A stretch of 64,000 nucleotides of DNA, taken from assembly GCA_016183425.1 (NCBI GenBank), contig JACPEP010000042.1, positions 1-64,000 on the forward strand. Reading direction: 5' to 3'. How positions within the stretch are numbered: the stretch's first letter is position 1; each line of letters begins with the position of its first letter. Position numbers and translations under genes: made by a program. The notes below the pieces were generated by a model. The model made no database searches and was not told where the DNA came from. It worked only from the letters and a program-made list of their open reading frames with translations. This DNA comes from Chloroflexota bacterium (GTDB taxonomy: Bacteria; Chloroflexota; Dehalococcoidia; JACPEP01). This document shows, in pieces, positions 1 to 64,000 of the stretch.

Positions 1-1
1 C

Positions 2-2382
<2,381 letters not shown>

Positions 2383-2451
2383 CGCCGGAGACAGAAACAT
2401 TACTTTTGTCCCCCATAAGTCTGGAATTCTAGTTCGGTCATGTAGTACACC

Positions 2452-4590
2452 CTAAGCCTCCGGCACGCCTTTCGAATAGAGATGGTATGGCACGTCTACC
2501 ACAATCGTGTGGGGACGGAAGAACAGATGAAATCTCAATCGCAGGGCCGTCTGGTTATGCAAGAAGTACTCCCAGAAGTGCTGGGGAACAAGCTCTGACA
2601 ACACAACGGTGATGGGCCGCTTGGGGTCCTGCTTGTCCAATGCGTCGATGTAAGCGAGCAGCGGCGGAATGAGGGCGCGGTAGGGCGATTCAAGGATCAC
2701 CAGGTTTACCTCTCCCCCCCAGCGCTCCCAGCGGCGCTTCATCTCCTCTGTCTTATCAGGTTCGTCAGTGACGTGGACCGCCGTTACGTCCGGTGAGATG
2801 GAGCGGGCAAAGCTCAGCGCCTGGAGCGTCGCCTGGTCGAGGCGGCTCACCGGGACAATTACCTGGGGGGGCTGGCGTTGGGGAAGTGGCACATCCGGCC
2901 GATCGAGGGTGAGGGTCGCCTCAACACTCCGGTAGTGGCGGTAGATAGCCCACATTACGGCGATGAGCACCGGAATCAATACCAGCACCATCCAGGCGCC
3001 CAGGCTGAACTTGGCTACGCCCACCACAATGGCGACGATGCCGGTGGCGACGGCGCCCGTGCCATTCAATAATGCTCGCCACTGCCAGCTACGCTGTCCG
3101 TGGCGCTCGCGCCACCAATGCCTGACCATCCCGGTCTGGCTCAGTGTAAAGGCAACGAATACCCCGACTGTGTACAAAGGGATCAGGTTGGTGACACTGC
3201 CCTGAAAGGCGACGATGAGCAGCGCCGCCACCATCGCGAGGACGACAATGCCCACGCTAAAGGACAAACGATCACCCCGGTACTGAAACTGTCCGGGCAA
3301 ATAGCGATCTCTGGCAAGAATGCTTGCCAGACGGGGGAAATCCGCAAAGGCCGTGTTCGCAGCCAGCACCAGGATGAGGGCTGTAGAAAGCTGGATCAGG
3401 TAGTGGTAGGGCGTGCCTCCTCCCACGAGCATACGTGCCAGTTGGCTCACCACCGTTTCCTGTTCCGTGGGGTCGGGCAGAATCCCCAGTTGCCCGGCCA
3501 GGAAGCTCATGCCAAAGAAGATGGAGCCAAAGAGCGTGCCCATGAGAACCACGACGGCTTGAGCCTTACGTGACTCGGGCGGCCTGAAAGCGGGTACTCC
3601 ATTGGAGACCGCCTCAACACCGGTAAGGGCAACCGAGCCCGAGGCGAAGGCGCGCAGAATGAGCAGCAGGCCCAATGCCTGCGCTCCATGAGGCTCGCCC
3701 CATTCCGGCGGTGGCGTATAGTGCGGGAGGTTGCCGGTGACAAAGCTCAAGAGACCCCAGCCCAGCAGCCCGAAGATGGCTACCAAATACACGTACGTGG
3801 GGGTGGCGAAGATAGTCGCGCTCTCCCGGAGGCCACGAAGGTTGCCAACGCAGAGCACAGCCACGAACAGTACCCCAAGCAACATGCGATGCTCAAACAG
3901 GATGGGAAAGATGGAGGTGAGCGCCGCGACACCGGCTGCTATCGAGACAGATACCGTGAGAACGTAATCGGTCAACAGCGCCGCGGCTGCCGTGAGCCCC
4001 GCCAGATGTCCCAGATTGTCGCTGGCCACGATATAGGAGCCACCCCCGCTGGGATAGGCCCGAATAGTCTGCCGATAGCTGGTTACCACAATCGCCAGCA
4101 CCAGGATGATCACAACTGTGATGGGCATCGTCAGGGCCAGAGCGCCAGCACCGGCCAGCACCAGGACGCGCATAATCTCTTCGGTGGCGTACGCCGAGGA
4201 CGATATGTTGTCCGAGGCGAATACAGCGAGCCCTTTTCCTATCCCCACCCGCTCGTGAAGCTCCAGTTCCGAAGGAATTCTGCGCCCGATCAAAACCCGT
4301 CGCAGCAGCTCAAACGCGCGCCCTATAGGACCACTCGCCTCCAGCACTCGCTTGGTTGCTATCAAGTGGCCGGGACCGCGCCTCTTGAACTCGCGGGCAA
4401 AGGGGCGTACGATCCGCACATAGCGGTCGCCTGGCCGGCCGCCCGATACCAAATACCTTTCCTCCAGGTCAGGCCGAGGAAAGTGAGGCTCCTGGTCTTG
4501 CCCGGTGCGCCGACTATCTCCTCCGTCCTCCGTCTCTCGGACATCTCCGGCGTTCTTGATACTGTTATCGTCTTCCGGTTCCACCATCAC
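2452..4590 (-). CDS. APC-superfamily permease with C-terminal USP-like domain
   Basis: A 712-aa integral membrane transporter of the amino acid-polyamine-organocation superfamily. After a ~110-residue hydrophilic N-terminus come about 12 hydrophobic helices. The first carries the ISSSAYATEEI segment and the fourth region carries GGGSYIVA, both characteristic of the YdgF/KimA-like APC group (potassium or amino acid uptake). Residues from about 570 onward are soluble and resemble a universal-stress-protein fold, often fused to these permeases and thought to be regulatory. The substrate cannot be told from sequence. It is convergent with ligA and monocistronic. The first ~60 residues are charged and low in complexity; the true start could be a little later. 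Confidence 0.85.
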   Translation of the reverse strand: MMVEPEDDNSIKNAGDVRETEDGGDSRRTGQDQEPHFPRPDLEERYLVSGGRPGDRYVRIVRPFAREFKRRGPGHLIATKRVLEASGPIGRAFELLRRVLIGRRIPSELELHERVGIGKGLAVFASDNISSSAYATEEIMRVLVLAGAGALALTMPITVVIILVLAIVVTSYRQTIRAYPSGGGSYIVASDNLGHLAGLTAAAALLTDYVLTVSVSIAAGVAALTSIFPILFEHRMLLGVLFVAVLCVGNLRGLRESATIFATPTYVYLVAIFGLLGWGLLSFVTGNLPHYTPPPEWGEPHGAQALGLLLILRAFASGSVALTGVEAVSNGVPAFRPPESRKAQAVVVLMGTLFGSIFFGMSFLAGQLGILPDPTEQETVVSQLARMLVGGGTPYHYLIQLSTALILVLAANTAFADFPRLASILARDRYLPGQFQYRGDRLSFSVGIVVLAMVAALLIVAFQGSVTNLIPLYTVGVFVAFTLSQTGMVRHWWRERHGQRSWQWRALLNGTGAVATGIVAIVVGVAKFSLGAWMVLVLIPVLIAVMWAIYRHYRSVEATLTLDRPDVPLPQRQPPQVIVPVSRLDQATLQALSFARSISPDVTAVHVTDEPDKTEEMKRRWERWGGEVNLVILESPYRALIPPLLAYIDALDKQDPKRPITVVLSELVPQHFWEYFLHNQTALRLRFHLFFRPHTIVVDVPYHLYSKGVPEA

Positions 4591-4646
4591 CTGGCTCCGC
4601 TCTTCGTGTTAGCTCAGCCCCTATCGTTCTATCGGTTGAACAGTAA

Positions 4647-4655
4647 ATTATAGCA
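4647..4655 (-). promoter_or_regulatory. Extended -10 promoter of the APC permease
   Basis: On the minus strand the sequence reads TGCTATAAT, a perfect extended -10 element (TGn plus TATAAT), 57-65 bp upstream of the permease start at 4590. No good -35 box lies 16-18 bp further upstream, which is common for extended -10 promoters. Confidence 0.5.
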
Positions 4656-4772
4656 TTTTTGAATCTACGGAGGGTTGTGCTCAACGTCGTATCAACGATT
4701 CTCGAATAGCGCCTGAAAACGGCTCAACATTCCAGCCAGAGGTATCGGTGGAGAAGGTCAGTCCCTGAACCG

Positions 4773-4809
4773 AAATAAGCTACCCCCCTTTTGGGTGGAT
4801 AGCTTATTT
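4773..4809. repeat. Hairpin with 10-bp perfect outer stem
   Basis: AAATAAGCTA (4773-4782) and TAGCTTATTT (4800-4809) are perfect inverted copies. The inner part CCCCCC-TTTT-GGGTGG extends the stem with one mismatch and a one-base bulge. It lies in a 450-bp non-coding stretch between the permease promoter and tRNA-Met. It could terminate the minus-strand operon that ends with the tRNA, but there is no clear U-tract. Confidence 0.5.
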
Positions 4810-4842
4810 ATGATGCAGAAATCAGCGATACGCTTCTCTGGT

Positions 4843-4927
4843 AGTTTCGTAGGGTGGGTGAAACCCACCTTCTAGCTGTGATGTGCCTGGGGGGTGGGTT
4901 CCGCTGCACTACACCCACCCTACTGAC
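4843..4927. repeat. REP-like palindromic repeat, copy 1
   Basis: Perfect 12-bp arms GTAGGGTGGGTG (4849-4860) and CACCCACCCTAC (4912-4923) enclose a second inner inverted pair, AACCCACC and GGTGGGTT. An almost identical unit follows 99 bp later. Short GTAGGGTGGGT-type palindromes are known as dispersed intergenic elements in several bacterial phyla. No transposase is attached. Confidence 0.7.
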
Positions 4928-4941
4928 TACCAAAAACTCAC

Positions 4942-5028
4942 AGTTTCGTAGGGTGGGTGAAACCCACCTTTTAGCTGTGCTGTGCCTGGTTATGGTGGGT
5001 TCCGCTGCGCTACACCCACCCTACTGAC
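4942..5028. repeat. REP-like palindromic repeat, copy 2
   Basis: This is the second copy of the unit at 4843-4927, with the same 12-bp arms (4948-4959 and 5013-5024) and inner AACCCACC/GGTGGGTT pair. The centre differs by a few bases (GGTTAT versus GGGG near the inner right arm). It ends 14 bp from the tRNA gene. Together the pair fills the rest of the 4.6-5.04 kb gap, in which I see no gene. Confidence 0.7.
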
Positions 5029-5041
5029 TTCCTCGCCTAAG

Positions 5042-5116
5042 TGGTAGCAGCGGAGGGATTCGAACCCCCGGCCAAGGGCTTATGAGTCCCCTGCTCTACC
5101 TCTGAGCTACGCTGCC
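5042..5116 (-). tRNA. tRNA-Met (CAT anticodon)
   Basis: The minus strand folds as a 75-nt cloverleaf: acceptor GGCAGCG with CGCTGCT (one G-U pair), D arm GCTC-GAGC, anticodon loop CTCATAA, T arm with TTCGAAT loop, discriminator A and an encoded CCA. The anticodon is CAT. The acceptor and loops look like elongator tRNA-Met, though tRNA-Ile with lysidine-modified CAT cannot be fully excluded. The last pair of the anticodon stem (A-G) is mismatched. Confidence 0.9.
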
Positions 5117-5163
5117 TCTGCCACCCCAATATAGCACGGCCCTTTTTGGGGTGTCAATTTGGG

Positions 5164-5976
5164 TCACTGCTGAGCTAGAGGCTTAGGGATCGAAGGCTCT
5201 CCTTTCAGGGATTGAAGGAGCTGGAAGGCGTTGGCTACCCTATCTTCTCGCCCCTCTAAAGCCAGCACCACCGACCCCTCGGAGCCGCCGATGCCCCCCG
5301 ATCCTACGTGGGTGGCCGCCACCCCGGTGAGGAGCGTAATCGCTTGCACCTCCGTCACCACCAGGGCGTTGACCACTGGCAACATGCCCACCGAGTGGCC
5401 CATGGCCTCTTTGAAGCGCATAATGCCGCACTTCATGGAAGCCTCGATAACGGAGGGGATGAGCTTCTCCAGCCCGACGGGGACGACGAAGTAGGCCCCT
5501 CGGGCGGAGACCAAGGCCCAGGCGTAGCCGGCGGTGCCCCCATTGGGGTTGGCCACCAGGATGCCCGCGTTTCCCTGGGGGTCTACGGCGTTGACTCCTT
5601 TGATAAACACGTCCTGGGCCTGGAACTGGCGCAAAAAGTCCTGCCAGCGCATCTCTACCATCTGCCCTTTTTCGATGGTAAAGGGGGATAGCCGGGCCTC
5701 TCGTGGGTTTATTCCCAGTTGCCCATCCCAAATGATTCCCGCGGCAAAGTCCGGGTTGGGGACGGGGGTCTTTAGTATCTCTTCCGCCACATAGGCGGTA
5801 GTGGTGCCCTTGGCCACAATCACCTGGCCGTGAGCCAGGGCGCGGCGCACCTCGGGCATGGCCGCCACCCCCCGGGCGATAAGCCGCTTGGACTCGGAAG
5901 GGGTGAGAACGGCGATGGCATAGCTCTTTTCGAGGGATGAGCACAGCTCCAGGGCAAAAGAGGTGTCGTAAAACAT
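5164..5976 (-). CDS. Conserved protein, possible NagB/RpiA/CoA-transferase-like fold
   Basis: I do not recognise the exact family. The 270-aa protein has no signal peptide or membrane segments. It contains VLTPSESKRLIARGV, then GTTTAYVAEEIL, and later DVFIKGVNAVDPQGNAG. The last two recall the ribose-5-phosphate isomerase A/CoA-transferase-like superfamily (GSGST..AI and DGADEVDP...NLIKGGGG motifs), so a NagB/RpiA-like fold is an inference. It is 4 bp downstream of two hot-dog dehydratase-like genes on the same strand and probably in their operon, which suggests an acyl-CoA related role. tRNA-Met follows. Confidence 0.5.
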   Translation of the reverse strand: MFYDTSFALELCSSLEKSYAIAVLTPSESKRLIARGVAAMPEVRRALAHGQVIVAKGTTTAYVAEEILKTPVPNPDFAAGIIWDGQLGINPREARLSPFTIEKGQMVEMRWQDFLRQFQAQDVFIKGVNAVDPQGNAGILVANPNGGTAGYAWALVSARGAYFVVPVGLEKLIPSVIEASMKCGIMRFKEAMGHSVGMLPVVNALVVTEVQAITLLTGVAATHVGSGGIGGSEGSVVLALEGREDRVANAFQLLQSLKGEPSIPKPLAQQ

Positions 5977-5980
5977 GGCG

Positions 5981-6427
5981 CTATGAGACGGCGGCGCTGG
6001 CGGAGCCCACTACCACTGTCTCTCCTTGCTGGTTGTCGCACCAGACGTCCATATTGTATCTCACCGCTGCCCCTTCGGCCAGGCGCTCTTTAATGCGGAT
6101 GTGCATCGTTATAGTGTCGTTGGCCAGCATAGGCTTAATATACTTGTTCATCAGCTTGCCACCCTTCACATAGCCCTCGCCGAAGAGCTCGGTGAGGTAG
6201 GTGGAAAACCATACCGTGGGGATCATGCCATCGGCCACCGTTCCCGGGAGACCCTGGGATTTAGCGAAGACATCGTCAGTGTGAATGTTTGATCCAGAGC
6301 TCACCAGCTTGTCTTGCCAGGTGGAAAAGAGATAGTCTATATACTTGGTCATCCTCTCCTGGGTCATAAGCTTCTTTCGGGACGGAAACTGGTACCCCAC
6401 AGCCAAATCTTTGGCGGCCTTTGTCAT
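5981..6427 (-). CDS. MaoC-like hot-dog dehydratase family protein
   Basis: A 148-aa protein resembling MaoC/FAS1-type hot-dog dehydratases that hydrate or dehydrate acyl-CoA thioesters. The segment GSNIHTDDVFAKSQGLPGTVADGM matches the family pattern in which D/N...H.D...A...GF...V..G forms the active site. Here H48-T-D is followed by AKSQGLPGTVADGM. It overlaps the upstream paralogue by 4 bp (translational coupling), so the two probably form a heteromeric hot-dog pair, as in many two-subunit enoyl-CoA hydratases. Confidence 0.7.
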   Translation of the reverse strand: MTKAAKDLAVGYQFPSRKKLMTQERMTKYIDYLFSTWQDKLVSSGSNIHTDDVFAKSQGLPGTVADGMIPTVWFSTYLTELFGEGYVKGGKLMNKYIKPMLANDTITMHIRIKERLAEGAAVRYNMDVWCDNQQGETVVVGSASAAVS

Positions 6428-6870
6428 GGCTGGTTCTCCTTTCGACGATAGGATAGCAGGAAGGTCATCACAGAGCGGGCGATAAGCCGTCCGTCCTCCC
6501 CGTAGGACTCCGTTTCCAGGTCCACGTAGTCCCGATCCCGCTTCAGGTAGCGGGCGGCACAGCGGCCTTTAATGGTCACCTTCTCACCAGCTCTGAGAAC
6601 GTTATGATACTCGGCATCGTAAACGTAGTGGAGGATGGCATTGCCCGGGCCGGCCCCCTCAGGGTAGGCCTTACCCCTGGCGTAGGCATGAAGCATGTAG
6701 ATGATGGTGGGATGGGCAATTCGTCCCCCCCAGGGCGAATCCTCGGTATACCAGGGGTGGTGGTCGTCGGCAGCATCCCCCCACCGCTCGATACGGGAGG
6801 GACTTATCGCCATCTCCTGAGGTATCCATTCCTCGCCCGCTTCAGCTTCTAGTATCGTGCTCCCCAGCAT
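6424..6870 (-). CDS. MaoC-like N-terminal hot-dog dehydratase family protein
   Basis: About 148 aa from the ATG at 6870, preceded by GAAGGGAG at good spacing. An in-frame GTG at 6888 is the alternative start. The sequence contains RWGDAADDHHPWYTEDSPWGGRIAHPTI, the usual hydratase pattern with D-D-x-x-P followed by a G-x-x-A-H-P motif. It is coupled by a 4-bp overlap to the second hot-dog gene. Likely product: subunit of an acyl-CoA hydratase/dehydratase whose substrate cannot be predicted. Confidence 0.7.
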   Translation of the reverse strand: MLGSTILEAEAGEEWIPQEMAISPSRIERWGDAADDHHPWYTEDSPWGGRIAHPTIIYMLHAYARGKAYPEGAGPGNAILHYVYDAEYHNVLRAGEKVTIKGRCAARYLKRDRDYVDLETESYGEDGRLIARSVMTFLLSYRRKENQP

Positions 6871-6913
6871 AACGCTCCCTTCTATCACCCCCGACCTCTT
6901 TCCTAAAGCCTAT

Positions 6914-6943
6914 CTTATACTACCCTCGAAAGCTCGATGTCAA
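6914..6943 (-). promoter_or_regulatory. Sigma-70-type promoter of the MaoC operon
   Basis: On the minus strand a perfect TTGACA box (6943-6938) and TATAAG (6919-6914) are separated by 18 bp, with transcription expected to begin near 6907. The start codon follows 20-37 nt downstream, so this promoter likely drives the two hot-dog genes and the 5164-5976 gene. Confidence 0.6.
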
Positions 6944-7033
6944 GTGTGCGGTAAGGTGTGCCGGAGCCTTCTTAAAAATCCCTGTGGAGAGGCGGCCCCT
7001 TTTGTGAGGAGCGAACGAGATGGTGTCTGTACG

Positions 7034-7315
7034 CTATCGGCTGCCGCCGGCGATGGCAGGCATGATAGCGACTACGTCGCCGTCATGCAGAGGGGTGTTC
7101 AAGCTATCCAAAAAGCGGATGTCCTCGTCGTTGAGGTATACGTTTACAAAGGGACGGAGATCACCTTCTGGAGTGACCACCTGGCTCTTGAAACCCGGGT
7201 AGTCCCGCTCCAGGTTCTCCAGCAGATTCAGGATGCTCCCCCCATCAGCATTCACCCGTCGGGCTCCGCCCAGGAGACGCTGCAAGGGGGCGGCAACGTG
7301 GACTTCTACGCGCAT
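7034..7315 (-). CDS. MoaD/ThiS-family sulfur carrier protein
   Basis: A 93-aa ubiquitin-like sulfur carrier. Family features are the FVNVYLNDEDIR strand and the C-terminal AIAGG diglycine. Two residues (SR) follow the GG, so the tail must be trimmed before the glycine can be adenylated and thiocarboxylated, as for CysO- or QbsE-like carriers handled by JAMM proteases. No JAMM gene is visible. It is the third gene of a cassette with a MoaD-MoeB fusion and a cysteine synthase. It could serve cysteine, molybdopterin or another sulfur pathway. Confidence 0.8.
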   Translation of the reverse strand: MRVEVHVAAPLQRLLGGARRVNADGGSILNLLENLERDYPGFKSQVVTPEGDLRPFVNVYLNDEDIRFLDSLNTPLHDGDVVAIMPAIAGGSR

Positions 7316-7332
7316 GGTTTCCTCTCTAGGGC

Positions 7333-8421
7333 TTAGTGGTGGACAGCGGCGGGCACACCACAGAAGGCCTCGTAATCGATAAGCTCACGGATGGTAGGAT
7401 GGTCGCCACAGATGGGACACTGAGGGTCGCGGCGAATTCTCACCTGGCGAAACTCCATAGCCAGGGCATCGAAGAGAAGGAGACGGTTAACCAGGCTCTC
7501 CCCAACGCCCAGAATTAGCTTTACCGTTTCTATGGCCTGGATGACGCCGATGATGCCGGGAAGGACACCCAGCACGCCTGCCTCCTGACAGGAGGGCACC
7601 AGACCCGGCGGGGGCGGCGCCGGATAAAGACAGCGATAGCACCCCTTTTCCGGGAGAAAGACGGTGGCCTGGCCCTCGAAAAGGAAGATGCTGCCGTGGA
7701 CGTTAGGTTTGTTTGCCAACACACAGGCATCGTTGACCAGGTAGCGCGTGGGAAAATTGTCGCTGCCATCCACCACTATGTCATAGTCGGCGATGATGTC
7801 CATGATGTTCTCCGAGGAGAGCTGAACAGTATGGGGAACCACCTGGACGTCGGGGTTGATGTCGGCGATACTCTCGGCCGCCGAAGTTACCTTGGGGCGA
7901 CCTACGTCGTGGGTGTGGTGAAGGATCTGGCGCTGGAGGTTGCTCATGTCCACGGTATCGAAGTCCACTATCCCTAGCTTGCCCACTCCCGCCGCCGCCA
8001 GGTAGAGGGCGGCGGGAGAGCCCAGGCCCCCCGCCCCCACCAGAAGTACCCGGGACTGGAGCAGCTTCCGCTGGCCTTTTCCCCCCACCTGGGGAAGAAT
8101 GATGTGCCGACTGTAGCGCCGAATCTGCTCCTCGGAGAAGGGTTGCGCGCCTCCCGCCAGGGCGGGAATGAAGGCTACCTCGTCCCCTTCTTGGAGAGGG
8201 GTGGCCTTCCCCTGAAGGGAGGCTACCTCTCGATTGTTGACGTATACGTTGATATGGTCGGGAATGTCCCCCCTGGCGTCGTAGATGAGACCCTTGATAC
8301 CTGGGTAACGGGCCTCCAGATCGTCGATAAGCTCGGCCACGGTTTTCCCGTCAGCAGTGACCGAGCCCTGATAGTGGGTCAGACGCCGAAAGGGGGTGGG
8401 GATGTAGACACTGACACCCAT
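7333..8421 (-). CDS. MoaD/ThiS-MoeB/ThiF fusion (sulfur carrier plus E1-like activating enzyme)
   Basis: A 362-aa fusion. Residues 1-92 form a ubiquitin-like sulfur carrier ending in ALAGG, directly followed by AQPFSEEQIRRYSRHIILP, the usual start of MoeB/ThiF. The E1-like domain has the ATP-binding GAGGLGS, the NLQRQ segment, a catalytic-cysteine region (VPSCQEAGVLG), and two CxxC zinc pairs (CYRC and CPIC). It should adenylate a carrier C-terminus, either its own after cleavage or that of the neighbouring 93-aa carrier. The internal GG followed by AQ implies proteolytic release or a purely structural role for the fused carrier. Confidence 0.88.
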   Translation of the reverse strand: MGVSVYIPTPFRRLTHYQGSVTADGKTVAELIDDLEARYPGIKGLIYDARGDIPDHINVYVNNREVASLQGKATPLQEGDEVAFIPALAGGAQPFSEEQIRRYSRHIILPQVGGKGQRKLLQSRVLLVGAGGLGSPAALYLAAAGVGKLGIVDFDTVDMSNLQRQILHHTHDVGRPKVTSAAESIADINPDVQVVPHTVQLSSENIMDIIADYDIVVDGSDNFPTRYLVNDACVLANKPNVHGSIFLFEGQATVFLPEKGCYRCLYPAPPPPGLVPSCQEAGVLGVLPGIIGVIQAIETVKLILGVGESLVNRLLLFDALAMEFRQVRIRRDPQCPICGDHPTIRELIDYEAFCGVPAAVHH

Positions 8422-8446
8422 GTCGATTAATATACCTCCCTTTAGA

Positions 8447-9370
8447 TTATATGTTCATGCTGAGATAGCGCTCTCCGGTATCGGGCAGGATGGTGACCAC
8501 CACTTTCCCCCGCCCCAGGCGACGGGCCACTGCCATGGCGGCGTAAACGTTGGCGCCTGCGGAGATGCCTACTAGCAGCCCCTCCTCTTGGGCCAGACGG
8601 CGGGTAATATGATAGGCATCCTCGTCGCTCACTCCCACCACCTGGTCCACCACCTTCGGGTTATAAACCCCAGGAACGAAGCTGGCCCCCAGGCCCTGAA
8701 TGGTGTGCAGTCCCGCCTTGCCCCCTTGGAGCACCGGAGAGCGAGCCGGCTCTACAGCTACCACCAGCACCCCAGGCAACTCCCCTTTTAAAACCTCGCC
8801 TACCCCGGTCACGGTGCCGCCGGTGCCCACCCCGGCCACGAAGGCATCCAGGTGCCCCTGGGTCGCCTCCAGGATCTCCTGTGCGGTAGTGGTGCGGTGT
8901 ATCTCCGGGTTGGCTGGATTTTCAAACTGTTGGGGCATGAAATAGCCCGGGTTATTGGCCACCAGCTCTTGAGCAGCATATACGGCCCCTGTCATCCCCT
9001 CTATAGCCGGGGTGAGCACCAGCTCAGCGCCGAAACGGCCCAGGAGGCGCCGCCGCTCTAGGCTCATATCCTCGGGCATGGTAAGGATAAGGCGATACCC
9101 CTTCACCGCCGCCACGATAGCCAGCCCGATGCCCGTGTTGCCGCTGGTAGGCTCCACAAGGGTGTCCCCGGGCTTGATAATTCCCGACGCCTCGGCCGCC
9201 TCCACCATGGCCAAGGCGATGCGGTCTTTGACGCTCCCGCCGGGATTGAGAGACTCCAGCTTGCCTAGTATAGCGGCATCTTCCCCCCCGGTCAGACGGT
9301 TTATCCTGACCATAGGGGTCTTGCCGATGAGCTCCAGGACGTTGTTGGCTACCCCCCCCGGTCTCCTCAT
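8447..9370 (-). CDS. cysK: Cysteine synthase (PLP-dependent beta-substitution family)
   Basis: A 307-aa fold-type II PLP enzyme making cysteine from O-acetylserine (or O-phosphoserine) and a sulfide donor. Visible motifs: LIGKTPMV, the PLP lysine in GGSVKDR, PTSGNTG for the carboxylate, GTGGTVTG for the phosphate, and IQGLGASFVP typical of CysK. The long open frame begins further upstream, but the ATG at 9370, just after the Rrf2 stop, gives the canonical N-terminus. Neighbouring sulfur-carrier genes suggest it might use a protein thiocarboxylate as in the CysM/CysO system; sequence alone does not decide CysK versus CysM. Confidence 0.9.
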   Translation of the reverse strand: MRRPGGVANNVLELIGKTPMVRINRLTGGEDAAILGKLESLNPGGSVKDRIALAMVEAAEASGIIKPGDTLVEPTSGNTGIGLAIVAAVKGYRLILTMPEDMSLERRRLLGRFGAELVLTPAIEGMTGAVYAAQELVANNPGYFMPQQFENPANPEIHRTTTAQEILEATQGHLDAFVAGVGTGGTVTGVGEVLKGELPGVLVVAVEPARSPVLQGGKAGLHTIQGLGASFVPGVYNPKVVDQVVGVSDEDAYHITRRLAQEEGLLVGISAGANVYAAMAVARRLGRGKVVVTILPDTGERYLSMNI

Positions 9371-9372
9371 GG

Positions 9373-9810
9373 TTAGATGTAGTACCTGCCCTGTCCCTGG
9401 CGCTCTTGTTGCCGCCGCGCCAGGTCTCCGATGGAGGTAGCCCCCAGAACTTGGTGAACGGCCTCCCTCACACTCTGCCATACCTCCCGCTGAGCGCAGT
9501 ATCTGAGCTGGGGACAGGCGTCGGGGTCGTCCACACAATCCATGGGGGATAGGGTGCCTTCCAAAGCGCCGATAACCTCCCCTAAGGCGATCTCCGATGC
9601 CGGCCGCGCCAGGGTATGTCCCCCCTGGGGCCCCCGGCTGCTCTTTACAATCCCCGCTTTGCGCAGAGTGGTCATAACCTGGTCCAAATAGGGAGCGGGA
9701 ATTCCCTGACGGTGGGCAATGTCATCGCTCTGAACCAACCCCTGACCATCATGCTGGGCTAGATCCAGGAGAGCTCGGATGGCATAATCTGCCTTGCGAG
9801 ATACTTTCAT
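9373..9810 (-). CDS. Rrf2-family transcriptional regulator with three-Cys motif
   Basis: A 145-aa DNA-binding regulator. It begins MKVSRKADYAIRALLDLA and carries the winged-helix signature with GIPAPYLDQVMTTLRKAGIV and SSRGPQGGH. Three cysteines spaced C-x6-C-x5-C sit in the loop (DCVDDPDACPQLRYC), where IscR and related members bind an iron-sulfur cluster, so redox or Fe-S sensing is likely. It is the first gene of the cassette, 2 bp before the cysteine synthase. It probably controls its own operon and perhaps the divergent mogA-like gene through repeats in the shared upstream region. Confidence 0.9.
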   Translation of the reverse strand: MKVSRKADYAIRALLDLAQHDGQGLVQSDDIAHRQGIPAPYLDQVMTTLRKAGIVKSSRGPQGGHTLARPASEIALGEVIGALEGTLSPMDCVDDPDACPQLRYCAQREVWQSVREAVHQVLGATSIGDLARRQQERQGQGRYYI

Positions 9811-9829
9811 TGGACACCCCGAAAAAAGT

Positions 9830-9847
9830 AAACCTAGTAAATCTAGT
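9830..9847. promoter_or_regulatory. Tandem 9-bp direct repeat, candidate Rrf2 operator
   Basis: AAACCTAGT (9830-9838) is followed without a gap by AAATCTAGT (9839-9847). The pair lies 20-37 bp upstream of the Rrf2 start and in the shared region with the divergent mogA-like gene. Position and repeat structure suggest an operator, probably for autoregulation. It is not a clear match to the palindromic IscR consensus. Confidence 0.4.
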
Positions 9848-9913
9848 TAGTATTGTATCAGGAAAAGGAGACTCTTACAACTTCGCCAAGGAGATTGACA
9901 GCGACCAACAAAC

Positions 9914-9942
9914 TTGCTTTAGCCGAACTTATTGGCTATAAT
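9914..9942 (+). promoter_or_regulatory. Sigma-70 promoter of the mogA-trmD-rplS-priA run
   Basis: TTGCTT (9914-9919) and a perfect TATAAT (9937-9942) are exactly 17 bp apart. Transcription would start near 9949, which places any start codon upstream of that point outside the message and supports a start at 9964 or 9973 for the next gene. Confidence 0.7.
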
Positions 9943-9972
9943 AGCTACGCTGTATGGGAGGAGGTGGCGGCG

Positions 9973-10506
9973 TTGTCCTTCGCGGTAGCAGTTCTCACCG
10001 TAAGCGATAAAGGCTCCCGGGGCCAGCGGGAAGATACCAGCGGTCCCCTTATCGGCCAGACTCTCTCGCCTTTGGGCGGAGTGGTGACCGAGTATGCCGT
10101 AGTGCCCGATGATAAAGAGACCATTGCCCAGAGGCTAATGGCCTGGGCCGATAGCGGTCGGGTGGATCTCATCGCCACCACTGGTGGCACCGGCCTCGCC
10201 CCTCGGGATGTAACGCCGGAGGCTACTCTGGCTGCTGCAGAAAGGCTGGTGCCCGGTCTGACCGAGGTCATGAGAGGGGAGAGCTTGAAAAAGACTCCCC
10301 AGGCCATGCTCAGCCGCGCCGTGGCCGGCATAAGGGGCCGCACCCTCATCGTCAACCTCCCCGGCAGCCCCAAGGCCGTCGCCGAATGTCTCTCGGCCAT
10401 CCTGCCTGCCTTACCCCATGCCATAGAGATGGTGCGCGGGGAGGGCGAGGAATGCGCCTCTCGGGATGACCTGGTGCCTGTGGACTGGGGAAAGAGAGAC
10501 GGCTAG
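9973..10506 (+). CDS. mogA: MogA/MoaB-family molybdenum cofactor biosynthesis protein
   Basis: A ~177-aa molybdopterin-binding protein that adenylates molybdopterin before metal insertion. Motifs: VLTVSDKGSRG at the N-terminus, the TTGGTGLAPRDVTPEA signature, and LPGSPKAVAECL near the C-terminus. The open frame runs from 9853, but a strong promoter sits inside that stretch. The ribosome site GGGAGGAGG (9956-9964) favours the TTG at 9973, with GTG 9964 as second choice. Its stop abuts the trmD start with no spacer, so it heads the trmD operon. The link to the divergent sulfur-carrier cassette may reflect Moco synthesis. Confidence 0.88.
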   Translation: MSFAVAVLTVSDKGSRGQREDTSGPLIGQTLSPLGGVVTEYAVVPDDKETIAQRLMAWADSGRVDLIATTGGTGLAPRDVTPEATLAAAERLVPGLTEVMRGESLKKTPQAMLSRAVAGIRGRTLIVNLPGSPKAVAECLSAILPALPHAIEMVRGEGEECASRDDLVPVDWGKRDG

Positions 10507-11268
10507 ATGCGCATCCACATCCTCACCCTCTTCCCCGATATGTTCATCGGCCCTTTGGATCACAGCATCGTCCAGCGAGCCACTCAGCGAGGTATAGCGC
10601 ACATAGAAACTCACAATATTCGCGACTACGCCACTGACAAGCATCGTATCACCGATGACTATCTACACGGAGGGGGTAGCGGCATGCTACTGAAGCCAGA
10701 GCCCATCTTCCGGGCCGTAGAAGCCATTCTAGGTCAGGAGCGAGAGGATGGCGCTCCGCCCTCCATCATCCTCCTCACTCCTCAGGGACGCCTCTTCAAC
10801 CAGCGGATAGCTGAGGAACTGGCGAAAAAAAACCGTCTCATCCTCATCTGCGGCCACTACAAAGGGGTAGACGAACGGGTACGAGAGCACCTGGTGGACG
10901 ATGAGATAAGCATCGGCGACTACGTCCTATCGGGAGGAGAGCTAGCGGCTATGGTATTGGTGGAGGCAATAGTACGGCTCTTGCCGGGAGCATTGGGCTC
11001 CCAGGACTCCCTTGTGGACGATTCTCTCACCAGCGGTCTTTTGGGCCCTCCCCAATATACTCGTCCTGCCTCCTTCCGGGAATGGGAGGTGCCTTCCGTG
11101 CTTCTATCGGGGAACCACGCCCTCATCGCCCGATGGCGACGTCAGCAGACCCTTCTGAGGACCCACCAGCGGCGTCCCGACCTGCTGGAGAAAGCGCTCC
11201 TCACCGAAGAAGAGCGCCGGTGGCTCCAGGGGCTGGACAGGCAGCCCGAAAACATCTTGGTATCATAG
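10507..11268 (+). CDS. trmD: tRNA (guanine-N1)-methyltransferase TrmD
   Basis: The 253-aa SPOUT enzyme methylates G37 of tRNAs with SAM and prevents +1 frameshifting. It shows [13 protein letters not shown] at the N-terminus, the [13 protein letters not shown] loop, the knot segment [21 protein letters not shown] and [15 protein letters not shown], all family signatures. The start codon follows the mogA stop directly. It is followed 16 bp later by rplS, a classical trmD-rplS pairing. Confidence 0.98.
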
Positions 11269-11284
11269 AAAGGAAGTAGAGAAG

Positions 11285-11656
11285 ATGCCCTTAGACATAA
11301 ACAACCTGGTGGAGCTTAAGCCCAATCCTAACATTGCCGCCTTTTCCTCGGGGGACACGGTGCGCGTCAGCGCCAAGGTGGTGGAGGGCGATAAAGAGCG
11401 GCTTCAGGCCTTTGAGGGTGTGGTCATAAGAGTGCGTCATCAAGGCATCAGTTCCAACTTTACCGTGCGGCGTATAGGCGCCCATGGAGTGGGTGTGGAG
11501 CGAACCTTCCTTTTTTATTCCCCACGCCTGGAAAAAGTGGAAACCCTTCGCCAGGGCAAGGTACGGCGGGCTAAGCTCTACTACCTGCGCGGGCTAACTG
11601 GCAAAAAGGCCCGCTTGAAGGAAAAAATCGTCTCAAAACGAAACAATCAAAGCTGA
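11285..11656 (+). CDS. rplS: 50S ribosomal protein L19
   Basis: A 123-aa ribosomal protein at the 30S-50S interface. Family signatures: [43 protein letters not shown] and the basic [20 protein letters not shown]. The ATG at 11285 follows GGAAGTAGAGAAG. It is slightly longer than the usual ~115 aa because of a basic C-terminal tail. Same operon as trmD. Confidence 0.97.
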
Positions 11657-11690
11657 CCGCGCCCATCTACCACCGCCCTGGGCAAGGGTT

Positions 11691-14345
11691 GTGGAACCTG
11701 TGAAGTACGCCGAAGTAGCTGTCAACTCCCCCGTCGCCCGTCGCAGCACCTTCACTTACCATGTGCCGCCTCACCTAGAAGTAGAGGTAGGCGATGGGGT
11801 ATGGGTTCCTTTTGGCTCCCGTCTCCTTCAAGGAGTGGTCTTTCAGCTCAGCGACGAAACCTCTCTGGAGAGCACGCGGCCCGTTGCCGACGTCATCCCT
11901 CCCCGCCCCATCTTGTGGCCTTACCAGGTAGAGTTGGCGCGCTGGATCAGCCGCCGCTATCTAAGCTCCCCCTTTGAGGCGGCCGCCCTCATGCTACCCC
12001 CTGGCTTCGAAAGGAGAGTGTTCGCCATTCTCACCCCTGGCTCCCTCCTACCCCCTGATACCGTCTCCCTCACCCCCCAGCAAAAGGCCGTTCTCCATCT
12101 CATAAACCGAAGGCAGCGGATAACCACCGAGGAGGTAAAAAAGGCTCTGGGGCAAAAGGAGGGAGAGACAGTCATCGGCCAGTTGCTGCGCCGAGGCTGG
12201 GTCACCAGGAGCTACGAAATGGAAAGGGAAAGGGTGCGGCCTAAGGTGGTGCCCTACCTCCGACTGGCGGTGCCGCCCTGGGAAGCGGAGCGCCGTTGGG
12301 ATGACGCGGCCCGAGGAAAGCCCTCTCCCCAAGCTGAGCTCCTGGAGCATCTGATGTCCACCAGGGATTCTCTTGAGGTGTCCCAGGCCCGCCGCCGCTA
12401 CTCCACGGCGGCGGTCAGCTCTCTGCTTAAGAAGAAGCTCATAGACGCCAGCCAGGAAAGCCTGGTTCTGGTGAGCAAAGAGGCGGCCCAGGGGGAGATA
12501 TTGCGGCTACGCCGAGAGCGAGAACGGGAGCAAGGAAAGACCATTCTGGAACAGCTTGGGGAAAACCCCCAAGGGTTGCCTCTAGCCCAGGTACGTCGCC
12601 AGGAAGGCATCTCCCTGTCTCTTCTTCATCGCATGGAAGCCCTGGGTCTAGTCCAGATGGAGTCCAGAGAGATCCGCCGCGACCCTCTGGCCCAGCGCGC
12701 CTTTTTGCCCATCTCTCCCCCGACCCTCACGCCATCCCAGGCCAGGACGTGGCAGGAAATCGAGGCCGCTTTTTCAGAGGAGGAGTCTTCTGCACCCAGG
12801 GTGTTCCTCCTCCACGGGGTAGCTGGTAGCGGCAAGACAGAGCTATACCTTCGCTCTCTGGAGAGAACGCTGGCTTTGGGGAAGCGAGGCATTGCCCTGG
12901 TTCCCGAGATCGCCCTCACCCCGCAGACAGTGCAGCGATTTGCTTCCCGCTTCCCCAGGGGAGTGGCTGTTCTCCACAGCCGGCTATCCCTAGGTGAGCT
13001 CTACGATGAGTGGCAGCGTGTCCGAGGCGGGGCCTTTGGCGTCGTTATCGGCTCCCGCAGCGCTCTTTTCGCCCCCCAGCCGGACCTGGGCCTCATCATC
13101 TTGGACGAGGAACACGAGTGGACGTACAAGCAACAGGACACTGCCCCCCTCTATCATGCTCGAGAGGTGGCTATAGAGCTGGCTCGGCTCAGCGGAGCCG
13201 TGCTCATCCTGGGCAGCGCCACGCCAGAGGTGACCAGCTACCATCGGGCTCTCCAAGGAGAGTTCCGGCTATTGCACCTTCCAGAACGGGTAGCCGTCAG
13301 GCCGGGAGCGAGGCCTAGCCTGCCCCGGTTGCAAGTAGTGGACTTGCGTCGGGAGCTAAAGTCAGGTAACCGGAGCATCTTCAGTCGCCCTCTCCAGGCA
13401 GCCATGGCTTCTGCCCTGGAAAAGGGGGAGCAGGTGATTCTCTTTCTTAACCGGCGCGGGAGCGCCACCTTTGTGCAATGTCGCCACTGTGGTCACGTCA
13501 TGCGTTGTGGCCGCTGCCAGGTGGCTTTGGCCTATCACGCCGACGACGATGCCCTTTTTTGCCATCAATGCAACTATCGGGCGCCCGTCCCTCAGCTCTG
13601 TCCTCAATGCTTACAGCGGCGCATCAGGTTCATGGGAATCGGTACTCAAAAGGTGGAAGAGGCGGCGGCCCAGGCGTTTCCGGAGGCTCGCTTGCTGCGC
13701 TGGGATCGGGACGTAACACGGGGAAAGCACTCCCACCAGGCCATCTTGGACAAGTTTTTGTCCCACCAGGCGGACATCCTCATCGGAACCCAGATGATCG
13801 CCAAAGGGCTGGATATGCCGGGAGTAACCCTGGTGGGGGTCATCTGTGCTGACGTGGGGCTGCACTTGCCCGACTTTCGGGCCCCGGAGCATACTTTTCA
13901 GGTTCTGACCCAGGTCGCCGGCAGGGCAGGCAGGGGGGCCGTTCCGGGCCGCGTCATCATACAAACCTACTCTCCCCATCATCCCATCTTAAAGGCCCTG
14001 GAACAGCAAGACTACGGTGCTTTCTACCACCAAGAGATAGACTTCCGCCAGCAGCAAAGCTATCCCCCCTTCAGCCGTCTGGCTCGCTTGGTTTACAGCC
14101 ACAGCAACGAACACCGTTGCCGGGAGGAAGCGCAGCGGGTCTTGCGCCTTCTGGAAGAGGAACGAGATACCCAGGGTCTTACCAATACCCAGCTCATGGG
14201 GCCCATGCCCGCCTATCTACAGCAGCTGAGGGGTCGCTTCCGATGGCAGATAGTGGTTCGTAGCCAGGCCCCCAACTGTCTTCTGGACTCCGTGGCCTTG
14301 CCCCAAGGCTGGATGGTGGACATTGACCCGGTGAGTCTCCTTTAA
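11691..14345 (+). CDS. priA: Primosomal protein N' (replication restart helicase PriA)
   Basis: An 884-aa superfamily 2 helicase that reloads DnaB at stalled forks. Order: N-terminal 3'-end-binding domain (YAEVAVNSPV), winged helix, helicase core with Walker A GVAGSGKTELY and the DEEH box, a cluster of eight zinc-binding cysteines (CRHC, CGRC, CHQC, CPQC), then RecA-like lobe 2 (GTQMIAKGLDMPGVTLV, QVAGRAGRG) and the C-terminal domain. The start is a GTG at 11691. It follows rplS by 34 bp and converges with pspA. Confidence 0.97.
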   Translation: MEPVKYAEVAVNSPVARRSTFTYHVPPHLEVEVGDGVWVPFGSRLLQGVVFQLSDETSLESTRPVADVIPPRPILWPYQVELARWISRRYLSSPFEAAALMLPPGFERRVFAILTPGSLLPPDTVSLTPQQKAVLHLINRRQRITTEEVKKALGQKEGETVIGQLLRRGWVTRSYEMERERVRPKVVPYLRLAVPPWEAERRWDDAARGKPSPQAELLEHLMSTRDSLEVSQARRRYSTAAVSSLLKKKLIDASQESLVLVSKEAAQGEILRLRREREREQGKTILEQLGENPQGLPLAQVRRQEGISLSLLHRMEALGLVQMESREIRRDPLAQRAFLPISPPTLTPSQARTWQEIEAAFSEEESSAPRVFLLHGVAGSGKTELYLRSLERTLALGKRGIALVPEIALTPQTVQRFASRFPRGVAVLHSRLSLGELYDEWQRVRGGAFGVVIGSRSALFAPQPDLGLIILDEEHEWTYKQQDTAPLYHAREVAIELARLSGAVLILGSATPEVTSYHRALQGEFRLLHLPERVAVRPGARPSLPRLQVVDLRRELKSGNRSIFSRPLQAAMASALEKGEQVILFLNRRGSATFVQCRHCGHVMRCGRCQVALAYHADDDALFCHQCNYRAPVPQLCPQCLQRRIRFMGIGTQKVEEAAAQAFPEARLLRWDRDVTRGKHSHQAILDKFLSHQADILIGTQMIAKGLDMPGVTLVGVICADVGLHLPDFRAPEHTFQVLTQVAGRAGRGAVPGRVIIQTYSPHHPILKALEQQDYGAFYHQEIDFRQQQSYPPFSRLARLVYSHSNEHRCREEAQRVLRLLEEERDTQGLTNTQLMGPMPAYLQQLRGRFRWQIVVRSQAPNCLLDSVALPQGWMVDIDPVSLL

Positions 14346-14379
14346 AGGTGACTAGGACTCTGTATTAAGGACCGTTAGA

Positions 14380-15051
14380 CTAGTTTTGCGACCTCTTCGT
14401 CTTGATAGATTGGAGCTCCTCTTCTATTTCCTCGTTTTCCGGGCCTGAAGAGAGGGCCTCAAGCTGGGCATCCAGGGTCGATGACGTCATGTCGGCTGAG
14501 GCACTGGCTCGGGCCTCCTCGAGACGAATCTTCTCCTCCATTCGGCCCAGTTCGCTGGTAAAGTCAATGGAACTGGCGCTAACGAACGTTTTTTGAATCT
14601 TTCTTTGTGCCTCAGCCACTTTGTGGCGGGCGATAAGGATCTCTCGATTGCGTTGTAGCTCCCCATATTTGCTCTCCAACGCCTTAAGGTCGGTCTTCAG
14701 CTTTTCCACCATTTGGTGCTGGGCCGTCAATTGTGTTTCGTAGACGGAGCCATTGGACTGGTAGTCCCGCTTTCGACGAAGAGCTTCCCGTGCCAGATCA
14801 TCGCGTCCTTTCTCCACCGCCAGCTCCGCCTTTTCTTGCCATTGAGCAGCCAACTCTCGGCTCTTTTCCAGGTTGCTTCTGAGCAGGTTTTCCTGGGCGG
14901 CGGTTTCGATAACCTGGGCCTTGGCTTCCTGTACTGCCTCCGCCATGTCCCGCGAGATCTGATTCAGCATCTTCTCCGGATCTTCGGCCTGATCCAGTAG
15001 GTCATTGATATTGGCGCGCAGGATATTCGCCACTCGGTCTAGAATAGACAT
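14380..15051 (-). CDS. pspA: PspA/IM30 (ESCRT-III-like) membrane-stress protein
   Basis: A 223-aa helical protein starting MSILDRVANILRANINDLLDQAEDPEKML, the family signature. The central coiled coil runs over about residues 25-185 and a flexible acidic tail follows. PspA/Vipp1 proteins polymerise on the inner membrane face and protect it against proton leakage. It stands alone between priA (convergent) and serA, with 75 bp to the serA stop. No pspF or pspBC genes are nearby, so control is unlike the enterobacterial system. Confidence 0.93.
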   Translation of the reverse strand: MSILDRVANILRANINDLLDQAEDPEKMLNQISRDMAEAVQEAKAQVIETAAQENLLRSNLEKSRELAAQWQEKAELAVEKGRDDLAREALRRKRDYQSNGSVYETQLTAQHQMVEKLKTDLKALESKYGELQRNREILIARHKVAEAQRKIQKTFVSASSIDFTSELGRMEEKIRLEEARASASADMTSSTLDAQLEALSSGPENEEIEEELQSIKTKRSQN

Positions 15052-15125
15052 TTTCCCCTCCTTTCTGGGAAGATATTGGATTACTGCTATCTATCGACGG
15101 CTATTTCGTCTAGACGGAGGAAAAG

Positions 15126-16703
15126 TTACAGTTTCACCACCTTGACGGCATAGACGTCCGGGATATTTAGGATGCGCTGGCACTGTTCGGCGCCCACGGG
15201 CTCGTCCAGCCCAAGCACCATAAGGGCTTGGCCCCGTGCTTCACGCCGCCCCACCTGCATGAAGCTGATGTTGATATCGGCGTTGCCCAGGATATTGCCC
15301 ACTGCTCCAATAAGGCCGGGACGGTCTCGATGGTCGCTGACCAGGAAGTAGCCCTGGGTAGGATAGACGTCCAGCCAGTAGCCGTTTATCATCACGATGT
15401 GAGGCTCGCCCCGCATCTGCGTCCCCGCGACTTGGGTCGTTCCGGTAGGTGTAGTTATCTCCACTGTGATGAGGTTCCCGTAATTCTCGCAGACGGTATC
15501 CTTGTGCTCGGTGATTTTCAGCCCCCGCCGTGATGCTACCAGGTTGACGTTGACGATGTTAACCCGGTCTTCGCTCACCGACTCCAGGAGCCCTCCCAGA
15601 AGGGTTGCCTTGAGGGGAGTGGTGTCGTAGCTTGCGATTTCTCCATTGTAGGAGATCCGAATGCTACCCACCCCCCCTGCCAGTTGCATGGCCATCCGGC
15701 CCACCACCGAGCTCAATCTAAGGAAGGGGGCGAAGATAGACATCACCTCGGGAGAGATAAGGGGAGCATTGACGGCGTATGGTGCCGCCATGCCCTTGAG
15801 AACGGCCAGTATCTGGTGGGCCACATCCACTGCCACCGTTGTCTGGGCTTCGGCGGTAGAGGCCCCCAAATGGGGCGTAACAATCGCCTTATTGCTCTTA
15901 AGGAGGATATTATCCACTGCCGGCTCCTGGCTAAAGACATCTATAGCCGCGCCGGCCACCCGCCCCTCCTCCAGGGCCCGATATAGAGCTTCTTCGTCGA
16001 TGATGCCACCCCGAGCGGTGTTCATGATACGCACCGCAGGCTTAACCAGGGTCAGTTCCCGCTCCCCGATGATGCCTTTGGTAGCGGAGGTGAGAGTGGT
16101 GTGTACAGAGATGAAATCGGCTCTAGCGAGAAGTGTCTCCAAGGACACCATTTCCACCCCCAGCTTATGGGCATAATCTTCTGAAACAAAGGGGTCATAG
16201 GCGATGACGCTCATCTCCAATCCCTGAGCCCGACGTGTCACCAGGGTACCCACCTGGCCCAAGCCGACGATGCCCAGGACCTTGTTCCTAACCTCCAGAC
16301 CCACGAACTCACTGCGTCGCCACTGTCCACCTTTAAGGCTAGCGTGAGCCTGGGGAATGTTTCGGCACGAGGCGAGCATTAGAGCGATGGTATGCTCAGC
16401 GGCGGAGACAATGTTCCCCGTGGGGGCGTTGACCACCACGATGCCCCGATTGGTGGCCGCCTCCACATCTATGTTGTCCACCCCCACGCCTGCCCGGCCG
16501 ATGACTTGGAGACGCTGACCAGCTTCGATGACCTGAGCGGTGACCTTCGTCTCGCTCCTTACCGCCAGAGCATCGTAGTCACCGATGTCGGTCAGTAGCT
16601 CCGGCCCCTTCAGACCGAGCCGGACGTCTACCTCCGCTTCCTGCCTCAGAACATCTATGCCTTCTTCCGCCAGCGGGTCTGTAATCAGGATTTTGGCTTT
16701 CAT
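15126..16703 (-). CDS. serA: D-3-phosphoglycerate dehydrogenase SerA
   Basis: This catalyses the first step of serine synthesis, 3-phosphoglycerate to 3-phosphohydroxypyruvate with NAD+. The 525-aa type I form has a substrate domain, the NAD-binding GIVGLGQVG, catalytic NTARGGIIDEEAL and TPHLGASTAEAQ (histidine), the intervening allosteric domain, and a C-terminal ACT domain (about 450-525) that usually mediates serine feedback. Directly downstream of a class V aminotransferase on the same strand (20 bp apart), which likely performs the next step. Confidence 0.97.
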   Translation of the reverse strand: MKAKILITDPLAEEGIDVLRQEAEVDVRLGLKGPELLTDIGDYDALAVRSETKVTAQVIEAGQRLQVIGRAGVGVDNIDVEAATNRGIVVVNAPTGNIVSAAEHTIALMLASCRNIPQAHASLKGGQWRRSEFVGLEVRNKVLGIVGLGQVGTLVTRRAQGLEMSVIAYDPFVSEDYAHKLGVEMVSLETLLARADFISVHTTLTSATKGIIGERELTLVKPAVRIMNTARGGIIDEEALYRALEEGRVAGAAIDVFSQEPAVDNILLKSNKAIVTPHLGASTAEAQTTVAVDVAHQILAVLKGMAAPYAVNAPLISPEVMSIFAPFLRLSSVVGRMAMQLAGGVGSIRISYNGEIASYDTTPLKATLLGGLLESVSEDRVNIVNVNLVASRRGLKITEHKDTVCENYGNLITVEITTPTGTTQVAGTQMRGEPHIVMINGYWLDVYPTQGYFLVSDHRDRPGLIGAVGNILGNADINISFMQVGRREARGQALMVLGLDEPVGAEQCQRILNIPDVYAVKVVKL

Positions 16704-16723
16704 GGGTGTTACCTTTTTTGCCG

Positions 16724-17830
16724 CTAACTGGAGGCGGCTACCCTGGTTGGGGTAAAGCCTACCTGGGGCAAAGCCGCCGCCAGTGCCTCCATCACCCGTT
16801 GAATGTTCTCTTCGCTCACCCAGCCCAGATGGCCGATGCGAAAGATGCGGCCCACCAGCTTGCCTTGACCCTCCGCCAGCACCACCTGGTACTCTTTTTC
16901 AAGGAGACGACGCAGGTCATCCCCATTCACCCCGGTCGGTGCGTTAATGGCAGTGACAGTATTAGAGGCGTAAGCTTCGTCGGCGAAGAGGGTGAGGCCC
17001 AGGGATTTCACACCTTCTCGGGCGGTTCGGCCCACGCGAGCGTGGCGTGCAAAGATATTAGGCATACCCTCTTGGGCCATCATCTCCAGAGCTGCCAGAA
17101 GGGCATAGCAAAGGGAGACCGCCGGCGTCCAGGGCGTCTGCCCCTTAGCGGCATACTGCTTGGCAGCGTTAAAATCCCAGTAAAAACGGGGCATTTTGGC
17201 TTGAGATACTGCCTGCCACCCCCGTTCATTAATGCCGATCATGGCCAGGCCAGGGGGTATCATCCATCCCTTTTGAGAGCAGTTAACCACCACATCACAC
17301 CCCCAGGCGTCCATAGGCAGGTCGACGCAGCCCAGGCTGCTGATGGCGTCCACTAGTAGTAGCTTGTCGAATTCCTTGACCACGGCGGAGATGGATTGCA
17401 GATCGTTGGTGATGCCCGTAGAGGTCTCATTGTGGGTTACCAATACCCCTTTGACATCGGGGTTCTCGTTTAGGGCTTGGCGCACCCCTTCTGGGTCTAC
17501 CGCCGCGCCCCAGGGAAAGTTCAGCCGCTGCACCTGAGCGCCAAAGACCTGGGTGATGGCGGCGAAGCGGTCGCCGAAAGCGCCATTGGAAACCGCGAGC
17601 ACTTTGTCACCAGGAGAGAAGCAGTTGGCCACCGCCGCTTCCAGGCCGCCAGTGCCGGAGCCAGTGAGCAATAAGACATCGCCCTTAGTTTGGAAGAAAT
17701 CCTTCAGTCGGGCCGTTATCTCCGTAAATATTTGGCTGAACTCGCGGCCCCGGTGGTTTATCATTTGTTTGGTCATCGCCTCCAACACCGCTGGCGGACA
17801 GGGCGTTGGGCCAGGAATGCGCAGTTCCAT
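16724..17830 (-). CDS. Class V aminotransferase (serine-pyruvate/phosphoserine type)
   Basis: A 368-aa PLP enzyme similar to alanine-glyoxylate and serine-pyruvate aminotransferases. It shows IPGPTPCPP at the N-terminus, LTGSGTGGLEAA for cofactor phosphate, LVDAISSLG, and the PLP lysine in NCSQKGWMIPPG. It lies just upstream of serA in the same direction, so it most likely supplies phosphoserine from phosphohydroxypyruvate in place of SerC, an arrangement known from other anaerobes. An alternative is glyoxylate or alanine transamination. Confidence 0.85.
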   Translation of the reverse strand: MELRIPGPTPCPPAVLEAMTKQMINHRGREFSQIFTEITARLKDFFQTKGDVLLLTGSGTGGLEAAVANCFSPGDKVLAVSNGAFGDRFAAITQVFGAQVQRLNFPWGAAVDPEGVRQALNENPDVKGVLVTHNETSTGITNDLQSISAVVKEFDKLLLVDAISSLGCVDLPMDAWGCDVVVNCSQKGWMIPPGLAMIGINERGWQAVSQAKMPRFYWDFNAAKQYAAKGQTPWTPAVSLCYALLAALEMMAQEGMPNIFARHARVGRTAREGVKSLGLTLFADEAYASNTVTAINAPTGVNGDDLRRLLEKEYQVVLAEGQGKLVGRIFRIGHLGWVSEENIQRVMEALAAALPQVGFTPTRVAASS

Positions 17831-18030
17831 TTTGCCTCCTAGTTAGTGCTCTATTTCTCAAAATGCTTCACTGGCAAAATATTACCCCAAAGGAAGGGAG
17901 GTGGTCAAGGGGGTGTACTGGGTGAGGACATATGTGACCGTGAGCCTGAGGTACAGAGATGCCCCTAGATAATATGCCGGAGAAAAAGGAATCGGCCGCG
18001 GGGGTTAGCGGAGTCCTCTTGAGCCGTTGG

Positions 18031-19215
18031 TCACTCAGCCAGTATGCGCTCAGCCACCTGGCGGGCCAGGGCGCGAGCTGCCTCCAGGTCTTCGGTGTGG
18101 GGTGAGCCCCTGATCTCCAAAGGCTCCAGAACCTGGTAGCCGACGGACTCCAGACGAGCCTTCACGCGAGATACGGCACCCCCGCTCCAGCCGCTAGAGC
18201 CAAAAACAGCGGCGACCTTTCCCGGGGGGCGAAGGGTGCATACCGTCTCCACCGCCGAGGAGACAAGTGGATGGGCCCCCCCGATGAATGTGGGTGAGCC
18301 TACAACCAAGGCCCGAGCATCCACCAGGTCTGCCATTATGTGGGAAATATCAGCTACCGATAGGTCATATTCCACGGTTTCGGCGCCGGCGGCCAAAAGT
18401 CCGTCCACCAGGGCTTTTTTCAAAGTATCGGTGGCACCATACATAGTGGCGAAGACCACGACTACCTTAGGCTCCAGGGGACCGCTGGCCCACTTGCGTT
18501 GGGCCTCCATAATGAGGCTGGGATTCTTATGTATCGGCCCATGGCTCGGTGCCAGAAGACGTAGGTTCAAGCCTTGAATCTTATCCAGAGCGCGCCGGGC
18601 CCGAGAGGCAAAAGGCATCATGATAGCTGCATAGTAGCGCTTAGCCTCTGGAATAGCCAGTCCGCCCACATCCTCAGCGAAGAGCTTGTGGGAGGCTAGG
18701 TGGGCACCCATGAAGTCGCAGGAGAATAAGGCGCCGTCTTGGAGACAGTAGGTGCTCATTGTCTCTGGCCAGTGGAGCCAGGGAGTGTCCAGGAACTGGA
18801 GGGTTTTCCCTCCCAGGTCCAGGGTTTGGCCGTCGGTCACTGCCTGACACCTTTCTGGGGGCACGTCGAAAAAATCACCCGCCATCTCCACCCCCCGCCG
18901 ACTGGCCACCAGCCGCGCCTTGGGCGCCGCCGCCATCACCCGAGGAATGGCACCGGCATGGTCGGGCTCAGCGTGGTTCATAACTATGTAATCTATATCC
19001 TCCGGAGCCACAATTTGCCCAATTTTCTCTAGCAACGTGTCTTCGAAGCCTCGGGCCACGGTATCCACTAAGGCTATCTTCTCTTTCCCCCGCACCAAAT
19101 AGGCGTTATAAGTGGTTCCATGAGGCAGGCTGAAGAAGCGGTCGAAGACCCGTCGGTGCCAGTCAATAGCGCCCACCCAAAAGATGTCTGGGGCTATCTC
19201 GGTAACCTTGGTCAT
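18031..19215 (-). CDS. Flavodiiron protein (FprA/A-type flavoprotein)
   Basis: A 394-aa soluble enzyme that reduces O2 or NO and protects anaerobes. The N-terminal metallo-beta-lactamase domain carries the diiron ligands HAEPDHAG plus later histidines (APSHGPIHKN). The C-terminal flavodoxin domain begins near residue 250 with VVVFATMYGATD and has VGSPTFIGGAHP. There is no C-terminal rubredoxin extension, so it is a class A protein. The open frame extends upstream, but the ATG at 19215 follows a strong GGAGGTGAGC ribosome site. Monocistronic. Confidence 0.95.
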   Translation of the reverse strand: MTKVTEIAPDIFWVGAIDWHRRVFDRFFSLPHGTTYNAYLVRGKEKIALVDTVARGFEDTLLEKIGQIVAPEDIDYIVMNHAEPDHAGAIPRVMAAAPKARLVASRRGVEMAGDFFDVPPERCQAVTDGQTLDLGGKTLQFLDTPWLHWPETMSTYCLQDGALFSCDFMGAHLASHKLFAEDVGGLAIPEAKRYYAAIMMPFASRARRALDKIQGLNLRLLAPSHGPIHKNPSLIMEAQRKWASGPLEPKVVVVFATMYGATDTLKKALVDGLLAAGAETVEYDLSVADISHIMADLVDARALVVGSPTFIGGAHPLVSSAVETVCTLRPPGKVAAVFGSSGWSGGAVSRVKARLESVGYQVLEPLEIRGSPHTEDLEAARALARQVAERILAE

Positions 19216-19237
19216 AAGCTCACCTCCATCTACTCTA

Positions 19238-19266
19238 ATTATGGAGGGAGATTTGCCAGAACGCAA
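19238..19266 (-). promoter_or_regulatory. Candidate promoter of the flavodiiron gene
   Basis: Minus strand TTGCGT (19266-19261) and CATAAT (19243-19238) are 17 bp apart, and the start codon is 22 bp below the -10 box. Both hexamers deviate from consensus, so this is a moderate call. Confidence 0.35.
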
Positions 19267-19299
19267 CTGTGCTTTTATTTATAGGGGACGCCTTAAACC

Positions 19300-19328
19300 T
19301 TGTAAATAGTGTTGGCAACTGCTATAAT
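19300..19328 (+). promoter_or_regulatory. Sigma-70 promoter of pyrB
   Basis: TTGTAA (19300-19305) and a perfect TATAAT (19323-19328) are 17 bp apart. Transcription should begin near 19335 and produce a leader of about 195 nt before the pyrB start, long enough for attenuation control. Confidence 0.65.
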
Positions 19329-19424
19329 GCATCCACAGGTAGCCTGGGGAGCACTCTTTTAAACAAGTTGCCTGAAGAGGGCGGTGTGGGTTCTGGTTTG
19401 CTTGAGTGCCGTAGTGGGAAAGTT

Positions 19425-19455
19425 AAATCCTCTGACCAAGGGCAGAGGATTTTTT
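19425..19455 (+). terminator. Intrinsic terminator within the pyrB leader (candidate attenuator)
   Basis: AAATCCTCTG (19425-19434) pairs perfectly with CAGAGGATTT (19443-19452) around an 8-nt loop, and the right arm runs into six consecutive T. It sits between the pyrB promoter and the pyrB start (19531), so full termination would silence pyrB. This is the classical layout of a transcription attenuator. No PyrR-binding loop was recognised. Confidence 0.65.
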
Positions 19456-19530
19456 GTATCTGGGCCGGGGCGGCTTGCACCGGGCTGGCCACACAGTGGT
19501 GCGGTCTGGGAGCGGGCTTAGGGGCGTCTT

Positions 19531-20973
19531 GTGGTAACAGGATTGGTGGGGAGAGACCTCATCTCCATAAATGACTTTACCAATGAAGAGGTGGAATGCC
19601 TTTTCCATCTCGCCGATGAGATGCGTCTGGCTCTTAGGCAGGGGAAACAGCTTGAGCTTTGTCGGGGCAGGGATATGGCCACCTTGTTTTACGAGCCCAG
19701 TACGCGCACTCGGGGCTCCTTCGAAAGGGCAATGCACAAGCTGGGGGGGAACGTCGTCAGCTTCGCCGAGGCGAAGACAACCTCCTCTGCAGCCAAAGGC
19801 GAAACCATCGCCGATACGGTACGGGTGCTGGAACACTACGCCGACATCATTGTCATTAGACATCCTTGGGCCGGTGCGGCTCAGGTGGCTGCGGACTATG
19901 CCCGGGTGCCGGTTATAAACGCTGGCGATGGCAGCCATGAGCATCCCACCCAGACCTTGTGTGATCTCTACACCCTCAGGAAGGAGAAGGGGCGCATCAA
20001 AGGCCTAACTGTGGTTCTGTGGGGCGATCTCAAGCATGGACGAACGGTGCATTCCCTCGTCTATGCCCTGGTGAGGTTCGGCGCCCAGCCCCTATGTTGT
20101 ACCGAGCCGGACTTATATCCCCCGGAAGCCCTGGTAGAAAGACTGAGAACTGATTACGACCATGTTCTGAAGAAAATCGAGCCTCGAGATCTGAGCTCTC
20201 TCATCGGGAGGGGTGACACGGACGCCCTCTATATCGCTCCCTTTCGTCCTTTTCAGTTGCGTTTGCCCGACCTGGGGTTATCGGTCCCGATCGGTGATAC
20301 CACAGGATGGTCCAAGGCCAAGAAGGTGGATGCCGTATATGTGACTAGACTGCAAAGGGAGAGGATGAGGACGATGGACAACGGACAGGCAAAGTACCTC
20401 GCTCTGAACGACGGCTTTTGGGAAGAGATCAAGAGGAAGAAAAGAACTCTCATAATGCATCCCCTGCCGCGAGTGGATGAGCTTCCTTACCAGATCGACA
20501 CGTATCCCCGGAGCGTCTACTTTGAACAGGCCGCCAACGGCGTACCGATAAGGATGGCCCTTACGGCCCTTCTCTTGGGAGCCAGGGAGATGGAGGTGTC
20601 GAAGACAAGGAAGGGCACTTTACTTTACGAGAAGGCCGAAAACAGGTGCAAAGCGGCTTTTGGGGTCGAATGCAGCAATCAGAGCTGTGTATCGAGACAG
20701 GAGTCGGAGAGGCGATACATCGTGTCTGCGTTCAATATTCTAAAGCGAGAGCCATTGGTGGTGAGCTGCATATATTGCGATTCTGAAGCCTATCCTCAGT
20801 ACTTTGCCAGCTCGGAATGGCATCAAGGCACCTTGGAGAACAAAAGATACTATCCCGCCCATAGTTTCATGAAGGCACGGATCAGGGCCGAGAACCTGGT
20901 TCTATTCGGTTCGGAAGAGGAAGCCCAGAGGCGTGGGTTTCACCCTAGTAAGCATGTCGCCCAGGGGGCTTGA
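19531..20973 (+). CDS. pyrB: Aspartate carbamoyltransferase fused to PyrI-type zinc domain and an Ada-like tail
   Basis: A 480-aa protein, much longer than the usual ~310 aa. Residues 1-350 are the catalytic chain: STRTRGSFE, the SSAAKGET loop, HPTQTLCDLYT, HPLPRVDELP. Then CSNQSC...CIYC (about residues 382-415) matches the zinc domain of regulatory subunit PyrI (C-x4-C, C-x2-C). The last ~55 residues (YFASS..., RAENLVLFGSEEEAQRRGFHPSKHV) resemble the metal-binding module of Ada-type proteins, but its cysteines are replaced (PAHS, PSKH). It makes carbamoyl-aspartate in pyrimidine synthesis. The start is a GTG. The fusion may hold the trimers together without the nucleotide-binding PyrI domain. 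Confidence 0.9.
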   Translation: MVTGLVGRDLISINDFTNEEVECLFHLADEMRLALRQGKQLELCRGRDMATLFYEPSTRTRGSFERAMHKLGGNVVSFAEAKTTSSAAKGETIADTVRVLEHYADIIVIRHPWAGAAQVAADYARVPVINAGDGSHEHPTQTLCDLYTLRKEKGRIKGLTVVLWGDLKHGRTVHSLVYALVRFGAQPLCCTEPDLYPPEALVERLRTDYDHVLKKIEPRDLSSLIGRGDTDALYIAPFRPFQLRLPDLGLSVPIGDTTGWSKAKKVDAVYVTRLQRERMRTMDNGQAKYLALNDGFWEEIKRKKRTLIMHPLPRVDELPYQIDTYPRSVYFEQAANGVPIRMALTALLLGAREMEVSKTRKGTLLYEKAENRCKAAFGVECSNQSCVSRQESERRYIVSAFNILKREPLVVSCIYCDSEAYPQYFASSEWHQGTLENKRYYPAHSFMKARIRAENLVLFGSEEEAQRRGFHPSKHVAQGA

Positions 20974-21010
20974 ACCTCTCTCTGTGACCTTCAGCCTGGA
21001 GCACTTCTGT

Positions 21011-21074
21011 TATAATACTGAGGTTTTAGGAAGCGTTCCGTGTTGATAAGCGGTGAACTGGTAGCGGCTTTTTT
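21011..21074 (+). promoter_or_regulatory. carA promoter -10 box and leader ending in a T8 run
   Basis: A perfect TATAAT (21011-21016) lies 64 bp upstream of carA. The short leader has a small GGAA-GCG-TTCC hairpin, then a GC-rich imperfect dyad (AAGC...GCTT) directly followed by eight T. This could be a second attenuator. The pairing is weaker than in the pyrB leader. Confidence 0.35.
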
Positions 21075-22172
21075 TTGCCTATGGAGATAGATACGGCTCA
21101 AAAGGCAATCCTGGTGCTAGAGGATGGCTCCCTCTATCGGGGCTATGCCTTCGGCGGCCAAGGGATAGCTTATGGAGAGGTGGTCTTCAACACCAGCATG
21201 ACCGGCTACCAGGAGATGCTCACCGACCCCTCATATGCCGGGCAAATTCTGGTGCTCACCTATCCCCTCATTGGTAACTATGGCATAAACGCCGCCGACG
21301 TGGAATCGCGGCGTATCCAGGTCTCGGGTTTAGTGGTGAGGGAGGTTTGCTCCCAGCCCAGCCACTGGCAGAGCCAGAAGACCTTGGCAGACTACCTGGC
21401 TGCCCAGGGGGTGCCTGGCATCTGGGGCGTGGACACCCGTGCCCTTACCCGGCGCTTGCGAACTGCTGGGGTGATGATGGGCATGATAACCACGGAGTCG
21501 GAGGAAGACCTGGCCTGGAAGCGATTGCAAACTCTCCCCCGTTACGATGCCACCGATTTCGTGGCGGGGGTGACCACAGAAGGCCCTTACAAATGGGAAG
21601 GGCCGGAAACGACGGGACACCATATTCTGGTGGTGGATAGTGGGGTCAAATACAACATTATGCGTATTTTCCATGGCCTGGGGTGTCGGGTCACCGTTGT
21701 TCCCAGCACTATGGTGGCGGACGATATGTTGAAGCTCGAGCCTGAGGGCATCGTTCTTTCTCCTGGGCCGGGGGACCCGGCCCTCCTGGGCTACCTCTCG
21801 GACACGGTGAAGGAGCTCCTGGGGCGGGTTCCCATCATGGGCATCTGTCTGGGGCACCAAATGGTAGCTCGGGCCCTGGGGGCCAGTACCTTCAAGCTCA
21901 AGTTCGGCCACCGGGGGGCCAACCATCCGGTGCGAGACTTGGTAACGGGACGAGTTTACATAACAGCTCAAAACCACGGCTATGCCGTGGCCGCCGAGGG
22001 ACTTCCCTCCGGCCTGGAGGTGAGCCACCTTCACCTTAATGACGGCACGGTGGAAGGGCTGCGGCACCGGGAGCTACCTATCCTAACCATCCAGTACCAC
22101 TCCGAGGCCTCCCCTGGCCCCCAGGACAACGTCTACCTGTTTGATCGCTTTCTGGAGATGGTTCGGCAGTGA
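21075..22172 (+). CDS. carA: Carbamoyl-phosphate synthase small subunit
   Basis: The 365-aa glutaminase subunit supplies ammonia for carbamoyl phosphate. The N-terminal CarA domain has LEDGSLYRGYAFG and FNTSMTGYQEMLTDPSYAGQI. The C-terminal class I amidotransferase has the nucleophile in MGICLGHQ and catalytic histidine in QYHSEASPGP. The ATG at 21080 is just after a T-rich run; two close ATGs (21075 TTG-type and 21080 region) are possible starts. Contrary to the usual carAB order, no carB follows; a HicBA module comes next. The large subunit must be encoded elsewhere. Confidence 0.96.
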   Translation: MPMEIDTAQKAILVLEDGSLYRGYAFGGQGIAYGEVVFNTSMTGYQEMLTDPSYAGQILVLTYPLIGNYGINAADVESRRIQVSGLVVREVCSQPSHWQSQKTLADYLAAQGVPGIWGVDTRALTRRLRTAGVMMGMITTESEEDLAWKRLQTLPRYDATDFVAGVTTEGPYKWEGPETTGHHILVVDSGVKYNIMRIFHGLGCRVTVVPSTMVADDMLKLEPEGIVLSPGPGDPALLGYLSDTVKELLGRVPIMGICLGHQMVARALGASTFKLKFGHRGANHPVRDLVTGRVYITAQNHGYAVAAEGLPSGLEVSHLHLNDGTVEGLRHRELPILTIQYHSEASPGPQDNVYLFDRFLEMVRQ

Positions 22173-22222
22173 ACGTGCTAAAATAGGCTGAAGCGTCTGT
22201 ATGGATGGGAGGTTATACTGAC

Positions 22223-22468
22223 ATGGGAAATCAGGTCTATTCCTTCCCTGTTACAATAGGCAAACAAGAGGACGGCCTGTGGCGAGTGGAGTGTCCTAGT
22301 TTTCCCGGCTGCTTTGTAGACCATGCAAGCTTGGAAGAGGCATTGGCGGGCATCCAAGAGGGAATCAGGCTTTATATTGAGCTCTATAAAGAGCGTGGGA
22401 TGTCACTGCCGGAGCCCCTGGACATTACCGATACTAGGTTGGTGACTCTGGTGCCAGTAGCAGTATGA
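22223..22468 (+). CDS. hicB: HicB-family antitoxin
   Basis: An 81-aa partial RNase H-fold protein: VYSFPVTIGKQEDGLWRVECPSFPGCFVDHASLEEALAGIQEGI is the HicB pattern (P..PGC...G.T.EEA..NI.E.I). The ATG at 22223 has GGGAGG about 11 nt upstream. No C-terminal DNA-binding domain is present, so it may bind only HicA. Its end overlaps hicA by 4 bp, a typical toxin-antitoxin arrangement. Confidence 0.85.
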   Translation: MGNQVYSFPVTIGKQEDGLWRVECPSFPGCFVDHASLEEALAGIQEGIRLYIELYKERGMSLPEPLDITDTRLVTLVPVAV

Positions 22469-22671
22469 AGTATGCCGAGTTGAAGCGGCGGCTGACGCAA
22501 CTGGGCTGTCGCAAGGTTAAAGAAGGTGCCCGACACGAGATCTGGGAGAGGGTCTCCACGGGAGCCACTACTTTGTTGAGCCGCCATGATAGCCAAGAGT
22601 CGCCGCCAGGAACGCTGGCCAACATCCTCAAGCAGTTGGGCATAAGCCGAGATGAGTTTGGCCATGTTTAA
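22465..22671 (+). CDS. hicA: HicA-family mRNA interferase toxin
   Basis: A 68-aa dsRNA-binding-fold RNase. It begins MKYAELKRRLTQLGCRKVKEGARHEIW, with the predicted catalytic histidine in ARHEIW, and ends with PPGTLANILKQLGIS, the standard HicA tail. It is translationally coupled to hicB (ATGA overlap). Both sequences look intact, so the module is probably functional. Confidence 0.87.
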   Translation: MKYAELKRRLTQLGCRKVKEGARHEIWERVSTGATTLLSRHDSQESPPGTLANILKQLGISRDEFGHV

Positions 22672-22774
22672 GAGTCATGACCAGAACCCGCAAGTCTACT
22701 CGGCGGTGGTGGTGTGGGAGAGGCCCATCGGAGTGAATACCGCCACCTAATCTTCATGGACGAGTAACAACGGA

Positions 22775-23578
22775 ATGTCACATACATCGCAGCTTGTCTG
22801 GTCGAATGTATTGTGGTTGGCGCTCGGCTTGGTCTTGTTGGCTGTGTTTGCGTTTTTTGTCCGGTGGGTCAGGACTAGGGTGTATGAACAACACATTTTC
22901 GCAAGGTACTGGTGGCTGAAGAAGGCTACCTCGTGGATTGAGGACCATGTCGAGTATTTCTTCATTGGCTTCCTTGCGCTGGGAACGTTTGGAGTCATGG
23001 CGCTCGTCGTGTGGTTTCTGGGCACCCAGCGCGCTCTTGAAGCTATAGTATTCGCTATGGGAGCCCTGGCGTTTCTGTCGTTTCAACTTCCGCGGCTACT
23101 TCCGCCCAACATCTTCGTAACGCCGCTGATTTCGCTTGATGGAAAGACTTTCACTGAAGCTAATGCTGTGCCAAAGCTGGAGCTAAGCTGTGAGGAAAAG
23201 TACCTGTTGGGGTTCCAAGTGACCAACCTGGGCATAAACCCCTATTTGAAGTTAGGATGCTGGATCTCCTTTGACGATCACTTTACGCCTGAGATGAGCG
23301 AGGACGCTTACAGGGATGTCGATTTCGCAAAGAGGGCAAAGCTCCAGCGGGGCAACAAATGCGTTTATTTTGGGCCTGAAGAAAGCTATTATGCCATCGC
23401 ACCAGCGAATCACTGTGTCTTCACGGTGATAATGAAGACTTGCGCTTGCGACTCAAAGGTAGAAGGGAAAATAAAAGTTGAGGTAACCACTGAAACGCGC
23501 TGGAAATCGACAATAAAGCACATTGAATATATCTGTTACAGCCGACAAAGAAGTGAGTCGCAAGGAAAAGGTGCGTAG
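22775..23578 (+). CDS. Hypothetical membrane protein
   Basis: I do not recognise this 267-aa protein. It has three to four hydrophobic helices in the first ~115 residues (about 10-30, 62-84, 88-108), followed by a soluble domain of ~150 residues with several cysteines (LELSCEEKY, KCVYFG, NHCVF, TCACDS). The layout suggests a membrane anchor with a cytoplasmic or external sensor domain. Base composition is lower in GC than the flanking genes. It lies between HicBA and HEPN/MNT, in an accessory island. Confidence 0.6.
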   Translation: MSHTSQLVWSNVLWLALGLVLLAVFAFFVRWVRTRVYEQHIFARYWWLKKATSWIEDHVEYFFIGFLALGTFGVMALVVWFLGTQRALEAIVFAMGALAFLSFQLPRLLPPNIFVTPLISLDGKTFTEANAVPKLELSCEEKYLLGFQVTNLGINPYLKLGCWISFDDHFTPEMSEDAYRDVDFAKRAKLQRGNKCVYFGPEESYYAIAPANHCVFTVIMKTCACDSKVEGKIKVEVTTETRWKSTIKHIEYICYSRQRSESQGKGA

Positions 23579-23582
23579 GATC

Positions 23583-23924
23583 TCACTCTTTGGCCCGCCA
23601 CACCACCCTCCCAGTGCGGATGATCTCAGCCAAGAAGGAGCCTGGAGTAGGGTCTTTATACTCGCTGGAGGGGTAGCCCACGGAGGAAAGGCGAGGATGG
23701 CAGTGGACACTGAGTCGAGCCAAGATCTGTTGTCGGCGCCACAGGGGCAGCCCTTCAAAGTCGGGGGATACAATGGCAATGTCGAAGTCGCTCCATTCGT
23801 CGGGCTTTCCGCCAACATAGGAACCATATAGTATAACACACTCAACCCTAATCTCTCTGCTCAGAGATTGGATGAGTTCAACGACAGCCTTCTCTAGCTC
23901 AGATGGTGTTGCAACTGCGCGCAT
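23583..23924 (-). CDS. MNT-type minimal nucleotidyltransferase (antitoxin of a HEPN/MNT pair)
   Basis: A 113-aa Pol-beta-superfamily protein with the GS-x10-DxD motif: ILYGSYVGGKPDEWSDFDIAI. In HEPN/MNT modules this protein AMPylates and silences the HEPN RNase. It follows the HEPN gene with a 31-bp overlap on the same strand. Its own frame is intact while its partner is broken. Confidence 0.85.
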   Translation of the reverse strand: MRAVATPSELEKAVVELIQSLSREIRVECVILYGSYVGGKPDEWSDFDIAIVSPDFEGLPLWRRQQILARLSVHCHPRLSSVGYPSSEYKDPTPGSFLAEIIRTGRVVWRAKE

Positions 23925-24258
23925 AGCTCCACCGTTTTGTGGTTATACTCTTCAGCCACCTCTCTGGGATAGGTTTGTTCCCCAGCGTAGCGACTGGCCA
24001 CCGCCTGGTTGGATAAGTCCCTCAAAAAGGGGAGCCACTCCGGTATTGATAGTGCCAGTTCAGTAGCCAGATCCACCAGATTGTGCGTTCGGGGCGGAGT
24101 TTGGCCGATGCTCTCCACCCATATCGCTTTCAGTAGCTTTTCTACCCCTTGCTGACGGTGAAATACAGAGGGGGCTAAAAGCCCTCTTTCAGCAAAGTCT
24201 GCGCCGCGGCCAGATCCGTCTCTGCCATAGTGACCCAGCGTGCAGTTTCATCTTTCAC
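23894..24258 (-). pseudogene. HEPN-domain toxin gene with a one-base frameshift
   Basis: Reading the minus strand from GTG 24258 gives MKDETARWVTMAETDLAAAQTLLKEG, the normal HEPN N-terminus. It stops at once after a T4 run (plus-strand AAAA at 24177-24180). Shifting by one base restores LLAPSVFHRQQGVEKLLKA and then THNLVDLA through to the stop at 23894. One missing T explains the break. The catalytic R-x4-H motif of HEPN RNases is not obvious. It may be a true loss of toxin, a phase-variable homopolymer or a sequencing error. Confidence 0.75.
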
Positions 24259-24340
24259 AAGGCTATCATAACTAATAGCCACAAACCAGTCAATTTGCTA
24301 TTATAAATCAAGTCAAGATAGGAGAAGGAGGTGCTTTCCC

Positions 24341-25090
24341 ATGTCTCCTGAGCCTGCCGCCCACCAGCTCCAGCGCCTGAAAGACATCCTGGTGGAGGGG
24401 GCCGCCATCCTCTACGCCCGGGGCCTCAACGATGGTTTCGGCCACCTAAGCGCCCGGGTGCCCGGCACTGATAGTTTTCTGATTACTCCCAAGAGGCGCC
24501 TGGGGGACCTGAGGCCGTGGCAAATGGCCCATGTGGACTTTCTCGGCAACATTCTGGAGGTGGGGTGCGGCGAGGGGCCGCCCTTCGAGCGCATTCTCCA
24601 CGGCGCCATCTACAGCCTCCGCCCCGATGTGGGGGCCGTGGCCCGCACCCAGGCCCTCGCCTGTGAGGCCTTCGTCATCGCAGGTAGGTCCGTGCGGGTC
24701 GCCCACGACTTCGGGGCCACCGCCGGGGAGGAAACGGCTCTCTTCGACAACCCCCACCTCATCGATAACGAGGAGATAGCCCTGGCGTGCGCCCGCGCCC
24801 TGGGAAACCGACGGGCTGTCCTTATGCGCGGCAACGGCAACGCCGTGGTGGGCGGCGATGTGATGGAAGCGGTGGTGCGGGCGGTGTTCCTGGAGGCCTC
24901 AGCAAGGCTGCAAATGGCGGCGGGGCAATTGGGAGAAGTGGGCTATCTTACCCGGGAGGAGTTTTTGGCTCAAGAGGCAGAGCACTCCCTAATACCCCAC
25001 GTGGAGCGGGCATGGCAGGGCTGGCTGGGAGAGGCCAGAGATAGGGGCATCCTGCGGAACTGGTACGACCACCGCTCTTATCCTAGATAG
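24341..25090 (+). CDS. Class II aldolase/adducin-fold protein lacking zinc ligands
   Basis: A 249-aa protein with the fold of fuculose- and ribulose-phosphate aldolases: GLNDGFGHLSARVPG, SFLITPKRRLGDLRPWQM, LHGAIYSLRPDVGAV. However the metal motif HTH after AV is replaced by RTQ (VGAVARTQALACEA), and the third histidine in RGHG is Asn (MRGNGNAVVGG). The catalytic Glu (PFERILH) remains. A normal zinc-dependent aldol cleavage is thus unlikely; it may be a decarboxylase, isomerase or non-enzymatic variant. It precedes an MDR oxidoreductase by 9 bp, probably one operon. Confidence 0.85.
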   Translation: MSPEPAAHQLQRLKDILVEGAAILYARGLNDGFGHLSARVPGTDSFLITPKRRLGDLRPWQMAHVDFLGNILEVGCGEGPPFERILHGAIYSLRPDVGAVARTQALACEAFVIAGRSVRVAHDFGATAGEETALFDNPHLIDNEEIALACARALGNRRAVLMRGNGNAVVGGDVMEAVVRAVFLEASARLQMAAGQLGEVGYLTREEFLAQEAEHSLIPHVERAWQGWLGEARDRGILRNWYDHRSYPR

Positions 25091-25099
25091 GAGGCTTGT

Positions 25100-26134
25100 A
25101 TGAAGGCGGTGCGCATCCACGAGTTCGGCGGCGTGGACAAGCTGCGGTACGAAGAGGCTCCCGACCCGGAGCTCATTCTAGGGCACGTCCTTGTCCGGGT
25201 CCGCGCCTGCGCCATGAACCACCTGGATATATGGGTTCGCATGGGGTGGCGGGGTGGCGAGCTGCCGGCACCCCATATTCTGGGGAGCGACATCGCCGGC
25301 GAGGTGGTGGCGGTGGGGGTAGGAGTGGAGGGCATCCCGGTGGGGGCCAAGGTCATAATATCGCCGGGCCTATCCTGCGGGCGGTGCCTTCGTTGTCTCG
25401 CCGGAGATGACAATGAGTGCTCTTCCTATGTCATCATCGGCGGCCGTATCGGCTACAATGGCGGCTATGCCGAGCTGGTTCGTGTGCCGGCGGTGAATAT
25501 CATTTCGATGCCGGAGAACCTTACTTTTGAAGAGGCGGCGGCTATTCCCTTGGTCTTCCTTACCGCCTGGCACATGCTGGTGGGAAGGGCCCACATCCAG
25601 CCGGGGGAGGACGTCCTGGTTCAGGCGGCGGGAAGTGGCGTCGGTAGTGCCGCCATCCAGGTCGCCAAGCTATGGGGAGCGCGGGTCATCACCACCGCCA
25701 GCAGCGACGAAAAGCTGGAAAAAGCCCGTCGCCTGGGCGCTGACCACGGCATCAACTATACCACTGTAGATTTCGTGGAGGAGGTGAAGAAGCTGACGGG
25801 GGGCAAGGGGGTGGAGATGGTCGTGGACAGCGTCGGCGCCGAAACATTCGCCAAGAGCGTCGAGGCTCTGGCCCACGGTGGGCGCCTGGTCACCTGTGGC
25901 GCTACCGCCAACCCCTGGACTAAACTAGACCTGAGAAACCTCTATCTACGTCATGTCTCCCTTCTGGGCTCCCACATGGGGCGCAAAGACGAGCTCTTGC
26001 AAGCTCTCAAGTTCTTCCGCACCGGACAGCTTCGGCCCGTGGTGCACCAGGTGCTTCCTCTTTCCGAGGCAGCAATGGCACATCAGATAATGATGGATCG
26101 CAAGAACTTCGGCAAGATCGTGCTGAAACCATGA
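25100..26134 (+). CDS. MDR-superfamily zinc-type alcohol dehydrogenase/quinone oxidoreductase
   Basis: A 344-aa medium-chain oxidoreductase. N-terminal catalytic domain: MNHLDIWVRMG, the structural cysteine loop LSCGRCLRCLAGDDNEC, and GGYAELVRVP. C-terminal Rossmann domain: VLVQAAGSGVGSAAIQVAKLWGARVI, an NADP-type loop, and GGRLVTCGAT. The first catalytic cysteine of classic alcohol dehydrogenases is replaced by asparagine (AMNHLD), as in quinone-oxidoreductase-like members. It follows the aldolase-fold gene and is likely co-transcribed. Substrate unknown. Confidence 0.9.
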   Translation: MKAVRIHEFGGVDKLRYEEAPDPELILGHVLVRVRACAMNHLDIWVRMGWRGGELPAPHILGSDIAGEVVAVGVGVEGIPVGAKVIISPGLSCGRCLRCLAGDDNECSSYVIIGGRIGYNGGYAELVRVPAVNIISMPENLTFEEAAAIPLVFLTAWHMLVGRAHIQPGEDVLVQAAGSGVGSAAIQVAKLWGARVITTASSDEKLEKARRLGADHGINYTTVDFVEEVKKLTGGKGVEMVVDSVGAETFAKSVEALAHGGRLVTCGATANPWTKLDLRNLYLRHVSLLGSHMGRKDELLQALKFFRTGQLRPVVHQVLPLSEAAMAHQIMMDRKNFGKIVLKP

Positions 26135-26261
26135 GTATCCTCTCTTTGACCTTCACCAGGCGGGACAGACCGTTTTTCTGGTGACCTATAACGATGAATT
26201 GGCTCGCCGCGCCAAAAAGATGGTGACCATGCGAGATGGACAGATCGTGTCTGAGGAGTAA
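26130..26261 (+). pseudogene. Relic of an ABC transporter ATPase (LolD/MacB-like), C-terminal end
   Basis: An in-frame stretch with no start of its own reads LFDLHQAGQTVFLVTYNDELARR, then AKKMVTMRDGQIVSEE and a stop at 26261. This is the typical end of LolD/FtsE/MacB-type ATPases (G.T...VTHD.ELA..A.R...MRDG.I), including the switch region, with His replaced by Tyr. Walker A, Walker B and the signature are absent. It overlaps the end of the MDR gene and is a degraded leftover. Confidence 0.65.
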
Positions 26262-26306
26262 AATTGAAAGGATGGGGGTTTCCCCAATTTCTTCTTGGGG
26301 GTTACC

Positions 26307-26510
26307 ATGGAAGATGAGAAAGATATAAAGACGGTGCCGGTGGTGAACGTGGTCTGCCGGTGTGGCAACGTCTTGACGGAGGGGCTAGAGCCCCATTATC
26401 CAGACAAGCCTTTCGTCCTCGTTTGCCACCGCTGCTACCTCAATCACAAGTTTGAGTGGAGGGACCGGGAGCCGGTTATGACCTTACGCTACTATTTCCC
26501 CGACGACTAA
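26307..26510 (+). CDS. Small zinc-ribbon-like hypothetical protein
   Basis: A 67-aa protein, not recognised. It contains VCRCGN and VCHRCYLNH, two cysteine pairs ~24 residues apart, suggesting a zinc ribbon. The ATG at 26307 follows GGGGGTTACC. It has no signal peptide. A strong hairpin follows 47 bp downstream. Confidence 0.6.
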   Translation: MEDEKDIKTVPVVNVVCRCGNVLTEGLEPHYPDKPFVLVCHRCYLNHKFEWRDREPVMTLRYYFPDD

Positions 26511-26556
26511 CCTGCCCTATACTCTTTAGGGCCGTCCTTCTGTATTCTTCCTAGAA

Positions 26557-26595
26557 AGGTATCGGGGCGGCCCCTTAGGGGCCGCCCCGATACCT
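26557..26595. terminator. 18-bp perfect-stem hairpin, bidirectional terminator
   Basis: AGGTATCGGGGCGGCCCC (26557-26574) and its exact complement (26578-26595) flank a TTA loop. It lies between the convergent zinc-ribbon gene and the cytochrome gene (stop at 26614). No long U-tract follows, but the stem is very stable and well placed to separate the two transcripts. Confidence 0.7.
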
Positions 26596-26613
26596 CAATT
26601 AAATCTCTTGATG

Positions 26614-28659
26614 CTAACGAGCGTGGGCTTTACTGACCGCGAACTCTCGGCCCTCTTTGTGGCAAACGGCACATGTTTCTACCATCTGAGGCGTGGTCTG
26701 CAAGAAGGCATGGCCCTTGGCCGCCTTGTTGTCGTGGCAGGCGAGACAAGCGGCCTGGATGGGCGGAATGGTCTCTAGCACCTTGCCCTTCTGCGTTATG
26801 ACCGTAGGCTTCGCCCCTACCTGCATGTAGTTAATGAGCTGAGAGCCCGGGATGTGGCACTTCTCGCAGTTGCGCCGGTCGCCGGGGAACCTCACCTCGG
26901 AGAAGTCGAAGGCACGCCCACCAGCACCGTAGACGATGAAGGGCTCCTCTCCTTCCTCGCCGGTGTGGATGCGGTGGATGAGCCTCTTGTACTGGACAGA
27001 GACAGGGGGCATCTGGCCCTCTGGGCGAGCCGCTTCATCGGTGCGGTTGGGGTTGTGACAAAGGACACAGTACTCGGTGTTGCGGCGGCTGCCGCCATGA
27101 AGGGATATCCCCGCCGGATCTCCCAGGCTCTCGTGGCACTGGTTGCAGTTTTCCCGCTTGACGATGGCCTTGCGGGGCATGGGAATGGCATCGGTGACGG
27201 CGGCATAGATCACTTTGTTAAAGCCGGCATCCCTTACTGCCAGGGGTTGGCCCCTAGGCCCCTGAATAGTTTGCTCCAGATAGCCCTCTACACCCACGGC
27301 GTAAGTGCCGGAGGCGCTCTCGGGTATCTTCTGGGTAAAGGTGTAGCTGTAGTGACCGCCACCCAAGCTGACAGCGGTGGTGACGACCTCTTGCCACCGC
27401 TCTTGATAGTCGGTAGTGGGGCCAGCCAGGAGCAAAGCAAAGCGGGTCATCTCCGAGGGGGCAATGAAGTTGCCGGCCTTGTCTTGGATGTGGAATTGGA
27501 CGGTGGGATTCTGACCGGGCTTGGTGTTGCTGACATTCATCAGTGTAAATTCTATGCCCCGAAGTTGCTGGGAGCGGGTAGGCAGAAGGTGGGCTCCTGG
27601 TATGGAGAGGTCGAACTCCTTGACCATAGTACTGGTATGGCAATTCTTGCAGGTGGCGTTGGTCTGTACCCCTCCCCCGTGGTTCTGGCCCGTCAGAGGA
27701 TTAACCTTGTCATGGCAGGCGGTACAGGCGGCGGCATTAGGGGCATTCTTCCAGTTGTCAGACTGGGCCGCCCCCGTGTGGCAGGTGGTGCAGTTGCGTA
27801 CGTCCTGGGGCCAGGCAATGTCGGAGAAGTCGAAGACGTTCTGGGCATTGCCAACGATAAAGTAGGGTTTCCCTTCTTTAACGCTGGGCAGGTTCTCGCC
27901 CCGGTGGATCTTGTGGATCATGACCTTGAAATCCGGGGTATTTCCCGACTCCGGATCCACGTTCTGGGGGGTGTGGCAGAGGACGCAGAGCCGGGTGTCT
28001 CGGCGCGAGCCGCCGTGGAGTGCCAGGGGATCGTGACAGCGGTTGCAGTTCTCGGTCTTGACGATCTCCCTGGTGAGGGGCAAAGGGCCACCGGCGGGCA
28101 CAAAGTAGAAGACATCGTTGCCCGCCCACTTGCGGGTGTCCCTAGTGGCCTGGCCTCCCACAGCGTGGCTAGCGTTGCGGGGGAAGTCATCGGGAAGGGC
28201 GTTATTGAAGGTATAGGTATGGACGCCATTCCCCAAGCCGACGAAGACGCCTCCTTGATCCATGGCCGACAGGGGCTGGGTGACGCTGGCCAAAAGGGGC
28301 TGCTTGGTCTCCCCCTTGAAGGTAAAGGGACGTCCGGCGACGGTGCCCACAATATAGTTCACGTACTGGGTAAGGCCCGTAGTGGCATCCTGGTCAATGC
28401 GGGCGATGGTGAAGCGGGGGGTGCCATCCAGGTCGCTTATCTGCAACCCCACCCCCTTGTCGTCGCTGATTTTGAAAGTGACTACCGGCCTGCGATCGCC
28501 CCCGACTTCCACCTTCGTTATCTGGATCTTCAACCCCGGGCCGGGCGAGCCTCCGTCTACCAGGGCCCGCACCTGGTCCTGCAAACCGAACAAGGCTAAT
28601 AAAACAAGGGCGGTTACAGACAAGACAACAGCAAACAGTGCTTTTTTACGCCTCACCAT
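26614..28659 (-). CDS. Decaheme c-type cytochrome, OmcA/MtrC family
   Basis: A 681-aa exported multiheme protein. I count ten CxxCH motifs in two clusters of five: CNRCH, CVLCH, CTTCH, CTACH, CKNCH, then CNQCH, CVLCH, CEKCH, CLACH, CAVCH. The clusters alternate with beta-rich domains, the OmcA/MtrC layout. ALHGGSRRDT and SLHGGSRRNT are repeat hallmarks. An uncleaved or cleavable N-terminal helix (VRRKKALFAVVLSVTALVLLALFG) exports and anchors it. The ATG at 28659 follows GAAGGAG. Such proteins pass electrons to extracellular acceptors. No porin or other cytochrome gene is adjacent. Confidence 0.95.
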   Translation of the reverse strand: MVRRKKALFAVVLSVTALVLLALFGLQDQVRALVDGGSPGPGLKIQITKVEVGGDRRPVVTFKISDDKGVGLQISDLDGTPRFTIARIDQDATTGLTQYVNYIVGTVAGRPFTFKGETKQPLLASVTQPLSAMDQGGVFVGLGNGVHTYTFNNALPDDFPRNASHAVGGQATRDTRKWAGNDVFYFVPAGGPLPLTREIVKTENCNRCHDPLALHGGSRRDTRLCVLCHTPQNVDPESGNTPDFKVMIHKIHRGENLPSVKEGKPYFIVGNAQNVFDFSDIAWPQDVRNCTTCHTGAAQSDNWKNAPNAAACTACHDKVNPLTGQNHGGGVQTNATCKNCHTSTMVKEFDLSIPGAHLLPTRSQQLRGIEFTLMNVSNTKPGQNPTVQFHIQDKAGNFIAPSEMTRFALLLAGPTTDYQERWQEVVTTAVSLGGGHYSYTFTQKIPESASGTYAVGVEGYLEQTIQGPRGQPLAVRDAGFNKVIYAAVTDAIPMPRKAIVKRENCNQCHESLGDPAGISLHGGSRRNTEYCVLCHNPNRTDEAARPEGQMPPVSVQYKRLIHRIHTGEEGEEPFIVYGAGGRAFDFSEVRFPGDRRNCEKCHIPGSQLINYMQVGAKPTVITQKGKVLETIPPIQAACLACHDNKAAKGHAFLQTTPQMVETCAVCHKEGREFAVSKAHAR

Positions 28660-28675
28660 GGCCAACTCCTTCTCT

Positions 28676-28695
28676 GTAACTATAGCGATAGTTAC
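28676..28695 (-). promoter_or_regulatory. Inverted repeat just upstream of the cytochrome ribosome site
   Basis: GTAACTAT (28676-28683) and ATAGTTAC (28688-28695) are perfect 8-bp arms with a 4-nt centre. They lie directly upstream of the GAAGGAG ribosome site (28666-28672), so they could be a DNA operator or an mRNA hairpin that affects translation. Confidence 0.45.
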
Positions 28696-28752
28696 GGTCA
28701 CCTCTTTGCCCAAGGCCAGCGCTCATAGAAATACACTATTTCGAATTACCAT

Positions 28753-28774
28753 ATTATATGTGAATGTGTTCACT
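28753..28774 (-). promoter_or_regulatory. Cytochrome promoter -10 with CRP/FNR-like dyad
   Basis: On the minus strand a perfect TATAAT occupies 28758-28753. Immediately upstream is the palindrome TGTGA-N6-TCACT (plus strand 28759-28774), one base off the CRP consensus, with a GTGAA/TTCAC core. It lies in the -10/-35 spacer, which would suit a repressor better than an activator. No -35 box is evident. The rest of the 28.66-29.1 kb gap holds the rnc promoter and no gene. Confidence 0.45.
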
Positions 28775-28987
28775 ATCACTTGTCGCTATGCTACTACATC
28801 ACCCCAGGCTTGTCAAGGGTTTTGGGGGAAAATAATGAGGGAAATAACAAATTTGGACACTATGTCACGCCTTCCTATCCCCTGGCTGTATAGCGAAAAG
28901 TGTGAAAGAGTGAGAGGCTCCTAGGGTTCCTACCGCACTCCCATGAGGTCCTGGCTCCACACATTTTGACATAGAGCCAGACAAGCA

Positions 28988-29016
28988 TTGACAAGTGGAG
29001 GCCCAGCAACTACTAT
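28988..29016 (+). promoter_or_regulatory. Sigma-70 promoter of rnc
   Basis: A perfect TTGACA (28988-28993) and TACTAT (29011-29016) are 17 bp apart, 94 bp ahead of the rnc start. The promoter probably serves rnc, the selenoprotein gene and smc, which are closely spaced on the same strand. Confidence 0.65.
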
Positions 29017-29109
29017 AGGCTCTTAAGGAGCCCACAGCTTCAAAAGACTTTTGGACTTTACAATATTAGCGCTGCGGGGAGCCTTTCCTGCTAGAGGAGA
29101 AGGAAAAGA

Positions 29110-29829
29110 ATGGAGTTGGATTCTCAGGGGCTGAATGGGCTACAGGGAAGTATTGGCGTCACCTTCGCCGATCCTTCGTTGCTCTTACAGTCGCTGGTTC
29201 ACCGCTCCTATCTGAATGAGAACCCTCGCTTATCTCTTCTTGCCAACGGGCGTCTAGAGTTTCTGGGCGATGCTGTGCTGGGTCTAATAATTGGCGAGGA
29301 GCTTTACCGCCGTTTTCCCTATTATGGGGAGGGAGAGCTAACTCGTCTGCGATCGGTGCTGGTGCGACGGGAGACCCTGGCTAACTGGGCGGGTGCTCTG
29401 GGATTGGGGGAACAATTGTACCTGGGCCACGGCGAGGAGGCTAAAGGGGGAAGGAGAAACCAGCGCAACTTGGCCGGTGTTCTGGAAGCAGTGATCGGGG
29501 CCATTTTCGTAGATGCCGGCTTGGCATCGGCCCGGAACTTTGTTCTAAAGGTGGCGGGCGCGGAGCTCAAGGCGGTAGGTGCGACATGGTTGGATTACAA
29601 ATCTGCCCTTCAGGAGTACACCCAAAGGCTGCACCATACTATGCCCCGATATCGGGTGGTAACGGCGACCGGTCCTGAGCACGAGAAAGAATTTCAGGTG
29701 GAGGTGGTAGTAGATGGAGTGGTATGGGGGAGGGGGGTGGGGCGGAGCAAACGCGACGCGGAAATGGAGGCGGCCCGAGTGGCTCTGAGCAGGTGGGGAA
29801 ACGGTGTAACGGGAAGTACTCAGACTTGA
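29110..29829 (+). CDS. rnc: Ribonuclease III
   Basis: A 239-aa dsRNA endonuclease that processes rRNA precursors. The nuclease domain has the signature NGRLEFLGDAVLGL and LEAVIGAIFVDAG. The dsRNA-binding domain follows from about residue 165 (DYKSALQEYTQ to RDAEMEAARVAL). The second metal-binding aspartate (usually DTxEA) is Gly here (AGVLEA), while the glutamate remains. The ATG follows AGGAGAAGG. First gene of an rnc-selenoprotein-smc run. Confidence 0.94.
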   Translation: MELDSQGLNGLQGSIGVTFADPSLLLQSLVHRSYLNENPRLSLLANGRLEFLGDAVLGLIIGEELYRRFPYYGEGELTRLRSVLVRRETLANWAGALGLGEQLYLGHGEEAKGGRRNQRNLAGVLEAVIGAIFVDAGLASARNFVLKVAGAELKAVGATWLDYKSALQEYTQRLHHTMPRYRVVTATGPEHEKEFQVEVVVDGVVWGRGVGRSKRDAEMEAARVALSRWGNGVTGSTQT

Positions 29830-29861
29830 GATGGGTCAAAGGACTAAGGATAGGAGCTGTC

Positions 29862-30608
29862 ATGCCGGTTGACTATATAGCCAAAACCAGAGGCGCTTAC
29901 CCCGACCAGCCACCTTATCAATGGTCGAAGTTCGACACCAGTCCCTGGACGCCCATGACGAAGCCCCTTTCCCGATGTCGCATCTCTATCGTTAGCTCAG
30001 GGGGAGTCCATCTAAAGTCCCAGCCCCCCTTTGACGGAGAAAAGAACGACCTAACTTTCCGAGAGATACCCAAGAATGTGGATGTAGCGTCCTTAATGAT
30101 TACCCACAATCACTACGACCATAGAGACGCCGACCGCGACGTTAACTGTATTTTTCCCATCGAGCGTTTTCGTGATCTGGAGAAGGAGGGGTTTATCGGG
30201 GAGTTGGCCCCGACCAGCTACACTCTTATGGGGCGCATATTTCGTCGTACCGCCTTGCTGCAGGAGATGGCCCCTTATCTCTTGCGTCGCCTGAAAGAAG
30301 AGGCTGTGGATGCTCTCTTTATGGTGCCCGCCTGACCGCTATGTCATCAGTCCGTGGGACTGCTCGCTCGTCAGGTGGAAGAGGGAGGTATTCCTACCGT
30401 TGCCATGACCTCGGCCCTGGATATTACATCCCTGGTGAAGCCTCCTCGCTCCGTTTTTCTGGATTTTCCCCTGGGGCGCCAAACCGGAAAACCTTTCGAC
30501 CGGGAGCTACAATTGAGCATCGTCAAAGCTGCCCTGAGGGCTCTGGAGACCATAATCGAGCCCGGCGGCATCCTCCAACTGCCTTATGAGTGGGGGGAGC
30601 CATGGTAG
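29862..30608 (+). CDS. PrdB/GrdB-family selenoprotein (UGA-encoded selenocysteine)
   Basis: A 248-aa protein of the glycine/betaine/sarcosine/D-proline reductase selenoprotein B family. An in-frame TGA at 30333-30335 interrupts the frame, and the same frame continues without a break: DALFMVPA-U-PLCHQSVGLLARQ, then EEGGIPTV and VKPPRSVFLDFPLG to the TAG at 30608. PrdB has U-x2-CH(R/Q)S at the same place. Upstream parts also match (NCIFPIERFRDLEKEGFIG, LAPTSYTLMGR). Residue 158 would be selenocysteine. The ATG at 29862 follows AGGATAGGAG. No prdA/grd partner genes are nearby, so the substrate is unknown. SelA/B/C genes must lie outside the window. Confidence 0.88.
30333..30362 (+). promoter_or_regulatory. 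UGA selenocysteine codon with bacterial SECIS-like hairpin
   Basis: Downstream of TGA 30333-30335, CAGTCC (30348-30353) and GGACTG (30357-30362) form a perfect 6-bp stem around a GTG loop. The loop lies 19-21 nt after the UGA, within the distance usual for bacterial SECIS elements, and has a GU in the loop. It is simple and short, so only its position and loop support the call. Confidence 0.6.
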
Positions 30609-30629
30609 CCCAGGGAGGGAAGAGCATTC

Positions 30630-33600
30630 ATGGGAGAGGGAGCGGTGTTTCTTAGGCGCCTGGAGCTGAAAGGCTTCAAGAGCTTCGCCCGTCCTACCCA
30701 GTTTGAGTTTGATCGGGGCGTTACCGTCATCGTCGGCCCTAATGGCAGCGGCAAGAGCAACGTTGCCGATGGTCTCCGCTGGGTGTTGGGCGAACAAAAC
30801 GCCCGTAACCTCCGCGCTCGACGCATGGAAGACATCATTTTTACGGGTAGCTCTCAGCGTACTCCCTTGGGCATGGCCGAGGCCTCTCTAGACTTAGATA
30901 ACTCGCGGGAAGAGCTTCCTCTGGAGTTTACCGATGTCACCCTTACCCGACGGGCTTATCGCTCGGGGGAGAGCGAGTACTTTATTAACCGTGGCCGTAC
31001 CCGATGGCGGGATGTGGCAGAGCTCCTACTAAAAGCCAACGTTGGCCAAAACGGGTACACCATCATCGGTCAAGGGGTCATCGAGAATTTTATTAATCTG
31101 CGCCCGGAGGAGAAGCGGCTGTGGCTAGAGGAGGCTGCCGATGTTAAGCGTCATCGGATGCGTCTTGCCGAGGCGCGCGAAAGGCTTCGCTCTACGGAAA
31201 GTAATTTGGAACGAGTAAGCATCATCGTTTCCGAAATAGCTCCTCGCTTGAACCATCTTCAGCACCAGGCGAGGCAGGCTCAGGAATACCAGCGTCTATC
31301 TGCGGATCTAGAACAGAGCCTCAAGCTGTGGTATGGATACCAGTGGTGGGTGGCCCAACGGGCCCTGCTGCGCGCTGAATCCACCCTGGCGGAACGCCGC
31401 CATCAGATAGGCGTCCTCCAGCGGGAGCTGTCTCGCTGTCAGGGAAGGAGGGTTGAGCAACAGCATCTCCTTGAGCAGGCCAAGGGCGAGGCCAGGGAGC
31501 TAGAGGAACGAACGGAATTCCTGGAGAAGAAGCAGCAGCGGCTGGCCCAAAGCACGCTCCTGGATGAAGAGCGCCTACGCTTCAATACTCGCCAGCAGGA
31601 GGAGGCGCAGACAGACCTGGAGCTAGTGGAAGGCCAGATCAAGGGACAAGGGAAGGCTCTTCAGGACCAAGAGCGGCGTTGCCAAGAGGTGGAACAAGAG
31701 CTGGATCAGGCCTCGGGGCTTCTTGCTTTTCAGCAGGGAGGTTTAGAGGAAAGGCGGCGGAGATACCAGGAGCTTTTAAAGAACTTGGACCATCTTAAGG
31801 GAGAGGGACAGGGGCTGGAAAAGGCTCTGGCTGGAGTAGAGGGTCACTTGCGGGAGACGGAGGAAGCTGTAAACTCCCTTCAGCTTCTGAAGGAGGAATG
31901 GCTTAGAAAGAGACAGACCTGGGGTCAGGAGCTGATTGCCCATCGTCACCGTCTGCGCTCCTTGATAGCTCAGGATGGAGAAATAACCTCTCGCCTCAAT
32001 GAGGTGTCGGTGCAAAGAATCTCCCTGGCTAGGGAGAGGGATGAAACAGCGGCTCTGGTGAGGGACAAAGAGATGGGCCTGGCTCTGAAGGAGCGAGAGA
32101 GGGAGACCTTGGGCTTACGCCACGAGCTTTTGGCCCGTATGCGCCAGGAGGGGCTGCCGGCGGCGGCAAGGTCTCTAATTTACACTCAGGAGGCAGGAGA
32201 GGGTATTTTACCCTTTTCTGAGCAGCCGGTGCTTATGGCCCAGGTTTTGGATGTTCCTGCAGGACTGGAAAAGGCTATCGAGGCCGCCTTGTGTGGCCAC
32301 ACTTATGACATTGTCGTCAACAAGCGGGGTGAGGCCGAGGCGGTCATCGACTTTTTGAAGCGTACCGCTGGTGGCAACGCCACCCTTTGGCCCCTGGATA
32401 ACGTTAAAGAGTCCTATAGCCTTAACATTATACGGGAGCCGGGGGTGGTGGGGGTGGCTTCGCGGCTGGTAAAATGCCATTCCCGCTATCGACCAGTGGT
32501 GGATGCTCTCCTGGGCCGAACTATTGTGGTAGACAATCTTGCCGTGGCCAAGCGAGTCGTCCGCCGAGGGATGGGCAATGTGGCTACCTTGGCCGGGGAA
32601 TACCTGGCCCAAGTGGGCACTATCACCGGTGGTCAACCTCCTGAGTGGCAGGGCACGCTAGCTATAGAGGAGGAATGGCGGCAGTTGCCGCAAAGACTGG
32701 TAGCGATAGCCGGGGAGGTGAAAGCCACCGAGTCAGAGCTGTCGGCAGCGAGAGAACTTTTTAGAGAGAAGGCAGAGATGTTGGCCCAGAGGGAGGACGA
32801 AGAGCAGCATTTGCGCCAGGAGGCACAGAGGGTAGCCCAGGCCTTGACCCGACACCGTCTCACCTGGCAGGGATGGCGGGGGGAGAGACGGGGGCATGTG
32901 AGAGCCACGAAGGCTGCTTTGGGAGAAGAGGGCGCTTTGAGACAACGCCTGGCGGCCCTCCGGGAAGAGAGGGAACGCCTTCTAAATGCCAAAGCGGTAC
33001 TGGAAGGGGAAATATCGCCTCTTTTAGCTCAGGTTCGAGAGGGGGAGGGGGAATTGGCACTTCTTGGCCAGCGGGCAGCGGAGATGGCTTCCCGAGATAC
33101 CTCTCTTCGTCAGGAAAAGGAGGTTTTGGCCGCTGGACGTCGCGCTGCGGAGTCGGCTTTGAATCGGCTCGAAGAACGGCGGCAGGCGCTCCGAGATCGC
33201 CTCGGCCGCCTCACAGAGGAAGAAAAGTCCTTACGTTTTTGCCTTGCTGAGGCCAAGAGTGAGGCAGATCAAGGGGCGAATCAGGTGCGAGTTGTAGCGG
33301 AACAACTGGCTGCCGCCAAAAGAAGGGGGGAGGACATCCGAGAAGAGGAGGAGGCAGCGGCAACACAAGAGGCTCAGTTACGTGCTCGCCTATCGGAACG
33401 GGAACGCTTGCAGGCCGTCTCCCAGGCGGAGGTCAGCCATCGTCGAGAGGGGTTGGAGAAGCTGAGAGATACCATGGAGCAGGAGGGTGTTATCGCTCTG
33501 GAAGGGGAGCTGTGGCAAGGGGAACCGGAAGCCCTGAAAGCCACGGTAGACCGTCTTAAGGCACGCCTACGAGCGCTGGGGCCAGTAAACCTGGAGGCGT

Positions 33601-34238
33601 TGTCCGACTACGAGGAGACCCATTCCCGTTACCAGTTCCTCACCTCCCAGGTGCGCGACCTGCGGGAGGCAAGCAAATCTCTTCAGGGAGCGATAGCTGA
33701 GCTGGAGGGTATTATTCATCACAACTTTCAGACCACCTTTGAGACGGTATCTCACCAGTTCAAGAGCTACTTTACCCACTTCTTTGGCGGCGGAACGGCT
33801 AAACTGGTCCGCATCCCTCCCTCCAATGGGAACGAAATGGGTGTGGAACTGGTCGCCCAGCCGCCGGGAAAGCGACTCCAAAACCTTTCCCTTCTTTCCG
33901 GGGGAGAACGGGCCCTGACGGCAGTTGCCTTCCTTTTTGCCATTTTGGAGGCCAACCCATCCCCCTTCTGCGTCCTGGACGAGGTGGACGCCAGCCTGGA
34001 TGAGACCAATAGTATCCGCTTCTCTCAGGCATTGGCAAAGCTCTGCCAAAGAACCCAGTTTATCGTCATCACCCACAATCGAAACACCATGCAGGTGGCC
34101 AACACCATCTACGGCGTTTCTATGGGCGAGGACAATGTCTCCAGAGTCCTCTCCCTTAGATTGGAGGGCGACTCCCCATCCCTCCTCGGCAATGAGGTAC
34201 CCCCTTATGTCCTGGGGGAAGGCAGAAACGGCGAGTAA
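30630..34238 (+). CDS. smc: Chromosome segregation protein SMC
   Basis: A 1202-aa ATPase that loops and compacts DNA. The N-terminal head has FKSFARPTQFEF and Walker A GPNGSGKSN. Two long coiled coils (about 170-500 and 670-1000) flank a hinge with LDVPAGLEKAIEAALCGH. The C-terminal head has the signature LLSGGERALTAVA, Walker B FCVLDEVDASLDETN and the D-loop. The ATG at 30630 follows GGGAGGGAAG. It is 21 bp after the selenoprotein gene; ftsY does not follow, unlike the usual rnc-smc-ftsY order. Confidence 0.98.
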   Translation: MGEGAVFLRRLELKGFKSFARPTQFEFDRGVTVIVGPNGSGKSNVADGLRWVLGEQNARNLRARRMEDIIFTGSSQRTPLGMAEASLDLDNSREELPLEFTDVTLTRRAYRSGESEYFINRGRTRWRDVAELLLKANVGQNGYTIIGQGVIENFINLRPEEKRLWLEEAADVKRHRMRLAEARERLRSTESNLERVSIIVSEIAPRLNHLQHQARQAQEYQRLSADLEQSLKLWYGYQWWVAQRALLRAESTLAERRHQIGVLQRELSRCQGRRVEQQHLLEQAKGEARELEERTEFLEKKQQRLAQSTLLDEERLRFNTRQQEEAQTDLELVEGQIKGQGKALQDQERRCQEVEQELDQASGLLAFQQGGLEERRRRYQELLKNLDHLKGEGQGLEKALAGVEGHLRETEEAVNSLQLLKEEWLRKRQTWGQELIAHRHRLRSLIAQDGEITSRLNEVSVQRISLARERDETAALVRDKEMGLALKERERETLGLRHELLARMRQEGLPAAARSLIYTQEAGEGILPFSEQPVLMAQVLDVPAGLEKAIEAALCGHTYDIVVNKRGEAEAVIDFLKRTAGGNATLWPLDNVKESYSLNIIREPGVVGVASRLVKCHSRYRPVVDALLGRTIVVDNLAVAKRVVRRGMGNVATLAGEYLAQVGTITGGQPPEWQGTLAIEEEWRQLPQRLVAIAGEVKATESELSAARELFREKAEMLAQREDEEQHLRQEAQRVAQALTRHRLTWQGWRGERRGHVRATKAALGEEGALRQRLAALREERERLLNAKAVLEGEISPLLAQVREGEGELALLGQRAAEMASRDTSLRQEKEVLAAGRRAAESALNRLEERRQALRDRLGRLTEEEKSLRFCLAEAKSEADQGANQVRVVAEQLAAAKRRGEDIREEEEAAATQEAQLRARLSERERLQAVSQAEVSHRREGLEKLRDTMEQEGVIALEGELWQGEPEALKATVDRLKARLRALGPVNLEALSDYEETHSRYQFLTSQVRDLREASKSLQGAIAELEGIIHHNFQTTFETVSHQFKSYFTHFFGGGTAKLVRIPPSNGNEMGVELVAQPPGKRLQNLSLLSGGERALTAVAFLFAILEANPSPFCVLDEVDASLDETNSIRFSQALAKLCQRTQFIVITHNRNTMQVANTIYGVSMGEDNVSRVLSLRLEGDSPSLLGNEVPPYVLGEGRNGE

Positions 34239-34262
34239 CGCCCATCTTACAAGGAGTGGATA

Positions 34263-34685
34263 ATGGCCGAATATAGAAAGCCCATCCCCATCCCATCCCC
34301 GGAGACGGCACCCTTTTGGGAGGCGTCCAAAAAGCGTGAGTTGCTGATTCAGAGGTGTCAGGAGTGCGGCCGTTTCTACTTCTACCCCCGACCCCTTTGC
34401 CCCCATTGTCTTTCCCCCCATGTAGAGTGGGTGCGCGCCTCGGGCCGGGGAACCCTCTATACCTACAATATCAACTACCGGGCCACCTATCCGGGCTTCG
34501 CCGCCGATGTGCCCTATGTCATGGCTATCGTAGAGCTGGAGGAGGGGGTAAGGCTGATGACTAACCTGGTAGATGTAAAACCCGACCCCGACCAGATAAA
34601 AATTGGCATGGCGGTAGAGGTGGTTTTTGAAGACGTAACGCCGGACATTTCCCTGCCCAAGTTTCGGCCTGCCTCCAGGGGATAG
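34263..34685 (+). CDS. DUF35-type zinc-ribbon/OB-fold protein
   Basis: A 140-aa thiolase-associated protein. An N-terminal helix (PIPSPETAPFWEASKKREL) leads to a zinc ribbon (CQECG, CPHC) and an OB fold (GRGTLYTYNINYRATYPGF). Such proteins form complexes with thiolase-like subunits and help channel acyl-CoA substrates. It is 9 bp upstream of a thiolase-like gene and clearly paired with it. Confidence 0.92.
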   Translation: MAEYRKPIPIPSPETAPFWEASKKRELLIQRCQECGRFYFYPRPLCPHCLSPHVEWVRASGRGTLYTYNINYRATYPGFAADVPYVMAIVELEEGVRLMTNLVDVKPDPDQIKIGMAVEVVFEDVTPDISLPKFRPASRG

Positions 34686-34694
34686 GAGATGGTG

Positions 34695-35843
34695 ATGGAT
34701 GGCTTGAGGCGAAAAGTGGCTCTGGTGGGTGTTGACGAGAGCGATGAATTGGGGTATCTACCCCACAAGGTGGCCCTCCAGCTTCACGCCGAGGCAGCCC
34801 GCAACGCCCTGGCTGACGCTGGACTTAAGAAGGATGAGGTGGACGGCCTTTTCACGGCCGGGGTTTCCACAGCTGTGGTGGCCGAGTATTTGGGCTTGCG
34901 GCCCAGATATACAGATACTACCACAGTGGGGGGGGCTTCCTTCCTGATGCACGTGGAGCACGCCGCCGCCGCCATCGCGGCTGGTTTATGCCAGGTGGCC
35001 CTAATCACTCATGGTCAGACGGGCTACTCCAACCGGAGCCGGGGTGTCCGTCCCGCAGTAGACCCCACCCTTCCCGCCGCCCAGTTCGAGGCTCCCTATG
35101 GGGTGGCCGGTCCGCCGTCGGTGTACAGCCTTGCTTGTACGAGGCATATGCACCAGTATGGCACCACTCACCATCAATTGGCCGAAATCGCCGTGGCTAC
35201 CCGAAAGTGGGCCACCCTTAATCCCAAGGCCATGATGCGGGATCCCATCACTATCGAGGATGTCCTCAACTCCCGATGGATCTCTTACCCCTTTCACCTC
35301 CTGGACTGCTGCTTGGTGACCGATGCGGGAGGGGCAGTGGTGGTCACTTCAGCGGAGCGGGCCAGGGACTTAAGGAAAAAACCGGTCTACCTTCTGGGGT
35401 GCGGCGAGGCTCATCATCATGCCCTAATCAGCCAGATGGAGGACTTGACGACTATGACGGCGGCCCAGGTTTCCGGAAAGCAGGCCTTCCAGATGGCGGG
35501 GCTGGGCCCCAAGGATATCCATGTGGCAGAGGTCTACGACTCTTTTACCTATACTGTGCTTATGAGCCTGGAAGACCTGGGGTTCTGCGCCAAGGGAGAG
35601 GGTGGCGCCTTCGTGTCCGGGCAACGCACCGCTCCCGGAGGAAATTTCCCCTTGAATACCAGCGGGGGAGGGCTATCCTATACTCATCCCGGCATGTTTG
35701 GTATCTTCACCATTATTGAGGCGGTGCGCCAGCTCCGGGGGGAGTGTGGGCCCAGACAGGTGAGGGGGGCCCAGGTGGTCCTATGCCACGGCACCGGTGG
35801 TAGCCTATCCTCCGCCGCCACTCTCATTCTGGGGACTGGTTAA
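34695..35843 (+). CDS. Thiolase-like (SCP-x/lipid-transfer type) protein
   Basis: A 382-aa thiolase-fold protein paired with DUF35. The nucleophilic cysteine position reads VGGASFLMHVEHAAAAI (serine or glycine, no cysteine), while AEVYDSFTYTVL and LCHGTGGSLSSAAT are the SCP-x motifs. Members lacking the cysteine include the Ltp2-type retro-aldolases that cleave side-chain acyl-CoA adducts. Classic thiolysis is therefore unlikely; aldol-type or condensing chemistry is possible. Two ATGs are present; 34695 has better spacing from AGGAG than 34689. Confidence 0.87.
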   Translation: MDGLRRKVALVGVDESDELGYLPHKVALQLHAEAARNALADAGLKKDEVDGLFTAGVSTAVVAEYLGLRPRYTDTTTVGGASFLMHVEHAAAAIAAGLCQVALITHGQTGYSNRSRGVRPAVDPTLPAAQFEAPYGVAGPPSVYSLACTRHMHQYGTTHHQLAEIAVATRKWATLNPKAMMRDPITIEDVLNSRWISYPFHLLDCCLVTDAGGAVVVTSAERARDLRKKPVYLLGCGEAHHHALISQMEDLTTMTAAQVSGKQAFQMAGLGPKDIHVAEVYDSFTYTVLMSLEDLGFCAKGEGGAFVSGQRTAPGGNFPLNTSGGGLSYTHPGMFGIFTIIEAVRQLRGECGPRQVRGAQVVLCHGTGGSLSSAATLILGTG

Positions 35844-35855
35844 TCGATGCCCCCC

Positions 35856-35883
35856 TTGACACCCTCGGCATAGAAACTATAAT
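35856..35883 (+). promoter_or_regulatory. Near-perfect consensus promoter of tatD
   Basis: Both hexamers are exact: TTGACA (35856-35861) and TATAAT (35878-35883), with a 16-bp spacer. Transcription should start near 35890. This rules out the TTG at 35883, which lies inside the -10 box, as a translation start. Confidence 0.8.
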
Positions 35884-35918
35884 TGCCCCAGTTTTGTTCC
35901 ACAAGAGAGGAGGTTCAA

Positions 35919-36713
35919 CTGATTATAGATACCCATTGCCACCTTAACCGCTGCCCGCCTAAGGAACTGTCTCAGGTGATAGCGGAGTGCAAAGCGGCGC
36001 AGGTGGGCTGCATGCTGGTGGTGGGGGGGCCAGAGCTGCGGGGGGCGAACCTGTCCAGCTCCCGCGCCGCCGTGAAAGTGGCCAACACCTACAGAGAGGT
36101 TTTGGCAAACGTGGGTCTCCACCCCTGGAGTGTGCTTCAGCCTCTGGACGAAGCTCTCTATCACCAACTGGCAGAGCTGGCCCATAACAACTCCAGGGTG
36201 GTGGGTGTGGGGGAGATCGGCCTTGATTTTTCTCGGGAGACGCCGCCGGAAGTTCAGGTAGAGGCCTTTCGTCGGCAGCTTCGCGTGGCCAAGGAGCTTA
36301 AGCTGCCGGTGAACCTCCATATACGCAAAGCCACCCCGGAAGCCATCCAGATACTGAAGGAGGAAGGCCCCCTGGATAGGGGCGGCGTCATGCATGGCTT
36401 CACCGGCAACCAGGAGGATGCCCAAGAGTGTCTTGATATGGGCTTTTGTATTGGAGTGGGCAGGATCATGCTGGCCCCCGTGACGCCGGAGGCAGAGGCG
36501 CTGGTTCGAAACATGCCTCTGAGCCGGCTTCTTCTGGAGACCGATTCCGCCGGTTTGCCTCCCCAGGAAGGGAGTCCTCGTTTTACTCCAGCGGCGACCA
36601 GGATGGTGGCGGAGAAGGTGGCCCAGATCAAGGGCACTTCTTTGGATGAGGTAGCCAGGGTCACCTCGGAAAATGCCCGCCAACTCTTTGGGCTGGACCG
36701 GTTCGGGATATAG
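35919..36713 (+). CDS. tatD: TatD-family metal-dependent hydrolase/DNase with non-AUG start
   Basis: About 264 aa, TIM-barrel hydrolase. Metal ligands: IDTHCHL (His-x-His), GVGEIGLDF (Glu), VNLHIRKA (His), VMHGFTGN (His) and LLLETDS (Asp). Length and motifs suit TatD DNase, which trims DNA or other nucleic acids. No ATG, GTG or usable TTG fits: the only in-frame TTG is inside the promoter. The strong AGAGGAGG (35906-35913) is best placed for CTG 35919 or ATT 35922, giving M/L-IIDTHCHL. A rare non-AUG start is therefore likely. Confidence 0.88.
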   Translation: MIIDTHCHLNRCPPKELSQVIAECKAAQVGCMLVVGGPELRGANLSSSRAAVKVANTYREVLANVGLHPWSVLQPLDEALYHQLAELAHNNSRVVGVGEIGLDFSRETPPEVQVEAFRRQLRVAKELKLPVNLHIRKATPEAIQILKEEGPLDRGGVMHGFTGNQEDAQECLDMGFCIGVGRIMLAPVTPEAEALVRNMPLSRLLLETDSAGLPPQEGSPRFTPAATRMVAEKVAQIKGTSLDEVARVTSENARQLFGLDRFGI

Positions 36714-36784
36714 CAGGGGCCTAGTGAAGGCTCCCCTTAAAATGTTCGTCGGGGAAGGTACTACTCAGAGAAAGGAGAACTTAA

Positions 36785-37579
36785 ATGGCCCATGGAGCAG
36801 CGCTCTACGAGACGAGGAACCACATCGGCTATGTGACCATTAATCGTCCCGATCGGGGCAATGCCAGTAACTGGCAGTTGTGCGAGGACCTGGATGAGAT
36901 CTGGGCCGAGATTCGTCGTGACGAGGACGTCGGGGGGGCTATAATCACCGGAGCGGGGGAAAGGCACTTCTGCACCGGGCTGGATCAGCGGGAGATGGGA
37001 GAGGCCTACGGCCGGGGAGAGGATCGGGCGGTAAGGATGGCCAGCCCACCCCACGATCTGTGGAAGCCCCTTATTGCCGCCGTCAATGGGGTGGTGGCGG
37101 GGGGAGGCTTTTTCTTCCTCAGCGGCTCGGACTTTGCCATCTGCTCGGAGAACGCCACCTTCCTGGAGCCCCATGTCAGCGTGGGGTGGATACCAGTGCG
37201 GGAGATGATCGGCATCAGCACTCGTATGGCCTTCGGCCCGGTGATGCGCATGGCCTTGATGGGCACCGCCGAGCGGATGGATGCTCGACGGGCCTATGAG
37301 TTGGGGTTGGTGACAGAGGTGGTGCCCCTGCCCCGCCTCATCCCTCGGTGCACAGAGGTAATGGAGAAGATACTGGAGCAGTCCACCACCGCCATTCGGT
37401 GTACCAAAGAGATGCTTTTCCGCGCTCGCATGGAGATGTATGCCCTCACCCAGGCGCTGGAGATGGGAGCTGCTCTTCGGGAGCTAGCCCACACCGCCGG
37501 CGACCGGCGGGAAGGCTCCCGGGCCTTCGCCGAGCATCGCAAACCTCAGTGGGCCAAGCCCACTGGGAGATGGAAGTAG
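36785..37579 (+). CDS. Crotonase-superfamily protein (enoyl-CoA hydratase-like), atypical active site
   Basis: A 264-aa crotonase fold: YVTINRPDRGNASN, an oxyanion-hole segment, VNGVVAGGGFFFLSGSDFAI and NATFLEPHVSVGW. The two catalytic glutamates of hydratases are missing: the first (usually GGGCEL) is Phe (GGGFFF), the second (QPEI) is His (EPHV). It may thus be an isomerase, hydrolase or another member rather than a hydratase. The ATG at 36785 follows AAAGGAGAA. Not obviously linked to its neighbours; a strong terminator follows. Confidence 0.8.
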   Translation: MAHGAALYETRNHIGYVTINRPDRGNASNWQLCEDLDEIWAEIRRDEDVGGAIITGAGERHFCTGLDQREMGEAYGRGEDRAVRMASPPHDLWKPLIAAVNGVVAGGGFFFLSGSDFAICSENATFLEPHVSVGWIPVREMIGISTRMAFGPVMRMALMGTAERMDARRAYELGLVTEVVPLPRLIPRCTEVMEKILEQSTTAIRCTKEMLFRARMEMYALTQALEMGAALRELAHTAGDRREGSRAFAEHRKPQWAKPTGRWK

Positions 37580-37613
37580 TCCCCTCAAGGGTGGGATTTT
37601 GATCTGAGAATGG

Positions 37614-37650
37614 ATTCGGGTCTTCCCCGCGCCGCGGGGAAGACCCGAAT
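37614..37650. terminator. 17-bp perfect-stem hairpin
   Basis: ATTCGGGTCTTCCCCGC (37614-37630) and its exact complement (37634-37650) flank a GCC loop. It lies 35 bp after the crotonase stop and just before the MFS gene, so it probably separates their transcripts. No long U-tract follows. Confidence 0.65.
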
Positions 37651-37668
37651 TGTGAAAGGGGTTGCCCT

Positions 37669-38928
37669 CTGAGTCGTCTATGGCGTTGGCTTGTTCAAAA
37701 TGAGGTTTTGGTGGTCCTCCTGGCCATGGAGGTAAGTATCCATCTAGCATGGACCATCATTACTCCCGTTCTACCCAAGTTTGCTAAGTCTTTGTCGGTG
37801 GGTGCCTTCGAGATTGGGCTTATTTTTGCCGTCTTTGGGGTGGGGCGGATGGTGATCAACGTCCCCGCCGGCCAGTTCGCCGAACGATTGGGACGCCGCG
37901 CTGTTCTCCTGGGAGGCGCCGGGGTGGTGGTTATCTCCGTGTTTCTTTCTGGTATGGCCAACGACATTTGGCTTCTTCTTTTCTGGCGCTTTGTTACCGG
38001 CTTGGGGGGTGGGGCCTTTACCACCGCCGGCATGACCATACTGGCTGATATCACCACCCTCCGCACCCGGGGGCGCGTTATGGCCATCTATCAGGGCAGC
38101 ATGCTCGTAGGAGCGGCCATGGGGCCGGTGCCCGGAGGGTTTTTAGGAGAGTACTTTGGATTCAGGGCCCCTTTCCTTTTTTCTGCCGTTCTGGCCCTAG
38201 TCTTCACTCTGTGGGGTCTGCTGCGTCTTAAGGAGACCAAGGGGTGGCGGTTAAGCGAATCAGGCGTGGGCCATGGGGTAGCCCATAGCCGCCCCGCCGG
38301 TTGGGGGGGCCTTCGGCTGCTCACTGACGTCAGCTTCCTTTTGATCTGCCTGGTGAACTTCACCACCTTCTTTACCCGCATTGGGGGGCGAAACACGGTG
38401 GTGCCCCTGGTGGCCTACGAGCAAATCTATCTTAGCGAGTCTCAGTTGGGCACCGTCCTGGGCATGGCCGCCATATTGGATTTCGCCATGCTCTATTTCT
38501 CCGGTTGGATGGTGGATCGATTCGGGCGCAAATCAGTCATCGTGCCTAGTAACCTTTTAATAGGATTATCCATGTTTCTGTTTGCCATAAGCGGTTCCCT
38601 ACCCCTGTTTCTCATAGCAACGGCCACTATGGGCATTGGCATGGGCGTTGGGGGGCCGGCGCCGGCGGCCTATGTGGCCGATCTGGCTCAGGATGGGTTG
38701 CGGGGGATCACCATGGGCCTCTATCGCACCTTCGGGGATGTGGCCTATTTCATCGGTCCACTCCTGGTGGGTTGGCTCGCCGACTTTCAGGGGCGGGGTT
38801 GGGCACTTAACTTCAATGCCGCCTTGGTGGTGGTGGTGGCCATCCTTTTTTGGGCCTTTGCGCGGGAGACCCTTACCCCTGAGCTGCGCCGCCGCCTAGC
38901 TCAGGTTCCTCGGGAGGTGAAAGGTTAG
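37669..38928 (+). CDS. Major facilitator superfamily transporter
   Basis: A 12-helix MFS protein, 406-419 aa. The motif A region reads GVGRMVINVPAGQFAERLGRR, and the second half has GWMVDRFGRKSVIVPSNLL. It has FWRFVTGLGGGAFTTA (motif C-like), so a drug or metabolite exporter is possible. The substrate is unknown. Start choice: TTG 37708 gives an abrupt first helix. CTG 37669, seven bases after GAAAGGGG, yields MSRLWRWLVQNEVLVVLL, a more natural N-terminus. I list the longer form with reserve. Confidence 0.85.
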   Translation: MSRLWRWLVQNEVLVVLLAMEVSIHLAWTIITPVLPKFAKSLSVGAFEIGLIFAVFGVGRMVINVPAGQFAERLGRRAVLLGGAGVVVISVFLSGMANDIWLLLFWRFVTGLGGGAFTTAGMTILADITTLRTRGRVMAIYQGSMLVGAAMGPVPGGFLGEYFGFRAPFLFSAVLALVFTLWGLLRLKETKGWRLSESGVGHGVAHSRPAGWGGLRLLTDVSFLLICLVNFTTFFTRIGGRNTVVPLVAYEQIYLSESQLGTVLGMAAILDFAMLYFSGWMVDRFGRKSVIVPSNLLIGLSMFLFAISGSLPLFLIATATMGIGMGVGGPAPAAYVADLAQDGLRGITMGLYRTFGDVAYFIGPLLVGWLADFQGRGWALNFNAALVVVVAILFWAFARETLTPELRRRLAQVPREVKG

Positions 38929-38960
38929 CCTGTTTCTAGAGATCGGTGGGGGGAAGTTGA

Positions 38961-39611
38961 GTGCCTGAAGAGCTAGAGTATCAGATTCTTGCCTTTGTCA
39001 GCTTGGTGTACCAGTATCTGGACTGGCCGGGGGTGGTGCTTCTTATGGCCATCGAGAGTGCCTGTATTCCTCTGCCTAGCGAAATCATCATGCCCCTCAG
39101 CGGCTGGATGCTGATTCGGGATCGAGGGCTGGGGGAAGCCTTTGTCCTGGTGGCTGGTTTTTATGGTGCTTTGGGGAACGTCATCGGCTCTCTGGTGGCC
39201 TACTGGGTGGGGGCAGTGGGGGGTCGTCCCCTCATCCTACGCTACGGTCGCTACATCTTTGTTTCCCGTTATGATCTGGAGCGAGCCGACCGGTGGTTTG
39301 AGCGCTATGGTGACTGGGCTATCTTCTTTTCGCGGCTTCTACCGGTGGTGCGGACTTTCATCAGCTTCCCGGCCGGCGTGGCCAGGATGCCTTTGGGCAA
39401 GTTCATTATTTACACTATGGTCGGCTCTTACCCCTGGTCGGTAGGTCTGGCCTACGGGGGCTATCTGCTGGGGGAGAACTGGGAGGAGTTGCGGGGGATC
39501 ATGCGCCCCTTTGATATACCCATCCTCTTTTTGACGTTAGTCCTCATCATCTTCTTTGTGTATCGGAAGCTGAGAAGCACCGTGGCTGAGGCAAAGGGGC
39601 CGGACCTGTGA
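38961..39611 (+). CDS. DedA-family membrane protein
   Basis: A 216-aa membrane protein of the DedA/SNARE-associated (VTT) family, linked to undecaprenyl or phospholipid scrambling and membrane homeostasis. Motifs: ESACIPLPSEIIMPLSG, ALGNVIGSLVAYWVGA, RYGRYIF and FFSRLLPVVRTFISFPAGVARM, which is the family signature. The GTG at 38961 follows GGGGGGAAG. It overlaps the next gene by 4 bp. Confidence 0.94.
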   Translation: MPEELEYQILAFVSLVYQYLDWPGVVLLMAIESACIPLPSEIIMPLSGWMLIRDRGLGEAFVLVAGFYGALGNVIGSLVAYWVGAVGGRPLILRYGRYIFVSRYDLERADRWFERYGDWAIFFSRLLPVVRTFISFPAGVARMPLGKFIIYTMVGSYPWSVGLAYGGYLLGENWEELRGIMRPFDIPILFLTLVLIIFFVYRKLRSTVAEAKGPDL

Positions 39612-40114
39612 GGGAATTGGGGGCAAAGCTTTTGGGTCTGGTCACTGCTCTACGGCGGAACCACGGCCTGGAGCATGCTACCATAAGTCTGCTGACCCGA
39701 GGGAAGAAGAAGTCGGTGGTGGGTCGTTCTACTCCGTGGGGATTCTACGTCTATGGGGATTTCGCAACTCAGGAGGTGGCCGAAGCGGCGGCGGAGGCCT
39801 TACGACGTCTGAAGGAAGGGGAGGAAGACTTGGCCGTCTCTCCCTTTTGTGGCACTAATCTGGCGGTGACGGCCATCCTGACTGGCATAGTGGCAGTGGC
39901 TGTCCTCGCCCGAGGACGGCCACTGCAACGCTTGCCCCACGTAGTGACGGCGACCCTGGCAGTTAGCCTTCTGGCCCAACCCATGGGAAATCTGGTTCAA
40001 AAACACGGAACTACCTCATCGGCCCTGGGAAGTCTCTCCATAAGGCGGATTGAACAGGGCCGCCGCGCCGGGGTGGTCTACCACCGAGTGGAAACGGGGC
40101 CGGCGTTAAGCTAG
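39608..40114 (+). CDS. DUF6391-like small membrane protein
   Basis: A 168-aa protein that starts MRELGAKLLGLVTALRRNHGLEHATI, with two predicted hydrophobic segments (residues about 95-115 and 120-135). RRNHGLEHAT, GFYVYG and PFCGTNLAVT resemble DUF6391 proteins of cyanobacteria and Chloroflexota. Function unknown. It is coupled to dedA by a 4-bp overlap and converges with the small membrane gene at 40106. Confidence 0.65.
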   Translation: MRELGAKLLGLVTALRRNHGLEHATISLLTRGKKKSVVGRSTPWGFYVYGDFATQEVAEAAAEALRRLKEGEEDLAVSPFCGTNLAVTAILTGIVAVAVLARGRPLQRLPHVVTATLAVSLLAQPMGNLVQKHGTTSSALGSLSIRRIEQGRRAGVVYHRVETGPALS

Positions 40115-40303
40115 AGAGTCTTTGAGGCTCCAAAAGCCGGTGATGAGAACCAGGACCATCAAAGATACGGAGAGAAGAACGGCGGCGTCCCGCCAGTTGA
40201 TCCCCAGCCATAGATAGGAGAAGATGTAGCCTGGCCTTATTACAAGGGGCAATTGTAGCACTTGAGGCGTAGGCTTACAACACGAACCAGGAGGGCTAAT
40301 CAT
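40106..40303 (-). CDS. Small single-helix membrane protein
   Basis: A 65-aa hypothetical protein with one transmembrane helix (WRDAAVLLSVSLMVLVLITGFWSL). The start overlaps the stop of the flavin reductase gene by 8 bp, which suggests coupling. No family recognised. It overlaps the convergent DUF6391-like gene end by 9 bp; its reality is uncertain. Confidence 0.4.
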   Translation of the reverse strand: MISPPGSCCKPTPQVLQLPLVIRPGYIFSYLWLGINWRDAAVLLSVSLMVLVLITGFWSLKDSLA

Positions 40304-41003
40304 ACCCGGTGAAGGAATCTCGCCTTACCTGGGAGTCTGGGATCTCTAATGAGGAAAGCTGGTTCTGAAGGGCCAAAACCATGCGGGGCGGCCCTGATAG
40401 GTAGAAGAGGCGCTCTCGATAATCGGGGATGAGCTTCTGAACCAGATCGGCGTTTATGAACCCGGTATGACCTGTCCAGCCGGGAGGCGGTGACGTCAAG
40501 ATGTGCTCCACTCGAAAGCTGGGTACTTCACGGGCCAGGGCCTCTAGCTCTTGGCGAAAGCAGATCTCCTCCCCCGTGCTGTTTCCGTAAAGAAGCACCA
40601 CGTCAAAAGGCAAGTTCTTGTCGGCCACGTAGCGCAGCATGCTCCGCTGGGGGGTGATGCCGATGCCGCCGGTGAGAAAGGCTATTTTCATGGGTTTCCT
40701 GGGTAGTGTAAACTCCCCGGAGGGACCCTCCAGACGAGCCCAGGCACCCGCTTCCATCCCGGCCAGGGCCTGGGAGTAGGCGCTTTGAGTGATTCGCTTG
40801 GTGAACTCCAGGTAGCCCTTCTCCGTGGGGGAGCTGGAAAAAGAAAAGTGGTGGATTCCCTCCTCGCCGTTCAGCTTTATGGTGACCCAAAAGAATTGCC
40901 CAGCCCGGTAGCGGACGTTTTTAGCCCTGATTGGGAAACGAAAGGATTTTATGGTGGGAGTGCGCTGAATAATTCCTTCAACCTGGCTCTCAAACTCCCA
41001 CAT
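40296..41003 (-). CDS. Ferredoxin-NADP reductase-type FAD/NAD(P) oxidoreductase
   Basis: A 235-aa flavoprotein. FAD motif HHFSFSSSP (variant of RxYS), a phosphate-binding GPSGEF and the nucleotide motif FLTGGIGITPQRSML, then LSGPPRMV. There is no 2Fe-2S domain, so it receives or passes electrons through a separate carrier. Partners cannot be identified. It is followed by a small membrane protein and preceded by a cysteine-rich small protein, possibly one operon. Confidence 0.88.
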   Translation of the reverse strand: MWEFESQVEGIIQRTPTIKSFRFPIRAKNVRYRAGQFFWVTIKLNGEEGIHHFSFSSSPTEKGYLEFTKRITQSAYSQALAGMEAGAWARLEGPSGEFTLPRKPMKIAFLTGGIGITPQRSMLRYVADKNLPFDVVLLYGNSTGEEICFRQELEALAREVPSFRVEHILTSPPPGWTGHTGFINADLVQKLIPDYRERLFYLSGPPRMVLALQNQLSSLEIPDSQVRRDSFTGYD

Positions 41004-41014
41004 GGCTACCGGCC

Positions 41015-41203
41015 TCAGATCGGCTCTGTGTCTTGAGGCTTTCCTTTGATCCGCATGTTATAGGTCTTGGTGAAGTTTTCCACGAGTTCCTTCAGGTTGC
41101 GATTGCCACCGGCCTTGGCGGCCTTTCTTAGTATGGCGGTGGTTATGTTGTCGGGGCTTCCCATGGGGTTATCGGGCATCATGCAACCACAATTCCAGCA
41201 CAT
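41015..41203 (-). CDS. Small cysteine-containing hypothetical protein
   Basis: A 62-aa protein starting MCWNCGCMMPDNPMGSPDNIT. The ATG at 41203 has the ribosome site GGAGG, so the longer open frame upstream is not coding. CWNCGC may bind a metal. No family name recognised. It precedes the flavin reductase by 11 bp on the same strand. Confidence 0.6.
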   Translation of the reverse strand: MCWNCGCMMPDNPMGSPDNITTAILRKAAKAGGNRNLKELVENFTKTYNMRIKGKPQDTEPI

Positions 41204-41323
41204 AGAAAACCTCCGTACTTTATAATAAAAAACAAAATCTAGCGTAGCACCCCAGAGCAGAAAAGTAAATGCTTTCACCCCTAGAGGATGTTGTGCTAGA
41301 ATGGGCTAAAAGGAGCCGGGAAG

Positions 41324-41686
41324 ATGCCGCTCTACGAATATCGTTGCCAATCTTGCCATCGTAAGGTGACCTTGCTGGTACGAAGTCAAAGCCAAACTGC
41401 GGCGTCGTGTACCTTTTGTGGCAGCACTCAACTAAGCCGTCTTATCTCCTCTTTTGCTGTCCTTAGGTCGGAAGAGAGCCATATGGAGGATCTGGCCGAT
41501 CCCAGTAGGCTGGGTGATGTAGACGAGAATGACCCGCGCAGCATTGCCCGCTGGGCACGACGCATGGGCCGGGAGTTGGGAGAAGAGTTGGGCCCCGATT
41601 TCGATGAGATGGTGGACAAGATGGAAGCCGGGGAGATGCCGGATGATGGCGGTGATGAGGGCGCTGCCATGCCTGGTGAAATTTAG
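41324..41686 (+). CDS. FmdB-family zinc-ribbon protein
   Basis: A 120-aa protein beginning MPLYEYRCQSCHRKVTLLV, followed by CTFCGS; both match the FmdB regulatory-type zinc ribbon with CxxC pairs. The acidic C-terminal tail (DFDEMVDKMEAGEMPDD) is usual. Function uncertain; many members sit beside translation or cofactor genes. Its end lies 14 bp before the ThiD2-ThiE start. Confidence 0.9.
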   Translation: MPLYEYRCQSCHRKVTLLVRSQSQTAASCTFCGSTQLSRLISSFAVLRSEESHMEDLADPSRLGDVDENDPRSIARWARRMGRELGEELGPDFDEMVDKMEAGEMPDDGGDEGAAMPGEI

Positions 41687-41699
41687 GTTAGTGACATCT

Positions 41700-42734
41700 A
41701 TGCTTCGTTTGATAGACGCTAATATAAACCGTCTAAGAGAGGGCCTCCGTTTTCTGGAGGAGGTAGCCCGTTTTCAGCTCAACGACGCCGGTCTAACCCA
41801 GCAGCTAAAATCCTTACGTCACGAGCTGACCTGGACCGGTAAGGACTTCCGCCGCCAGTTATTGGCTGCCCGCAGCGTGGGAGAGGATGTGGGGGCCCAG
41901 ATGGAGGTGTCGGGGCAAGAACAACGGGATGATCTGGTGGCGGCCGTGGTGGCCAACGCCATTCGGGCCCAGGAGTCTCTACGAGTGTTGGAAGAGAGTG
42001 GGAAGCTGTATCCCTTAACTCTAGACTATGCCAGGTTCCAGAAGGCGCGCTTCGATGTCTATCAGTTGGAGCAAGCCTTGGTCTCGCGCCTTCTGCGGCA
42101 GCCTCTGCGACAGAAGGTGAAGGGTCTTTACGTTATCGTAGACCCGGAGCAAACGGGGGGGCGGGAGGCGACGGAGGTGGCTCGTTTGGCCCTCCGGGGA
42201 GGCGCTCAGGTTGTCCAGCTTAGGGACAAGGTTCAGGCCAAGGGCCTTCAGCTTGCCACCGCCCGGAAGCTGAAAGAGCTGTGTGATGGCGCTGGCGCTT
42301 TGCTTATCATCAATGATCACGTGGACTTGGCGGTGGCGGTGGGCGCCCACGGGGTTCACCTGGGGCAGAAAGACCTGACCACTGCCGCCGCTCGAAGAAT
42401 GCTGCCCTTGGAGACCATCGTTGGCTGCTCCACTGCCCTTGTGGAGGAGGCCTTGCGGGCCCAGGAAGAAGGGGCGGACTACGTGGCGGTAGGTTCCATT
42501 TTCCCCACCGCTTCCAAAGCCGATACTCGTCCCGCTGGTCTGGAGACCTTGAAGCAGGTCAGGGAAGCAGTGGCTATCCCGGTGGTCGCCATCGGCGGTA
42601 TCAATGCAGACAATTTGGGGTCGGTCAAAGCCAGTGGAGCGGATGCCTTTGCTGTTATCAGTGCCGTGGCGTCCGCCCCGGACGTTCAGGCTGCCGCCGT
42701 GGCCCTGTGTCTCAAATGGGAGAATTTACTATGA
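41700..42734 (+). CDS. thiE: ThiD2-ThiE fusion (HMP-phosphate kinase plus thiamine-phosphate synthase)
   Basis: A 344-aa two-domain protein. Residues 1-130 begin MLRLIDANINRLREGLRFLEEVARF, the ThiD2 signature, an alternative HMP-phosphate kinase. The C-terminal part (from KGLYVIVDP) is ThiE: VQLRDKVQAKGLQ, LLIINDHVDLAVAVGAHGVHLGQKD, VGCST and AIGGIN. Together they phosphorylate HMP-P and couple it to the thiazole phosphate. Alternative start: GTG 41691. The stop overlaps the next ATG (ATGA). Confidence 0.92.
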   Translation: MLRLIDANINRLREGLRFLEEVARFQLNDAGLTQQLKSLRHELTWTGKDFRRQLLAARSVGEDVGAQMEVSGQEQRDDLVAAVVANAIRAQESLRVLEESGKLYPLTLDYARFQKARFDVYQLEQALVSRLLRQPLRQKVKGLYVIVDPEQTGGREATEVARLALRGGAQVVQLRDKVQAKGLQLATARKLKELCDGAGALLIINDHVDLAVAVGAHGVHLGQKDLTTAAARRMLPLETIVGCSTALVEEALRAQEEGADYVAVGSIFPTASKADTRPAGLETLKQVREAVAIPVVAIGGINADNLGSVKASGADAFAVISAVASAPDVQAAAVALCLKWENLL

Positions 42735-43354
42735 AGCTGGACCAAGTGGCCGAGTCCATTCGAGAGCGTTTGGCGGCCAAGTATCAGGCCCGGGAACGGG
42801 CGTTGCAGGTACACCGAGAGGTTATCCGCTCCTCGGCCAACGCCATTCTGGCTGTGCATCGGGGACAACACCAACTGGGGAGCGAGCTACGAGCTAAGGC
42901 AGGGGAGGCCCTGGCCGAAATCAAAGGGGCTTTGGATCATCAGCTTGACATCCTCTATAGCGGTTTTATTGCCGATGCTCAGAAGGAGTATGCCGAGGCG
43001 AGCCTTTTTCACGCCCTTATTTTGGGGGAGGAGCTTCCCAGCCCTGAAGCCCTGGGGATACCCGACGCGCCCTACCTCAACGGACTGGGTGAGGCGGCGG
43101 GGGAGCTGCGGCGCTATATCCTGGACTCTCTCCGTCGGGGGGACACAGCTCGGGGCGAGGAGCTTATGGCCACCATGGACGACATATATATGGTTCTTAT
43201 TTCCATGGATTTCCCCGATGCCCTTACCGGCGGCCTGAAGCGAACCACGGACATGGTGCGTGGAGTTCTGGAACGAACCAGAGGCGATTTGACCCTGAGC
43301 CTTCGGCAGCAGGAGCTGCAAGACAGGCTTGACCGATTTCACACCGAGGCCTAA
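42731..43354 (+). CDS. Translin-family protein
   Basis: A 207-aa helical protein. It begins MKLDQVAESIRERLAAKYQARERALQ and carries the REVIRSSANAI.AVHRG pattern, then EYAEASLFHALI and DFPDALTGGLKRTTDMVRGVLERTRGDLTL, the translin signature (RNA/DNA-binding, nuclease-like). Translins are typical of eukaryotes and archaea and scattered in bacteria. The ATG at 42731 has GGGAG upstream and overlaps the thiE stop, so they are co-expressed. Confidence 0.9.
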   Translation: MKLDQVAESIRERLAAKYQARERALQVHREVIRSSANAILAVHRGQHQLGSELRAKAGEALAEIKGALDHQLDILYSGFIADAQKEYAEASLFHALILGEELPSPEALGIPDAPYLNGLGEAAGELRRYILDSLRRGDTARGEELMATMDDIYMVLISMDFPDALTGGLKRTTDMVRGVLERTRGDLTLSLRQQELQDRLDRFHTEA

Positions 43355-43405
43355 ACGGCGCTCCTTGTTCGAATCCCCAAAATCTTGTTCCCTTCTTTAA
43401 ACATG

Positions 43406-43435
43406 TTGTTCCCTCTGGCTACCTTATGGTATTAT
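43406..43435 (+). promoter_or_regulatory. Candidate promoter of the crotonase pair
   Basis: TTGTTC (43406-43411) and TATTAT (43430-43435) are 18 bp apart, 41 bp above the start codon of the first crotonase. Both boxes have one or two deviations. Confidence 0.4.
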
Positions 43436-43475
43436 TCCCCCGTTGGTGCCGAATTGTAGAAAGGGGAATGATACC

Positions 43476-44330
43476 ATGGACTACCAAAACATAATTTATG
43501 AGACGGAGGATCGTATTGCCCGCATCATCCTTAACCGTCCTGAGAAGATGAACGCCCTTAGTTTCGCTACGCGATTGGAGATTGTAGACGCTTTGAAGAG
43601 AGCGGAGCGGGACGAGAGCGTTCGGGTGGTAATTGTGAAGGGAGCGGGGAGAACTTTCTCCGCCGGCTACGACCTTCAAGATGCGGGCCGCGCGGACCCT
43701 AACTCACCCCCCAGCCTCTACATCTCCAAGCGTCTGGACCGGGTCTCCGGCCAGGACCATTTCGTCAAGCTGGACCACTGGATGACCAGTTGGAACCTTC
43801 TCAAACCGGTTATCGCCCAGATTCATGGCTATTGTCTAGCCGGCGCCACGGAGATGACCAGTCTTATGGACATGCGCATCGTGGCCGAGGATGCCCAAAT
43901 CGGCTATCCTCCCATGAGGAACCTGAATTTTGGCAATGTCTTGATGCCCCCCTGGCTCATGGGCATCTCTAAGGCCAAGGAATATTGCTTTACCGGCGAC
44001 TCCATGGATGGCAAGGAGGCCTACCGAGTGGGGTGGGCGACTCGGGTTTACCCTGCCGACAAACTGGAGGAAGAGACGGAGAAGCTGGCCCAAAGGATAG
44101 CCCTGGTTGAGACCGACCTGATCATGATGACCAAGCGGGCCATTAATCGCACCTACGAAATCATGGGCCTAAAGGTGGCTATGGACGTGACCAACGACGT
44201 GGCCGTTCTGGCTAGCTATCGGGAAAGCGCGGGGGAGTTCCAGCGGGCTATCCGCGAGAAGGGGCTAAAGGCAGCTCTGGAAGAGCGGGACGCTCCTTTC
44301 AAGGATTACCGCACTGCTGTAAAACGCTAG
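43476..44330 (+). CDS. Crotonase-superfamily protein A (tandem paralogue)
   Basis: A 284-aa member: IARIILNRPEKMNALS, KGAGRTFSAGYDL, and IHGYCLAGATEMTSLMDMRIVAEDAQIGYPPMRNL. The second catalytic glutamate of hydratases (QPEI) is absent (YPPM). AGATE retains one acidic residue. It is closely similar over its whole length to the next gene, so the two arose by duplication. The ATG at 43476 follows AAAGGGG. Probably active on CoA thioesters; the exact reaction is unknown. Confidence 0.85.
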   Translation: MDYQNIIYETEDRIARIILNRPEKMNALSFATRLEIVDALKRAERDESVRVVIVKGAGRTFSAGYDLQDAGRADPNSPPSLYISKRLDRVSGQDHFVKLDHWMTSWNLLKPVIAQIHGYCLAGATEMTSLMDMRIVAEDAQIGYPPMRNLNFGNVLMPPWLMGISKAKEYCFTGDSMDGKEAYRVGWATRVYPADKLEEETEKLAQRIALVETDLIMMTKRAINRTYEIMGLKVAMDVTNDVAVLASYRESAGEFQRAIREKGLKAALEERDAPFKDYRTAVKR

Positions 44331-44342
44331 GAGGGAAGGCCT

Positions 44343-45158
44343 TTGGGCTACCAGAACATTATTTACGAGACGGATGGGCCCATCGCTCGCGTCATACTCA
44401 ATCGCCCCGAGAAGATGAATGCCCTCAGCTTCGCCCTGCGGGAAGAGGTGGTGGAGGCTTTGGGGGTGGCGGAGCGAGACGATGGAGTTAGGGTAGTGAT
44501 TGTGAAAGGGGCGGGGAGGTGCTTCTCCGCCGGAATGGACTTGGCCGACTACACCAGCCCGCCCACCACTATTTCGCCTCGCCTGGACCGTGTCTCCGGG
44601 CAGGCGCAGCGGGTAAGAAGGCGCATCTCCTGGGCCATGTGGAACCTCCTCAAGCCGGTTATCGCTCAAGTTCACGGCTACTGTCTGGCCGGGGCTACAG
44701 AAGTGGCGTCCATGTGCGACCTGCGCATCGTGGCCGAGGATGCCCAGATCGGCTTCCCGCCGGTAAGAAACATGAACTTCGGCAACGTCCTGTGGATGCC
44801 CTGGCTCTTGGGCATGACTAAGGCCAAAGAGTTCATGTTCACCGGCGACTCCATGGGTGGTAAGGAGGCCTACCGGGTGGGGTGGGCCACGGGAGTTTAT
44901 CCCTCCGACAAGCTGGAGAAAGAGACAGAGCGACTGGCCAGAAGGATAGCCCTGGTCGAGACCGACCTGGTCATGATGACCAAGCGGGCCATTAACCGCA
45001 CCTATGAGATCATGGGGTTGAAGGCAGCTACGGACACCGCCGACGACCTAGCGGTTTTGGTGGGCTACCGGGAGAGTCGCACACAGTGGGAGACGGCGGT
45101 CAGGGAGAAAGGTCTTAAGGGAGCTCTATCGGAGCGCGACCAGCCTTTCCAGCGCTGA
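44343..45158 (+). CDS. Crotonase-superfamily protein B (tandem paralogue)
   Basis: A 271-aa paralogue 12 bp downstream of the previous gene, with the same motifs: IARVILNRPEKMNALS, GAGRCFSAGMDL, VHGYCLAGATEVASMCDLRIVAEDAQIG and FPPVRNMN. It also lacks the usual second glutamate. The start is TTG at 44343, after GGAGGG. The C-terminal half (AKEFMFTGDSMGGKEAYRVGWATGVYP) is almost the same as in A. The pair may form a heteromer. Confidence 0.85.
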   Translation: MGYQNIIYETDGPIARVILNRPEKMNALSFALREEVVEALGVAERDDGVRVVIVKGAGRCFSAGMDLADYTSPPTTISPRLDRVSGQAQRVRRRISWAMWNLLKPVIAQVHGYCLAGATEVASMCDLRIVAEDAQIGFPPVRNMNFGNVLWMPWLLGMTKAKEFMFTGDSMGGKEAYRVGWATGVYPSDKLEKETERLARRIALVETDLVMMTKRAINRTYEIMGLKAATDTADDLAVLVGYRESRTQWETAVREKGLKGALSERDQPFQR

Positions 45159-45220
45159 TTTAGTTCTTTGGGAGCTCTCCCCCTAAGTGGCCTCAGTCTG
45201 GTGAGCCTCCTGGCTTTTTT

Positions 45221-45682
45221 CTAGGTTAAAGGCTCTATCAAAACCACCAGGTTTCCTTCCGGGTCGTAGCAGAAGGCGGCTGCCAGGTCGCGGCGCTTTT
45301 GAGGCGGTGCGGTGAACTGAACGCCGGCCGTAGCTAATTTTTGATAGACCGCCTCCAAGTTCTTTACCCTGAGTCCTACGTAGTGGTGGCCCAGGTCGTT
45401 GAAGCGCTGCCATCCCGGGAAGGGTTTGGGGGTGGGGGAATACCACTTCTTCAATTCCAGGGCGAACTCTTCTACTGGAGGCTGCGGCACCTTAAGTCGG
45501 ATCATGCGGAAATGGGTATCGGGCATCTGGTGTAGGGTCTTGTAGAACTGTTGGCGCTGGGGGTCTACCTGGTCGGTATCGGTGTCGGAGAGGATCTCCA
45601 TACCCAAAAGGTCGCGGTAGAAAGCCAACATGCGGTCAACATCGTCGATGGATACGGCGGTGAAAGCGAACTTGATGTCCAC
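45221..45682 (-). CDS. VOC (glyoxalase/dioxygenase-fold) protein
   Basis: A 153-aa protein with two betaalphabeta-beta-beta modules: FAFTAVSIDDVDRMLAFYRDLLGMEI and LGHHYVGLRVKNLEAVYQKLATAGVQF, ending FCYDPEGNLVVLIE. The metal ligands look like His (HHYVGLRV) and Glu (VVLIE). The GTG at 45682 has the ribosome site AAGGAGG; the long frame upstream is a shadow of the LCP gene. Function within VOC cannot be fixed. Convergent with the crotonase gene. Confidence 0.85.
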   Translation of the reverse strand: MDIKFAFTAVSIDDVDRMLAFYRDLLGMEILSDTDTDQVDPQRQQFYKTLHQMPDTHFRMIRLKVPQPPVEEFALELKKWYSPTPKPFPGWQRFNDLGHHYVGLRVKNLEAVYQKLATAGVQFTAPPQKRRDLAAAFCYDPEGNLVVLIEPLT

Positions 45683-45746
45683 GAAATCCTCCTTACTAGC
45701 TAGATTTACGTCTGAGCAGTCGGCATAAGAGCGCCTTGATCGATAC

Positions 45747-45774
45747 TTTACCACCTCCTTTTCTGTGCTATAAT
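45747..45774 (+). promoter_or_regulatory. Candidate promoter of the LCP gene
   Basis: TTTACC (45747-45752) and a perfect TATAAT (45769-45774) are 16 bp apart. The start codon is 53 bp downstream of the -10 box. Confidence 0.5.
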
Positions 45775-45826
45775 AGCCGCTGTGGAGCGGCGGCACAATG
45801 GCGGCGGGGTAAGGAAGGGTACCCCT

Positions 45827-47134
45827 ATGCTGGGCAAAAAGGTATTCTTGGGCGGAACGGCCCTGGGTATGCTCTTGGTGGTGGCCTTTGGCTTGGTCAT
45901 CGCCTGGGGTGCTTTCTTTTTCTGGAGCGGTAGCATACCTTTGGGGCAAGTATACACATCCTTGCAAGGGCTGCGGTTGCCACTTCCTATCTTCGCCCCC
46001 AGTGAAGGCCAGGACCGCGATAGCGAGGCCTCGAGGAGGGTCACTGTCTTGCTTCTTGGGCTTGACCAGCGGCCCCAGGAAAAGGACATCCCCAGCCGCA
46101 GTGATACCATAATACTGGCTACCGTGGATCCAGCCAACAAGACAGCCGGCATGCTTAGTATCCCCCGAGACCTGTGGGCCACTATCCCCTTGCATGGCCA
46201 AGCTTTCCAGGATCGTATAAATACTGCCTATGTCTACGGCGAGATAAACAGGTACCCCGGCGGCGGCCCGGCTTTGGCTCGTGATACAGTAACCTCTACC
46301 TTGGGCGTCAATATCCAACACTACGTCGTTATCGATTTCCAGGGCCTGGAAAAGGTAATCGATGCTTTGGGGGGGATTACTATAGACGTCCCCAAGCCTT
46401 TGGTGGACGACCGCTTCCCCACCTATGACTACGGCTACCAACGAGTCACTTTCGCGGCCGGTGTGCAACAAATGAATGGACAGACGGCCGTCAGGTATGC
46501 CCGCGTTCGCAATCCTGACTCCGATTTTGAGCGTATGAAGCGACAGCAGCAGGTTCTGATGGCAATGCGGGACAAAGCCCTTCGCATAGACGTGATTCCC
46601 AAGCTACCCCAGCTTTTCAAGGAGCTGGCCGGCACGGTGAAGACGGATCTGGTCTTAGCTGATATAGTTCGGCTGGCCAAGATCGGTAAGGATATTGAGA
46701 TAGGGAACATAACGGCCCTCACCTTAGAGGGGGATGCCGTCACTCCCTACGTTACTCCAGGGGGGGCGGATGTGCTCCTTCTCAGGAGGGAAAAGGCCCA
46801 GGAGCTAGTGAGCCAGCTATTCCTTGATCCTCGATTGAGAGCTGAGGATGCCTCCGTGGAGGTGCTCAACGGAACCAATCAGAAGGGTCTGGCGGCGAGG
46901 ACGGCTAACTACCTGATGGGGAAGGGCCTTAAGCATGTTACCTATGGCGACGCACCCGATAGCCAGAATCACAGCAACACTGTGATTCTGGACTACAATG
47001 GCAAAAGTCAAACTGCTCGCTATCTGGCTCGCCTGTTCAATATTCCCACGGAACGAATCAAAGCCCAGACTGATTCCCACTCGGTAGACATACAGTTGAT
47101 CCTGGGCGAAGATGCCAAGTCTTATCCGGAGTGA
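45827..47134 (+). CDS. LytR-CpsA-Psr (LCP) family cell-envelope protein
   Basis: A 435-aa protein with one N-terminal membrane helix (FLGGTALGMLLVVAFGLVIAWGAFFF). The LCP domain has LGLDQRPQEKDIPSRSDTIILATVDPANKTAGMLSIPRDLW and an R-rich pattern (RYARVRNPDSDFERMKRQQQVL). From about 350 a LytR C-terminal domain follows (VEVLNGTNQKGLAARTANYL). These enzymes transfer polymers to the envelope. The ATG at 45827 follows AAGGAAGGG. Confidence 0.93.
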   Translation: MLGKKVFLGGTALGMLLVVAFGLVIAWGAFFFWSGSIPLGQVYTSLQGLRLPLPIFAPSEGQDRDSEASRRVTVLLLGLDQRPQEKDIPSRSDTIILATVDPANKTAGMLSIPRDLWATIPLHGQAFQDRINTAYVYGEINRYPGGGPALARDTVTSTLGVNIQHYVVIDFQGLEKVIDALGGITIDVPKPLVDDRFPTYDYGYQRVTFAAGVQQMNGQTAVRYARVRNPDSDFERMKRQQQVLMAMRDKALRIDVIPKLPQLFKELAGTVKTDLVLADIVRLAKIGKDIEIGNITALTLEGDAVTPYVTPGGADVLLLRREKAQELVSQLFLDPRLRAEDASVEVLNGTNQKGLAARTANYLMGKGLKHVTYGDAPDSQNHSNTVILDYNGKSQTARYLARLFNIPTERIKAQTDSHSVDIQLILGEDAKSYPE

Positions 47135-47153
47135 CGAAGCTCAAGTGGGGTGA

Positions 47154-48317
47154 TCAGGTGACGAGGCGCCTGAGGGTGGCCACTACCGTCTCCAATTCTT
47201 CTGAGGTATTGAAAAAAGCCACGGAGAGGCGGGTGCAGGTGGGATTTTTAACGGAGCGGGCGGCGATCCGCCCCTGCTCCCAAAGATAAGTCGTTATTTC
47301 CGGGGCTTCCCTTCCTGACACGGAGAAGCTAACCAGGCCCGACGCCAAGGTGGGCAGGTGAGGGCTGAGGAGCGTGATGCTGGATAGCCTTTTCAGCTCT
47401 TCCTCTAACATCGACGTCAGCGTCATGACCCTGCTTTCTATGGTCTCCAGCCCCACGGCCTCCACGAATTCGATGGCTTTCTGCAAACCGGACCACAGAG
47501 GACCGCTGGTGGTGGTGAGCTCGAACTTTTTGATGTCCTCCACGTTGGTTTCCAGGTTACCGTTGATATCATAAGAGAGAGCCGCACAATGGGCTACGTA
47601 TCGGGGCTCAACCATAGGGATAAGCTCTTTGCGGATGAAAAGAGCGCCCACCCCATCCGGCCCTAAAAGCCACTTGTGACCAGGAAAGGCGTAGAAGTCA
47701 CAGCCGAGTTGCGTCAGGTTGACGGGGATATGCCCTACTGACTGGGCGCCGTCTACTAGAATCAGGACACCGTGCTTCCTGGCCAGGCTCTGGATCTCCA
47801 GTAAGGGTAATCTCAAACCGGTGAGGTAAATGATGTGGCTAAGGCAAAGAAGACGGGTGCGTGGGGTAAAGGCTTCTTCTATCCGGCTCACTATGTCCTC
47901 TGGCCGAGAAACGTCACGCAGCGACACCATTTTGAGAACAACTCCAAATCTCTTTTGTAAGTAGAGGCACGGTATCAGGATAGAGGGATGTTCCAGGTCG
48001 CAGGTCACCACCTCGTCTCCCGGACGCCACTCCAGCCCATTGGTGATGATGTTAATTCCCTGGGTGGTATTTTCGGTGAGGGTGAATTCCTCGGGGCGGG
48101 CACCCAGAAGTCGGGCCAGTCCCTTCCTAACGGATTCTCTGGCCTCTTTGTGTTTCTCCAGGGCCGGAGGGGTGGCTGGCCCCAGGGAGTTCTCCCACTC
48201 CAGGTGCTCTCGGATGGCATCCAGCACCGGAGTAGGCGATGGGCCGGACCAGCCGGTATTGAGATAGATGCAGTTTCGTACCGCCGGAATCTCATGCCGC
48301 AGTTGGTGAATGTCCAT
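47154..48317 (-). CDS. Class V aminotransferase-fold PLP enzyme (cysteine desulfurase/IPN epimerase-like)
   Basis: A 387-aa fold-type I PLP enzyme. Motifs: LNTGWSGPSP, TENTTQGINIITNGL, VDGAQSVGHIPVNLTQLGCDFYAFPGHKW (the PLP lysine in HKW), then RLSVAFFNTSEELE. It resembles isopenicillin-N epimerase and selenocysteine lyase/cysteine desulfurase groups. The C-terminal CTRLS cysteine is not the usual SufS position, so a desulfurase role is not assured. It faces the RidA cluster and could produce imines that RidA-fold proteins meet. Confidence 0.82.
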   Translation of the reverse strand: MDIHQLRHEIPAVRNCIYLNTGWSGPSPTPVLDAIREHLEWENSLGPATPPALEKHKEARESVRKGLARLLGARPEEFTLTENTTQGINIITNGLEWRPGDEVVTCDLEHPSILIPCLYLQKRFGVVLKMVSLRDVSRPEDIVSRIEEAFTPRTRLLCLSHIIYLTGLRLPLLEIQSLARKHGVLILVDGAQSVGHIPVNLTQLGCDFYAFPGHKWLLGPDGVGALFIRKELIPMVEPRYVAHCAALSYDINGNLETNVEDIKKFELTTTSGPLWSGLQKAIEFVEAVGLETIESRVMTLTSMLEEELKRLSSITLLSPHLPTLASGLVSFSVSGREAPEITTYLWEQGRIAARSVKNPTCTRLSVAFFNTSEELETVVATLRRLVT

Positions 48318-48412
48318 GCTAAGCTTTCCTTTGAGGATGTTGAGGCCGATTGTATCACATTCGCCTCGCCTTAGAAACAGTCCCAGTACAGAAGGTGTTG
48401 ATTAATGTCGCC

Positions 48413-48472
48413 GCCCTGAAGGGCGAGCCTAAGGAAGAGCTTATCCGCCTATGGCGGACTGTCTTTCAGGGC
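48413..48472. repeat. Nested inverted repeat in the aminotransferase-RidA gap
   Basis: Outer arms GCCCTGAA (48413-48420) and TTCAGGGC (48465-48472) enclose a perfect TCCGCC-TAT-GGCGGA hairpin (48444-48458). The 360-bp gap holds no gene that I can see. A similar TCCGCC/GGCGGA hairpin recurs at 54806-54820, so it could be a dispersed element. Confidence 0.5.
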
Positions 48473-48544
48473 AGGGCTAGGAAAACGTTTCCAACCACCC
48501 CAAAATGAAGAGAGCGTTGTTCAACACTCTCAGAGCACAGGAGG

Positions 48545-48572
48545 TTGACTCCACTGGAGAAAGTGTTAGACT
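48545..48572 (+). promoter_or_regulatory. Candidate promoter of the RidA cluster
   Basis: TTGACT (48545-48550) and TAGACT (48567-48572) are 16 bp apart, ~107 bp before the first RidA gene. The -10 box is imperfect. Confidence 0.35.
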
Positions 48573-48678
48573 GGGAACGCTTTCTTCCCAAGAGGTATCT
48601 CAGGAGGTGGCTATAAGGTTACTCTGGATCAATTCTTGCGGGCGTTTATAGAAGAAGTTAGTGTGAAAGGAGCCTTCG

Positions 48679-49065
48679 GTGACAAAAGAGATTCTTAATC
48701 CGTCGACCATTGTTTCTATGCCGGCTGCCTATTCCCAGGCAGTCAAGGTGGGCAACACCATCTATATCTCGGGCCAGGTGGCTTGGGACAAAGAAGGTAA
48801 AGTGGTAGGGGGTGGGGACTGTCGGGCTCAGGCGGAGAAAGCCTATGAGAACATGGGAGAGGTTCTCAAGGCAGCGGGAGCTAATTTCAGGGACGTGGTG
48901 AAGCTGAATGTCTATTTTGTCAACCCAGACGACATGACCAAGGTGCGGGGAGTGCGGGAAAAGTACTTTGGGGACAATGTTCCTGCCAATACCACGGTGG
49001 TGGTGCAGCGCCTGGCCCGCCCCGAGCTTCTTCTCGAGATCGAGGCAGTGGCAGTAGTGCAATAA
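48679..49065 (+). CDS. RidA/YjgF-family protein 1 (catalytic Arg absent)
   Basis: A 128-aa member: YSQAVKVGNTIYISGQVAWDKEGKVV, AYENMGEVLKAAGANFRDVVKLNVYFV, and the C-terminal VPANTTVVVQRLARPELLLEIEAVAVV. In true RidA the arginine in PARS (R105 in E. coli) binds the carboxylate of the imine; here that position is Asn (PANT). It may therefore act on another substrate. GTG start at 48679 after AAAGGAG. First of four adjacent RidA-fold genes. Confidence 0.9.
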   Translation: MTKEILNPSTIVSMPAAYSQAVKVGNTIYISGQVAWDKEGKVVGGGDCRAQAEKAYENMGEVLKAAGANFRDVVKLNVYFVNPDDMTKVRGVREKYFGDNVPANTTVVVQRLARPELLLEIEAVAVVQ

Positions 49066-49191
49066 ACGGGAAGGCGGTGCTTATTAAGGTTTGACCCGAA
49101 GCTAGGGGTGAGCTGTGACCTCTCTGTAGCTTTGTTCCTGGGAAAGAGGACGGAAACATAGGTTATTTCTGAGTCAGAAAGGAGCAACATC

Positions 49192-49581
49192 GTGTCTAAG
49201 GTACCCATCAACCCCGATAATGTGTGGACGAGCCCCTCCCTCTACTCGGCGGCTATGAAGGTGGGCAACATGGTCTTCGTTTGCGGACAGTTGGCCCGAG
49301 ATAAAGAGGGAAACGTGGTAGGGGAAGGCGACCTGGAGAAGCAGGCGGAGAAGGCCTTCCAGAACGTTAAAGAGGTGTTGGAGGCCGCGGGAGCCAAGCT
49401 GACGGATGTGGTCAAGCTGAATTGCTATCTCACCCGTCAGGGGGAAGGATCCAAAGCGCAGGCAGCGCGGCGACGCTTCTTTCCCGATCATGTGCCGGCG
49501 GTGACCACGGTGGTAGTTCAGGGGTTAGCCCGCCCCGAGTTCCTCATCGAGGTGGAGGCGGTAGCTGTCATCGAAAAATAG
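49192..49581 (+). CDS. RidA/YjgF-family protein 2 (catalytic Arg absent)
   Basis: A 129-aa paralogue, 126 bp after the first. It shows MKVGNMVFVCGQLARDKEGNVVGEGDL and VEAVAVIEK at the end. The Arg position is Val (VPAVTTVVVQGLARPEF). The start follows AAAGGAG. Overall highly similar to genes 1 and 3. Confidence 0.9.
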   Translation: MSKVPINPDNVWTSPSLYSAAMKVGNMVFVCGQLARDKEGNVVGEGDLEKQAEKAFQNVKEVLEAAGAKLTDVVKLNCYLTRQGEGSKAQAARRRFFPDHVPAVTTVVVQGLARPEFLIEVEAVAVIEK

Positions 49582-49616
49582 AGAGGTCTAGGGAACCATA
49601 CTGGCTGGAGGTGAGC

Positions 49617-49994
49617 GTGGAAATCGAGATCATTAACCCCGAATCCGTTTACACCCCTCCTATTTACTCCCAGTGCATTCGAGTGGGAAGCACTATCTAT
49701 CTCTCGGGGCAGGTGGGGCGAGATAAAGACAACCAGATAGTAAGTATGGACGTAGCGGAGCAAGCAGATCGGGCCTACCGGGCCATTCAGCAGCTCCTGG
49801 AGGCGGCGGGGGCCAGCATGAGGAACGTGGTCAAGCTGGTAGTCTACCTCACCAAGCAGGAAGATCTGGGGAGGGTGGGGCCCCTGAGGGACAAGTACTT
49901 CGGGGATCACCGGCCGTGCAATACCACCGTAGTGGTTCAGGCCTTAGCCCGCCCTGAGTACCTCATTGAGATTGATGCCACGGCAGTGGTATAG
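49617..49994 (+). CDS. RidA/YjgF-family protein 3 (catalytic Arg absent)
   Basis: A 125-aa member. GTG 49617 is preceded by CTGGAGG (49605-49611); the open frame further upstream is not coding. IRVGSTIYLSGQVGRDKDNQ and LEAAGASMRNVVKLVVYL match the family. The Arg position is Asn (RPCNTTVVVQALARPEY). It begins 35 bp after gene 2 ends. Confidence 0.9.
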   Translation: MEIEIINPESVYTPPIYSQCIRVGSTIYLSGQVGRDKDNQIVSMDVAEQADRAYRAIQQLLEAAGASMRNVVKLVVYLTKQEDLGRVGPLRDKYFGDHRPCNTTVVVQALARPEYLIEIDATAVV

Positions 49995-50008
49995 AGAGGG
50001 GTTTTGTC

Positions 50009-50731
50009 ATGAGAGAAAAATGGCTGGGGTTTCCTTTGCCCCCAGCATACTCGGAGGCTAGCTTTTTGTTCTTGTCGGCGACGGGGAGGGACCCCGGGAC
50101 GAGGCAGTGGCCTGTAGAGCCCGAACGGCAAGGAGAGATAGCTATCGACAAGATTCGGAGCCGTTTAGAGGCGTCGGGGGTTCCCCTGGATAACGTGGTG
50201 AGAACGAGCTTTTATTACCGGAATCGGGAGGTAATGGCGTCTATGGGGGAGGTGAGACGGCGGGCCTTAGGCGTCGAAAAGCGCCCTGCCAGCGCCAGCC
50301 TGATGCTTTTCCGCTTCGATGACCACGAGCAGTTGCTGGAGATAGAGGCGACCGCCTTGCTGCCACGGGGATGGAGTTTTCAAAAGCAGGTGGTGGAATT
50401 TGATCCGCCTCGGGTCTATTGCGACGCCGTGGTCGTAGGACCGTATGTTTTTCTTTCCGGGGCCGGCGGCGTCGGAAGCACACCTCAAGAGCAGGCCAGG
50501 GATGCTTTGCGTAATATACAGCCCCGCCTGGAGAAAAAGGGCACCTCCTTGGATAATGCCTTTCTCATCTCTTTTTATGTGCCGGGAGAGGAGCATATTT
50601 CGCATGTGAGACAAGTTTGCCATGAGTTCCGTCTGCCCCAGAGGCTTCCCATAGTCACTTCCGTAGTCTCAGGCTATGCTCGGGACGAGATGAAGGTGGA
50701 GGTAGAAGTGAGCGCCCTGGTGCCGCGCTAG
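50009..50731 (+). CDS. Double RidA-domain protein
   Basis: A 240-aa protein with two RidA-like domains in tandem. Domain 1 (about 1-118) has LEASGVPLDNVVRTSFYY and ends LLEIEATALLP. Domain 2 (about 125-240) starts VVEFDPPRVYCDAVVVGPYVFLSGA and ends VEVEVSALVPR. Neither has the catalytic arginine (RPASASLM and RLPIVTSV). The domains diverge much more than genes 1-3. It is 14 bp after gene 3, likely one operon. Confidence 0.85.
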   Translation: MREKWLGFPLPPAYSEASFLFLSATGRDPGTRQWPVEPERQGEIAIDKIRSRLEASGVPLDNVVRTSFYYRNREVMASMGEVRRRALGVEKRPASASLMLFRFDDHEQLLEIEATALLPRGWSFQKQVVEFDPPRVYCDAVVVGPYVFLSGAGGVGSTPQEQARDALRNIQPRLEKKGTSLDNAFLISFYVPGEEHISHVRQVCHEFRLPQRLPIVTSVVSGYARDEMKVEVEVSALVPR

Positions 50732-50793
50732 GCTTTTTCCCCCGCCTTTGCTCTCCAGGATTGCATTAATACTCTTGTGGCTAGGAAATAGGT

Positions 50794-51861
50794 ATGGCAA
50801 AGGGCATGGTTATCGTGGCCATGAGCGGGGGGGTAGACTCTGCCGTGGCGGCGGGCCTCCTAAAGGAGGCGGGCTATCGGGTGGTGGGTATCCACATGCG
50901 GCTATGGCCCCAGGGGGAGACCTCCCTTTACCAGCACAGTTGCTGCTCTCTGGAGGGAGCAGAATCGGCACGTCGAGTGTGCCAGATCCTGGGTATCCCC
51001 TTTTATATCATGAATTTCGAGGCTGAGTTTCGGGCTCTGGTGGTGGATTACTTTTGCGACGAGTATCGACAGGGAAGAACTCCCAACCCTTGTCTGGCCT
51101 GCAACCATCACATCAAATTCCAGGCCTTGCTAAGTCAAGCTCTACAACTGGGCGCTGACCATCTGGCCACCGGACATTACGCCCGCATTGTCTTCGATGA
51201 TGGTTACTATCACCTCCTCAAGGCAGTGGACAAAGAGAAAGACCAGTCCTACGTCCTGTACACTCTCACTCAAACCCAGCTCCGCCACCTCCTCTTTCCC
51301 ACGGGGGAGTATTCCAAGAGAGAGGTGCGAGACATGGCCCAAAGGTGGGGCCTGCCGGTAGCCAGCCGACCCGATAGCCAGGACATCTGTTTCGTCCCCT
51401 ATGGCGATTATCGGGCCTTCTTAAAGCAGCGCCTCCCTGAGAAGCCGGGAGAAATTGTGGACACTCAGGGGAACGTGCTGGGGCGGCATGGCGGTATTGC
51501 TCACTACACTGTTGGCCAAAGACATGGGCTACCCCCCCTTAGGCGGGGACATAGTATACCGTACTACGTCATTCGTATCGAGACAGGTACCAACCGGGTG
51601 GTTGTGGGGCCGAAAGAGGAACTCTGTCGAGACCGCCTCTTCATCGGAGCTATGAACTTCATTGGCCCATTCCCCTCACCAGACCATGTCCTCACCGCCA
51701 GGGTAAGATATCATGCCCCTGAGGTGTCGGCCATTATGAATCTTAGGGATGGCGGTGCCGAGATACGTCTAGAGGGGGAGCAACAGGCTATCGCCCCTGG
51801 CCAAGCGCTGGTCCTCTACCACGGAGATCGGGTAGTCGGCGGTGGGACTATCGTCGAATAA
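50794..51861 (+). CDS. mnmA: tRNA-specific 2-thiouridylase MnmA
   Basis: The 355-aa PP-loop enzyme makes 2-thiouridine at U34 of Lys, Glu and Gln tRNAs. It has SGGVDSAVAAGLL at the N-terminus, catalytic cysteines in NPCLACNHHIKF and SQDICFVPYGDY, and the beta-barrel C-terminal domains. Length is normal. The ATG at 50794 is 62 bp after the RidA gene. Convergent with lgt, with 20 bp between the stops. Confidence 0.97.
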   Translation: MAKGMVIVAMSGGVDSAVAAGLLKEAGYRVVGIHMRLWPQGETSLYQHSCCSLEGAESARRVCQILGIPFYIMNFEAEFRALVVDYFCDEYRQGRTPNPCLACNHHIKFQALLSQALQLGADHLATGHYARIVFDDGYYHLLKAVDKEKDQSYVLYTLTQTQLRHLLFPTGEYSKREVRDMAQRWGLPVASRPDSQDICFVPYGDYRAFLKQRLPEKPGEIVDTQGNVLGRHGGIAHYTVGQRHGLPPLRRGHSIPYYVIRIETGTNRVVVGPKEELCRDRLFIGAMNFIGPFPSPDHVLTARVRYHAPEVSAIMNLRDGGAEIRLEGEQQAIAPGQALVLYHGDRVVGGGTIVE

Positions 51862-51880
51862 TGCCCTGTAGGGACAGGTT

Positions 51881-52690
51881 TCAAGGTTGGCTTGCCCTGG
51901 TCTCCACCGGATAGGCTCGGGCTGGTCTGAGGTATAGATAGGCCAACCACGGTATCGAGATAGCCATGAATAGAAGGGACAACAGTTGTGCTTCCTTAAG
52001 GCCCATGAAAATGATGTCGTTTTGGCGGAGGAAGGTAATGAAGAAGCGGCCAAAGGCGTACCCCGCCATATATACCAGGAAGATGGCCCCCTGGTGATTC
52101 ATCCTTCTCCGCAGCAGAATAAGCCCTCCCAAAACCACCAAATCCCATAGAATCTCATAGACCGGCGTCGGATGGCCGGGCACGCCCAAGGGGGCATAAG
52201 CACCGGGATTGGTGTAGACGAAGGCCCAGGACAGATCGGTGGGAATACCATAGGCATCTCCGTTGATGATGCAGCCCATCCGGCCGATGATCTGTCCCAC
52301 GATAAGGCCAAAGGCCGCCGGCGCAGCCAGAGGTGCTATGGCGATTCCCTTGACTCTGGAGTAGACGAGCCAGGTGACCACTCCGCCAAAGATACCCCCC
52401 ATGACAGCCAGGCCACCATCATGAAGGGCGAAAATGGCGCCCGGATTGAGAGAGTAGTATCCCCATTTGTCCACAACGTGAAACAGCCGTGCCCCAATGA
52501 TGCCTCCGGGTACCACCCAAAGGGCCATATTGTACACATCGTCCTCGGTGATGCCAGAATTCCCCCTCTTCGCTATTGCTACTGCCAGCCATACTCCAAA
52601 CAGTACCCCCACTGCCGTGAGCAACCCATGCCACGATACAGTAAAAGGGCCAAGCTGAAAGAGATTGGGGTCGATGCCGATGGTTATCAT
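51881..52690 (-). CDS. lgt: Prolipoprotein diacylglyceryl transferase
   Basis: The 269-aa membrane enzyme adds diacylglycerol to lipobox cysteines. It has the Lgt signature GRMGCIINGDAYG, the HPTPVYEILWD segment, and about seven helices. The typical GRxGNFxNxE-like segment is in the GRMGCIIN variant. It supports the many lipoproteins encoded nearby. Its promoter is at 52726-52754. Confidence 0.95.
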   Translation of the reverse strand: MITIGIDPNLFQLGPFTVSWHGLLTAVGVLFGVWLAVAIAKRGNSGITEDDVYNMALWVVPGGIIGARLFHVVDKWGYYSLNPGAIFALHDGGLAVMGGIFGGVVTWLVYSRVKGIAIAPLAAPAAFGLIVGQIIGRMGCIINGDAYGIPTDLSWAFVYTNPGAYAPLGVPGHPTPVYEILWDLVVLGGLILLRRRMNHQGAIFLVYMAGYAFGRFFITFLRQNDIIFMGLKEAQLLSLLFMAISIPWLAYLYLRPARAYPVETRASQP

Positions 52691-52725
52691 TCTGTCTCCC
52701 CTTCCACGAACCTACTCGTCATAAG

Positions 52726-52754
52726 ATTATAGTCTATTCTGGGCCACCTTGTAA
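52726..52754 (-). promoter_or_regulatory. Promoter of lgt
   Basis: On the minus strand TTACAA (52754-52749) and a perfect TATAAT (52731-52726) are 17 bp apart, 36 bp above the start codon. The upstream boundary overlaps the region divergent to the solute-binding protein. Confidence 0.5.
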
Positions 52755-52904
52755 ACTCTTGAGGCCGGCGAGCCTCCCGCGAAACGAGCAAAAAATATGT
52801 GATGGTATGCACAATAGATTCGGGAGTTCAAACGTCGCTGGTCTCGCCAGATAAGGTCATGTTTACACGGTAGCGGATTTCGCGGTAGCCTCGAGTGATT
52901 AGAG

Positions 52905-52933
52905 TTGACTCTCCACTGGGGAATAAATATAAT
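52905..52933 (+). promoter_or_regulatory. Strong promoter of the first solute-binding protein gene
   Basis: TTGACT (52905-52910) and a perfect TATAAT (52928-52933) are 17 bp apart. The leader is about 130 nt. The 52.69-53.07 kb gap contains this promoter and the lgt promoter; I see no gene. Confidence 0.65.
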
Positions 52934-53071
52934 AGCGCTGATTTTACACGTTGCAGTCAACGAACCTTAATAACGCGTCATGGAGGAGAGGTGACGATGA
53001 GTTGATTCCAGCTCAGAGGAAAAAGGCGACGCCATTGATCTTTATTAAATAACAAGAAGGAGGAATCAAAA

Positions 53072-54751
53072 ATGAATGAGCCCCAGGGCTACTGGAGCAA
53101 TATTTTCCGGAAACGGCAGTCGCGCCGCCAGGTCCTTAAGGCGGCGGCAAAAGCGAGTATGGGACTGGCTGGGGTATCTCTTTTAGGTTGTGCTGCGGCT
53201 CCCGGGGCGACCCCGACGGCGAAGCCGGTGGGTGTAGCGCCCACCCCCACCAAGGCCCCTGCCGCTACTCCCACCGCGGGCCCGGTCACTGGTGGAACCC
53301 TGAAGATGGGGCAGTCCTACATGACCGCCCTGGATGTCCATGCCCCCATCGGCGGCAGCAGCGAGAACTGGCAGCTCATGCAAATTTACGACAAGCTGCT
53401 GGAGTTGGATGAAAAGGGCAAGCTGATACCTTTCCTGGTAGAATCCTGGGAACTCCCCGACAAGACCACCGTGGTGCTGAAAATCAGAAAAGGGGTCAAA
53501 TTCCACGATGGCGCTGACCTCAATGCTCAGGCTATCATGTTCAGCTTAGATCGGAAAATGAACGGCGCTAAACCGGTGCTTCAAAACGCCCGGCTAAAAG
53601 CGGCCGTGGCTTCTATGAACGCGGTGGACGACTATACGGTGAAGATTGCCCTTAAAGAGCCCCACGCCGGCTTTCTCCTGGGGTTCATGAATGACCCAGA
53701 TACAAGACCGGTGTCTCCTGAGGCGGTCAAAAAGTACAATAACAACCTGCAGCAGATTGGCGCCGGCACCGGACCTTATAGGGGGGTGGAGTGGGTGATG
53801 GATGATCGTATCGTGTTGAAAAAGTTCGAGGGTTATTGGCGCAAGGGCATACCATACCTGGATGGAATATCCACCAAGATCATCCCCGACCCCACCGCTG
53901 CCATGGTGATGCTCAACACGGGAGAGCTTCAGTTCTACCCCGAGCTGTCTCCTAAAGACGTGGCCACGGTGCGGGCAAACAAAGACCTGGTGGCGGCCAT
54001 TGGTAGCAGCACCGGTTACAGCGGCTTCTTCTTTAACCAGAAGAAACCCCCCTTCAGCATCAGAGCGCTGCGAGAGGCCTTTGCCTATTGCATAGATAAG
54101 GGAGCCATCGCCAAGGCGGTCTTCTTCGGTATCGATGCCCCGACGAATGGTATTTTTGCCCCCGGTCATCCTTTCAACGATCCCAGCGTTAAGGCGCTGC
54201 CCCAGGACTTCACCAAGGCAAAGCAGAAGCTGGCGGAGGGCGGCTACCCCGATGGGTACGAGTTTGACGCCGAGGTTTCTGGGCAGTACCCTATCCGTAG
54301 CGACTTTGCCCAGGCAGCCATGGAGATGTTGAAGAAAGTGGGCATCAAGATGAACTTGAAGACCCTGGAGCACGGCACCTTGTCAGATCGTTCTAAAAGG
54401 GGTGATGTGCAGTGCTGGGTTACCGAGTTTTCCGGTGGCATAGAGCCTAACGATGCCATGGACAATTTCTGGCATAGTACCAAGGGCACCTACGGCGTCT
54501 CTTTCTTGAAGGGTGCCCCCGATGGGGAAAGAATGGATGCTCTCCTGGAGAAGGGTAAAGCAACCTACGATACCGAAGAGCGATACCGCATCTTTTCTCA
54601 AGCTCAGAAGATGATAAATGACGAGGTATACGGCGGTTTGTGGATCACGTATCGAAGCGTCAGGCATGTGCATCGCAAGGAGCTGAAGAACTATCGCGTT
54701 ACCACCCAGCCTAACGAGGTATATCTGAGCGACGTTTGGCTTGCCAAATAG
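53072..54751 (+). CDS. ABC-type solute-binding lipoprotein, family 5 (peptide/opine-type), copy 1
   Basis: A 559-aa extracytoplasmic binding protein. The N-terminus has a Tat-like twin-arginine motif (SRRQVLKAAAKA), a hydrophobic core and lipobox LLGC. A TPTxAP-rich linker follows, then the family 5 core: IRKGVKFHDGADLNAQAIMFSLDR, VKIALKEPHAGFLLGF, and GYWRKGIPYLDGISTKII. It probably captures a peptide, amide or aromatic solute. No permease or ATPase gene is near. The ATG follows AAGGAGG. Confidence 0.93.
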   Translation: MNEPQGYWSNIFRKRQSRRQVLKAAAKASMGLAGVSLLGCAAAPGATPTAKPVGVAPTPTKAPAATPTAGPVTGGTLKMGQSYMTALDVHAPIGGSSENWQLMQIYDKLLELDEKGKLIPFLVESWELPDKTTVVLKIRKGVKFHDGADLNAQAIMFSLDRKMNGAKPVLQNARLKAAVASMNAVDDYTVKIALKEPHAGFLLGFMNDPDTRPVSPEAVKKYNNNLQQIGAGTGPYRGVEWVMDDRIVLKKFEGYWRKGIPYLDGISTKIIPDPTAAMVMLNTGELQFYPELSPKDVATVRANKDLVAAIGSSTGYSGFFFNQKKPPFSIRALREAFAYCIDKGAIAKAVFFGIDAPTNGIFAPGHPFNDPSVKALPQDFTKAKQKLAEGGYPDGYEFDAEVSGQYPIRSDFAQAAMEMLKKVGIKMNLKTLEHGTLSDRSKRGDVQCWVTEFSGGIEPNDAMDNFWHSTKGTYGVSFLKGAPDGERMDALLEKGKATYDTEERYRIFSQAQKMINDEVYGGLWITYRSVRHVHRKELKNYRVTTQPNEVYLSDVWLAK

Positions 54752-54805
54752 GTGGCTCTGCGGGGTTCAGAGAGTGTTTACAGGTCAGGCCCGGTCATTC
54801 CGCTC

Positions 54806-54820
54806 TCCGCCTTTGGCGGA
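54806..54820. repeat. Small TCCGCC/GGCGGA hairpin
   Basis: TCCGCC-TTT-GGCGGA, a perfect 6-bp stem, 55 bp after the binding-protein stop. It resembles the inner hairpin at 48444-48458. It may contribute to transcript termination. Confidence 0.4.
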
Positions 54821-54860
54821 TTAGAAACGTGATGCGTCTTTGCAGAGGCTCGGAGTGTGC

Positions 54861-54880
54861 GTTGACAAGAGGTAGTCAAC
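54861..54880. promoter_or_regulatory. GTTGAC/GTCAAC inverted repeat upstream of the FAD oxidoreductase
   Basis: GTTGAC (54861-54866) and GTCAAC (54875-54880) are perfect 6-bp arms with an 8-bp spacer, ~33 bp before the start codon at 54913. It may be an operator; it contains a TTGACA. Confidence 0.4.
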
Positions 54881-54912
54881 CGCAGGGGCGGCGAGGAGAG
54901 GAAGATTAGCAG

Positions 54913-56169
54913 ATGAAACGAGTGGTGACTGTAGGCGGCGGGCTGGCCGGTTGTGCGGCAGCGATAACTGCGGCCAAGGCCGGGGTGGAGAGTATCGTAA
55001 TTGAACGTATGGACAGCCTTTCTGGTAGCGGTCCCCTGACAGGACATCTGACCCACTATATCGTCCGCATGGAGTCGGAGGCGTTGGGGGGTGGGGCCAT
55101 GGAGATCGATCACGGCCTTAAAACCCTGGCTTTTGGACCCCAGATGGAGTACGGGCGCCCTATCAGCCACATATTCGACGCCACCCGCATCGAGACCAAG
55201 GTGGAGGAAACGGTACGGACCTTCGGCATCCAGGTTATGCTTAGGAGCCGGGTTGTGGATGTAGTCAAAGAGAACGGCCGAGTGGTGGGGGTAGCTTTAG
55301 AAGATGGCAAGCTGGTGGAGGGGGATGCCTTTGTAGACGCCACCGGCACCACGGGAGGCGTCGGTGTTTGTACCCAGTGGGGCACCGGCTGCGCTGGCTG
55401 CTTTAACAAATGTACCATCTTCGGAGACCCGGTGAGAGTTTCCGAAGCAGCGGGTATTCAGGACATGGGCCATGCTAAAGGTGAGTATTATTCCTGCATA
55501 TATCTTCACCCGGACAGTGTGGACCCCAAGTTGCTGGAGGACATAAGGCAAAAGCAGGTGGTGCATTATCAGTATCCCGTCCCGGAAGAGTGGCAGGAGC
55601 ATCCCCTGGCAAAGTACTGGCCCCGGCCAGAGCGGTCGGTACGTTCCAACCTGGGGCCCCACCGTTCTGTTTATTTGATGCCCTTTGTTAAATTCTTCTA
55701 CCAAACTATTCCCTTGGATATCTTGCGCCGGCTCCCTGGCCTGGAGAACGCCTGGCTCATCAGCCCCCTCACTGCCTATGGTAACTGTGTCAAGCTCTCC
55801 TCTTATGCCCCTCATGATCTGAGTATGAGGGTAACGGGCCTGAGCAACCTTTTTGCCGCTGGACTTCGCGCCGGTAATTACAGTGCTTTCGCCGAGGTCA
55901 TGTTCACCGCCGATCTGGCTGGTCATAATGCGGCGAGAACTGCTCTAGGCGTGACACCGCTAGTTACGATCCCCAAGACGGTGATGATGGGCTTTTTCCT
56001 GGCGGAGATAAACCAGGGCCAGGCCCTCTCCGATTGGCCTCCCGGCCGCTTCAAAACCCACGATCCCCGCTACTTCGAACTGGGCCTGGATGCCATAGAG
56101 GAGGATGCCATCAAGCAGCGTGTTCGGGAGGCGGGGCTAGAGAACGTTTTTGCCCAAAAGCTAACTTAA
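54913..56169 (+). CDS. FAD-dependent oxidoreductase, copy 1
   Basis: A 418-aa flavoprotein. N-terminal dinucleotide fold VVTVGGGLAGCAAAITAAKAG, and IERMDSLSG. A middle block CTQWGTGCAGCFNKCTIFG has four cysteines spaced C-x6-C-x2-C-x3-C, shared with copy 2; it could bind an iron-sulfur cluster. C-terminal RVTGLSNLFAAGLRAGNYSAF is the second FAD-binding motif. Likely oxidises the solute delivered by its partner binding protein; substrate unknown. Confidence 0.85.
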   Translation: MKRVVTVGGGLAGCAAAITAAKAGVESIVIERMDSLSGSGPLTGHLTHYIVRMESEALGGGAMEIDHGLKTLAFGPQMEYGRPISHIFDATRIETKVEETVRTFGIQVMLRSRVVDVVKENGRVVGVALEDGKLVEGDAFVDATGTTGGVGVCTQWGTGCAGCFNKCTIFGDPVRVSEAAGIQDMGHAKGEYYSCIYLHPDSVDPKLLEDIRQKQVVHYQYPVPEEWQEHPLAKYWPRPERSVRSNLGPHRSVYLMPFVKFFYQTIPLDILRRLPGLENAWLISPLTAYGNCVKLSSYAPHDLSMRVTGLSNLFAAGLRAGNYSAFAEVMFTADLAGHNAARTALGVTPLVTIPKTVMMGFFLAEINQGQALSDWPPGRFKTHDPRYFELGLDAIEEDAIKQRVREAGLENVFAQKLT

Positions 56170-56276
56170 CAAAGTGAAAAAGCGTCGGCAGGGGGTGACA
56201 ATGTAGGGAAGCGAGCGGGGGAGGAAATAGGGGCGACCTTTGGCCTGGTTGAGTAAGGATGGCGAGGAGGAACCAA

Positions 56277-57968
56277 ATGGTGGAGCAAAAGAACTATTGG
56301 TCTAAATTCTTCCAGAGACAGTTAACACGGCGGCGAGCGCTCCAAACAGCAGCGGGAGCGGGTATGAGCCTGGTGGGCCTCTTAGCCTGTGCCGCTCCGG
56401 CGCCTTCCCCTACCTCGGCTCCCGCATCGCCGGCGGCTCCTGGGGGCACCCCGCGCCCTGGCGTTACTCCTACTCCCACGGTGGCTACCCCTGTATCTGG
56501 TGGTACCCTTAAGGTTGCCCAGGTGGGCATGACCACCCTGGATGCCCATGTAGGCTCCGGGGGGAGTCTCGCCTGGCAGTTGGTCAACCTTTACAATGCT
56601 CTCACTACCTATGATCCGGTGGCAAAACCAATTCCCGATCTGGCGGAATCCTGGGAGATTCCCGACTCGAGAACCATAATCTTCAAGCTGAGAAAGGGCG
56701 TCAAGTTCCACGACGGGGCAGACTTCAACGCTCAAGCGGTCAAGTTCAGCTACGACCGGGTTATGGACCCTAATACTAAATCCACCGCCCGGTCCCGGGT
56801 GGCGGAAATTGTAAAAAGCTATGAGGTGATGGACGACTACACCTTCAAGTTCAACTTGGGTAGTCCCAGCGCCAGCTTCCTGAGCACGGTGACCTCTGCT
56901 GGCAGCGGGGTTCAGCCTGGCTACGTGGTATCTCCTGAGGCGGCAAAGAAGTTGAACAACGATCTGACCCAGCAGGGGGTGGGCACCGGACCTTTTCAGG
57001 CCAGCGAGTGGCGCATGGATGACCACATAACATTTAAGAAGTTTCCTGGCTATTGGGAAAAAGGTTTTCCCTATCTGGATCAGATAACCTGGCAGATTAT
57101 CCCCGACGCTACGGTGCAGATGACCATGCTGAAGACGGGCGACGTCCACTTCGTTACCGAGGGCCAGACCAAAGACATTGCGGCAGTGCGGGCGGATCCG
57201 GCCCTGGTCCCCATCGTCCAGATGTCTGTAGGCTATATTGGCATGTACATGAACCAAAGAAAACCTCCTTTTGACAAAAAGGCGTTGCGTCTCGCCCTAG
57301 CTTATGCCATAGATCGGGAAGCCATTGCCAAGGCGGTTTTCTTCGATGTCCATCCCGCTATGCAGGGACTGTTCTCGCCCGCTATGTGGGCCTACGACCC
57401 GACCATAAAGGGCCACCCCTTCGACCCGGCTAAAGCTAAAGAGAAGCTGAAGGAAGGGGGCGCCCCCGACGGTTATGCCTTCACTGCTATCATCGCCAGC
57501 GGCCGGCCAGAGCATCTTCAATCCGCCGAAGCCATGAAAGAGATGCTATCTAAGGTGGGTATCAAGATGACGCTCCAGATGGTGGAGCGGGAAGCCGCCA
57601 GCGATATGTATGTGAGGGGTCAGGTACAGGGCTGGCTTGGCCAGGCCTCCAGCAGTCCGGAACCTCATCGGGCGGTCATCGATCGTTTCTATTCTAAGGG
57701 AACGCGGGGTCCGGCCAATATCGACCCCGAGGATCCCGATGCCAAAGCCATCGATGCCTTGATTGAAAGGGGTGACAGTACCTATGATCTGGAGAGCCGC
57801 AAGGCCGTCTACAGCCAACTCCAGAAGGCTTTGCTGGACAACAATTTCATCTTTTATGGTCTGGTTTGGCGCGCCGTAAGCCAGGTGAGGCGCAAAGAGG
57901 TCATGGGCTATGCGCCTTCTGCGGACTCAGTGGTGACCTTCTTCAAGAAGACCTGGCTCCAGAAGTGA
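56277..57968 (+). CDS. ABC-type solute-binding lipoprotein, family 5, copy 2
   Basis: A 563-aa paralogue of the 53072-54751 protein. Tat-like TRRRALQTAAGAGMSLVGLLAC ends in the lipobox, then a PTPT-rich linker. Core motifs: LRKGVKFHDGADFNAQAVKFSYDR, YWEKGFPYLDQITWQIIPD. The ATG at 56277 follows GAGGAGG, better placed than the ATG at 56259. The two copies share the block FHDGAD.NAQA. Confidence 0.92.
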   Translation: MVEQKNYWSKFFQRQLTRRRALQTAAGAGMSLVGLLACAAPAPSPTSAPASPAAPGGTPRPGVTPTPTVATPVSGGTLKVAQVGMTTLDAHVGSGGSLAWQLVNLYNALTTYDPVAKPIPDLAESWEIPDSRTIIFKLRKGVKFHDGADFNAQAVKFSYDRVMDPNTKSTARSRVAEIVKSYEVMDDYTFKFNLGSPSASFLSTVTSAGSGVQPGYVVSPEAAKKLNNDLTQQGVGTGPFQASEWRMDDHITFKKFPGYWEKGFPYLDQITWQIIPDATVQMTMLKTGDVHFVTEGQTKDIAAVRADPALVPIVQMSVGYIGMYMNQRKPPFDKKALRLALAYAIDREAIAKAVFFDVHPAMQGLFSPAMWAYDPTIKGHPFDPAKAKEKLKEGGAPDGYAFTAIIASGRPEHLQSAEAMKEMLSKVGIKMTLQMVEREAASDMYVRGQVQGWLGQASSSPEPHRAVIDRFYSKGTRGPANIDPEDPDAKAIDALIERGDSTYDLESRKAVYSQLQKALLDNNFIFYGLVWRAVSQVRRKEVMGYAPSADSVVTFFKKTWLQK

Positions 57969-58003
57969 CTTTGCGCAGGTTCGTCTAGAGAAAGGAGACC
58001 CCG

Positions 58004-59275
58004 TTGAAACGGGTAGTGATTGTGGGCGGGGGGTTCGCCGGCTGCGCCGCCGCCATAACGGTGGCTAAAGCTGGCCTGGAGGCCGTTCTTATCGAAAGAC
58101 GTAACGCCCTTTCCGGTCTAGGGGCGTGGACGGGCCACCTGGTCACTTGGGTGCCCCGTCAGGAGACAAAGCTTCTCGGTGGTGGGGGAGCGGAGCTAGT
58201 GGCCACCCTGGAGTCGTTAACCCTTCACGCCGGCCCTGCCCTGGGGGTGCCTGACCACATCCTCGCCTTCGATGCCACTCAGACCGACGCCCGCATGGAA
58301 AGGCTGGTTAGGCAATGGGGGGTCCAGGTCATCCTGCGGCGACGGGCGGTGGATGTGGTGCGCAAAGGCGATCGGGTGGAGGCGGTGATCCTGAATGACG
58401 GGACGCGGGTGGAAGGGGATGCCTTTGTGGACACCACGGGTAAGGGCGGCGGTATGGAGGTGTGTGAGAAATACGGGCAGGGTTGCGTGGTGTGCGTTGT
58501 CCAGTGCCCCATGTGGGGGGATCGGGTGAGCATCTCTGAGAGGGCAGAGGTGGCGGATGTGAGCACCGGGAGAGAGGCCAGCTATCTGGGGGCCATGCTC
58601 CTAGCCATGGAGAGCCTCAGCCTAGAGGTGCAGAAAAGGATTATAGAGGGGGTAGGTGGCTACTCTTATCATCCTCTTCCGGAAGAGATGGTGGGGATGG
58701 ACGTGACCCGCTACTGGCGGCGTCCCGAGCAGCCTCCCACCACCACCCTGTATCGGTCTCACATCGAGTTTCTGCACATGCCCTTCGCCAAGATCTACCG
58801 TCCCAACATTCCCACCGATGTTCTGCACCAGATTCCCGGCTTCGAAAACGCCTGGCACATCAATCCTATGGCCGGGGGCGATGGCCAGGCGGTGCAGTTG
58901 GATAGCATAGCTCCCCACGATACCACCATGAGGGTAACGGGCCTGAGCAATATGTTCTGCGGCGGGGTGCGCGCCGGTCGTTACCGGGGATTCTTAGAAG
59001 GGGTATGCGCCGCCGACCTGGCGGGCTATAATGCTTGTCGTGAGGCCCAGGGGCTTCCCATAAAATCCCTGCCGGAGACGACTGTCATCGGTCTCTTCTT
59101 CGCTCGGATAAACCAGGGCCATATGTATTGCGACTGGCCGCCCGGGCTCGCCGCCAGCGCCGAGTGCGACATCTATCGGGAGCGGGGACTGGCCACCACA
59201 GATATGACAAAGATCAGGCAGCGCATGGAGGAGGCAGAGCTGGTAGGAATGTACGGTCGCAAGCTGGTATCATGA
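58004..59275 (+). CDS. FAD-dependent oxidoreductase, copy 2
   Basis: A 423-aa paralogue of the copy at 54913. VVIVGGGFAGCAAAITVAKAG at the N-terminus, a cysteine block CEKYGQGCVVCVVQCPMWG with the same spacing, and RVTGLSNMFCGGVRAGRYRGF near the end. The TTG start has the ribosome site AAAGGAG. Its stop overlaps the next ATG by 4 bp (ATGA). Confidence 0.85.
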   Translation: MKRVVIVGGGFAGCAAAITVAKAGLEAVLIERRNALSGLGAWTGHLVTWVPRQETKLLGGGGAELVATLESLTLHAGPALGVPDHILAFDATQTDARMERLVRQWGVQVILRRRAVDVVRKGDRVEAVILNDGTRVEGDAFVDTTGKGGGMEVCEKYGQGCVVCVVQCPMWGDRVSISERAEVADVSTGREASYLGAMLLAMESLSLEVQKRIIEGVGGYSYHPLPEEMVGMDVTRYWRRPEQPPTTTLYRSHIEFLHMPFAKIYRPNIPTDVLHQIPGFENAWHINPMAGGDGQAVQLDSIAPHDTTMRVTGLSNMFCGGVRAGRYRGFLEGVCAADLAGYNACREAQGLPIKSLPETTVIGLFFARINQGHMYCDWPPGLAASAECDIYRERGLATTDMTKIRQRMEEAELVGMYGRKLVS

Positions 59276-60453
59276 CCCCCTATGAAATCAGACAACTCCG
59301 AGAGGATTTGGGCCTGTCTCAGGCCCAGATGGCCGCCAAGTTGGGAACCCATTACCGGACAGTTGGGCGTTGGGAACTAGGGCTTTATGCTCCCTCCCCC
59401 CTGGGGTTGGCTCAGTTGGAGGGACTAAGGAAACGGACAAAAGGAAACAAGGGAATGAACATCGATATCCACGCCCATTACGTTGGCTCAGCTTACTTCG
59501 ACCTGCTGGACAAATATGGAGGTCAGCTGAGCTTCGAGATAGTTACGGATTCCCATGGAGAGCGGGCTTTAAAGGGTCGTTCTGGCGCACCCTCTCCCAC
59601 GCGGCCCTACTATGACGTGGAGCATCGCTTCGGCGAGATGAAGGCCATGGATGTGGACATGCAGGTTGTCTCCTTGATGGCTGGACCGGTGCCGAACGTT
59701 CATCTGTGGGAACCAGAGGTGGGCCTGGCCCTTTCCCGAGTCAACAACGATGCCTACTCGGAGCTGGCCCAGCGCCATCCCCAGCGCTTTGTGGGCATTG
59801 CCGCCGTCCCGTTACAGAATGTAGATATGGCCATCGCCGAGCTGGAGCGTATCGCCAAGCTGCCTGGTATTCGGGGCGTCCAGATGTGCTCCAACATAAA
59901 GGGAAAGTACCTGGACAGTGAGGATTTTTGGCCCTTCTATCAGCGTGTCCAAGAGTTGGATCTGCCTATCCTGGTGCATCCCGCCAGCAGTGTCTTGGGT
60001 ATGGAGCGGATGAACAGTCGGGTGGAGGCCGTGATTCTGGGCTACCCTATGGATACCTCCCTGACCATAGTCCGCATATTGTTCAGCGGCCTGCTGGAGC
60101 GTTTTCCCAAGTTACGTTTTTGCTTCACCCATGGCGGTGGCGTCATTCCCTATCTGCGAGGCCGCATCGAATGGCGTTATGAAACAGCGCCCGAGATGAA
60201 GGCATCCCTCCCCCACCCGCCCAGTAAGTATCTGGAGCGGATGAGCTTTTGCTCTGCCATCTACGACGATGGGGCCCTCAGCTACTTGATCCGCCGGCAG
60301 GGGGCCGACAGGGTGATGATGGGCAGCGACTATCCGGCCAGTTTGGGTGTGCCCCAGCCGGTAGAGCAGATCCAGCGGCTGGCAGACGTATCTTCCCAGG
60401 ACAAGAAGAAGGTTTTGGGTGAAACGGCCGCCTCGTTTTTCAAAATTTTGTAA
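59272..60453 (+). CDS. XRE-type HTH fused to ACMSD-family amidohydrolase
   Basis: A 393-aa protein in one frame. Residues 1-58 are a helix-turn-helix of the XRE/Cro type: EIRQLREDLGLSQAQMAAKLG, then HYRTVGRWELG. From residue 62 (MNIDIHAHYVG) an amidohydrolase follows with HAH metal ligands, ILVHPAS, FCFTHGGGVIPYL and RVMMGSDYPASLG, as in ACMSD/dihydroxybenzoate decarboxylase-like enzymes. ATG 59455 could be an internal start of a separate enzyme, but there is no stop between. The start overlaps the previous stop (ATGA). Confidence 0.8.
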   Translation: MTPYEIRQLREDLGLSQAQMAAKLGTHYRTVGRWELGLYAPSPLGLAQLEGLRKRTKGNKGMNIDIHAHYVGSAYFDLLDKYGGQLSFEIVTDSHGERALKGRSGAPSPTRPYYDVEHRFGEMKAMDVDMQVVSLMAGPVPNVHLWEPEVGLALSRVNNDAYSELAQRHPQRFVGIAAVPLQNVDMAIAELERIAKLPGIRGVQMCSNIKGKYLDSEDFWPFYQRVQELDLPILVHPASSVLGMERMNSRVEAVILGYPMDTSLTIVRILFSGLLERFPKLRFCFTHGGGVIPYLRGRIEWRYETAPEMKASLPHPPSKYLERMSFCSAIYDDGALSYLIRRQGADRVMMGSDYPASLGVPQPVEQIQRLADVSSQDKKKVLGETAASFFKIL

Positions 60454-60487
60454 AATTTAGGGTATCTAGTTCAGAAAGGAGCTCACT

Positions 60488-61279
60488 ATGCGTATCATCG
60501 ATCTTACCATGCCTCTTTACGAGGGCATGGGCTACGGCAGCGTCTATCCCCAGGAGCGGCCCTTTGAGGTGGAGTGGATTTTTACCTACGAAAGGGATGG
60601 CCACCAAAGAGGCGTCCATATGGTAAGCTCCGAGCCGGGGACTCGCATGATACTGCCCAGCATTCATGTTTTGCAGAAGGACTCTCCTAAGCTGGACCAA
60701 CTGGATCTTTCCAAGTTTGTTATGCGAGATACGGTGATTCTAGATATTCCCAAGAAGGCCGGGGAGGAAATAACGGCGGCAGAGATGGAAAGGGCCTTTT
60801 CCCAGGCCGATGTGCGGACAGGGGACGCCGTGCTGCTGCGCACCGGGTGGGGCGACGACGAGCGCTATATCAAACTGGGGGAAAACTATGAGCTGAACAG
60901 CCCCTTCTTCCACCACACCACCCGGAAACGTCTGGCGGAGCTTATGAAAGAGCGCCAAAGTGACCTTTTCTGCTACGATATGGCCAACATGAACCCTTAC
61001 CCCGACCTCAAGAACACCTGGTGTGCCCAAAAGCCCCGACCCAAGTCCTGGGTTTCCCCGGAAGCCAAAGCCTTTCTGGCCAAGCAGAAGGAGGGTCGGG
61101 TTAAACAGCCGGGAGAAGTCGACGGCGCGGCGGTCCTCTTTGGGGCAGGCATCAGTGCCATCGGTGGCCTGGTGAACTGCGGCGATATCTCTCAGAAAAG
61201 ATTTAAGCTCACCGCTCTTCCCCTTAAGGTCAGGGGATGGGGCGTTGGCTTCTGTTACGCCATCGCCACTGAGGGATAG
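60488..61279 (+). CDS. Cyclase-family (kynurenine formamidase-like) protein with degenerate metal motif
   Basis: A 263-aa protein with the cyclase fold: IDLTMPLYEGMG, RDTVILDIPKKAGEEITAAE, AVLLRTGWG. The metal motif HxGTHxDxP is EPGTRMILP here: both His and the Asp are replaced. Classic metal-dependent hydrolysis therefore looks improbable. It follows the HTH-amidohydrolase by 34 bp; the ATG has AAAGGAG. Probably part of the same catabolic cluster. Confidence 0.85.
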   Translation: MRIIDLTMPLYEGMGYGSVYPQERPFEVEWIFTYERDGHQRGVHMVSSEPGTRMILPSIHVLQKDSPKLDQLDLSKFVMRDTVILDIPKKAGEEITAAEMERAFSQADVRTGDAVLLRTGWGDDERYIKLGENYELNSPFFHHTTRKRLAELMKERQSDLFCYDMANMNPYPDLKNTWCAQKPRPKSWVSPEAKAFLAKQKEGRVKQPGEVDGAAVLFGAGISAIGGLVNCGDISQKRFKLTALPLKVRGWGVGFCYAIATEG

Positions 61280-61727
61280 ACTGGCTGGGATAAGGGTGAT
61301 TTTGAGACGAAGTCGTTGACCGGGGAGCATCCGAAGCGGTACCCTTCGATAGGAGGATGCCTAAGGTAACCGCAATGAAGGCGTAGATGCCCGTCCAAGG
61401 TAGGGCTTCCTTCAGCGATGCGTCACCGCTGGTCATGGTCAAAAGACCCAGGAGCGCCCATATACCGCTGATGATGGCCACTATAAGGATTGTAGGCCAG
61501 TTGTTCCCAGGGTCTTTGAAACCCTTCCACAAGGGTATGCCAAGAAGGAATATCACCAGAGCTTCGACCCACCAGCGAAAGGAAAAGAGGGGTTCCGTAA
61601 CGTAAGGCAGATAGAAGGGGGGGAGCCACCCAAGGGGGAGAAACAGGTCCGCTAACCCGGTGACGGCCCACAAGACGAGGGCGAGCCCCATTACGGCTCT
61701 TGTGGTGATTAGCTTTAGCGACTCCAT
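61230..61727 (-). CDS. Small membrane protein (hypothetical)
   Basis: A 165-aa protein with about four hydrophobic helices: AVMGLALVLWAVTGLADLF, WWVEALVIFLLGIPLW, LIVAIISGIWALLGLL and GIYAFIAVTLGILL, followed by a hydrophilic tail of ~35 residues. The tail overlaps the cyclase gene on the other strand by 50 bp, so it may be a read-on of the true C-terminus. Function unknown. Confidence 0.6.
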   Translation of the reverse strand: MESLKLITTRAVMGLALVLWAVTGLADLFLPLGWLPPFYLPYVTEPLFSFRWWVEALVIFLLGIPLWKGFKDPGNNWPTILIVAIISGIWALLGLLTMTSGDASLKEALPWTGIYAFIAVTLGILLSKGTASDAPRSTTSSQNHPYPSQSIPQWRWRNRSQRPIP

Positions 61728-61772
61728 CGATGTTGCCTCCTTTTTTCAGCCCCGCCCTTTTCTCTGTTGGTA

Positions 61773-62330
61773 TTAGAGGCCCAGGTCTGGGGCGATGTCC
61801 TGCATCGCCGAGAGGCCCAGGGCGACGAAGTCCTCCAGCTCCAGGCCCAGCTCCGCGCAGAGGGCGATGTGCTCCCGATTGGCACCGGCCGCGAAGCGCT
61901 TCTCCCCCAGGCGCTTCATTACTGAGGAGGAGGTAAGGCCGGAGATCTTCTTATCGGGGCGAACTAGGGCTGCCGCCACCATGAGGCCGGTGAGGGGATC
62001 GGTGCAGAAAAGGGCCTTTTCCAGGGTCGTCTCCCGGGGCAGTCCATGGATCTCGTTGTGGCGCAGGATGGCGCTAACGACGGCTGGCGAAACACCCATT
62101 TGGTGGGCCAGGTCCGCTCCGGTTCGGCTATGGTTGGCTGGTTCCGTCTCGGTCATCTCAACATCGATGTCGTGCAAAAGTCCGGTAAGTCCCCACTCCT
62201 CCTCGTTTTCACCCAAGCGGCGGGCTAGTGAATGCATGATGGCCTCCGTGGCCAGCATGTGCTTTACGGTGTTCGGGTTCTTCACGGCCCTGGTTACCGC
62301 CGCTACCGCTTCCTCTCGGCTCACTGCCAC
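61773..62330 (-). CDS. HD-domain phosphohydrolase-family protein
   Basis: A 185-aa protein: VKHMLATEAIMHSLARRLGENEEEWGLTGLLHDIDVEM with the HD pair, and then H (EPANHSRTGADL) and D (LFCTDPLTGLM). HD proteins hydrolyse phosphate esters of nucleotides. No partner is recognised. Members of this small group are often uncharacterised. It lies 45 bp upstream (minus strand) of the small membrane gene. Confidence 0.82.
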   Translation of the reverse strand: MAVSREEAVAAVTRAVKNPNTVKHMLATEAIMHSLARRLGENEEEWGLTGLLHDIDVEMTETEPANHSRTGADLAHQMGVSPAVVSAILRHNEIHGLPRETTLEKALFCTDPLTGLMVAAALVRPDKKISGLTSSSVMKRLGEKRFAAGANREHIALCAELGLELEDFVALGLSAMQDIAPDLGL

Positions 62331-62405
62331 AGAAGCATCACCTCCTCGAGAAGCTACAGATAAATGATATTATACCCAAGCTGGCTTATGTTACAATACC
62401 GGTAA

Positions 62406-63149
62406 ATGATAAGCTTATTGACTATAAACCGTGCTCTTGTGTTATTGTTTGCCTTTTGCTTGTCTATTCCGATAGCTTCGGCCGCATGTACCTTTCGAGC
62501 CGCTGAGGGTCCCACAGAGACGCCGAGGGTTACTCCTCCGACTTTGCCTTCACGACCCACATCTACGCCAGAACCTACCCTTACGCCAAGACCAACCCGT
62601 ACGCCCAAGCCGATTTTGCCTGTGCCGCAAGAAATCCGTGAGCTTGCAAAGGAGGTCGATGCAGCGCTTCAGCGCCGCGACCTCCTTTTCTTCAAGGAGA
62701 GCGCAGTAACGCTACCAATCACCTGTGGGGCAAAAGATGTGCCGCCCGGCATTGGCGGGCCGGACTGCCAATACGTTGGGCAGCAGTTCGACGGCTTTCC
62801 GATAGCCAGAATGGGTTCCGAAGGGGGCACTATTCCGTTGGAGAACGCGCTTGCTCTGATTGAGCGTCTTTGGAGTGAGTCGGTGCCCCAGGCCACGGAC
62901 CAGTTCGGCAGCGGGGAGGCAAGGGTCTATGCGCTAGGTCCGTCTGCCGTAGTTCTCACCGCTCTTATCGAACGACCTCAAGACTTCGCCGGAGCTGGAC
63001 CACTACGGGTCAGCCTCGCTACACATTGGCGACAGGAAAGCAGCGGCTGGCGTTTCGTGAAGCTAACCAGCGCCTTCGTTTTGGGAAAAGCCTTCCTGGT
63101 GCCTGAACCGGCAGCCTTAAGCCACCTTCAAGGGTGGGAGCGCTTCTAA
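62406..63149 (+). CDS. Secreted protein with TP-rich linker (hypothetical)
   Basis: A 247-aa protein with a signal sequence ALVLLFAFCLSIPIASA followed by AC, a possible lipobox. Residues 35-70 are a TPxPTxTP linker typical of Chloroflexota exoproteins. The C-terminal domain (LPITCGAKDVPPGIGGPDCQYVG to the end) has no recognised family. Alone on its strand, upstream of hisH. Confidence 0.7.
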   Translation: MISLLTINRALVLLFAFCLSIPIASAACTFRAAEGPTETPRVTPPTLPSRPTSTPEPTLTPRPTRTPKPILPVPQEIRELAKEVDAALQRRDLLFFKESAVTLPITCGAKDVPPGIGGPDCQYVGQQFDGFPIARMGSEGGTIPLENALALIERLWSESVPQATDQFGSGEARVYALGPSAVVLTALIERPQDFAGAGPLRVSLATHWRQESSGWRFVKLTSAFVLGKAFLVPEPAALSHLQGWERF

Positions 63150-63172
63150 CCCTCAAGGCCGAATCCCCGCTT

Positions 63173-63190
63173 GGTATGTCCGGACATACC
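63173..63190. promoter_or_regulatory. Perfect 18-bp palindrome upstream of hisH
   Basis: GGTATGTCC (63173-63181) and GGACATACC (63182-63190) form an 18-bp perfect palindrome, ~19 bp upstream of the -10 box. It overlaps where a -35 box would lie. It fits a dimeric repressor operator. Confidence 0.55.
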
Positions 63191-63205
63191 GGATATATGT
63201 GAAGC

Positions 63206-63214
63206 TGATATAAT
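63206..63214 (+). promoter_or_regulatory. Extended -10 promoter of hisH
   Basis: TGATATAAT (63206-63214) is an extended -10 element with perfect TATAAT. There is no clear -35 box. Transcription would start near 63221, 70 nt ahead of the hisH start. Confidence 0.5.
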
Positions 63215-63290
63215 GGATAAACTGGGAGGAACAAGGAGGGTTGGAGGAAACCAAAGGCCCTGTCTCAGGGAAAGACGAATTGAGGCTGCA

Positions 63291-63908
63291 ATGATCGCCA
63301 TCGTAGACTATGGAGCGGGCAACTTGCGCAGCGTGGCCAAGGCCATAGAAAAGCTGGGCTACTCTTATTTGGTGACCGCCGAGCCGGAGAGGGTTCTGGA
63401 GGCGGAGGCAGTTATCTTGCCTGGGGTGGGGGCAGCCGGAGAGGCGATGCGCAGTCTGGAGCGCTTGGGACTGGTGGCGCCGCTGCGCCAGGTGATCGCC
63501 GAGGATCGACCTTTCTTTGGTGTGTGCCTGGGATTGCAGTTGCTGTTCGCTGCTACCGAAGAGGGGGGTGGGGAAAGGTGCCTCGGCATCGTTTCGGGGC
63601 GGGTACGGCGGCTGCCGCCGGGCCTGAAGGTGCCCCATATGGGCTGGAACCAGGTTGGGCATAAGATAAGGCATCCCATATTCCAGGGTATCTCCGACGA
63701 GGCCAACTTCTACTTTGTTCATAGCTACTACGGCGAGCCAGAGGATTCTTCCCTGGTGGCCGGGGAGACGGAGTACGGCATTCCCTTTTGCAGTATGCTG
63801 GTACGAGGTAATCTGGTGGCTACGCAGTTTCACCCGGAGAAGAGTGGCGAATTGGGATTGCAACTGTATCACAACTTTCTTCTCTTCGGCGGCGTGCGGA
63901 GAGGCTGA
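63291..63908 (+). CDS. hisH: Imidazole glycerol phosphate synthase glutaminase subunit HisH
   Basis: A 205-aa class I amidotransferase that provides ammonia to HisF in histidine synthesis. [23 protein letters not shown] at the N-terminus, nucleophile in [11 protein letters not shown], and catalytic QFHPEKSG. The ATG at 63291 is the natural start; upstream frame is leader. hisA follows after 2 bp. Confidence 0.95.
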
Positions 63909-63910
63909 GG

Positions 63911-64000
63911 GTGGAGGTCATTCCGGCCATAGACCTGAGAGGGGGCCGATGCGTGCGTCTCTATCAGGGGGACTATGCTCGAGAGACGGTCTTCTCCTCG
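63911..64000 (+). CDS. hisA: HisA, phosphoribosylformimino-AICAR-P isomerase (partial)
   Basis: Thirty codons remain before the window ends. From the GTG at 63911 the product starts [20 protein letters not shown], the HisA N-terminus (aspartate and arginine-rich loop). It is 2 bp after hisH, as in his operons. The rest is outside the window. Confidence 0.85.

Follow-up and report, generated by a model that had tools for sequence, protein, structure and literature searches.

A probable stand-alone selenoprotein of the PrdB/GrdB family, with an in-frame UGA and a SECIS-like hairpin, in a Chloroflexota genome

Introduction

The selenoproteins that most resemble the one discussed here are PrdB, a subunit of D-proline reductase (TIGR04483), and GrdB/GrdF/GrdH, the selenoprotein B of glycine, sarcosine and betaine reductase (PF07355, TIGR01918). 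According to the available excerpts of two ocean surveys, PrdB-type selenoproteins with a UxxC motif ranked third in abundance among the families of the Sargasso Sea set, with 42 genes (PMC1088965), and the GOS data held 235 Sec forms of PrdB against 110 Cys forms (PMC2398784); in these same excerpts, the 'PrdB' label is applied without a test for a PrdA partner (PMC1088965, PMC2398784). The excerpt of the former also defines the bacterial SECIS element as a stem-loop just downstream of the UGA whose small apical loop carries a G (PMC1088965). Glycine reductases (GrdB/GrdE) of Dehalococcoidia have in turn been reported from serpentinite systems (PMC9751293).

This work deals with a gene found in a stretch of 64,000 nucleotides of a Chloroflexota genome (the window, which means the whole stretch analysed), whose product resembles each of these systems without coinciding with PrdB or GrdB. 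With PrdB it shares its one-domain length, homology over the full length, the UxxCH motif and the in-frame UGA, but it scores below the cut-off of that family, falls in another clade, has no PrdA partner and reads U-P-L-CHQS where PrdB reads U-G-T-CHRS. With GrdB, GrdF and GrdH it shares profile positions 205-426, the position of Sec and the offset of the hairpin, whereas it lacks their N-terminal half and an adjoining GrdE gene, and has a Cys at +3 instead of the GTGTRCG arrangement of GrdB. The serpentinite proteins presumably come from the same class, and GrdB and GrdE are present in the genome studied here too; those, however, are complete GrdB/GrdE pairs, as opposed to a short stand-alone protein. 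For the Sargasso Sea and GOS selenoproteins labelled 'proline reductase PrdB', the excerpts describe features that also apply to it and its homologues: PF07355, UxxC, a Sec form more frequent than the Cys form, and a SECIS whose short apical loop contains a G; no difference from them could be shown (PMC1088965, PMC2398784). Given the numbers of PrdB-type UxxC selenoproteins in these excerpts, the family is already known, and the window gene is a new member of what surveys of marine selenoproteomes have called 'PrdB' since 2005. The significance of the results below lies in setting this large PrdB-like group, called 'proline reductase' in the ocean surveys all along, apart from the real D-proline reductase; the reaction of the orphan branch is a testable question.

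Results

The gene and its reading frame

The gene lies directly between rnc and smc (Table 1), both outside the system, and its ATG start matches the N-termini of its orthologues. The first-pass annotation, made from the window alone, described a frame broken by one TGA only and flanked by the pattern U-x2-CH(R/Q)S, and both descriptions hold: the translation runs to 248 residues, codon 158 is the single in-frame TGA, the terminal stop is TAG, and the context reads VPA-U-PLCHQSVGL. TGA is the normal stop of rnc and of other open reading frames of the window (17 of the 44 long ones mechanically listed end in it), so that recoding at 30333 would be a local event; a change of the genetic code is thereby ruled out. 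Phage records contained no match to the gene.

In the nearest relative (G026, contig C71, locus L153) the order is rnc, an open reading frame of 350 residues and then the gene, as opposed to the direct rnc and smc flanks seen in the window; by eye, this additional frame looks MetE/UROD-like. Also in the window (26614-28713, minus strand) is a gene for an MtrC/MtrF-type outer-membrane multihaem cytochrome (PF22113).

Table 1. Coordinates of the features discussed. Positions without a prefix are those of the window; C and L labels denote contigs and loci.
Feature	Position	Strand	Remarks
Putative PrdB/GrdB-like selenoprotein gene	29862..30608	+	248 codons and TAG stop
UGA codon, presumably read as Sec158	30333..30335	+	TGA at the same column in homologues
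Cys161 (TGT), putative resolving thiol of UxxC	30342..30344	+	Cys in 44/52 aligned homologues, Asp in 8/52
SECIS-like hairpin	30348..30362	+	CAGUCC 30348-30353, GUG loop 30354-30356, GGACUG 30357-30362; covariation
rnc (ribonuclease III)	29110..29829	+	Upstream neighbour; stop is a normal TGA
smc	30630..34238	+	Downstream neighbour
serA and aminotransferase gene	15126-17830	-	The pair that adjoins selA in G026
selD	C34:35317-36237 (L149), same genome		Itself a UGA gene, CAG-U-AAK at the catalytic position; downstream stem-loop
Glycine-reductase-type cluster	C11:1000-20900 (L023), same genome		GrdA, two GrdB, two GrdE/G, component C subunit beta, thioredoxin
Second short PrdB-like UGA gene	C23:26439-27101 (L020), same genome		UPVCNRSGG; TIGR04483 203 bits, above the score of the window gene
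U-P-L-D-H-Q-T loci	L074:2952-2996, L076:6481-6525, L079, L118, L127, L133, L134, L139, L142		

Family membership

The read-through protein matches PF07355 (GRDB) with 43.3 bits, above the cut-off of 22, and TIGR01918 with 72.4 bits, above the cut-off of 65.45. Its best NCBIfam match is TIGR04483, i.e., PrdB (E 7e-55), with 186 bits against an equivalog cut-off of 300, and the matches to both TIGR profiles run across the TGA, well beyond what chance would produce. The protein thus covers the whole of PrdB, but only the second part of GrdB: full-length GrdB has about 430 residues in two parts and a GrdE neighbour, as opposed to 248 residues here and a grdE on another contig. In a tree of 60 sequences, it falls in a supported set of nine (98/87) with sequences of Chloroflexota, Nitrospinota and Syntrophaceae, far from the PrdA-linked PrdBs of Terrisporobacter and Peptoclostridium, which form a separate clade (100/100). 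The protein of the relative G108 is identical to that of a named Chloroflexi genome and groups with that of a named Dehalococcoidia, which points to Chloroflexota, and probably Dehalococcoidia, as the host. Of the first proposal, a selenoprotein of the PrdB/GrdB family, the family and the Sec stand, whereas PrdB itself does not, by score and by tree; judged from these sequence comparisons, the protein is a member of the family yet not PrdB proper.

The AlphaFold model of the protein is confident (pLDDT 96.1). Foldseek found no match to it in the PDB at E <= 0.001, which leaves an Asp/Glu racemase-like fold unsupported, and a phmmer search of the PDB sequences with the protein found no relative.

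The UGA in homologues and selection past it

In a collection of contigs, where a single-protein query gave no match and an alignment query recovered the homologues, TGA stands at exactly the same column in every one of the 80 best named homologues. These are spread over Chloroflexota, Nitrospinota, Myxococcota, Thermodesulfobacteriota, Rokubacteria, Binatia, Acidimicrobiia, Gammaproteobacteria, Entotheonella and others, and they are the ones most similar to the query, so that Cys forms are under-sampled among them. Two more distant homologues, in a relative of the same class (G117) and in Roseomonas, do have a Cys at this column, which answers the proposed search for Sec or Cys there; Cys forms are altogether rarer than TGA forms, and more distant. 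Within the class, 85 of 245 genomes gave matches and, among the matches listed, nearly every one has exactly one interrupting TGA; in the 30 homologues examined as loci, the TGA is present without exception and is followed by P/S/W-x-C. Sec158 is likewise invariant over the 52 homologues aligned.

The expectation that family-like sequence continues from the TGA to the true stop was borne out, as each of the seven orthologues compared has a higher amino-acid identity with the window protein downstream of the TGA than upstream. In six of them pN/pS is also lower after the TGA, the seventh (G108) having a slightly higher value there (0.362, as opposed to 0.315 before). Sequence divergence of this kind indicates that purifying selection persists downstream of the TGA.

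The hairpin after the UGA

The core of the hairpin consists of 6 bp, formed by nucleotides +16-21 and +25-30 from the U of the UGA, around a triloop starting with G and at a fixed offset; further outer pairs are possible (A30346-U30364, G30343-C30367 and U30344-G30366). Just after its UGA, the window gene thus has a stem-loop whose small apical loop includes a G. With random synonymous codons, the peptide QSVGL gives the 6-bp stem in about 8% of cases, so that the hairpin of one gene says little without covariation, and the lone window segment folds no better than its shuffles (z = +1.05), which leaves comparative covariation as the only informative evidence. Such covariation is seen in the set of sequences with (Q/R)(S/T/A)xGL, where Ser TCN occurs 78 times with Gly GGA/GGG and four times with GGT, whilst Thr ACN is accompanied by GGT in 15 of 15 cases (Fisher p = 2.5e-14 for the Ser/Thr-Gly association, uncorrected for kinship); the partners are seen as Ser-TCC with Gly-GGA/GGG and as Thr-ACC with Gly-GGT. 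Similarly, Gln CAG goes with Leu CTG 79 times and with TTG twice, and CAA with TTG in five of five cases (6e-7, inflated by kinship). These p-values are inflated because the sequences are related; even so, the changes run in the direction of compensation at synonymous sites. In addition, 89% of cells are paired, compared to 83% in shuffles and 15-42% when the pairing is slid, and 37 double changes are observed where 15 are expected.

In this genome, both full GrdB genes carry an unrelated stem, CGUUGC-GGN-GCAACG, at the identical offset after their UGA. The Rfam model SECIS_1 had no match in the genome, and the controls were silent as well.

The Sec machinery and the missing selA

The Sec machinery implied for the host was found in part: the genome has selB, a tRNA-Sec (selC) with UCA anticodon and selD, but neither TIGR00474 nor PF03841 found selA in the 52 contigs of this draft, which is 95.3% complete, and a search for SepSecS, a possible substitute of SelA, was negative too. 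SelA is above the cut-off in 168 of the 245 genomes of the class, including those of the nearest relatives (G026, G108, G185 and G007), and many of the TGA-bearing relatives possess it. Its location varies: in G026 it adjoins serA and an aminotransferase gene, in G108 selB; next to the serA/aminotransferase pair of the window there is no selA, and the spot below serA, at 15126, is occupied by other genes. With 52 contigs and this completeness, an assembly gap is the likeliest reason for its absence.

Partners and other selenoprotein genes

The first reading found no D-proline or glycine reductase partner, and this remains true of the window but not of the genome, where contig C11 carries a complete glycine-reductase set, next to peptide/nickel-type ABC substrate-binding proteins. 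GrdA of this cluster is a UGA gene with CxxU, and both of its full GrdBs contain a UGA. The window gene is not linked to it, and the only two PF09338-family genes of the genome are of the GrdE/GrdG type, beside grdB. Altogether, the genome keeps at least six intact-looking UGA genes, among them a second short PrdB-like one (Table 1).

No PrdA or GrdE gene was detected in the window, nor within up to 6 kb on each side of the 80 homologues, in a search that did detect its positive controls. There is no conserved gene neighbourhood around these 80 genes either: the sole cluster near most of them is the gene's own antisense shadow, and enoyl-CoA hydratase genes occur in the flanks of 13 of the 80 loci.

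Discussion

The best reading of these results is that of an orphan one-domain PrdB/GrdB-like Sec oxidoreductase. SelB and tRNA-Sec would decode the UGA at 30333 as Sec, directed by the hairpin, and the product would be a single domain, equivalent to the whole of PrdB or to the C-terminal half of GrdB, working without a pyruvoyl partner of the PrdA/GrdE type. The selenolate of Sec158 could then attack the substrate, Cys161 could resolve the Se-substrate or Se-oxidised state so formed as a Se-S bond, and thioredoxin or another dithiol may recycle the protein. Taken jointly, a genuine selenoprotein, its hairpin-directed decoding and the stand-alone one-domain product seem very probable to us on the basis of sequence comparison, with the Sec158/Cys161 mechanism as the inferred part of this reading. 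Independent tests thus agree that a seemingly broken gene is an intact selenoprotein gene, so that any annotation ending at the TGA would be wrong.

Could the stop be real instead? A pseudogene, or a TGY codon for Cys that sequencing turned into TGA, would need one base only, TGA being that close to TGC and TGT, and some distant homologues do have Cys; but this idea is refuted by the 80 TGAs in 80 named homologues unless all were misread, and the purifying selection past the TGA and the hairpin covariation over synonymous sites speak against it as well, so that we give it practically no credence. A recent relic, where the strain has lost selA and the UGA now terminates a truncated product of 157 residues, would agree with the failure of both selA profiles, with the lack of SepSecS and with the serA locus devoid of selA. 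We nevertheless regard it as very improbable, since selB, selC, a Sec-type selD and the other intact-looking UGA genes are retained, the draft is not complete, and selA lies in different places in different relatives.

The two remaining alternatives accept the Sec and concern the function. D-proline reductase PrdB proper, acting with a PrdA encoded elsewhere, has on its side the top NCBIfam match, the similar length and the UxxCH motif common to true PrdB; it is hardly credible, however, in view of the score far below the cut-off, the different residues within the motif, the distant clade of the PrdA-linked PrdBs and a genome whose PF09338-family genes are both accounted for by GrdE/GrdG, and D-proline is accordingly an unlikely substrate. 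Somewhat less remote, though still improbable, is a spare component-B subunit serving the GrdA/GrdE/GrdC of the C11 cluster: the cluster exists, has its own thioredoxin, and the window protein aligns to the C-terminal half of GrdB. Against this stand the lack of the N-terminal half, the absence of linkage to a cluster that already has two full GrdBs, and the homologues in many phyla with no GrdE or PrdA gene nearby.

The orphan oxidoreductase is therefore the reading kept here, and a wider version of it has, in our opinion, about even chances: the window protein might belong to a widespread orphan branch (U-P-x-C/D-H-Q-S/T-V) that is neither proline nor glycine reductase, a Sec enzyme without pyruvoyl partner, for whose fold the PDB offers no confident counterpart (E <= 0.001). 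As part of this same evenly balanced reading, Sec would be kept almost invariably whilst the resolving Cys would be dispensable. In the U-P-L-D-H-Q-T sequences (Table 1), an Asp replaces the Cys of UxxC, so that a cycle resolved by Cys would not be universal, and both the Sec and the hairpin are retained.
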